Shown here piece by piece: positions 1 through 34,265 of a DNA stretch of 34,265 bases; the first letter of the stretch is position 1, and each line of letters starts with the position of its first letter. The DNA comes from an uncultured Bacilli bacterium (GTDB taxonomy: Bacteria; Bacillota_I; Bacilli_A; RF39; UBA660), in the NCBI GenBank assembly GCA_947626115.1, contig CANQQX010000013.1:1-34265 (forward strand). The letters run 5' to 3'. Position numbers and translations under genes: made by a program. Under the pieces are notes generated by a model that saw only the letters and a program-made list of their open reading frames with translations, searched no databases and was not told the DNA's origin.

Positions 1-5
1 AAAAT

Positions 6-59
6 GAATAGAAAAACTTTTAATTCATTTAAAAAGAATAGAATTAAATTTTTCTATTC
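6..59. terminator. Imperfect palindrome/hairpin downstream of murC
   Basis: GAATAGAAAAA(6-16)...TTTTTCTATTC(49-59) with inner TTTAATTC(19-26)/GAATTAAA(41-48), 2-nt bulge. Confidence 0.5.
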
Positions 60-89
60 TTAAGTTAATAACATTGGAAAATAACCTAC

Positions 90-1460
90 TTATTTTTTTG
101 CTAATAAATTTATGCCAACTTCATTAACTGGACCAGCCCCAATGGTAATGACTAAGTCATTATCTTGTAAGTTTTCTTTTAAATATTCAACTATTTTATT
201 AAAACTATCAATGTATCTAACATTGGGATTTTCTTTTTTAATTAAATCAACTAAATCACTTTCTTTAACATTATAAATATTTATTTCTCTAGCTGGATAG
301 ATAGGGGCAATTATAATATTATCAAAATTTTTTAAGACACCTGCAAATTCTTCTAAATGTTCTTTAGTTCGAGAATATGTATGTGATTGGAATATAGCCC
401 AATTTTGATGACATTTAATATTTTTAGCTGAATTAAAGGTAGATTTAATTTCCGTTGGATGGTGAGCATAATCATCATATACTAATATATTATCTTTATA
501 AGTACCTAAAAGTTCAAATCTTCTTTCGACGCCCTTATATTCATTAATACCTTTTATAATAGATTCTTTACTTATATTATAAAAAATACATATAGCAGTA
601 GTAGCTAGGGCATTATAAATATTATGATTGCCTAATATATTTAAATGGAGTGATAGATATAATTCATTATTATAATAAATATCAAACATAGGATGACCTA
701 AATCATCATAAGTAATATTTTTAGCTACTAGATTAGCATCGGTATTATTAATACCATAAGTTAAAACATTTATATTATTTGGATAATTTAAACTCATCGT
801 ATTTTCATCATCACTATTTAAGACAAGTAGACCATTATCAGGTAAAAGATGAGCATATTTCGTAAATGATTTTTTAACATTATCCATATTTTTAAAATAA
901 TCTAAGTGATCATCATCAATATTTAAGATTACTTCACTAGTAGGATAGAAAGATAAAAATGAATCAACATATTCACAGGCTTCCATAATAAAATATTTAT
1001 TACCACCGACAAAATAGTTAGAATTTATTTTCGGGAGTATGGCACCGATTTGAATAGTGGGATTTTGATCATCTTCTAAAAAACAAGATGAAATCATACC
1101 AGTTGTAGTAGATTTACCATGCGTACCAGAAATACAAATAACATTTTCATAGTCTTTGGTAATTAAGCCTAAAAATTTAGCGCGTTCATACATTTCTTTG
1201 TTTAACTCTTTAGCTCTTTTTACCTCCGGATGTTCGGGACTAATCGCTGCTGTATAAACAATAATATCTGCTTCATCTACTAAAGTAGGATCTTCGCCAA
1301 TTACGACATTTATTCCTTTTTCTTTAAGCATTTGCACATTTTTAGAGTTTGATGCATCACTACCTGTAATAACATTGCCTTTTTCATGCATAATCTCGGC
1401 AATACCACTCATTGATATTCCACCAATACCAATCATATGAATTTTTTTATCTTTAAACAT
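90..1460 (-). CDS. murC: UDP-N-acetylmuramate--L-alanine ligase
   Basis: 456 aa; N-terminal IHMIGIGGISMSGIAEI, ATP-binding ISGTHGKSTTTGMI, DDYAHHPTEI, characteristic of MurC. Confidence 0.95.
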   Translation of the reverse strand: MFKDKKIHMIGIGGISMSGIAEIMHEKGNVITGSDASNSKNVQMLKEKGINVVIGEDPTLVDEADIIVYTAAISPEHPEVKRAKELNKEMYERAKFLGLITKDYENVICISGTHGKSTTTGMISSCFLEDDQNPTIQIGAILPKINSNYFVGGNKYFIMEACEYVDSFLSFYPTSEVILNIDDDHLDYFKNMDNVKKSFTKYAHLLPDNGLLVLNSDDENTMSLNYPNNINVLTYGINNTDANLVAKNITYDDLGHPMFDIYYNNELYLSLHLNILGNHNIYNALATTAICIFYNISKESIIKGINEYKGVERRFELLGTYKDNILVYDDYAHHPTEIKSTFNSAKNIKCHQNWAIFQSHTYSRTKEHLEEFAGVLKNFDNIIIAPIYPAREINIYNVKESDLVDLIKKENPNVRYIDSFNKIVEYLKENLQDNDLVITIGAGPVNEVGINLLAKK

Positions 1461-1760
1461 ATCTACTTCTTCTTTCTATAAATATATTATAATATGATTT
1501 AATTTTTATGACAATAAGATTAGAAAATTTGGCAAATTTTTTCTTTACATTTAATTACCTGTCAAGTATACAAAAAAATTTATTTTTTTCAATATTTTTT
1601 TACTATGCGGTACTATCTAAGTAAAAATGTTTTTTTTCTCAAAAATTTTATTTTTTTTGAAATGTTCGTTTGACAATTTGCAAAAAAATATTAAAAAAAA
1701 CATTGCTAATTTTTTCATCTTGTATGATAATTAATTTAGCGGAGGAAGGTAGTAGAAAGT

Positions 1761-4034
1761 ATGAAAGCAGAAGTAGGTAACGATTTAATCGTTGTTAAAA
1801 GAAGTGGGCAAAGAGTCCCTTTTAATGAAGCAAAAATAGCTTTGGCTATCAAAAAAGGCTTTGATAGTGTTTATGAAAACTATGATGAAAAAATAGTTAA
1901 CAAAGTTAAAGAAAAAGTTGCAAAGTATATTGAAAAAGAATATCAAGAAAGAAAAACAATTGGTATTGAAGAAATTCAAGATATTATTGAAAAAGAACTT
2001 AAAAAAACAGATGAAGCAGTTTATAAATCTTTCTCAGAATATAGAGAAAGAAGAGCAGCGTCAAGAGAAGCATTTGTTGTAAAGCAACAACATAAATTTG
2101 TTAAAGCAATTGAATCTTTAGGATTAAAATCAGCAAAAGAAGAAAACTCTAAAAGAGAAAATGCTAATGTTGACGGTGATGGCCCAATGGGTACAATGTT
2201 ACACTTTGGTTCAACTGTATCAAAAGAATTTGCGAAAGCTTATTTAATGGATGCAAAATATGCAAGAGCCCATGATGAAGGCGCTATTCATATTCACGAT
2301 TTAGATTTTCTAGCGATGGGCACAACAACTTGTAATCAAATCGATTTGGAAAAATTATTCAAAAATGGTTTTTCCACTGGACATGGTTTTTTAAGAACTC
2401 CAAATGATATTATGAGTTATACAGCGCTTGCAGCCATTTGTATTCAAGCCAATCAAAATGATCAACATGGTGGACAAAGTATTCCAATGTTTGATTATTA
2501 TATGGCTCCAGGTGTTAAGAAAACATTTAAAAAGCAATTAAAACAAATGTTATATGATTACTTAGATTTAGAAGGTTTCCTTGGGGAAATAGATTTTGAT
2601 AAAGTAGTTGAGAAAATAAATGAACTTGATTCTATTGAAATACCTGTAGTAGATACCTTTAAAGAATTTATTACAAGTGAAAGATTAGAAGAGTTATTTA
2701 CTAAATCTTATGATAAAGCTTTAGCTAAAACAGACAGAATTACTTATCAAGCTATGGAAGCATTTATTCATAATTTAAATACAATGCATTCAAGAGCTGG
2801 TGCTCAAGTACCATTCTCATCAGTTAACTTTGGTACTGATACTTCACCAGAAGGCAGAATGGTTATGAAGAATTTCTTACTAGCTACAGATGCTGGTCTT
2901 GGTCAAGGTGAAACACCAATATTCCCAATTTCTATTTTCAAATTAAAAGAAGGTGTCAGTTATAACAAAGAAGATCCTAACTATGATTTATTCAAACTAG
3001 CTTGTAAAGTATCAGCAAAAAGATTATTTCCTAACTTCTCATTCTTAGATTCATCTTTTAATAAACCATATTTAAAAGAAGGAGATCCGAAGACAGAAGT
3101 TGGTTATATGGGTTGTCGTACGAGAGTTATTGGTAACATTTGCTATCCTGATAAACAAATTACCCCAGGAAGAGGAAACTTATCATTTACGACCATTAAC
3201 CTACCTAGAATTGGTATTAAACATGGTATTGCTCTAGGTGAAAGAGATAAAGCTGACATGAAAGGATTTTACGAAGAACTTGATGAAATGTTAGATTTAT
3301 GTAAAGGCCAATTATTACAAAGATTTGATATTCAATGTAGTAAAAGTGTTAATAACTTTAAATTCTTATTAGGTTCTCATGTATGGCTTGATTCCGAAAA
3401 ATTAGAACCAGGTCAAAAAATTAGAAAGATTTTAAAACATGGTACATTATCAATCGGATTTATTGGCCTTGCTGAATGTTTAAAAGCTTTAATTGGTGAA
3501 CATCATGGTGAATCAGAGAAAGCCCAAAAATTAGGTTTAGAGATTATTAAGCATATGAGAGATAAATGTGATGAGTATTCTGAAGAAATGAAATTAAACT
3601 TTACTTGTCTTGCAACACCAGCAGAAGGATTATCAGGAAGATTTGTTGGTATTGATAGATCAATTTATGGCAAGTTAAAAGGTATAACAGATCGTGAATA
3701 TTATACTAATTCATTCCACGTTCCAGTATACTATCATACAACTATTGAACATAAACTAGAAGTGGAAGGAAAATATCATAAATTAACTAATGCAGGTCAT
3801 ATATCTTATATCGAGATAGATGGTGATACTGCAAATAATGTCGAAGCATTTGAGAAAATTATTCGGATAATGCACGATAATGATATTGGTTATGGTGCCG
3901 TTAACCACCCAGTAGATCGTGATCCAGTTTGTGGTTATGTCGGTGTTATAAATAATGTATGTCCAAGATGTGGCAGACATGATTTTGAAGGGGTACCGGT
4001 TGAAACAATTAGTCATCTAGATTGTAATTGCTAA
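1761..4034 (+). CDS. nrdD: Anaerobic ribonucleoside-triphosphate reductase, catalytic body (lacks C-terminal glycyl radical motif)
   Basis: N-terminal ATP-cone (VVKRSGQRVPFNEAKI), NrdD core (HIHDLDFL, HGGQSIPMFDYYMAPG), C-terminal CPRCG; ends ...SHLDCNC without the RxxGYL motif. Confidence 0.93.
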   Translation: MKAEVGNDLIVVKRSGQRVPFNEAKIALAIKKGFDSVYENYDEKIVNKVKEKVAKYIEKEYQERKTIGIEEIQDIIEKELKKTDEAVYKSFSEYRERRAASREAFVVKQQHKFVKAIESLGLKSAKEENSKRENANVDGDGPMGTMLHFGSTVSKEFAKAYLMDAKYARAHDEGAIHIHDLDFLAMGTTTCNQIDLEKLFKNGFSTGHGFLRTPNDIMSYTALAAICIQANQNDQHGGQSIPMFDYYMAPGVKKTFKKQLKQMLYDYLDLEGFLGEIDFDKVVEKINELDSIEIPVVDTFKEFITSERLEELFTKSYDKALAKTDRITYQAMEAFIHNLNTMHSRAGAQVPFSSVNFGTDTSPEGRMVMKNFLLATDAGLGQGETPIFPISIFKLKEGVSYNKEDPNYDLFKLACKVSAKRLFPNFSFLDSSFNKPYLKEGDPKTEVGYMGCRTRVIGNICYPDKQITPGRGNLSFTTINLPRIGIKHGIALGERDKADMKGFYEELDEMLDLCKGQLLQRFDIQCSKSVNNFKFLLGSHVWLDSEKLEPGQKIRKILKHGTLSIGFIGLAECLKALIGEHHGESEKAQKLGLEIIKHMRDKCDEYSEEMKLNFTCLATPAEGLSGRFVGIDRSIYGKLKGITDREYYTNSFHVPVYYHTTIEHKLEVEGKYHKLTNAGHISYIEIDGDTANNVEAFEKIIRIMHDNDIGYGAVNHPVDRDPVCGYVGVINNVCPRCGRHDFEGVPVETISHLDCNC

Positions 4035-4059
4035 AATAAGATAAGGAGGAGGAAATATT

Positions 4060-4233
4060 ATGGAAGCAGTTAAAAAAGTAAAAATGGTTGGTGAAGGAGT
4101 TGGATTTGAAAGAATCCGTCGTATTACAGGTTATCTAGTTGGTACAACAGAAAGATTTAATAATGCTAAAAAAGCTGAAGAAAAAGATCGTGTTAAACAT
4201 ACACTAAGCGAAAAAGTTAATCATACAGCATAG
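4060..4233 (+). CDS. Small protein carrying the NrdD-type glycyl radical motif (57 aa); not in supplied ORF track
   Basis: MEAVKKVKMVGEGVGFERIRRITGYLVGTTERFNNAKKAEEKDRVKHTLSEKVNHTA; own SD AAGGAGGAGG; GYL..RFN..K..E..RVKH matches the C-terminal segment of full-length NrdD. Confidence 0.85.
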   Translation: MEAVKKVKMVGEGVGFERIRRITGYLVGTTERFNNAKKAEEKDRVKHTLSEKVNHTA

Positions 4234-4244
4234 TTGGTGTTAAA

Positions 4245-4799
4245 ATGACAATTAGACTCGCAGCACCACTTCAAAGTGATAGTGTTGTCGATGGCTTTGG
4301 CATAAGGACAGTTATATGGACACAAGGTTGTTCTCATGATTGTCCTTTTTGTCAAAATCCCCAAACACATGATTTTGAAGGTGGAGAAGAAGTAGACGTT
4401 AAAGACGTTCTAACAGAACTTGATAATTTACGCAACCAAGAAGGAATTACTTTAAGTGGAGGAGATCCTCTATTTCAAATTGAACCTGTGGTAGAAATTG
4501 CGAAACATGCCAAAGAAATTGGCTTAAATGTTTGGTGTTATACCGGATTTACTTATGAAAAAGTATTAGAAATGGGAAAAAAGAATCCGAAATATTTAGA
4601 GCTTTTAAATTATTTAGATGTTTTAGTTGATGGTAGATTTGAAATTGCTAAAAAAGATTTAAATCTTTTATTTAGGGGATCAAGTAATCAAAGACTTATC
4701 AATGTACCAGAAACTTTAAAACAAAATAAAATAGTCATAATACCAGAAAGTGATGGTATTATTGATAGTTTTAAAAATAAAAATAAATTATATATATAA
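4245..4799 (+). CDS. nrdG: Anaerobic ribonucleotide reductase-activating protein (radical SAM)
   Basis: CSHDCPFC (CxxxCxxC), TLSGGDPLFQ; adjacent to nrdD. Confidence 0.93.
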   Translation: MTIRLAAPLQSDSVVDGFGIRTVIWTQGCSHDCPFCQNPQTHDFEGGEEVDVKDVLTELDNLRNQEGITLSGGDPLFQIEPVVEIAKHAKEIGLNVWCYTGFTYEKVLEMGKKNPKYLELLNYLDVLVDGRFEIAKKDLNLLFRGSSNQRLINVPETLKQNKIVIIPESDGIIDSFKNKNKLYI

Positions 4800-4801
4800 G
4801 T

Positions 4802-4829
4802 AATAGATGAAAAAATCTATTATTTTTTT
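4802..4829 (+). terminator. Rho-independent terminator after nrdG
   Basis: AATAGAT-gaaaaa-ATCTATT followed by T-run. Confidence 0.75.
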
Positions 4830-4937
4830 GTGATTTTGACAAGCTAAATGTAAAATTTTATTAACTAGTCATAATTTTACAAACACATCTTGAAAAATTT
4901 TACTTTTTAATGTATAATTAATTTACAAAAAAGGGGA

Positions 4938-7900
4938 GTGATTTATATGCAAAAATTAAAGAAATTAATTTATTCTTTTTGCTTTGTGTGTTTACTATTT
5001 GGTTTAATTTTTAGTGTAAATGTTTATTATAAAAAATTTGATAATCAAAATCATAATATTTTTAGTTTGGCAACATTACCATACGATGCAAATACGCATA
5101 TTTATTTATCTGATTTAGATTATCGAGACGATTCTATTGTCGAACCTGGTTATTATATAAGAAAAGATAAAAATGGAGAAGGCGGCCTTATTTCCGTTAA
5201 TACTGATGATGGTAAAAAGACTTTTATTAAAGGTGTAGCAGCCTGGGCAACATCTGACGTTATTTATGATTTAACTGATTTAGACTATGATTATTTTGTA
5301 TCTTATGTTGGTGTTGATTCAACTCAAACAAGTGATTACTATAATAGTGGAGTAAGATTTACTATTTATACATCTATAAATGGTACAGATTGGGATACAG
5401 TTTATACATCTGGTATTAAAAAAGGTAAAGACATTGCTGAAAAAGTAACAATTGATTTAAAAAAAGATGGTATTAAAGCCAATTATTTAAGATTATATGC
5501 TTATGAAAATGGTGATTCTTGGTATAGTCAATGGCATGATGATGCCGTTTATGCTGATGCTAAATTAATAAAAAAAGATTATGAAGATAAATTTGTTACA
5601 TCAAATATTATTAAAACAATTAATGGCTATAATGAAGAATTAAATAGTTATAAAGATGAAATAAAAAGTGGCAATTTTACTCATTTAGAAGACTATGAAA
5701 CAACACTTCTAAAAAAAGAATTTGTTAAAAGAGCTGATTATGATATTTTACAAGCTTTAATTAATTATAGTAAAGATTATGAAAATATCATTAAATGGTT
5801 ATTTAGTGATAAAGAAGCTTTAGAATTATATATTCTAGGAGGAGAAGCTGATGGTAATTATGGTACTAGTTTAAAAGTATTAAATGAATTATATACTAAG
5901 TATCATGATGATTTTAATGATCTTGAAAATGGTAAATTATATAAAGAAATGGCTATTACTTTATCATTAACTCATTCAACTAGTGTTGGTTTATGGGTAA
6001 GTGGTGCCCCAGAAGATCCAGATGATCCAAATGGTTCTAATGCCGTAAAAAGATATGAAATTTATAAAGATTTATATCTAAATAATAGATTAGATAATAA
6101 TATTTTTAAAGATTTAACGGTAGAAGAAATGCGTTATGTCATGAATAATGTTATTGATGATGAAGAAATTAAATGGTTAAATGATTATACCAATAAAAAT
6201 GATAAAGACAAAGTCGGTACAAAAACATTGTCACAACCAAATTCAGCTAAGAATCCATATACATATATAAATTATACATTTGATTATGATTATAATAAAG
6301 ATAAGTATTATGATGATGCGCAAAAAGATTATTGGGATGCTAAAGTTCATAATAATTCTGAAAATTTAGTAAGTTATGGTTTTAAAAATTATAATCTTAC
6401 CTATAAAACAGGTTATCCAAAATTATGGATAGTCTTTGAAGAAGGTTCAGTTTGTGGTGGTTTATCAAAAACTGGTTCTAATATTCAAGGTGTTTATGGT
6501 GTGCCATCATCTGTAATATCACAACCTGGTCATGCCGCTTACATTTATATGTATAAAAATGCGCAAGGTGAAAAATTATGGACAATGTATAACGATGTTT
6601 CTGGTTGGGGTCAATCAGGAAAAACAGAAAAACTATCGGTAAGAATGCCTAATGGTTGGGGTAGTGGTAGCTATGCTGGCAGTTATCCGGTTACTTATAT
6701 TCTTTTAAGTCAATCAGCTTTAAATGAATATGATAAGTATAAAGAAGCTGAAGAAATAATGATGACTACTGATTTCTTTCTAAATGATTACACTACTTTA
6801 ACAACCATTTATAATAAAGCAATAGAAGTAGAACCAATTAATTTAGATGCTTATCTTGGTTTAATTGATACTTATAAGAAAATGAATGCAAGTGATACAG
6901 AATACCAAGCATTAGCGGAAAAAATAATGATAAACTTAAAATATTATCCATTACCAATGAACGATTTATTAAATTTAATCATAAATAATGTTAAAAATGA
7001 TGAAATAAAAACAGATTTAATTAATAAAAGAACAAATTTATTAATAGCAGATAAAAGCTTAAATCAAAGTAATGTAAAAGATTACAATCAAATTCAAGCA
7101 GTAAACCAAGTAGCAACATACCTTTTACAAGAAAATAAACCTTTAGCTAAATTCTCATTTGAAGATAAAACTATTACTTTGAATAAAGACTATTTAACTA
7201 ATCCGGTATGGCAATATAGTGTTGATAGTAATAATTTTAGTAAGGAAGTATCTGGACTTACTTATACACTTTCAGATGAAGAAGTAGATAAAATTCATGA
7301 AGAAACTGAAATATTAATTAAAATTAAGGGACAAAATAATGTTATTTATGAAATACCAATTGAAAAACCAATTATTCCACCAGAACTAAATTATAGTGAT
7401 ATTGATAATACCATTAATACCCAAGTAAGTGGCAAAGGTTATAGTGCAGATGCTCTAGAGTATCGTCTTGAAGGTAATACTGATTGGCAAAAATTGAGTG
7501 ATGGTTATGATTTTTCTGGTAATAAAAATGTGGAAATTAGAATTGGCCGTCACGGCGAATATGTCGCAAGTGATTCAGTAATCTTTAACTTTACCGCTAT
7601 TGGTGAAAGTGATAAATATTTATATGTTACTGATTTAGGCATTAAAGATTTTTCTTCAGAATATACAAAAACGGAAGATAATAGTGCTGCTAACGTCTTA
7701 GACAATAATAATGATACTTTATGGCATACAAGTTGGGATGGCTCTGATCATGATCGTTATATTACTTTAGAAGTTAAAGGAGATCCAGTTTATGTAACAG
7801 CACTAGAATATGTACCAAGACAAGGAGCAACTAATGGTATAGTTACTAAAGCCGAAGTTTCAACAAGTATGGATGGAGTTAATTATACTAAAGTAGAAAC

Positions 7901-8663
7901 TACAACTGACTTAGAATGGGATGCTAACAACAGAAGTAAATATGCGATATTTACAGAACCGGTTAAAGCCAAATATGTTAGATTACAAGCTTTAGAAAAT
8001 GCTGGTGATGGTCGTTCATTTATGAGTGCAGCGGAAATTAGATTATTTGAAGATTCAACTGCTAGAGTTATGCCAACTGCGGAAATAGAATATAGTATAA
8101 AGACAGAAACTACTGGTAGTGTAGTAGCGAAATTAGTAAATAAAAATAAAGATTTTACTATTACCAACAATAATGGTAAAGATACTTATACATTTACTAA
8201 GAATGGTTCATTTACTTTTACTTTTGTTGATGAATATGGTAATAAGGGTAGTGCTACTGCAACTGTTACTTGGATAAAAGAAGAAAGCAAAAATAATAAT
8301 ACTAATAGTAGTACTAATAGTGAATCTAATGTAGCAGATACTAATTTAAGTACAGGTGATGGTAGTAAGACAACTAGTACAACAACAAATAAAACTACTA
8401 ATAAGAATAATAGTAGTTCTAATAGTAATGATAGTGATACAACAGTAGATGAAAATGTTGTAGAAGAAAATACCGAAACAACAAATAATAATACAGAAAC
8501 TAATGATAAGCAAAATGTAACTAACCAAGATATTAATGAAAGTAGTACTACAACTGAAAGTAATAACAATTTGGTTAGAAATACTATTATCATTGTAGTA
8601 GGTATAGGTATTTTAGGAGCTTCTATCTTTGCTATTAAGTCATTCTATAATAATCGTGATTAA
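4938..8663 (+). CDS. Large surface-anchored protein: NPCBM-like domain, Cys/His-containing middle domain, F5/8 type C (discoidin) domain, low-complexity stalk, C-terminal TM
   Basis: 1241 aa; N-terminal TM/signal; GVAAWATSDVIYDL...VRFTIYTSINGTDW (NPCBM-like); LDNNNDTLWHTSWDGSDHDRYITLEV (discoidin-like); S/T/N/E-rich stalk then hydrophobic C-terminus. Probable start is the internal ATG at about 4947. Confidence 0.75.
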   Translation: MIYMQKLKKLIYSFCFVCLLFGLIFSVNVYYKKFDNQNHNIFSLATLPYDANTHIYLSDLDYRDDSIVEPGYYIRKDKNGEGGLISVNTDDGKKTFIKGVAAWATSDVIYDLTDLDYDYFVSYVGVDSTQTSDYYNSGVRFTIYTSINGTDWDTVYTSGIKKGKDIAEKVTIDLKKDGIKANYLRLYAYENGDSWYSQWHDDAVYADAKLIKKDYEDKFVTSNIIKTINGYNEELNSYKDEIKSGNFTHLEDYETTLLKKEFVKRADYDILQALINYSKDYENIIKWLFSDKEALELYILGGEADGNYGTSLKVLNELYTKYHDDFNDLENGKLYKEMAITLSLTHSTSVGLWVSGAPEDPDDPNGSNAVKRYEIYKDLYLNNRLDNNIFKDLTVEEMRYVMNNVIDDEEIKWLNDYTNKNDKDKVGTKTLSQPNSAKNPYTYINYTFDYDYNKDKYYDDAQKDYWDAKVHNNSENLVSYGFKNYNLTYKTGYPKLWIVFEEGSVCGGLSKTGSNIQGVYGVPSSVISQPGHAAYIYMYKNAQGEKLWTMYNDVSGWGQSGKTEKLSVRMPNGWGSGSYAGSYPVTYILLSQSALNEYDKYKEAEEIMMTTDFFLNDYTTLTTIYNKAIEVEPINLDAYLGLIDTYKKMNASDTEYQALAEKIMINLKYYPLPMNDLLNLIINNVKNDEIKTDLINKRTNLLIADKSLNQSNVKDYNQIQAVNQVATYLLQENKPLAKFSFEDKTITLNKDYLTNPVWQYSVDSNNFSKEVSGLTYTLSDEEVDKIHEETEILIKIKGQNNVIYEIPIEKPIIPPELNYSDIDNTINTQVSGKGYSADALEYRLEGNTDWQKLSDGYDFSGNKNVEIRIGRHGEYVASDSVIFNFTAIGESDKYLYVTDLGIKDFSSEYTKTEDNSAANVLDNNNDTLWHTSWDGSDHDRYITLEVKGDPVYVTALEYVPRQGATNGIVTKAEVSTSMDGVNYTKVETTTDLEWDANNRSKYAIFTEPVKAKYVRLQALENAGDGRSFMSAAEIRLFEDSTARVMPTAEIEYSIKTETTGSVVAKLVNKNKDFTITNNNGKDTYTFTKNGSFTFTFVDEYGNKGSATATVTWIKEESKNNNTNSSTNSESNVADTNLSTGDGSKTTSTTTNKTTNKNNSSSNSNDSDTTVDENVVEENTETTNNNTETNDKQNVTNQDINESSTTTESNNNLVRNTIIIVVGIGILGASIFAIKSFYNNRD

Positions 8664-8739
8664 AAAAATTAGTTTGACTTATAAATAAATTTTGCATATA
8701 ATTAGTATTGTAATTTAAAAACGAATGCAAGACACGTAA

Positions 8740-8935
8740 ATTAAACTTATTTTAAAGAGAGTTAGTGGATGGTGTAAACTAATAAAAGACGTTTAATTTA
8801 TATCACTTGCTAGTTGGTTATTGGAAATATGAGTATAATAACCCGTCGATGGCGTTAACATTATTTGAGATGATAAAATTCATAAATTAAGGTGGTACCA
8901 CGGTAATGCGTCCTTATGTTTATGAATTTTTTTAT
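8740..8935 (+). ncRNA. T-box leader upstream of ileS, specifier probably ATC (Ile)
   Basis: AAGGTGGTACCACG T-box sequence at about 8889-8902; stem-I features AGAGAGTTAGTGGATGGTGTAAACT; ATC-ACTTGC at 8802-8810; terminator ATTCATAAA/TTTATGAAT + T-run. 5' boundary approximate. Confidence 0.92.
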
Positions 8936-8951
8936 TTAGGAAGGTGAGTTT

Positions 8952-11900
8952 ATGAGAAAGTTTGAAAGTTTAGATACGAGAGATGTATCAGTAGTCGAAA
9001 ATGATATTTTAGAAAGATGGTTAAAAGATAAAATATTAGATAAATGTATCGAAAATAGAGAAGATAAACCTTATTGGGTATTTTATGATGGACCAGCTAC
9101 TGCTAATGGGATGCCGGGACTTCATCATATGGTAGCTAAATTTCTAAAAGATAGTTTTTGTAAATATAAAACTATGCAAGGTTATAAAGTTTTAAGAAAA
9201 GTTGGTTGGGATACCCATGGTCTTCCCGTTGAAGTTCAAGTTGAAAAGAAGTTAGGTTTTTCATCTAAATCTGATATTGAAAAATATGGTATCAAAGAAT
9301 TTAATGAAGAATGTAGGAAAGCTGTTTGGGAAAATGAAAAAGCATTTTGTGATTTAACTAATAAAATGGGTCAATTTATTGATCTAGAAAATCGTTATAT
9401 TACATATGATAATAATTATATTGAAACTGAATGGTGGATTTTAAAGAAATTCTTTGATGAAGGATTATTCTATGAAGGTAGTAAAATACTTCCTTATTGT
9501 CCTCGATGTGGAACTGGTCTAGCATCTCATGAAGTTGCGCAAGGTTATAAAGAAGTATCTGTTGATACCGTAATTGTCCCAATGAAGAAAAAGGATGAAG
9601 ATGTATACTTTTTAGTTTGGACAACTACACCTTGGACACTACTTGCTAATGTAGCTATTTGTGTTAATCCTAATGAAAAATATATTAAAGTTGAATCAAT
9701 GGGTTATAAATTTATTATTGCTAAGGCTTTAGCTAACAAAGTTTTAGGTGATGATTATAAAGTATTAGAAGAATATCTAGGTAAAGATTTAGAAAATATT
9801 GAATATGAACAATTAATTCCAGAGTTAAAAGTAAATAAAAAAGCTTTCTTTGTTACTTGTGATACCTATGTAACAATGGAAGATGGAACTGGTATAGTTC
9901 ATATTGCACCTGCCTTTGGTGCTGATGATGCCGTAGTTGGTAAAAATTATAATCTACCTTATTTAAATCCAGTAGGAGAAGATGGTTGTTATACTGAAGG
10001 TCCTTGGAAAGGCATGCTTGTTTTTGACGCCGATAAAGAAGTTATCAAGTATTTAAAAGAAAATGATAAATTATTTAAAAAACAAAGAATGGTCCATAAC
10101 TATCCACATTGTTGGCGTTGTAAAAGCCCGCTTTTATATTATTCTAAACCATCATTTTATTTAGAAGTTACTAAATTAAAAGATAAAATAGTGGAAAATA
10201 ACAAAAAAGTTAATTGGTATCCATCATTTGTGGGTGAAAAAAGATTTGGTAATTGGCTAGAAAATTTAAATGATTGGGCAATATCTAGAAGTCGTTATTG
10301 GGGAACACCACTACCTTTATGGCGTTGCTCTTGTGGTCATGATGAAATGATTGGCTCAAGAGAAGAATTAGTGGAAAAATCTATTGAAAAAATAGATGCA
10401 TCTATTGATTTACATCGTCCTTATGTTGATGATGTTCACATTAAATGTCCAAAATGTGGTAAAGAGATGAGTCGGGTTAAAGATGTCATCGATTGTTGGT
10501 TTGATTCAGGTGCTATGCCTTTTGCCCAATACCATTATCCATTTGAAAACATGGATTTGTGGGAGAAGCAATTTCCAGCTGACTTCATCTGTGAAGGTAT
10601 CGATCAAACCAGAGGTTGGTTCTATTCATTAATCGTTATTGCTACATTTGTTAAAGGGGTATCACCATATAAAAATGTTTTAGTAAATGAATTATTACTA
10701 GATAAAAATGGGCAAAAAATGCATAAAAGTAAAGGTAATGCGATTGAACCATTTACTATCATGAAACAATATGGAGCTGATACAGTAAGATGGTATCTTC
10801 CTTATGTATCTCCTGTTTGGACTCCACTTAAGTTTGATGAAGATGGTTTAAAAGAAGTATACTCTAAATTCTTTAATCCACTAAAGAATACTTATAATTT
10901 CTTCTCAATGTATGCCACAACTGATGGTATTGATATTGATAATTGTAATATTGAAATAAGAAAAAGAGAAGAAATAGATAAATGGTTATTATCAAGATAT
11001 AATTCCCTTTTAAAGGTAGTTACTGAAGGCTATGAAGAATATGATCTAAATAAAGTAGTTAGAAATATTACTAATTTTGTATCAGATGATTTATCTAACT
11101 GGTATATAAGACGCTGTCGTAATCGTTTCTGGGGTAGTACTTTAGATGATTCTAAAAAGGCAGTTTATATAACTACTTATGAAGTACTAGTTGGCTTATC
11201 TAAAATGATTGCGCCAATAGTCCCATTTATTAGTGAAGAAATTTATACTAAGTTAACTGGTGAATATTCAGTTCATCTAGCAGACTTCCCAAAATACGAT
11301 GAAACATTAATTGATAAAGCATTAGAAGAGAAAATGGATTATGTTAGAAACTTAATATCTTTAGGTAGAAATGTTAGAGAAGAAGCTAAAATAAAAGTAA
11401 GAACACCACTTGAAGAAGCAATTATTGAAACAAGTATCTATGATAAAATTACTGATTTAGTTCCTTTAATTAAAGAAGAATTAAATGTTAAAAATATAAA
11501 AAGTGAAAAAGATTTAAATAAATATATGAATATTTCCTTAAAACCAAATTATAAAGAAGTAGGTAAATTATTTGGGGCAAAAATTAAAGATTATGAAGCA
11601 TTCTTAAATACGCAAACATTAGAAGAACTCACTAAAGGAAATATTAAGTTTGATGATACTTTAATTACTAAAGATATGTATGAAATAAAAATTTCTTCGA
11701 AAGAAGGATTTAATGTTGGTGTTTTAGATAATTTATTTATTATTTTAAATACTACTTTAAATGACAAATTAATTAATGAAGGACATGCAAGAGAATTTAT
11801 TTCTAAAATTCAAAACATGCGTAAGACTAATGGTTATGATGTTAGTGATCGTATTAAAATTTATTATAATAGCAAAGATTTTGAACCTATTATGAATGAA

Positions 11901-12017
11901 TTTAGTGATTATATTAAACATGAAACTTTAGCAGTAGATATTACACCAAAAGATTTAGACAAAGAAGAAATAAATGTTAATGGTATTAAAGTATTAGTAA
12001 CAATCGAAAAAGCATAA
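8952..12017 (+). CDS. ileS: Isoleucyl-tRNA synthetase
   Basis: 1021 aa; class I motifs (GLHHMVAKF, KMHKSKGN), editing domain WTTTPWTLLANVA; preceded by T-box. Confidence 0.96.
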   Translation: MRKFESLDTRDVSVVENDILERWLKDKILDKCIENREDKPYWVFYDGPATANGMPGLHHMVAKFLKDSFCKYKTMQGYKVLRKVGWDTHGLPVEVQVEKKLGFSSKSDIEKYGIKEFNEECRKAVWENEKAFCDLTNKMGQFIDLENRYITYDNNYIETEWWILKKFFDEGLFYEGSKILPYCPRCGTGLASHEVAQGYKEVSVDTVIVPMKKKDEDVYFLVWTTTPWTLLANVAICVNPNEKYIKVESMGYKFIIAKALANKVLGDDYKVLEEYLGKDLENIEYEQLIPELKVNKKAFFVTCDTYVTMEDGTGIVHIAPAFGADDAVVGKNYNLPYLNPVGEDGCYTEGPWKGMLVFDADKEVIKYLKENDKLFKKQRMVHNYPHCWRCKSPLLYYSKPSFYLEVTKLKDKIVENNKKVNWYPSFVGEKRFGNWLENLNDWAISRSRYWGTPLPLWRCSCGHDEMIGSREELVEKSIEKIDASIDLHRPYVDDVHIKCPKCGKEMSRVKDVIDCWFDSGAMPFAQYHYPFENMDLWEKQFPADFICEGIDQTRGWFYSLIVIATFVKGVSPYKNVLVNELLLDKNGQKMHKSKGNAIEPFTIMKQYGADTVRWYLPYVSPVWTPLKFDEDGLKEVYSKFFNPLKNTYNFFSMYATTDGIDIDNCNIEIRKREEIDKWLLSRYNSLLKVVTEGYEEYDLNKVVRNITNFVSDDLSNWYIRRCRNRFWGSTLDDSKKAVYITTYEVLVGLSKMIAPIVPFISEEIYTKLTGEYSVHLADFPKYDETLIDKALEEKMDYVRNLISLGRNVREEAKIKVRTPLEEAIIETSIYDKITDLVPLIKEELNVKNIKSEKDLNKYMNISLKPNYKEVGKLFGAKIKDYEAFLNTQTLEELTKGNIKFDDTLITKDMYEIKISSKEGFNVGVLDNLFIILNTTLNDKLINEGHAREFISKIQNMRKTNGYDVSDRIKIYYNSKDFEPIMNEFSDYIKHETLAVDITPKDLDKEEINVNGIKVLVTIEKA

Positions 12018-12020
12018 TTT

Positions 12021-12055
12021 AAAAAATGGTAAAGTTTATTCTTTATCATTTTTTT
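12021..12055. terminator. Bidirectional terminator between convergent ileS and rhuM-fic
   Basis: AAAAAATGGTAAAG-tttatt-CTTTATCATTTTTT. Confidence 0.7.
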
Positions 12056-12995
12056 CATCCTGTAAAAAATGCATTATTAAATTTATCATTATTTCTTTTT
12101 CTTTAGGATTAGATTCCGCAATTAAAAGAGTTATTGATGTAAGAGTATTATTATCAATTACTTGTATTCCATTTTGATATAAAATATTATTAATTTGTAA
12201 AAAGTAAATAAAAATAGTTGCTGCTATTCTTTTATTACCATCAATAAATGCATGATTTTTAATCGTTAAATATAGTAAATTAGCAGCTTTTTCTTCAATA
12301 GTAGGATAAACATCTATATTACCAAAAGATGCATAAATATCATTTATAATTGATTGAAAATTATTATCTCTTTCTAAAGCAAATAAACTAGATTCATTAT
12401 TAAACCTTAATTTATTTATTATTTCTAAACATTCTTCATAAGTTATAACTATACTGCCTTTTTGACCTTTAATTTTTCTAATTGCTTGGTGATCATAATC
12501 ATCTAATAATTTTAAGGCTTTAGTATATTTGTTAATAACACTTAAAATATCTTTGGCTTCATCACCAGTAATGCTGTCTTTACTTCTATTGGCAATATCT
12601 ATAAGTTTAATAGTTTTCTCTAAATAATCTAATCTTTTTTGATTAATAGCATAACCTTTTAACATATAATCTTTTAATATTTTTGTTGCCCATCTTCTAA
12701 AGAGAATACCATTTTGGCTTTTGACACGATAACCGACTGAAATAATCATATCTAGGTTATAATGGAGTACTTGATAGTTTTTTCCATCTTTTGCAGTATG
12801 CTCAAAAAATGAGCATACTGCATTTTCTTCTAATTCTCCATCTTTATATATGTTTTGAATATGTCTTGTGATAGTTTTTCTATCTTTATTAAATAAAACA
12901 GCCATTTGAGCTTGCGTAAGCCATACGGTTTCATCTTTAATATTCACTTCTAATCTTACTTTTTGATTTTGAAATAAAACAATTTCGTTTTCCAT
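12036..12995 (-). CDS. RhuM-like N-terminus fused to Fic/Doc-type C-terminal domain
   Basis: IVLFQNQKVRLEVNIKDETVWLTQAQMAVLFNKDRKTITRHIQNIYKDGEL...FRRWATKILKDYMLKGYAIN (RhuM); NHAFIDGNKRIAATIFIYFL (HxFxDGNKR Doc-type motif). Confidence 0.88.
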   Translation of the reverse strand: MENEIVLFQNQKVRLEVNIKDETVWLTQAQMAVLFNKDRKTITRHIQNIYKDGELEENAVCSFFEHTAKDGKNYQVLHYNLDMIISVGYRVKSQNGILFRRWATKILKDYMLKGYAINQKRLDYLEKTIKLIDIANRSKDSITGDEAKDILSVINKYTKALKLLDDYDHQAIRKIKGQKGSIVITYEECLEIINKLRFNNESSLFALERDNNFQSIINDIYASFGNIDVYPTIEEKAANLLYLTIKNHAFIDGNKRIAATIFIYFLQINNILYQNGIQVIDNNTLTSITLLIAESNPKEKEIMINLIMHFLQDEKNDKE

Positions 12996-13004
12996 AAGAA
13001 AATT

Positions 13005-13047
13005 CTCCTTTCACTTATATATATAGTGAATTCATAGTCTGATTTCC
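13005..13047 (-). promoter_or_regulatory. Shared promoter/operator-like element (copy 1, minus strand, upstream of rhuM-fic)
   Basis: Minus strand reads AAAAAAAAGGAAATCAGACTATGAATTCACTATATATATAAGTGAAAGGAG; 24-mer CACTATATATATAAGTGAAAGGAG identical to 34155-34178. Confidence 0.6.
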
Positions 13048-13153
13048 TTTTTTTTAAAGAAAACTTTCATAAAATTTTCACAAAACTATTATTTAAAATG
13101 ATTAGACTAGTTATTTAAGGCAATTTATCTTATAATATAGATAGGTGATATTA

Positions 13154-14059
13154 ATGCAAGATATAAGAGTTATTTATATGGGTACACCAGATTTTTCTTT
13201 AAAACCACTTGAAGCATTATATGAAAATACTAATGTTGTTTTAGTAGTTACCAAAAAAGATGCGGAAGTAGGAAGAAAAAAAGTATTAACTCCATCTCCG
13301 GTTAAAAAGTGGGCAGTTGAGCATAATATTCCTGTATTAACACCCGATAGCCTAAAAAAAGAATATCGAAGTATTTTAGATTATAAACCAGATTTAATTG
13401 TTACTTGTGCTTATGGCAAAATTTTACCCAAAGAAATACTTGAATATCCAAAATACAAATGTGTTAATATACATGCTTCATTACTTCCTAAATATAGAGG
13501 TAGTGCCCCAATTCAATGGGCCATCTTAAATGGGGAGAAAGAAACTGGTATCACTTTAATGTATATGGATGAAGGTATGGATACTGGTGATATTATAGAT
13601 GTCGTAAAATGTCCAATAGATGATAATGATAATGTTGGAACTCTTCATGATAAATTAAGCGATTTAGGTAAAGATATTTTAATAAAAAATTTAAAAGATA
13701 TTATTACTAGCAATACTAAACCAATAAAACAAAATAATGATGAAGCTAGTTATGCCCCAATGATTGAAAGATGCATGGAAGAATTAGATTTTAATGAAAA
13801 GTGTGAAAATATTTATAATAAAATAAGAGCTTTTAGTCCATGGCCTTTAACAAAAACTAATATTAACGGAGAAGAAGTTAAAGTAGTTAAAGCTCACTAT
13901 GAAAAAACTAAAAGCATCGTAAATAAATTATATGTTACTAAAAATAGTTTAGGTATAGGTTGTTTAGATGGTATAATTTATTTAGATATTATTAAACCAA
14001 TTGGTAAAAAAGAAATGCCTATTAAAAGTTATTTAAATGGTAAAAAGGAGTTATTCTAA
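13154..14059 (+). CDS. fmt: Methionyl-tRNA formyltransferase (start re-assigned from 13145 to ATG 13154)
   Basis: IRVIYMGTPDFSLKPLEAL, VNIHASLLPKYRGSAPIQWAILNGEKETGIT; SD AGGTGA overlaps the upstream GTG start, favouring ATG 13154. Confidence 0.93.
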   Translation: MQDIRVIYMGTPDFSLKPLEALYENTNVVLVVTKKDAEVGRKKVLTPSPVKKWAVEHNIPVLTPDSLKKEYRSILDYKPDLIVTCAYGKILPKEILEYPKYKCVNIHASLLPKYRGSAPIQWAILNGEKETGITLMYMDEGMDTGDIIDVVKCPIDDNDNVGTLHDKLSDLGKDILIKNLKDIITSNTKPIKQNNDEASYAPMIERCMEELDFNEKCENIYNKIRAFSPWPLTKTNINGEEVKVVKAHYEKTKSIVNKLYVTKNSLGIGCLDGIIYLDIIKPIGKKEMPIKSYLNGKKELF

Positions 14060-14652
14060 TGGAAGATGGTAGTAATAATAAAACAAGTGCTTATATTCAA
14101 CTCGGTATAGGTATATTATTTATAATTATTTTAATAGTTGTTGCAAAATTAAGTGGTGGAAATACAGATGAAAATATATCTCAAAATGAAACCAAAGAAG
14201 AAATAAAAGAAGTTGCTTTAGATGAAAAACTAGCTAAGATAACTGATAATTATAAATATAATTATGAAATAACTATTGGAGATATCACTTACATTTATAA
14301 TGGCTCTAAAATGGGATTAAAAGAAAGTGGTTACTTACAAATAAATGATAATTATTTATATTATTATAAAGATAATAATTATACTTATGAAGTAAAAAAT
14401 GGTGGTTTATTTCAAATAGATAATTTATATAGTAATATAGATGCAAATTATATAGATATAGAATACATTAAAAATTTAATTAAAGATCATGAATATACTA
14501 AAGAAGATAATAAATATACCTATAATTTAGAAAATATCCAAATTATAATAGATACTAGCGAAGATAATATAATATCTATTCAAATTAAAAATGAAAATAA
14601 TTATAAATTAGAGTATAGTGAGATAGGAAGTATTAAAGAAATTAACTATTAA
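14059..14652 (+). CDS. Hypothetical single-TM extracytoplasmic protein
   Basis: N-terminal TM YIQLGIGILFIIILIVVAKL; overlaps fmt stop; no family recognised. Confidence 0.65.
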   Translation: MEDGSNNKTSAYIQLGIGILFIIILIVVAKLSGGNTDENISQNETKEEIKEVALDEKLAKITDNYKYNYEITIGDITYIYNGSKMGLKESGYLQINDNYLYYYKDNNYTYEVKNGGLFQIDNLYSNIDANYIDIEYIKNLIKDHEYTKEDNKYTYNLENIQIIIDTSEDNIISIQIKNENNYKLEYSEIGSIKEINY

Positions 14653-14661
14653 GAGGTAAAT

Positions 14662-15375
14662 ATGTTATTAAAATTAATTGTTGTCAATGTTTTAACTTTA
14701 ATAAGAGTAATTGGTACCATAATACTTATACCAATATATAAAAATTATGGTGGCTTTGCTGTGGGTATATTAGCTTTAGTTTGTTATTTAACTGATAGTA
14801 TAGATGGAATATTAGCAAGAAAATTCAAAGCATCTACTTTTTTTGGTGCTTTATTTGATGGGGCAGCAGATAAATTATTTACTTTAATGAGTTTTATTAT
14901 TTTATATTTAATTACACCTTATGCTATAATTCCGATATTATTTGAAATAGCTATAGTATTTGTCCAAATTATTAAATTTAAAAATAATTTAAATGTGAAA
15001 TCAAATATAGTAGGTAAATTAAAAACTTGGATTTTAGCTCTATGTGTTATTTTAACTTTTTTAGTTAGTGATATTAATAGTATAACTTTTTTACCTAATG
15101 AATTTATTACTTGGATAAATAATTTAAATCAAAATAATTTATATTTTATTTTATTAATGCCAGCGATTATTATGGAAATATTAACTCTTTTAAGTTATAT
15201 CTTAGAAATATTTAAACCTATTAATAAACAAGCATTTCAAGAAGATGAAAAAAATAAAAAACAAATTAATAAAAGAGATTGGCCAACTTTTAAACATATT
15301 TGGCTCAATCCCGAATTCTATAATTTACATAAAGATGAAGTTAATATAAAAGATTTAACTAAATTATCAAAATAA
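14662..15375 (+). CDS. pgsA: CDP-alcohol phosphatidyltransferase, probably phosphatidylglycerophosphate synthase
   Basis: DSIDGILARKFKASTFFGALFDGAADK matches the CDP-alcohol transferase motif DGxxARxxxxxxxxGxxxDxxxD; multi-TM. Confidence 0.85.
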   Translation: MLLKLIVVNVLTLIRVIGTIILIPIYKNYGGFAVGILALVCYLTDSIDGILARKFKASTFFGALFDGAADKLFTLMSFIILYLITPYAIIPILFEIAIVFVQIIKFKNNLNVKSNIVGKLKTWILALCVILTFLVSDINSITFLPNEFITWINNLNQNNLYFILLMPAIIMEILTLLSYILEIFKPINKQAFQEDEKNKKQINKRDWPTFKHIWLNPEFYNLHKDEVNIKDLTKLSK

Positions 15376-15402
15376 AAATTCAATGCTTAGCCATTGAATT
15401 TT
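15375..15402. terminator. Bidirectional terminator between convergent genes
   Basis: AAAATTCAATG-gcttagc-CATTGAATTTT. Confidence 0.7.
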
Positions 15403-15887
15403 ACTGTTATATACATCTCATCATCATAGAATTCTTGAACACTACGAATAATGTTATTAGCTTTCTCGGTATCATGTTCTTTAGAAGCTACCACAACACT
15501 AATGGTGTTATCTTTAATTTTAACAAAAGCATCTAAATTAAATTTTTCTTTAATCATACTTTTAATTTTATTTTCTTCACCCTTTGAATTATTTAACTTT
15601 TGTAAATTTTCATAAGCAACATTTTTTTCTTGTAAAGTACTTTTTTCATCTAATAATACTTCTTGATATTCTTCCATTAAGGCTTGCTTTTCTTCATCAT
15701 TTTCTACCTCTAGGGCTACTAAAGCATCATTTTCCGTTATTTCAATTACTTCTTCTTGCGTATTACTATCTTCTGCTTTTAAGACACTTGCTACTTCATC
15801 ATCAATACTTACATAATAAATTCCTAAGATTAAAATTAAAGAAAATAAAGTTACAAACCACAAATTTTGTTTATTTATCATATACAT
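15387..15887 (-). CDS. SpoIIIAH-like family protein
   Basis: NKQNLWFVTLFSLILILGIYYVS N-terminal TM followed by acidic coiled coil and a C-terminal small domain (VKIKDNTISVVVASKEHDTEKANNIIRSVQEF). Confidence 0.75.
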   Translation of the reverse strand: MYMINKQNLWFVTLFSLILILGIYYVSIDDEVASVLKAEDSNTQEEVIEITENDALVALEVENDEEKQALMEEYQEVLLDEKSTLQEKNVAYENLQKLNNSKGEENKIKSMIKEKFNLDAFVKIKDNTISVVVASKEHDTEKANNIIRSVQEFYDDEMYITVKFNG

Positions 15888-15975
15888 ATCTCCTTATTAT
15901 CTAATAAATGATATGTAACTAATCTATTAAAAATGCAAAGTATTGATAAATAATATAAATCAATAAAGTTTTAAG

Positions 15976-16004
15976 TTTACAAAACTAACTTTTTTTGTTA
16001 AAAT
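15976..16004 (+). promoter_or_regulatory. Predicted sigma-A type promoter upstream of XRE-ImmA gene
   Basis: TTTACA (15976-15981), 17-bp spacer, TAAAAT (15999-16004). Confidence 0.4.
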
Positions 16005-16028
16005 ATAAACCAGAAAGAAAGTGATACT

Positions 16029-17081
16029 ATGAATGTAATAGGTCAAAATTTAAAAAGAATTAGATTATTAAAAAATCTATCATTAAAAGAAGCTGGTATT
16101 TTATTAAATATGTCTGCTCCTGCAGTGGCTAAATATGAAAAAGGACAAATAAATCCTAATTCGGAAAAATTAATTGAATTTGCTAAAGCATATAATGTTA
16201 AAACTATTGAATTATTAAAGAGTTATAATACTCCTGATATGAAGTTTACTTCATTTAGGAAAAGAAAAAGATTAACAGGTCAAAATTTAGAATTATTAAA
16301 AGAAGTAATTTTAAATGAAGTGGCAAAATATTTAGAAGTTATGGAAATAAATAATATTGATGATAAATATAATAAAATAAAAAAATATAATTGTAATTCT
16401 TTAGAAGAAGCTGAAGATGCTGCCATAAAATTTAGAAATGATATAAAATATTCAATGATTCAACCTATATCTGATCTAATTAATACTTTAGAAAATTTAG
16501 GAATTATTATAATTCAAATAGAGAATTATAATAACAAATTTAATGATTTTGATGGCTTAAGTGAATTTGTTAATAATATACCAATTATAGTATTATTAAA
16601 TAATATTAATGATGGAGCAAGACAAAGATTTACTATTGCTCATGAACTAGGTCATTTACTTTTAAATATTAATAATAAAAAAATAGATGAAGAAAAATTA
16701 TGTAATAGATTTGCTAGTAGTTTGTTAATGCCCAAAGAAGCCGTAATAAATGAATTTGGTATTTCAAGAAATAATATTAGTTTATATGAATTAATGGTTT
16801 TTAAAAATGAATATAAAGTAAGTATTGCATCTACTTTATATAGATTAAAAGATTTAAATATTATATCTGAATATACATATAAAAATTTATGTATTAAAAT
16901 AAATAAAAAATATGGTAAAAAAAATGAACCAATATTAATTTCACCAGAGAAATCATATCAATTTAGAAAAATAGTTCATAGATTAGAAACAGATAATATT
17001 ATATCACTTAATAAAGCATGTGAATTTTTAGGAGAAACAATAAATGAATATAACAACGAAAATGATAATTACGGATACTAA
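16029..17081 (+). CDS. XRE-family HTH + ImmA/IrrE zinc metallopeptidase
   Basis: N-terminal HTH (IGQNLKRIRLLKNLSLKEAGILLNMSAPAVAKYEKGQINP); FTIAHELGHLLL (HExxH). Confidence 0.9.
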   Translation: MNVIGQNLKRIRLLKNLSLKEAGILLNMSAPAVAKYEKGQINPNSEKLIEFAKAYNVKTIELLKSYNTPDMKFTSFRKRKRLTGQNLELLKEVILNEVAKYLEVMEINNIDDKYNKIKKYNCNSLEEAEDAAIKFRNDIKYSMIQPISDLINTLENLGIIIIQIENYNNKFNDFDGLSEFVNNIPIIVLLNNINDGARQRFTIAHELGHLLLNINNKKIDEEKLCNRFASSLLMPKEAVINEFGISRNNISLYELMVFKNEYKVSIASTLYRLKDLNIISEYTYKNLCIKINKKYGKKNEPILISPEKSYQFRKIVHRLETDNIISLNKACEFLGETINEYNNENDNYGY

Positions 17082-17562
17082 TATAATTACTGATTTAAAT
17101 AATGGTGAAGTATTAGAAGAATTTGTAAAATTAGATAATGTTTATATAAGTGATTTAATAAAATATGATGAAATTAATAGTAATACAGGGAATATTAAAA
17201 TTATAAATAAAATTAAAGTAATTAATGCTACAGCAGAAGAATTAAATGAAATTAGTTTAATAAGACAAGAAAGATCTAAATTATCTACTTATGATGCACT
17301 TAATTTTATTATTGCTAGAGATAATAAATGTATTTTAGCCACTGGTGATAATGAATTAAAAAAATATGCTCTAAAACACGGAGTAGAAGTTATTAGGACT
17401 TTAAAAATAATAGAATTGATGGTAGAAAATAAAGTTATTACTTATAAAAAAGGAATAAATGCTTGTAAGTTAATTAAGAATTGTCCCACAACGAGAATTC
17501 CCAAAAATGCTATTGATGAATTAATAATGAAACTAGAAAAAGAAGTATTAGTTAAACAATAA
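17062..17562 (+). CDS. PIN-domain-like protein, partner of the XRE-ImmA gene (ORF track start 17044)
   Basis: MIITDTNIITDLNNGEV... with downstream LSTYDALNFIIARDNKCILATGDNELKKYA; acidic-residue spacing typical of PIN; start overlaps upstream gene. Confidence 0.72.
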   Translation: MIITDTNIITDLNNGEVLEEFVKLDNVYISDLIKYDEINSNTGNIKIINKIKVINATAEELNEISLIRQERSKLSTYDALNFIIARDNKCILATGDNELKKYALKHGVEVIRTLKIIELMVENKVITYKKGINACKLIKNCPTTRIPKNAIDELIMKLEKEVLVKQ

Positions 17563-17623
17563 AGAAATTAGTCAATTAAATGTAAAATTTTACATAAAAT
17601 TTATAAAATATTATTTTATTTCA

Positions 17624-17650
17624 TTGACTCTCGGGGGGGTATATTATAAT
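17624..17650 (+). promoter_or_regulatory. G-tract promoter P1 (G7 in spacer)
   Basis: TTGACT-CTC-GGGGGGG-TATAT-TATAAT; spacer 15 bp. Confidence 0.8.
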
Positions 17651-17681
17651 TGCCTTATAAAAGTAAAGGAATGTATAGTTG

Positions 17682-19301
17682 ATGGAAGAAAATAATAATG
17701 AGAAAAAGAGACAAGTAAGACTAGCTATAATTGGAGTAACTGCATTATTGTTATTAACACTGGGAGCAACATTTGCCTTCTTTTTAATAGATACAGATAG
17801 TAGTACAAGTAAATCAAGTATTAAAAGTGATATTGAAAATATTGATAGTATAGCACTTCAAAAAGTAACAGATAACTTACATGTTAATTTAAGTGCAGCA
17901 GATATGGCTGAAGCAAATAAAAATACTGAATACTTTGGTGATGATGAAGCAGATTATGTAAAAACACTAGATGAAGGAATGCATAATTTAGGTAAGTTAA
18001 CTGCAACAGGTGGTAATGGAAAAACCAAATATATGTGTACAGCAAATGCGGTAATAACTATGCAAGTAGCAAATGAAACAGATATGGGTAAGTTTTTCAA
18101 TACAGGAGATGCTTATTTATATTTAAATGCTGGTTCATTACAACAAAGAATAGACTTAAGTGAATTAAAGGAAAGCGGAACAATGACTATACCATTTGAA
18201 ATAGGAATAACAAGTGAAAGTGAAAGACAAATAGATGGATATGTCGAAATAATAAACACATCATCAGATCAAACATATTTAGCAAATAAAACATTAAATA
18301 TCGATGTAACATTCCAAGATTTAGAATGTAATGTTGGAGTATCAGAAGTAGAGACAATTTTAAGAAAAAATGACAAAGAAAGCAAATTAACAACTAATTT
18401 AGTAAATGGCTTATATAGATATCAAGGTAATTCAATAGTAACAAATTTAGATACATATGATAGAGAAGATACAGTAAATGATAATTATATCTGTTTAGGA
18501 AGCGATTGTTCTACTGCAGAAAGTAATGATATGTTTAGAATACTTGGAGTATCAGAGGATGGAATAATAAAAGTCATCAAAAATACACCTATAGAACAGA
18601 AATTACAATGGTGGACAGATAATAAAACAGATATTAAATGGCCAGAAAGTTTAGCATATAAATATTTAAATAATGAATATTATAATGAATTATCAGTAAA
18701 TCTAAAAAATCAAATATTAGAAACAATCTGGAAATATGGAATTGTAAATGACGAATCAATATCAGAAGAGAATCAATCAAAGATGAATCAACTATGGGAA
18801 AGTTTGAATCAATTATGGGAAAGTGAAGTACCAACTGATGATGAATTGAGGCCTATATTAATAGAAATTACAAAATTATATGTTCAACAATATTTAAAAG
18901 CCGAATCAGAATTAACTAACAAAACAATAGGAAAGATAAGCTTAATGAATATAGCAGATTATTGTAGCAGTTTTGAAAGTAATACTAATGTAAATTGTGG
19001 TAGTTCGGGAATTAATTTAGACAGTTTAGATAATCCTCTTACAAGTGATGCTGGTATGTCTTGGTTAACACCTCACTCTGATGTAGTTGAGAATACAGCG
19101 ACTTATTCAGGTATTGATGATTCTGATCCTTATAGTATTCATAGGCAAGGTTTTGTTATACTACCAAATGGCGATACTTCAATAGGTGATTCCCCTTTTG
19201 ATGATGATGTCTCATCCCGTCCAGTCTTCTTCTTAACAAGTGATATCGAATTATCTGGTGAAGGAACAATAGAAAGCCCATTTACAATAGGAATTGAATA
19301 A
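17682..19301 (+). CDS. Exported protein with SipW/TasA-like N-terminus and C-terminal RPVFFL-type domain
   Basis: RQVRLAIIGVTALLLLTLGATFAFF resembles TasA/camelysin-type signal regions; C-terminal SSRPVFFLTSDIELSGEGTIESPFTI. Confidence 0.7.
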   Translation: MEENNNEKKRQVRLAIIGVTALLLLTLGATFAFFLIDTDSSTSKSSIKSDIENIDSIALQKVTDNLHVNLSAADMAEANKNTEYFGDDEADYVKTLDEGMHNLGKLTATGGNGKTKYMCTANAVITMQVANETDMGKFFNTGDAYLYLNAGSLQQRIDLSELKESGTMTIPFEIGITSESERQIDGYVEIINTSSDQTYLANKTLNIDVTFQDLECNVGVSEVETILRKNDKESKLTTNLVNGLYRYQGNSIVTNLDTYDREDTVNDNYICLGSDCSTAESNDMFRILGVSEDGIIKVIKNTPIEQKLQWWTDNKTDIKWPESLAYKYLNNEYYNELSVNLKNQILETIWKYGIVNDESISEENQSKMNQLWESLNQLWESEVPTDDELRPILIEITKLYVQQYLKAESELTNKTIGKISLMNIADYCSSFESNTNVNCGSSGINLDSLDNPLTSDAGMSWLTPHSDVVENTATYSGIDDSDPYSIHRQGFVILPNGDTSIGDSPFDDDVSSRPVFFLTSDIELSGEGTIESPFTIGIE

Positions 19302-19352
19302 GTAAATAAAAGGTCTAAATAAAATTTAATAATTTTAAAAACAAATGTACTA

Positions 19353-19380
19353 AAAAATGCTAAAAATTAGCATTTTTTTC
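19353..19380. terminator. Terminator-like hairpin
   Basis: AAATGCTAA-aaa-TTAGCATTTTTTT. Confidence 0.75.
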
Positions 19381-19401
19381 AATTTTTTGTGAAAATTTTC
19401 A

Positions 19402-19446
19402 TGAAAAAAAAGGAAATCGGCAAAAAAAAGCAAATAATATATATAG
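19402..19446 (+). promoter_or_regulatory. Shared promoter-like element (copy 2, upstream of C39 ABC exporter)
   Basis: GAAAAAAAAGGAAATCGGCAAAAAAAAGCAAATAATATATATAG-AAGGAGG; same AAAAAAAAGGAAAT + AT-alternating block as copies 1 and 3. Confidence 0.5.
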
Positions 19447-19461
19447 AAGGAGGAAAAAATA

Positions 19462-21519
19462 ATGCGTAAATCCAAAGCTATTATTCAACATGATTTTAAA
19501 GATTGTGGCGTTACTTGTATGCAATGGATAATCATCTATTATGGTGGTTATATATCTTTAGAAAAACTAAGAGAAGATACCCTTACAGATAGTAATGGAA
19601 CGAATGCTTATCAAATAGTTACTGCTTTTAAGAAGTGGGGATTTGATGCAAAGGGGATTTTGGTGCATGACTTGACAAAAGACGTTAAGTTTCCATTAAT
19701 TGCCCATATGGAACTAGATAATGGTTTAGAGCATTTTGTCGTTGTTAAAGAATGTCTTAATGATACTGTGTACTTAATGGATCCAGGTATCGGTAATATT
19801 AAGATGACTTTAGCAAAATTTAACAAATTATTTACCGGACATATTATTTTAGTATATCCAAGAGATAACATTGTTAAAATGGATAAAGGCATAACTATTT
19901 CTAAATTATTTTTAAACATCATTAGTAAGGAAAAGTTTCTCATTGTAAAAATAATTTTAACTAGTTTAGTATGGACAATACTTTCTATAATAAGCAGTTA
20001 TTATTTGAAAGCAGGTAGTAATCTTCTTGATTATAATCTTTATTTATTAAAATGTTTTGTTGTTTCCTTTGGGATTATAACTTTACTTAAAGTTTTATCA
20101 TTATATATTCGCGAGTATTTTGAAAATCATTTAAGTAACTTAGTAGATACATACATTTACCCAGAATTTTTAAGACACTTATTTTATCTTCCTTCAAAAG
20201 TCATTAAGAGTCGTAGTACAGGAGAAATAGTAACAAGAATAAGTGAGCTATCCAACATTAAAAGTTTATTTTCTGATATCTTTATCTCTTGTTTCTTAGA
20301 CTCTTTGATGGCTATTATATCTATAGTAATATTATTTATGATAAATCATAGTCTTTGTTATATTTTAATCATCTGTATTGTTATTTATACTATTTATAGT
20401 ATTATCATAAGTAAAATTATCTATAAAAAAGTATTAGAGAATATTAATTATCAAACAGAATTTAATAGTTTAACAATTGAAAATATTTCCATGTTTGATA
20501 GTATTAAGAATTTAAATATAACTGATAATATATTAATTAAATTAGAAAAGAGTTTAGCTAATTATTTATTTGATAATTATCATTTTAATAGTTTTTTTAA
20601 TCTTTCTAATTTAGGTAAAGACTTTTTACTAGAGATGTGTTTATTTATTATTAATTCTTATGGCTTCTATAACATATTAAATGGTAATCTTACTATAATA
20701 GATTTATTTACATTTAATTTAATATTGGCATATTTTATTGATCCAATTAAAAATATTATTAGTATTTTACCAAAATATAATTATGTTAAAGCATCATTTA
20801 CCAAGATAAGTGAATTTATTAATCTTGATGAAGAAGAAATAAAGGAAGATAATAATTTACTTAAAGGAGATATCTGTTTTAAAAATGTAAGTTACTCTTA
20901 TAATAATTATAATAATGTTATAGATAATTTAAGTTTTAATATAAAAAGTGGTGAGCATACTTTATTAAATGGTATATCTGGATCAGGTAAAAGTACCATA
21001 TGTAAGCTTTTATATAAAGAAAATTATAATTATCAAGGTGAAATATTAATTGATAATTGTAATATTAAAGATTTAAGTTTAGGAAGTATTAGAGATAGTA
21101 TTTTATATGTATCACAAAATGAAGAATTATTTACAGGTTCCATTAAAGATAATATTTTAATGGGAAGAGATGTGCCAGATAATTTATTTCAAGATGTAGC
21201 AAATATTTGTGAACTTGAAAGCATCGTTAGTAAAAAAAGTATGCGTTATGATTCTTTAGTAGAAGTTTCGGCTAAAAATATATCTGGTGGTGAAAAACAA
21301 CGAATAATTTTAGCCAGAGGTTTACTTAAGAATGCTAATATTATTATTTTAGATGAAGCCTTATCCGAAGTAGATAAAGATTTAGAAAGCAAAATTATTA
21401 AAAATATTAAGAAATATTTTCATGATAAAACCATTATTTATATATCTCATAAAAATCAAACTCGCAATTTTAATCACATTATCAATTTAGGAGAGAAAAA
21501 TGAATTACTTTCAAGTTAA
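19462..21519 (+). CDS. Peptidase-containing ABC transporter (C39 bacteriocin-processing exporter)
   Basis: C39: HDFKDCGVTCMQWIIIYYGG, GLEHFVVVKE, MDPG; ABC: Walker A GISGSGKST, ISGGEKQR, IIILDEALS. Confidence 0.95.
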   Translation: MRKSKAIIQHDFKDCGVTCMQWIIIYYGGYISLEKLREDTLTDSNGTNAYQIVTAFKKWGFDAKGILVHDLTKDVKFPLIAHMELDNGLEHFVVVKECLNDTVYLMDPGIGNIKMTLAKFNKLFTGHIILVYPRDNIVKMDKGITISKLFLNIISKEKFLIVKIILTSLVWTILSIISSYYLKAGSNLLDYNLYLLKCFVVSFGIITLLKVLSLYIREYFENHLSNLVDTYIYPEFLRHLFYLPSKVIKSRSTGEIVTRISELSNIKSLFSDIFISCFLDSLMAIISIVILFMINHSLCYILIICIVIYTIYSIIISKIIYKKVLENINYQTEFNSLTIENISMFDSIKNLNITDNILIKLEKSLANYLFDNYHFNSFFNLSNLGKDFLLEMCLFIINSYGFYNILNGNLTIIDLFTFNLILAYFIDPIKNIISILPKYNYVKASFTKISEFINLDEEEIKEDNNLLKGDICFKNVSYSYNNYNNVIDNLSFNIKSGEHTLLNGISGSGKSTICKLLYKENYNYQGEILIDNCNIKDLSLGSIRDSILYVSQNEELFTGSIKDNILMGRDVPDNLFQDVANICELESIVSKKSMRYDSLVEVSAKNISGGEKQRIILARGLLKNANIIILDEALSEVDKDLESKIIKNIKKYFHDKTIIYISHKNQTRNFNHIINLGEKNELLSS

Positions 21520-21913
21520 TTATTATCGTTTAAGAAATTTATCCCAAAAACATCTTTTTGCTATAATCATTCTTATTATAATAATTGGGATTTTTATTTT
21601 AGGATTTAGTTATTTTAAAGTAGTTAGTAGAAAATATAATTGTTATGGTATTTATCAAAATAATTTGTTAAATATAAAAGTTATGCAAGATAAAATAGAT
21701 ATATTTAAAGATAATAAAGAACTTGTTTTTAATAATCATAAAGTAGCATATAAAATTAAAAATATGGGTGAATATGAATTAATAGATAATAAGATTTATC
21801 AGAATATTTATCTTACTATAGATGGTAATGTTTATGATAATGAAGTAGGAGAAGTTGAAATTTATTATCGTAAAGAAAAATTAATAAAATTTATTTTTGA
21901 ATTATTTAAGTAA
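21500..21913 (+). CDS. Short membrane protein; candidate mini accessory (membrane-fusion-like) or immunity protein
   Basis: 137 aa; NYYRLRNLSQKHLFAIIILIIIIGIFILGF then short beta-rich extracytoplasmic part; overlaps exporter gene. Confidence 0.55.
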   Translation: MNYFQVNYYRLRNLSQKHLFAIIILIIIIGIFILGFSYFKVVSRKYNCYGIYQNNLLNIKVMQDKIDIFKDNKELVFNNHKVAYKIKNMGEYELIDNKIYQNIYLTIDGNVYDNEVGEVEIYYRKEKLIKFIFELFK

Positions 21914-21927
21914 AGGAGGTAATAGTA

Positions 21928-22077
21928 ATGGAACTTAATAATGAAGAAATGATGAATGTTAAAGGAGGCGCAATTAGTTTTAATATTGCGGCATTGATAA
22001 CTGGTATAGCCACTGGTGTCGTAACCTTTTTGGTTGGAGTTTTTGATGGATTTTTAAATCCTAATAAATGTAAGTAG
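21928..22077 (+). CDS. Double-glycine-leader peptide 1 (49 aa precursor), not in supplied ORF track
   Basis: MELNNEEMMNVKGG|AISFNIAALITGIATGVVTFLVGVFDGFLNPNKCK; SD AAAGGAGG; GxxxG (GIATG). Confidence 0.87.
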   Translation: MELNNEEMMNVKGGAISFNIAALITGIATGVVTFLVGVFDGFLNPNKCK

Positions 22078-22085
22078 GAGTATCT

Positions 22086-22247
22086 ATGTTAAGTAATGAA
22101 GAATTAATGGAAGTAAAAGGTGGTTCAGTAACCGGTGCTTTAGTTTCAGCATTAGTTACATTAATGGATTCTATTTTTGATTTGGGTAGATCCCTTGGAA
22201 CATCTATTAAAAGAGTAGTGTCAAAAAAATATTGTAAAATGAATTAG
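22086..22247 (+). CDS. Double-glycine-leader peptide 2 (53 aa precursor), not in supplied ORF track
   Basis: MLSNEELMEVKGG|SVTGALVSALVTLMDSIFDLGRSLGTSIKRVVSKKYCKMN; SD TAGGAG; GxxxG (GRSLG). Confidence 0.87.
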   Translation: MLSNEELMEVKGGSVTGALVSALVTLMDSIFDLGRSLGTSIKRVVSKKYCKMN

Positions 22248-22271
22248 TATTTACAATTAGTTTATTTTTAG

Positions 22272-22300
22272 TTGTCAAACCATTAGTGAAGTGTTATAAT
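22272..22300 (+). promoter_or_regulatory. Predicted sigma-A promoter for rpsU
   Basis: TTGTCA, 17-bp spacer, TATAAT. Confidence 0.7.
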
Positions 22301-22333
22301 AATTCTTAGAAAAAACGCGAAGGGAGGGCGATT

Positions 22334-22519
22334 ATGACAAAGGTTGTAGTTAATGGCAATATTGATGCTGCTTTAAGAAAATTTAAAGTAAAAGTTGCTA
22401 GAAGTGGTGTCCCTTCAGAACTTAAAAAGAAAAAATTTCATATTAAACCAGGAGTTGAAAGAAGAATCAAAAAAGAAGAAGGCATTAAAAATTCTCATAA
22501 GAGAAATCGTTATAATTAA
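22334..22519 (+). CDS. rpsU: 30S ribosomal protein S21
   Basis: 61 aa basic protein with S21 pattern (ALRKFKVKVARSGVPSELKKKKFHIKPGVERRIK). Confidence 0.93.
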   Translation: MTKVVVNGNIDAALRKFKVKVARSGVPSELKKKKFHIKPGVERRIKKEEGIKNSHKRNRYN

Positions 22520-22533
22520 GGAGGCAAAAAATT

Positions 22534-22971
22534 ATGTTTGCAAAAATTAATACCGATTTAATGAATGCTTTAAAATCCGGTGATAAATTTAAATTGTCTG
22601 TTCTAAGAATGTTAAAAAGTGCTTTACAACTTGAATCAATTAATAATAAAAAAGAATTAACTGATGAAGTTGTTATAAGTGTTTTAAAAAGACAAGTTAA
22701 ACAAAGAAATGATTCCATAAAAGAGTATGAAGAATTAGGTAAAGAAGAAGTAGTTAATGATTTAAAACATGAAATAGAAATTATTAATGAATATTTACCA
22801 GAAGAAGCCAGTGGCGAAGAAATACAAAAAGTAATAGATGAAGCTTTTCAAGAATTAAATCCAACTAGCATGAAAGACATGGGAAAAGTTATGAAATTTG
22901 TAACTGAACACTTAGCTAATGCTGACATGAGTAAAGTAAGTGCTCTTGTCAAAAATAAACTAAATAGTTAA
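22534..22971 (+). CDS. yqeY: GatB/YqeY domain protein
   Basis: DLMNALKSGDKFKLSVLRMLKSALQLESI...INEYLPEEASGEEIQKVI; follows rpsU as in many Firmicutes. Confidence 0.92.
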   Translation: MFAKINTDLMNALKSGDKFKLSVLRMLKSALQLESINNKKELTDEVVISVLKRQVKQRNDSIKEYEELGKEEVVNDLKHEIEIINEYLPEEASGEEIQKVIDEAFQELNPTSMKDMGKVMKFVTEHLANADMSKVSALVKNKLNS

Positions 22972-23000
22972 AGATCGATTGAAAAACATCGGTCTTTTTT
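22970..23000 (+). terminator. Rho-independent terminator after yqeY
   Basis: AAAGATCGAT-tgaaaaac-ATCGGTCTTTTTT. Confidence 0.75.
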
Positions 23001-23011
23001 GTAATTTGTTC

Positions 23012-23039
23012 TTGATTCTCGGGGGGGGTATATTATAAT
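23012..23039 (+). promoter_or_regulatory. G-tract promoter P2 (G8 in spacer)
   Basis: TTGATT-CTC-GGGGGGGG-TATAT-TATAAT; spacer 16 bp. Confidence 0.8.
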
Positions 23040-23066
23040 AATCTTATAATAAGAAGGTTATTATAG

Positions 23067-24560
23067 ATGAAGAGAGTAATAAAAAATAATTACAAAATAA
23101 TAATTGGTATCTTAATAGGTGTTATATTATCAGTAACAACAGTATATGCAATTGATGCCTATATCGAAAGTAATAAAGTAGCCTATAATAATCATAATAA
23201 AAGTAATGTCGAAGAAGCCATAGATGAACTATATGAACGAAGTGGTATACATAAAGATAAATGGATAGATCCAGTACTTAATGGAGCAGATCCAGTATTA
23301 AAAGATCCATTAATACCAGTAGAAATAAAACCAAATGGTGATGTGTATTATGCAAGTTTAAATAGTGAATGGTATAACTATAGTGAAAAGAAATGGGCCA
23401 ATGCCGTAATACTAATAGATAATCCAAGTAATACAAATTATAAAGAAGGAGATCACATAATAGAAGATGATATTGAAAGTTATTTTGTCTGGATACCAAG
23501 ATATCAATATAAGATATGGACTTTAGCAAATAGTGAAGAATATACAAATGTAATAGATGGAAGTACATTAGTAAATGGAAGTTATGCTACATCCCCAACG
23601 CAAGTTTTAAATAAATCAATAATAATAGATATAAAATTTGGAACAATTAATGATATACCAATGATGTCAGAAAGTGAAGCTACGATTGGGAAATATTATA
23701 CTCATCCAGCATTTACCTTAGGAAATAAAGATTTAAATGGCTTTTGGATAGGTAAATTTGAAACAGGATATAAAGGAGCAGATAGTACTACTAGTGCTCA
23801 AGTAGATAGCGAAGAAAAAAATAGTGTCATAATAAAGCCAGATGTGTATTCATGGCGGGGAATTAAAGTTAAAAATATGTATATGACATCATATAATTAT
23901 GAAAGAGATTTAGATAGTCATATGTTAAAAAATGTTGAATGGGGAGCAGTAGCGTATTTATCACACTCAATATATGGTATTGGAAATGAAATAAAAATAA
24001 ATAATACAGCTGATTTTAAAACTGGCTATGTAACAGCACCAAATATTAAGCAAATTTCTCGTTTGGGAATTTGTGTAGCAAGTACTGATGAAACTCAAAC
24101 CCAACCATGGAATACATCAACTGGTTATTTGGGGACGACAACCGGTAATATAAGCGGGGTGTATGATATGAGTGGTGGTAGCTGGGAACATGTGGCAGGA
24201 TGTATTGAAGGATTAGTTGGCTATAGTGGCTTTGATACTACAACCTTAGCAAATGAAATGGCTAAAGGATATATTGACAAATATCCTATTAATAGTACTG
24301 AAACATCTTATAATAATAGAATAATCGGAGATGCGACAGGCGAGATGGGACCATTCTACCAATATTTCGATGTTAGTGAACTTAATAGTTATCATAATAG
24401 TTGGTATGCTGATTGGTCTTACTTTATTAAATCGACGACTTCCTGGTTTGGACGAGGTGGATCTAGTTGTGATGGTGGAGTAGCAGGTCAATTTTACTTC
24501 TATGGTAATCCTGGTGGAGCACTTTCTAATGTTTCTTTTCGCATAGCTCTTGCATTATAA
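23067..24560 (+). CDS. Exported protein with C-terminal SUMF1/C-type-lectin-like fold
   Basis: N-terminal TM (YKIIIGILIGVILSVTTVYA); YFVWIPRYQYKIW; GVYDMSGGSWEHVAG; WFGRGGSSCDGGVAGQFYFYGNPGGALSNVSFRIALAL. Confidence 0.75.
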   Translation: MKRVIKNNYKIIIGILIGVILSVTTVYAIDAYIESNKVAYNNHNKSNVEEAIDELYERSGIHKDKWIDPVLNGADPVLKDPLIPVEIKPNGDVYYASLNSEWYNYSEKKWANAVILIDNPSNTNYKEGDHIIEDDIESYFVWIPRYQYKIWTLANSEEYTNVIDGSTLVNGSYATSPTQVLNKSIIIDIKFGTINDIPMMSESEATIGKYYTHPAFTLGNKDLNGFWIGKFETGYKGADSTTSAQVDSEEKNSVIIKPDVYSWRGIKVKNMYMTSYNYERDLDSHMLKNVEWGAVAYLSHSIYGIGNEIKINNTADFKTGYVTAPNIKQISRLGICVASTDETQTQPWNTSTGYLGTTTGNISGVYDMSGGSWEHVAGCIEGLVGYSGFDTTTLANEMAKGYIDKYPINSTETSYNNRIIGDATGEMGPFYQYFDVSELNSYHNSWYADWSYFIKSTTSWFGRGGSSCDGGVAGQFYFYGNPGGALSNVSFRIALAL

Positions 24561-24627
24561 TAATAAAAAATAAAGTAAAATTATATTCATTTTCAAAAAA
24601 TCTCTTGTTAAAAAAATTATGTGGCAC

Positions 24628-24655
24628 TTGACTCTTGGGGGGGGTATACTATAAT
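24628..24655 (+). promoter_or_regulatory. G-tract promoter P3 (G8 in spacer)
   Basis: TTGACT-CTT-GGGGGGGG-TATAC-TATAAT; spacer 16 bp. Confidence 0.8.
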
Positions 24656-24683
24656 AATCTTATAATAATATAGGAGAGTCAGT

Positions 24684-26441
24684 ATGGAAGAAGAAATAAA
24701 AAATAATGAGAATAATAAGAAACAAAGAGTAACATTACTTATAGGATTAGTAACTTTATTAATAGCAGTACTAGGAGCAACATATGCATACTTTCAAATA
24801 AGTGCAAATACAGAAAACAATAATACCAATATAACAGGAAAAACACCAGATAAGAGTTTAGTAACATTAAAACAAGTAACAAGTAACTTACACTTAAATA
24901 TAAGTGCAAGTGATATGTCATATGAAAATAGAACACATGAATACTATGCAACAGCTGGAGAAGATCCATATGTAGGAACAGAAGAATTAGGAACAAAGAC
25001 AATAGCATCAATAGAACTAACTGGTGGAGAAGAGACAACAAGATATAGTTGTACAGCGAAGTTAACTGTATCCAAAGTAATGGATGAATCTAATCCAGAT
25101 ACAATGATAGAAGTATTACAACCAGGAGATATAATATTACAATTTAAAGGGAACTTAATAAATGAACAACTAGATTTAAATGAATTAAAAGAAAATAATC
25201 CAAAGGAATATAATTTAAGTTTTAAAGTAAAAGGGAATAGTCCAGAAGAAATCCAAGCCTATATAAAATTTTTAAATAAGGATGAGAATCAAAATTATTT
25301 AGCAGGTCGTAAATTAAATATAGATATAAATATAGATAACTTAAAATGTGAAGTATATGTAGAACATCCAACAGTAGCAAAGTTAAGAGTAGATGATGAA
25401 CAAGGATACTTAAGTGAAGATATACAAGGAGATATGTATAGATATCAAGGAACAGGAGATATAACAAATTGGATATGTTTTGGAACAGATAACAAAGAAG
25501 AGTGTACCAATGATAAAGATCATTATATGTACAGAATAATAGGGATAACACCAGAAGGAGAAATGAAGTTAATTAAACAAACACCAGTAGTAGAAGAAGG
25601 CAATAAAATATTTAGTTGGTTTAAAGCAACTGGAACAGATGAAAATGGAAATACCTTATATGGAACAGCTGAAAAAGGCTTTGAAACATGGCCAGATAGT
25701 TTGATATACAAAAGATTAAATGGATTAAGCAATGGAAAAATAACTGGTGATGGTGCAAATCATAAAAAAAGTTCAAATCCAAATATAAATGTCGATACAG
25801 ATATATTTGTAGATAGTAGTGAATATGAATATTTAAAATCAGGAGATGAAAATGGTACAAATGATGGAATAGGAAGTGAATGGTATAAAATAATATCAGA
25901 TCATGAATGGATGTATGGAGATACAGAGGATTCATTTAATTTCAATGGTCACGAAATGTATAAAGCAGAGACAGGCCAAATAGAAACAAGATATAATTAC
26001 TTTGATAGTGAAACAAGTACATATAAAAGTGGAACATATACATGGAATAAAGAAACAGATAAAGTAACAGCAAAGATAGGGTTACCATATTTATATGATT
26101 TTTATCTTGCATATTATGATGGAGAAACAGAAGATACGCGAGGTAATCCTGGAGTAAGTTCATTAGGTGAAAATTGGCTATTAAAAATTGGACCGAATGA
26201 AGATCATGTAAAAGCTGTGATGGAGCGATGTACGAAAATTTCTGGTGCGCCATTACCTAATACTTGGGCTGCCTTCAGAAGTGTATGGTCAGCTTCAGGT
26301 GAAGACGGTCTATGTAATATTATAGATTCTGTCACTTACACTGGTACTGGGTTACAACATTTTCCAACATTCTATCTTCCAAATACAATAGAAATGGAAG
26401 GAACCGGAATAGAAACAGATCCATATCGAATTGTTAATTAA
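24684..26441 (+). CDS. Exported protein with SipW/TasA-like N-terminus; C-terminal domain paralogous to 26578 gene
   Basis: RVTLLIGLVTLLIAVLGATYAYFQISANTENN; GDMYRYQGTG...YICFG/WICFGT...HFPTFYLPNTIEMEGTGIETDPYRIVN. Confidence 0.75.
   Translation: MEEEIKNNENNKKQRVTLLIGLVTLLIAVLGATYAYFQISANTENNNTNITGKTPDKSLVTLKQVTSNLHLNISASDMSYENRTHEYYATAGEDPYVGTEELGTKTIASIELTGGEETTRYSCTAKLTVSKVMDESNPDTMIEVLQPGDIILQFKGNLINEQLDLNELKENNPKEYNLSFKVKGNSPEEIQAYIKFLNKDENQNYLAGRKLNIDINIDNLKCEVYVEHPTVAKLRVDDEQGYLSEDIQGDMYRYQGTGDITNWICFGTDNKEECTNDKDHYMYRIIGITPEGEMKLIKQTPVVEEGNKIFSWFKATGTDENGNTLYGTAEKGFETWPDSLIYKRLNGLSNGKITGDGANHKKSSNPNINVDTDIFVDSSEYEYLKSGDENGTNDGIGSEWYKIISDHEWMYGDTEDSFNFNGHEMYKAETGQIETRYNYFDSETSTYKSGTYTWNKETDKVTAKIGLPYLYDFYLAYYDGETEDTRGNPGVSSLGENWLLKIGPNEDHVKAVMERCTKISGAPLPNTWAAFRSVWSASGEDGLCNIIDSVTYTGTGLQHFPTFYLPNTIEMEGTGIETDPYRIVN
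25430..26441 (+). repeat. Paralogous cassette copy A
   Basis: Extended similarity with 26991-27993 at DNA and protein level (e.g. DHEWMYGDTEDSFNFNGHEMYKAETGQIET.YNYFDSETSTYKSGTYTWNKETDKV). Confidence 0.85.
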
Positions 26442-26446
26442 ATAAT

Positions 26447-26485
26447 AAAATCACATTTCTAAAAATAAAGAAGTGTGATTTTTTA
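26447..26485 (+). terminator. Terminator-like hairpin
   Basis: AAAATCACATTTC...GAAGTGTGATTTTTT. Confidence 0.65.
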
Positions 26486-26523
26486 TTTTTACAGATTTTC
26501 TGCTAAATTAATTTTTGATTCTA

Positions 26524-26551
26524 TTGACTCTCGGGGGGGGTATATTATAAT
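26524..26551 (+). promoter_or_regulatory. G-tract promoter P4 (G8 in spacer)
   Basis: TTGACT-CTC-GGGGGGGG-TATAT-TATAAT; spacer 16 bp. Confidence 0.8.
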
Positions 26552-26577
26552 AATCTTATAATAATAGGAGAGTCAGT

Positions 26578-27993
26578 ATGAAAATAAGTAAAAATAAAAA
26601 ATATATTATGGTAGTTTTAATAATATTATTTATAGTAACAATTGTAAGTATTAAAAGTTTAATGAAAGATAATAATAAATCATTACCAGAAACAAATGAA
26701 ATAAATAATCTTAAAAGATTTGCAGTAATGGTTCAAAATGAAACAGGATATGAAGAATATATAAGTAAAGATAATAAATGGCCCAGTGAAGGATATAAAT
26801 TTAAAGAAGCAAAATGTGTAGATAATAAAGGAAGTAAAATAGATAGTAATATAGTAAAATACAATAATGGAAAAGTAACATTAACAACAAATAAGACAGT
26901 ATATTGTACATTATACTTTGATAAAAAGACAACAATAAGTGCGTTAGATATAGTAGCAAGTAAACCAAAGAGTTTAAGTCCAAATCCAGACCAAGGGGAT
27001 ATGTATAGATATCAAGGGACAAGTGAGTTAGTAAATGATAACTACATATGCTTTGGCACAAAAGAAAAGTCAGAATGTACAAATGATGAAGATCATTATA
27101 TGTACAGAATAATCGGAATAACACCAGAAGGAAAAATGAAACTCATAAAACAAACACCAGTAGTAGAAGAAGGTAATACAGTATTTAGTTGGTATAAAGT
27201 AACAGTAACAAATGATAGTGGACAATCATTATATGGAACAGCAGAGAAAGGATTTGAAACATGGCCAGAAAGTTTAATATACAAAAGATTAAACGGATTA
27301 AGTAATGGAAAAATAACTGGTAGTGGTGAAAATATTAGCAGTAATAGTACAAACAAAAATACAAATGCTGATACAAACATATTTGTAGATAGTTATACAA
27401 ATGAATATCCATATATGAAAAGAGAAAGTGAATGGTATAAAAAAATAGCAGATCACGAATGGATGTATGGAGATACAGAAGATTCATTTAATTTCAATGG
27501 TCATGAAATGTATAAAGCAGAAACAGGTCAAATAGAAACAAAATATAATTACTTTGATAGTGAAACAAGTACATATAAAAGTGGAACATATACATGGAAT
27601 AAAGAAACAGATAAAGTGCCAGCAAAAATAGCATTACCATATTTATATGATTTTTATCTTGCGTATTATGATGGAGAGACAGAAGAAACACGTGGGATTC
27701 CAGGAACTGAATCATTAGGTGAAAACTGGATATTAAAAATTGGACCGAATGAAACTCATATCAAAGCTGTAATGGAGCGATGCACGAATGTGTCTGGATC
27801 ACGTTTACCACATGCTTTTACTGCCTTCAGAAATGTATGGTCAACATCAGGTGAAGACGGTTAATGTAGTCTTAGTGATGTCAGTGCTTCCAATGGTAAG
27901 GGTTTGCGCCATTTTCCAACATTCTATCTTCCAAACACAATTGAAATGGAAGGAACTGGAATAGAAACTGATCCATATAGAATTTTAAACTAA
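26578..27993 (+). pseudogene. Exported paralogue interrupted by one in-frame TAA (27862-27864); ORF 26578-27864, homology continues in the same frame to TAA at 27991-27993
   Basis: After the stop the same frame reads CSLSDVSASNGKGLRHFPTFYLPNTIEMEGTGIETDPYRILN*, collinear with the 24684 gene C-terminus. Confidence 0.82.
26991..27993 (+). repeat. Paralogous cassette copy B
   Basis: See copy A 25430-26441. Confidence 0.85.
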
Positions 27994-28058
27994 TATACAT
28001 AAAAGACATGAAAAAAATATTCATGTCTATAAATACTATTACAAAAATATAATTTAAT

Positions 28059-28313
28059 GTGGAAAGATTACATTTTCGAGATTTTTTTAAAAATTTTTTG
28101 TATGATTTAGAAGATTTCATAACTATCTATGAAAATCATTTGCATGTCTTTAATTATCAAAAATTAACTAAATTAAGTGAAACTAATATAATATTAATTG
28201 TTAAAAATATGGAAGTAAATATAACGGGAGAAAACTTAAAAATTAAGCAAATGACGAAACAAGAATTGTTAATTAATGGCAAAATATTGAAAGTAGAGTT
28301 TGCTTATGTCTAG
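28059..28313 (+). CDS. yqfC: YabP/YqfC-family sporulation protein
   Basis: 84 aa; pattern ENHLHVFNYQKLTKLSETNIILIVKNMEVNITGENLKIKQMTKQELLINGKI; directly precedes yqfD. Confidence 0.8.
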   Translation: MERLHFRDFFKNFLYDLEDFITIYENHLHVFNYQKLTKLSETNIILIVKNMEVNITGENLKIKQMTKQELLINGKILKVEFAYV

Positions 28314-29484
28314 AGATAAAATTATATGGGTTAAAATAAATACGAAAAGTTATTATAATATATTGGTTAAATTAAATGATATAGGGATAACTATTTATGA
28401 TAATAAATTTAAAAAAGATTATATATTAATTGAAACTAAATATGAAGATTATAAAAGAATAAAAAAGTATTTAGTTAGTTATAAAATAAGTATATATGAA
28501 AGTACTGGTATTGATAAATTTAAAGAGATATTTAATAAATATATTGTTTTTTCTTGTGGGATAATTATAAGTATTGTAATTTTATTTATTGCTAATATGA
28601 CAGTATTTAAAATAGATATTAAAACTTCTAATAAAAAGATCTATGATATAGTAGAAAGAGAACTTAATAAAAATGGTTTAAAAAGATTAACATTAAAAAA
28701 AGAACATTTTAAAATAGAAAAAATAGTTAGTAAAATATTAGATGAAAATAAAGATACTTTAGAATGGTTAGAAATAAAATATGATGGTTTAGTTATGATA
28801 GTTAATGTAACAGAGAAAACGCAAACAAAAAAAGAAGAAGAGTATCCTAATTGTAATATAATTGCTAGAACTGATGCAAAGATAAGTAGTTTAAATATTT
28901 ATAGGGGTATTCCCCTAAAAGAAATAAATGATTATGTTACTAAAGGAGAAGTTATTTTATCTGGTAGTATTACGCATAATGAAGAAATTAAAAATAATGT
29001 GTGTGCTGATGGTGAAGTATATGGCGAAGTTTGGTATAAAGTTAAAATTGAACTACCTTTTAAAGAAACTATAACAAAATATACAGGAAAAAATAGATAC
29101 AATTTAAATATTAAAATTGATGATGATAAATATACGATTTTAAAAAGCAGGTTAAAACAAAAAAAAGAAGAAGAGATAAATTTATATAAATTAAATGATT
29201 TTGAAATTAATTTGATAAAAGAAAAAGAATATGTTAAAGAAGAGAATATTTTATCAAAAGATGAAGCTTATAATAAGGCAATAAAACTAGCTACAGAGAA
29301 GATAAATTTAAAATTAAGGGAAAATGAGAAGATTTTAGTTAAAAAAGTTTTGAAAAAAGAGCTAAATGATAGTACAATATACTTAGAAGTATTCATAGTA
29401 ACCAAAGAGAATATTGGGGTAAGACAAGTAGTAAAGGAGGAAGCCCTTAATGATAACAAGCATATTTCAGAAAGTAATGAATAA
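28300..29484 (+). CDS. yqfD: Sporulation protein YqfD family
   Basis: 394 aa; single TM after N-terminal domain, LEWLEIKYDGLVMIVNVTEKT, IIARTDAKISSLNIYRGIPL...GEVILSGSI; position after yqfC. Confidence 0.85.
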   Translation: MLMSRDKIIWVKINTKSYYNILVKLNDIGITIYDNKFKKDYILIETKYEDYKRIKKYLVSYKISIYESTGIDKFKEIFNKYIVFSCGIIISIVILFIANMTVFKIDIKTSNKKIYDIVERELNKNGLKRLTLKKEHFKIEKIVSKILDENKDTLEWLEIKYDGLVMIVNVTEKTQTKKEEEYPNCNIIARTDAKISSLNIYRGIPLKEINDYVTKGEVILSGSITHNEEIKNNVCADGEVYGEVWYKVKIELPFKETITKYTGKNRYNLNIKIDDDKYTILKSRLKQKKEEEINLYKLNDFEINLIKEKEYVKEENILSKDEAYNKAIKLATEKINLKLRENEKILVKKVLKKELNDSTIYLEVFIVTKENIGVRQVVKEEALNDNKHISESNE

Positions 29485-30067
29485 TATTTGGCCAATGTTA
29501 GTAGTATTTATCATAGCTATTGCCTTAATTAGATTTTTCTATTTACAATCACATAGAGAAAGATTTTGCTTACATAAGGAACTTTCTTATCTATTTGCCA
29601 TTATTTATATTTGGTTATTGTTTGAAATACTAACGATGACTGAACTTAATAGTGCTGGTGGCACGAATTTAGTACCTTTCTCCGAAATATTTAGATATGA
29701 AATTGGTACTAAGATGTTTAATTATAATGTTTTGGGTAATATTATAATCTTTTTACCTTTTGGTTATCTAATAGGAGAATATGTTAATCCAAAAAAGATA
29801 TGGCCAATTTTAATAACTACTTTAGTAACTAGTTTAGCAATAGAATTTGTCCAACTACAAATAGGAAGATCTTTTGATATTGATGATATTATTTTAAATG
29901 TTGCTGGAGGTCTTCTTGGTTATTTACTATATATTGGTTTAAGTGCCATAAGTAGACATTTACCAGACTTCTTTAAAAGTGATTTATTCTATAATATTTT
30001 ATGGATAGTTGTAATAGTGTTATTTGGTATTTATATTTTTGGTTATTGGGGAGTTATATTTAAATGA
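29450..30067 (+). CDS. VanZ family membrane protein
   Basis: NLVPFSEIF...NVLGNIIIFLPFGYL...EFVQLQIGRSFDIDDIILNVAGGLLGY. Confidence 0.9.
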   Translation: MITSIFQKVMNNIWPMLVVFIIAIALIRFFYLQSHRERFCLHKELSYLFAIIYIWLLFEILTMTELNSAGGTNLVPFSEIFRYEIGTKMFNYNVLGNIIIFLPFGYLIGEYVNPKKIWPILITTLVTSLAIEFVQLQIGRSFDIDDIILNVAGGLLGYLLYIGLSAISRHLPDFFKSDLFYNILWIVVIVLFGIYIFGYWGVIFK

Positions 30068-30519
30068 TAGATTATAGTATTACAAATGAATATGGTTATG
30101 ATAAAGATTATAGTTATTTAGATAGTTTAATTAAAAGAACATTAAAACATGAGCATGTTAAAAATGCGACTTTTAGTATTGTTTTTGTAGGTAATGAAAA
30201 AATTCAAGAATTAAATAAAAATTATCGGGGTATTGATAAAATTACAGATGTTATATCATTTGCATTTGAAGATAATGAAGATATAGTGTATAATAATATG
30301 CGATTTTTAGGTGAAATATATATCTGTATTCCAAGAATGAGAGAACAAGCTAAAGATTATGGGCATAGTGAAATAAGAGAACTTGCTTTTTTAACTTGTC
30401 ATGGCTTACTTCATTTACTTGGATATGATCATCAAACTAAAGATGAAGAAGAGATTATGTTTTCGTTGCAGGAGGAGTTGTTAGAAAAAGATGAAAGAAC
30501 CAAAAAAGAAAGAAGTTAG
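30064..30519 (+). CDS. ybeY: Endoribonuclease YbeY (rRNA maturation)
   Basis: TDVISFAFE, CHGLLHLLGYDHQ. Confidence 0.94.
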   Translation: MIDYSITNEYGYDKDYSYLDSLIKRTLKHEHVKNATFSIVFVGNEKIQELNKNYRGIDKITDVISFAFEDNEDIVYNNMRFLGEIYICIPRMREQAKDYGHSEIRELAFLTCHGLLHLLGYDHQTKDEEEIMFSLQEELLEKDERTKKERS

Positions 30520-30892
30520 TTTAGTAAGAAATGTTTTAAATAAATGTAAGTATTCCTATCAAGGACTATCATATTGTTTTCAAAATGAATCATCATTTTT
30601 AATTGAAGCCATATGTGCTTGTTTAGTTATTATTATGGGAATTGTTTTTGATATTACCTTTTTAGAATGGGTTATTGCTTTTGGCAGTTTATGTTTAATT
30701 ACTATTACGGAACTAATTAATACGGCAATTGAAGCTACTGTTGATATGGTTACCCAAGAATATAATGAATATGCCAAAATTGCGAAAGATTGTGGTTCTG
30801 CTGCTACTGGTATAATGACTCTTTTAGCAATACTTGTTAATTTAATTATTTTTGTACCATACTTTATTAAGTTATTTGTAGATTTGTTTTAG
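30491..30892 (+). CDS. dgkA: Diacylglycerol kinase family (undecaprenol kinase type)
   Basis: NESSFLIEAICA, ELINTAIEATVDMVTQEYNEYAKIAKDCGSAA. Confidence 0.92.
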   Translation: MKEPKKKEVSLVRNVLNKCKYSYQGLSYCFQNESSFLIEAICACLVIIMGIVFDITFLEWVIAFGSLCLITITELINTAIEATVDMVTQEYNEYAKIAKDCGSAATGIMTLLAILVNLIIFVPYFIKLFVDLF

Positions 30893-30899
30893 GTGAGAT

Positions 30900-31781
30900 A
30901 TGAAGAGTGGATTTGTAAGTATAGTCGGAAGACCTAATGTTGGCAAAAGCACTTTATTAAATAGTATCCTAGAGAGAAAAATTGCAATCACTTCTAATGT
31001 ATCAGGTACAACCAGAAATATTATTGAAGGTATTTATCATGATAAAGATACCCAAATAATTTTTGTAGATACTCCTGGAATTGCTAAACCTTTAGATAGA
31101 CTTGGAAAAGTTTTAAATAAGCAAGCCTATTCTTTAACTAAAGATGTTGATTTAATTTTACTTGTGGTAGATATTGCATCAGGTATAGGTAAAGGTGATA
31201 AATTTTTAATGGATTCTTTACTTAATAATAAGGTTCCAGTTATTTTAGTAATTAATAAAATAGATAAAGTATCTAATGAAACTTTAATTATGGCTATTAA
31301 TGAATATAAAGATTATTCTTTTGCCGAAATTGTGCCAGTATCTGCTAAAGTTAATGATAATATTGATCATTTAATAGAAGTAATAAAAAAATATTTAAAA
31401 GATAATGTTAAATATTATGGTGATGATATTGTTACTAGTAGTTCAATAACTTTTATGGCAGGAGAACTTGTAAGAGAGAAGTTACTTCAAAATACGAAAG
31501 ATGAAATACCACATTCTATTACTTGTCATTGTACTAAAATAGAAGAGAAAAAAGGCATAATGCATGTAAGTGTTGATATTATAGTAGATAAACCAAATAT
31601 TAAAAAGATAATTATTGGTGCTGGTGGCGAGATGCTTAAAAAAGTTGGTATAGCAGCCCGTGTTGATTTAGAAGAATTAATGCAAAAAAAAGTATATTTA
31701 GATTTATATGTTAAAGTTTTAGAAAATTGGAAAGATAAAGAAAAGTATTTAAAAGAACTAGGTTTCTTTGATTATGAATAA
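30900..31781 (+). CDS. era: GTPase Era
   Basis: GRPNVGKSTLLNSIL, DTPGIAKP, NKIDK, C-terminal KH (KKIIIGAGGEMLKKVGIAARVDLE). Confidence 0.95.
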   Translation: MKSGFVSIVGRPNVGKSTLLNSILERKIAITSNVSGTTRNIIEGIYHDKDTQIIFVDTPGIAKPLDRLGKVLNKQAYSLTKDVDLILLVVDIASGIGKGDKFLMDSLLNNKVPVILVINKIDKVSNETLIMAINEYKDYSFAEIVPVSAKVNDNIDHLIEVIKKYLKDNVKYYGDDIVTSSSITFMAGELVREKLLQNTKDEIPHSITCHCTKIEEKKGIMHVSVDIIVDKPNIKKIIIGAGGEMLKKVGIAARVDLEELMQKKVYLDLYVKVLENWKDKEKYLKELGFFDYE

Positions 31782-31825
31782 AAAAATTAACATCTTCTCA
31801 TTATAGTAATAGGAAGGTGAAAAAA

Positions 31826-31906
31826 GTGAATAAAAAAGAAGCTTGGGAAAAATTTAAAAATAGTGGGAAGATTGAAGATTATTTAAATTATAAAAAAATA
31901 AAATAG
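31826..31906 (+). CDS. yqzL: YqzL-like small protein (26 aa), not in supplied ORF track
   Basis: GTG start, SD AGGAAGGTGA; MNKKEAWEKFKNSGKIEDYLNYKKIK; sits between era and recO like B. subtilis yqzL. Confidence 0.65.
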   Translation: MNKKEAWEKFKNSGKIEDYLNYKKIK

Positions 31907-31922
31907 AAGAGAAGTTGATTTC

Positions 31923-32666
31923 ATGGCAAGTAATATTCTAAAAGTAAATGGTTTTATTTTAGCAGAAACTCCTTATGGGGATACATCTAAAATAATTAAA
32001 GTTTTTACTAAAGAATATGGCCTAATTAGTATGATGGCTAAAGGTGCTATGAATGTTAAAAGTAAACTAAGAAGTTCTACCTTAAAATTTACTTATGGGG
32101 TATTTAATATTTATTATAAAGAAGATAAATTATCTACTTTAGTAAGTGTTGATATTATTAATCCTTTAAAAAAAATAAAAAGTGATATCTTACTGATTAG
32201 TTATTTATCTTATTTAGCAGAACTCACTAATCAAGTTTTAAAACAAACGAAAGAATATGACCAAATTTATGATGATTTTATAAATAGTATTTTAAAATTA
32301 GAAGAAGGATTAAATCCTATAGTTATAACAAATATCCTAGAAGTTAAATTACTAGACTTTCTAGGAGTAGGTCTAAATCTTACTAGTTGTATTATGTGTG
32401 GTAGTAAAAAAGATATTGTTACATTATCTAGTGAAAAAGGGGGACTTATTTGTAAAAATTGTTATACTGATGAAAAAATACTACCATTAAGTATAGTAAG
32501 AACTATTAATATGTATTATTTAGTTGATATTAAAAGTATTGATAAAATAGCCATACCAGATAATATTATTAATGATATAAATAGATTTTTAACTGGTTAT
32601 TATGATGATTATACAGGTCTTTATTTAAAGAGTAAAGATTTCTTAAAAACAATTGCTAAATTATAA
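31923..32666 (+). CDS. recO: DNA repair protein RecO
   Basis: KVNGFILAETPYGDTSKIIKVFTKEYGLISMMAKGA; Zn motif CIMCG...CKNC. Confidence 0.93.
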   Translation: MASNILKVNGFILAETPYGDTSKIIKVFTKEYGLISMMAKGAMNVKSKLRSSTLKFTYGVFNIYYKEDKLSTLVSVDIINPLKKIKSDILLISYLSYLAELTNQVLKQTKEYDQIYDDFINSILKLEEGLNPIVITNILEVKLLDFLGVGLNLTSCIMCGSKKDIVTLSSEKGGLICKNCYTDEKILPLSIVRTINMYYLVDIKSIDKIAIPDNIINDINRFLTGYYDDYTGLYLKSKDFLKTIAKL

Positions 32667-32683
32667 ATGGTAATTGTTTTTTT
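32648..32683 (+). terminator. Terminator-like hairpin overlapping recO stop
   Basis: AAACAATT...AATTGTTTTTTT. Confidence 0.5.
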
Positions 32684-32737
32684 ATTGTGAAATTAATAAA
32701 AATGTTCTATACTATAAATAAAGATAAGGTGGTAATA

Positions 32738-33400
32738 ATGAAAAAATTTATTAATTATTTATTAGTTAGTTTATTTCTATTTTTAAACATTTCTTTGGTT
32801 AAAGCAGAAGTAATTGATGATTTGGTTAAAGATTTACCAAATGAATTAAATAATTGTTATGGCAAAATTTATAATAAAGAAGCAACAGAAGATAAAATTA
32901 ATTATAAAGTTGATTTAGATGAAGATATATTATATATTACTCAAGAAAAGGATGGCAATACTTTGTTTGTGGATGGTTTTACTATAACTGATAATGTTAT
33001 TAGTTATGAAGTATTTTATAACATGGATACTGATTATAAAGAATTAGAAACAAGAAATAAAGTTAATTATTTAGCTATATTTAATGTAGTAGCTAAATTA
33101 TCTGGTTATACAGAAAACTATAATAATAAAATTTTAGATATATTAGAAGCCGGAAATTTTTCATATAATGGGTATAATTTAACAAGAGAAAAAAATGATG
33201 CAAATGTTAAAGAGAATTTTAAAATAAATTTAAATAATTTTGTTATGGAAGAAGAATTAGATAAAGAAAATGTAAGAGAAAGTAATCGAGATAGAAGAAT
33301 AGCTGGTTATATAATAGCATCTATTATTGTGGTAATTGGTTTAGGTGTATTAGTGTATTTAAATAGAGATGTAATATTTGGTGGTAAATTTTTTAAATAA
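32738..33400 (+). CDS. Hypothetical secreted/membrane protein (signal peptide, C-terminal TM); start re-assigned from 32687
   Basis: MKKFINYLLVSLFLFLNISLVKAE after SD AAGGTGG; C-terminal IAGYIIASIIVVIGLGVLVYL. Confidence 0.75.
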   Translation: MKKFINYLLVSLFLFLNISLVKAEVIDDLVKDLPNELNNCYGKIYNKEATEDKINYKVDLDEDILYITQEKDGNTLFVDGFTITDNVISYEVFYNMDTDYKELETRNKVNYLAIFNVVAKLSGYTENYNNKILDILEAGNFSYNGYNLTREKNDANVKENFKINLNNFVMEEELDKENVRESNRDRRIAGYIIASIIVVIGLGVLVYLNRDVIFGGKFFK

Positions 33401-33421
33401 TAAATAGTTAGGGTGGTTTAA

Positions 33422-34063
33422 TTGGCAAATTTAGTTTTTAAGTATAGTGCCATGAATGGTGGCAAAACAATTAATATATTACAAACAGCTTATAGTTATG
33501 AAGCTAAAGGTTTTAAAGTAATTATAATAAAATCTAAAAAAGATACTAAAGGTAAAGATTGTATTATTTCTCGTAATGGAATGATGCGAAAAGTAGATAT
33601 TTTACTTAAAGAAAATGAATCATTACTTACTGAAGGTAATTATAAAAAATATTATACTGCTAAAGTTATTTTAGTAGACGAAGTAGAATTATTAAATCAA
33701 AATCAAATTCAAGAATTATGGCATATTGCACATTTAATTAATATTCCTGTTTTATGTTATGGTTTAAAAAGTAATTTTAAAGGTGATATTTTTGGTGATG
33801 GAGTAGCTAAAATTTTTGCCATTGCTGATATTGTTGAAGAGATTGGTAGTAGTAGTATTTGTCCATGTGGTAAGAAAGCTATATTTAATGCTCGTAAAGT
33901 TAATGATAAATTTACTGATGTAGGTCCAACAATTGTTATTGAAGATGGTAAAACTGCCAATGTCGAATATGTACCACTTTGTTCTGATTGTTATTTAAAA
34001 TATGTCAAAATTCATAGTAGTGAAGCAAAGAAATTAGCAAAATTGGTTGATAAAATAAAATAA
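33422..34063 (+). CDS. tdk: Thymidine kinase
   Basis: FKYSAMNGGKTINILQTAYSYE (P-loop), ILVDEVELL, YGLKSNFKGDIFGDG, CPCGKKA. Confidence 0.93.
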   Translation: MANLVFKYSAMNGGKTINILQTAYSYEAKGFKVIIIKSKKDTKGKDCIISRNGMMRKVDILLKENESLLTEGNYKKYYTAKVILVDEVELLNQNQIQELWHIAHLINIPVLCYGLKSNFKGDIFGDGVAKIFAIADIVEEIGSSSICPCGKKAIFNARKVNDKFTDVGPTIVIEDGKTANVEYVPLCSDCYLKYVKIHSSEAKKLAKLVDKIK

Positions 34064-34070
34064 TAAAATT

Positions 34071-34094
34071 ATCTCTAGAAATAGAGATTTTTTT
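34071..34094 (+). terminator. Rho-independent terminator after tdk
   Basis: ATCTCTA-GAAA-TAGAGATTTTTTT. Confidence 0.85.
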
Positions 34095-34126
34095 AATTTT
34101 TAGCACTTTTTTCAAGAAATTTTTGC

Positions 34127-34178
34127 GAAAAAAAAGGAAATTGGCCTCCTAGTGCACTATATATATAAGTGAAAGGAG
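34127..34178 (+). promoter_or_regulatory. Shared promoter/operator-like element (copy 3)
   Basis: GAAAAAAAAGGAAATTGGCCTCCTAGTGCACTATATATATAAGTGAAAGGAGG. Confidence 0.6.
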
Positions 34179-34190
34179 GTGTGAAATTAT

Positions 34191-34265
34191 ATGGTAACTA
34201 AGATTCAAAATGAACAATTTTTAATGCATGATTCAATCTTTAAAGCCATTGTTGTTAATGAAAAA
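34191..34265 (+). CDS. 5' end of a CDS truncated by window edge
   Basis: MVTKIQNEQFLMHDSIFKAIVVNEK...; SD AAAGGAGG; too short to assign. Confidence 0.6.
   Translation, partial: MVTKIQNEQFLMHDSIFKAIVVNEK

Follow-up and report, generated by a model that had tools for sequence, protein, structure and literature searches.

Ribonucleotide reductase (RNR) is an essential enzyme, and the stretch of 34,265 nucleotides from an uncultured Bacilli bacterium analysed here (the window) raises the question of how its class III form is encoded. The nrdD gene of the window stops short of the glycyl-radical motif, and a 57-aa ORF bearing such a motif lies between it and nrdG. Either a normal gene has been broken, or the enzyme is made of two chains. 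From the comparisons described below we conclude, with a probability of about 0.87, that the class III ribonucleotide reductase encoded at this locus consists of two chains, of which the small one would carry the radical glycine.

All three genes lie on one strand, with gaps of 25 nt between the nrdD body and the small ORF and of 11 nt between the small ORF and nrdG; the small ORF is in frame +1 relative to the body (Table 1). Scanning the locus for promoters and terminators gave sites no commoner than in shuffled sequence. The body matched the ATP-cone of Pfam (1.8e-14) and the NRDD profile PF13597 over positions 1-533 of 562 (6.7e-187). It scored 995.8 bits against NCBIfam PRK07111 (cut-off 764) and aligned with the solved NrdD of P. 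copri (8p23; 1.1e-173) as far as chain residue 708. This 757-aa NrdD breaks off after the zinc finger and before the glycyl-radical loop, and the glycyl-radical motif, missing from the body polypeptide, was found on the separate small chain. Cys452 in the MGCR loop was invariant in 50 homologues (alignments A2 and A3). In P. copri NrdD, Cys416 is the radical cysteine and Gly711 the radical glycine (PMC11226230). The nrdG product matched TIGR02491 (5.8e-45, 153 bits, cut-off 126.1), and nrdG was found downstream of nrdD and the small ORF in nearly all loci.

Table 1. Features of the split nrdD locus, in positions of the window
Feature	Position	Strand	Basis or remark
nrdD body, 757 aa	1761..4034	+	ORF and Pfam; ends in ...CPRCGRHDFEGVPVETISHLDCNC and stop
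Body features: ATP-cone (aa 10-99), NxN flap (NAN, aa 134-136), ten-stranded barrel, zinc finger			
Codon of putative radical cysteine Cys452 (MGCRTR)	3114..3116	+	Counterpart of Cys416 in P. copri NrdD
Zinc-finger segment with three cysteines (C724, C734, C737)	3930..3971	+	
Body C-terminal tail, RHDFEGVPVETISHLDCNC and stop	3975..4034	+	Repeats small-protein strand GEGVGFERI
Shine-Dalgarno (SD) sequence AAGGAGGAGG of small ORF	4043..4052	+	
57-aa glycyl-radical protein, proposed name NrdD-gly	4060..4233	+	ATG at 4060, own SD
Codon of Gly24, predicted radical glycine	4129..4131	+	Alignment to Gly711 of P. copri NrdD
nrdG, 184 aa, radical-SAM activase	4245..4799	+	TIGR02491

Several other features of the window were seen in passing. 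Large predicted surface proteins with shared segments and no Pfam match (17679, 24684, 26578) occupy positions 17679-27864, adjoined by a C39-peptidase ABC transporter (19462-21519). At 16029-17562 a gene for an HTH and IrrE-like peptidase protein overlaps a weakly PIN-like gene, forming a toxin-antitoxin-like pair, and at 12036-12995 on the minus strand a Fic/DOC domain is joined to a RhuM N-terminal region.

The small ORF matched the same NRDD family, PF13597, over profile positions 533-562 (E 4.2e-8, which passes the family cut-off), and residues 16-52 of its product aligned to residues 707-743 of the 8p23 chain, where that chain ends; residue numbers in the 8p23 chain differ by 4 from those published for P. 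copri NrdD. The two alignments agree, and thus bear out the sequence-only reading, made from the window before any database search, that the 57-aa ORF is the C-terminal, glycine-bearing segment of NrdD. Judging from the alignments, the body and the small protein are complementary and meet exactly at the loop boundary. The loop of the small protein, RIRRITGYLVG, holds Gly24, and this residue was invariant in alignment A1. A protein of similar size, acting on the same working principle, could also serve a different glycyl radical enzyme as its spare part, as GrcA/YfiD does for pyruvate formate-lyase (PFL). The small protein, however, matched NRDD and gave no match to PF01228, the PFL-type Gly_radical family, of which no member was found in the window's genome either, and in nearly all loci the small ORF sits between nrdD and nrdG; we therefore regard a role as a PFL spare as highly improbable.

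The small ORF was then sought in other nrdD neighbourhoods, as the sequence-only reading had suggested. In total, 139 split genome loci were classified and the pair was measured in 126 distinct loci, 125 of them with a scorable start. Relative to the body, the small ORF of these 125 loci was in frame 0, 1 or 2 in 45, 49 and 31 cases, and the body ended in TAA, TAG or TGA in 65, 46 and 14. The two ORFs were 1 to 411 nt apart (median 22). The small ORF was preceded by an SD of four or more bases in 120 loci, and its start was ATG in 122; a methionine at this position was conserved in nearly all loci. With these frames, stops, gaps and SD sequences, neither one conserved frameshift nor stop readthrough can join the ORFs, and the earlier claim of a real stop followed by a real start, not a simple frameshift, is upheld. 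Recoding of some kind, by frameshift, readthrough or bypassing, might still yield one joined polypeptide, as the stop and the SD-like AAGGAGGAGG are close together and 45 of the 125 loci are in frame; given the three frames, the three stops, the range of gaps and the retained methionine, a spread that suits none of these mechanisms, we consider it very unlikely.

The window comes from a MAG of 1.27 Mb in 56 contigs, so a normal nrdD broken by a sequencing, assembly or simple frameshift artefact had to be considered. Such an error can hardly be entertained, as the 126 distinct split loci come from many projects, have separate SDs and show additional residues both before and after the break. The other genome available for the window's genus (G090) was also split, and with dozens of other split genomes this rules against a fused form masked by assembly error. 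Among 196 genomes sampled from the window's family, the glycyl segment was found in an ORF of 52-78 aa in 76 and at the end of an ORF of 775-814 aa in 20; one further case was cut by a contig end and one was ambiguous.

The split pair was found in Bacilli, Clostridia and Desulfovibrionaceae. In the Bacilli, the split loci belong to the window's family, one of them to Candidatus Pelethosoma. The clostridial loci are from Oscillospiraceae, Lachnospiraceae, Butyricicoccaceae and Anaerovoracaceae, and include the cultured Scatolibacter rhodanostii (L127) and Massiliimalia timonensis (L129). The order body, small ORF, nrdG is common to the Desulfovibrionaceae and the Clostridia.

Selection on the small ORF was estimated as dN/dS over its conserved 32-aa core. 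Split or prophage copies gave a pairwise Nei-Gojobori value of about 0.14 and phage copies one of 0.11, like the 0.105 of fused NrdD; the pairs are not independent. By these values the small ORF is under strong purifying selection. A second full-length nrdD, named beforehand as an observation that would speak against two chains, was sought in the window's genome and no other NrdD was found. In addition, the class I/II RNR domain PF02867 was absent from all 30 split genomes searched (the window's genome and 29 relatives). In the searches of the window's genome for NrdD, PF02867 and PF01228, control genomes responded as expected. As these searches revealed no further RNR there, the split pair should be the working RNR. 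A missed RNR is possible in one MAG that is 93% complete, but unlikely across 30 genomes.

One might argue that the enzyme is dead, with a body that no longer has its radical site and a small ORF left over as a remnant, as other genomes of the family hold a second, divergent fused NrdD of about 28% identity (L029, L069-L072 and L085-L092), which ends in TRRTCGYLGE or ARRTCGYIG. In the window's genome, however, no RNR besides the split NrdD was found, and together with the purifying selection on the small ORF this makes a dead enzyme most improbable. The two-chain reading, a catalytic body with a separately translated glycyl protein, is thus supported by its occurrence in three bacterial groups, by the frames and stops, by the SDs, by selection and by the lack of another RNR.

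A four-cysteine zinc site was not seen in the body. It has three cysteines (C724, C734 and C737, invariant in alignment A3), and the first of the usual four is replaced by Asp, likewise in the unsplit relatives. The sequence-only reading had suggested that the C-terminal DCNC of the body may complete the zinc site; this found no support, as the unsplit relatives have the same three-cysteine finger without the tail. Two cysteines within the last 8 residues were present in 53 of 80 short body tails and in 11 of 45 long ones, and with the finger of the unsplit relatives these counts led us to reject DCNC as a zinc ligand in general. The two terminal cysteines themselves (CxC or CC) lie at 4017-4031 in the window and recur in the short tails of its relatives. 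The window's genome lacks PFL-type glycyl enzymes, which puts the source of formate in doubt, and a thiol reductant is conceivable.

Split bodies continue past the zinc finger into a tail of the form RR-x-GEGV-P/S-x-E-K/R-L/I..., and in 129 of 134 loci, which are related to each other and do not amount to 134 independent tests, this tail aligned to GEGVGFERI of the small protein at one constant offset. The mean best 9-mer score between tail and small protein was 22.1, compared with 9.7 for shuffled tails. By this alignment, the strand that precedes the glycyl loop is now present twice, on the body tail and on the small protein. Similarly, cleaved PFL retains a strand that is also brought by YfiD, and truncation of the strand region of PFL blocks rescue (PMC8683613). 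We infer that the split probably arose from a pre-existing free copy of the glycyl domain, the body then losing its own loop.

Additionally, a structure was predicted for an artificial read-through chain of a close relative (L036), with its TAG read as Gln and a 50-row alignment that included fused homologues. The model had a pTM of 0.82 and 8p23 as its best PDB match. The tail was predicted as a helix (residues 758-765), the linker was disordered and the glycyl segment was placed at moderate confidence, with a pLDDT of about 69-82. Being a prediction for one joined chain, the model supports the NrdD fold, and not separate-chain assembly or docking in trans.

How often the fused and split states have replaced each other was examined next. 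NrdD is fused in the other families of the window's class, and unsplit NrdDs, 66-69% identical, are present in the window's own family. Clostridia and Desulfovibrionaceae were sampled via loci from a collection of named species. In the Clostridia sample, seven genomes were split and most matches were fused; in the Desulfovibrionaceae, stand-alone copies occurred in about 32 of 119 genomes, and a fused copy of the window's type in one; several of the stand-alone copies were checked and adjoin a split body. On a tree of 162 bodies, the fused and split labels required 12 changes, at least 7 of them forced by well-supported branches. A single split clade was rejected (p-AU 0.0006, 73-row subset). 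On the evidence of this tree, the state has changed repeatedly, via splitting, re-fusion or gene transfer. Instead of repeated splitting, the gene may have split once, long ago, and later been transferred and re-fused, as the shared tail EGV-x-x-E-K/R-L/I would allow.

Small glycyl proteins were also found without a neighbouring body. A scan of IMG/VR gave many stand-alone copies, 78 of 80 loci having no NrdD body directly upstream (a few have one farther off). In 40 whole viral records, which may be fragments, the small protein was alone in 38, and the other two (L233, L249) also encode a split-type body. The genes near two stand-alone copies were phage genes (terminase small subunit, exonuclease, DNA methyltransferase, PAPS reductase). 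Some cellular genomes with a split NrdD also carry further small copies outside the nrd operon (e.g. G766, L256 and L257). A split-type body and a small protein occur together on the viral contigs L233, L249, L176, L202 and L215, in some of them as far as about 2 kb apart. Eggerthella phage EL753P1 (OP172808, L293 700-4137) encodes an NrdD body that lacks a glycyl loop and whose radical-cysteine motif is interrupted by an intein-like insert (YMG/CADERE...SHN/CRTR); about 400 nt downstream there is a small glycyl ORF, the frame of which is interrupted within the motif in OP172808.

A second form of the small protein, of 89-101 aa, has a conserved N-terminal part of about 55 residues (…GGEMxQEEIxxYVxYL…IDGDxVDxxY…), followed by the same loop. 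This ~95-aa form was found between an intact fused nrdD and nrdG at L253 (+) and L254 (G606, G720), and in G231, G267, G291, G592 and G650 together with a fused NrdD elsewhere in the genome. It was also seen at L263, L274, L278-L280, L283-L285 and L243, in genomes and viral contigs. Beside an intact NrdD, the ~95-aa form fits a spare part in the sense of YfiD. Pfam, NCBIfam and PHROGs contain no dedicated family for either form; the matches there were to the tail end of NrdD models.

In the mechanism that we propose for the two-chain enzyme, the body would give the ATP-cone, the allosteric sites, the barrel, the radical cysteine Cys452 and the zinc finger, and the 57-aa protein would give the radical glycine Gly24 and the C-terminal tail. 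The small protein would dock in the barrel of the body, in place of the C-terminal loop of an ordinary NrdD. By the chemistry of class III RNR, NrdG would take a hydrogen from Gly24, and the glycyl radical so formed would oxidise Cys452 in trans, starting each turnover. In ordinary class III enzymes, the glycyl domain must flip out of the core for radical installation (PMC12662201), so a separate domain is mechanically plausible. The glycyl radical is the site at which class III RNR is cut by oxygen (PMC3019208), so the split enzyme would lose the small chain only. Oxygen damage would then cost a part of about 6 kDa, of which the cell or a phage could supply fresh copies.

Such exchange and repair would be the most likely and most attractive reason for the split and for the spread of the small protein in phages; the small protein could also be a fixed subunit without exchange. 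The benefit of two chains may, on the other hand, lie elsewhere than in oxygen repair, the fission being neutral or serving regulation through a nucleotide-state-controlled release and loading of the glycyl part. The frequent changes of state on the tree point that way, as does the glycyl domain of P. copri NrdD, which is mobile with dATP (PMC11226230), whereas S. thermophilus NrdD does not show dATP-dependent displacement of the domain (PMC12662201). Phages that keep the small part alone under purifying selection, and a ~95-aa version alongside an intact NrdD, are more easily understood if a replaceable part is being supplied than if fission is neutral. We take a benefit other than repair as a serious possibility, at somewhat under even odds. 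The full repair reading, in which anaerobes with a separate glycyl subunit, ~95-aa operon spares and phage copies that sustain or restore the nucleotide supply of the host would make up a spare-part system outside PFL, seems to us evenly balanced between right and wrong.

The split enzyme lends itself, as a system found in nature, to questions now debated for class III RNR: whether NrdG can activate the glycyl domain only once it has left the body, whether nucleotide state controls the position of this domain, a matter on which PMC11226230 and PMC12662201 disagree, and how an oxygen-damaged enzyme is renewed.

With the known class III NrdD/NrdG systems (P. copri, 8p23; S. thermophilus, 9d3x; T4, 1h78) the split enzyme shares the ATP-cone, the NxN flap, the barrel, the MGCRTR radical cysteine, the RRxTGYL glycyl motif and the adjacent nrdG. 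It differs from them in that the glycine is on a separate chain, the body ends past the zinc finger with an added tail, and the finger has three cysteines, not four. A natural two-chain catalytic component in a cellular genome is known from Pseudomonas aeruginosa, where NrdJa and NrdJb form a split RNR of class II; this enzyme uses a cobalamin radical, and its pieces do not part a radical-storing domain. RNR catalytic chains encoded in pieces are also known from phages, as nrdA-a/nrdA-b of Aeh1 and the broken nrdD of phiAS4 and of Lactococcus phage 949, which are described as cases in single phages, caused by introns, inteins or homing endonucleases or else by fragmentation of unexplained origin (PMC3653736). 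In contrast, the break described here is at the glycyl loop and conserved across many bacteria; no intron, intein or homing endonuclease was found at it, and the 25-nt gap holds the SD only.

Split RNR genes and stand-alone glycyl domains of PFL are thus already known. In open-licence papers, we found intron, intein or fragment cases in phages only, and no account of an NrdD divided in this way, of its glycyl domain as a detached protein or of NrdD spares in phages; the detached, conserved NrdD glycyl-loop protein appears to be undescribed in that literature. An RNR survey removed sequences below 400 residues (PMC9531940); with this cut, and with no dedicated family, length-filtered surveys will miss the small proteins. 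Validated spare parts are YfiD and Y06I only, and spares for other glycyl radical enzymes have been posed as a question (PMC8683613); the split loci offer candidates for a non-PFL enzyme, in bacteria and in phages.

The PFL spares YfiD/GrcA and T4 Y06I likewise consist of a free-standing C-terminal glycyl domain, with a strand present on both partners (PMC8683613). Here the family is NrdD, and the split body has no glycyl loop of its own, which would make the small protein obligatory. The analogy with YfiD/GrcA drawn in the sequence-only reading consequently holds for the working principle and not for a spare in the strict sense; the true spare arrangement, and the nearer parallel to YfiD/GrcA, is the ~95-aa form beside an intact NrdD at L253 and L254.
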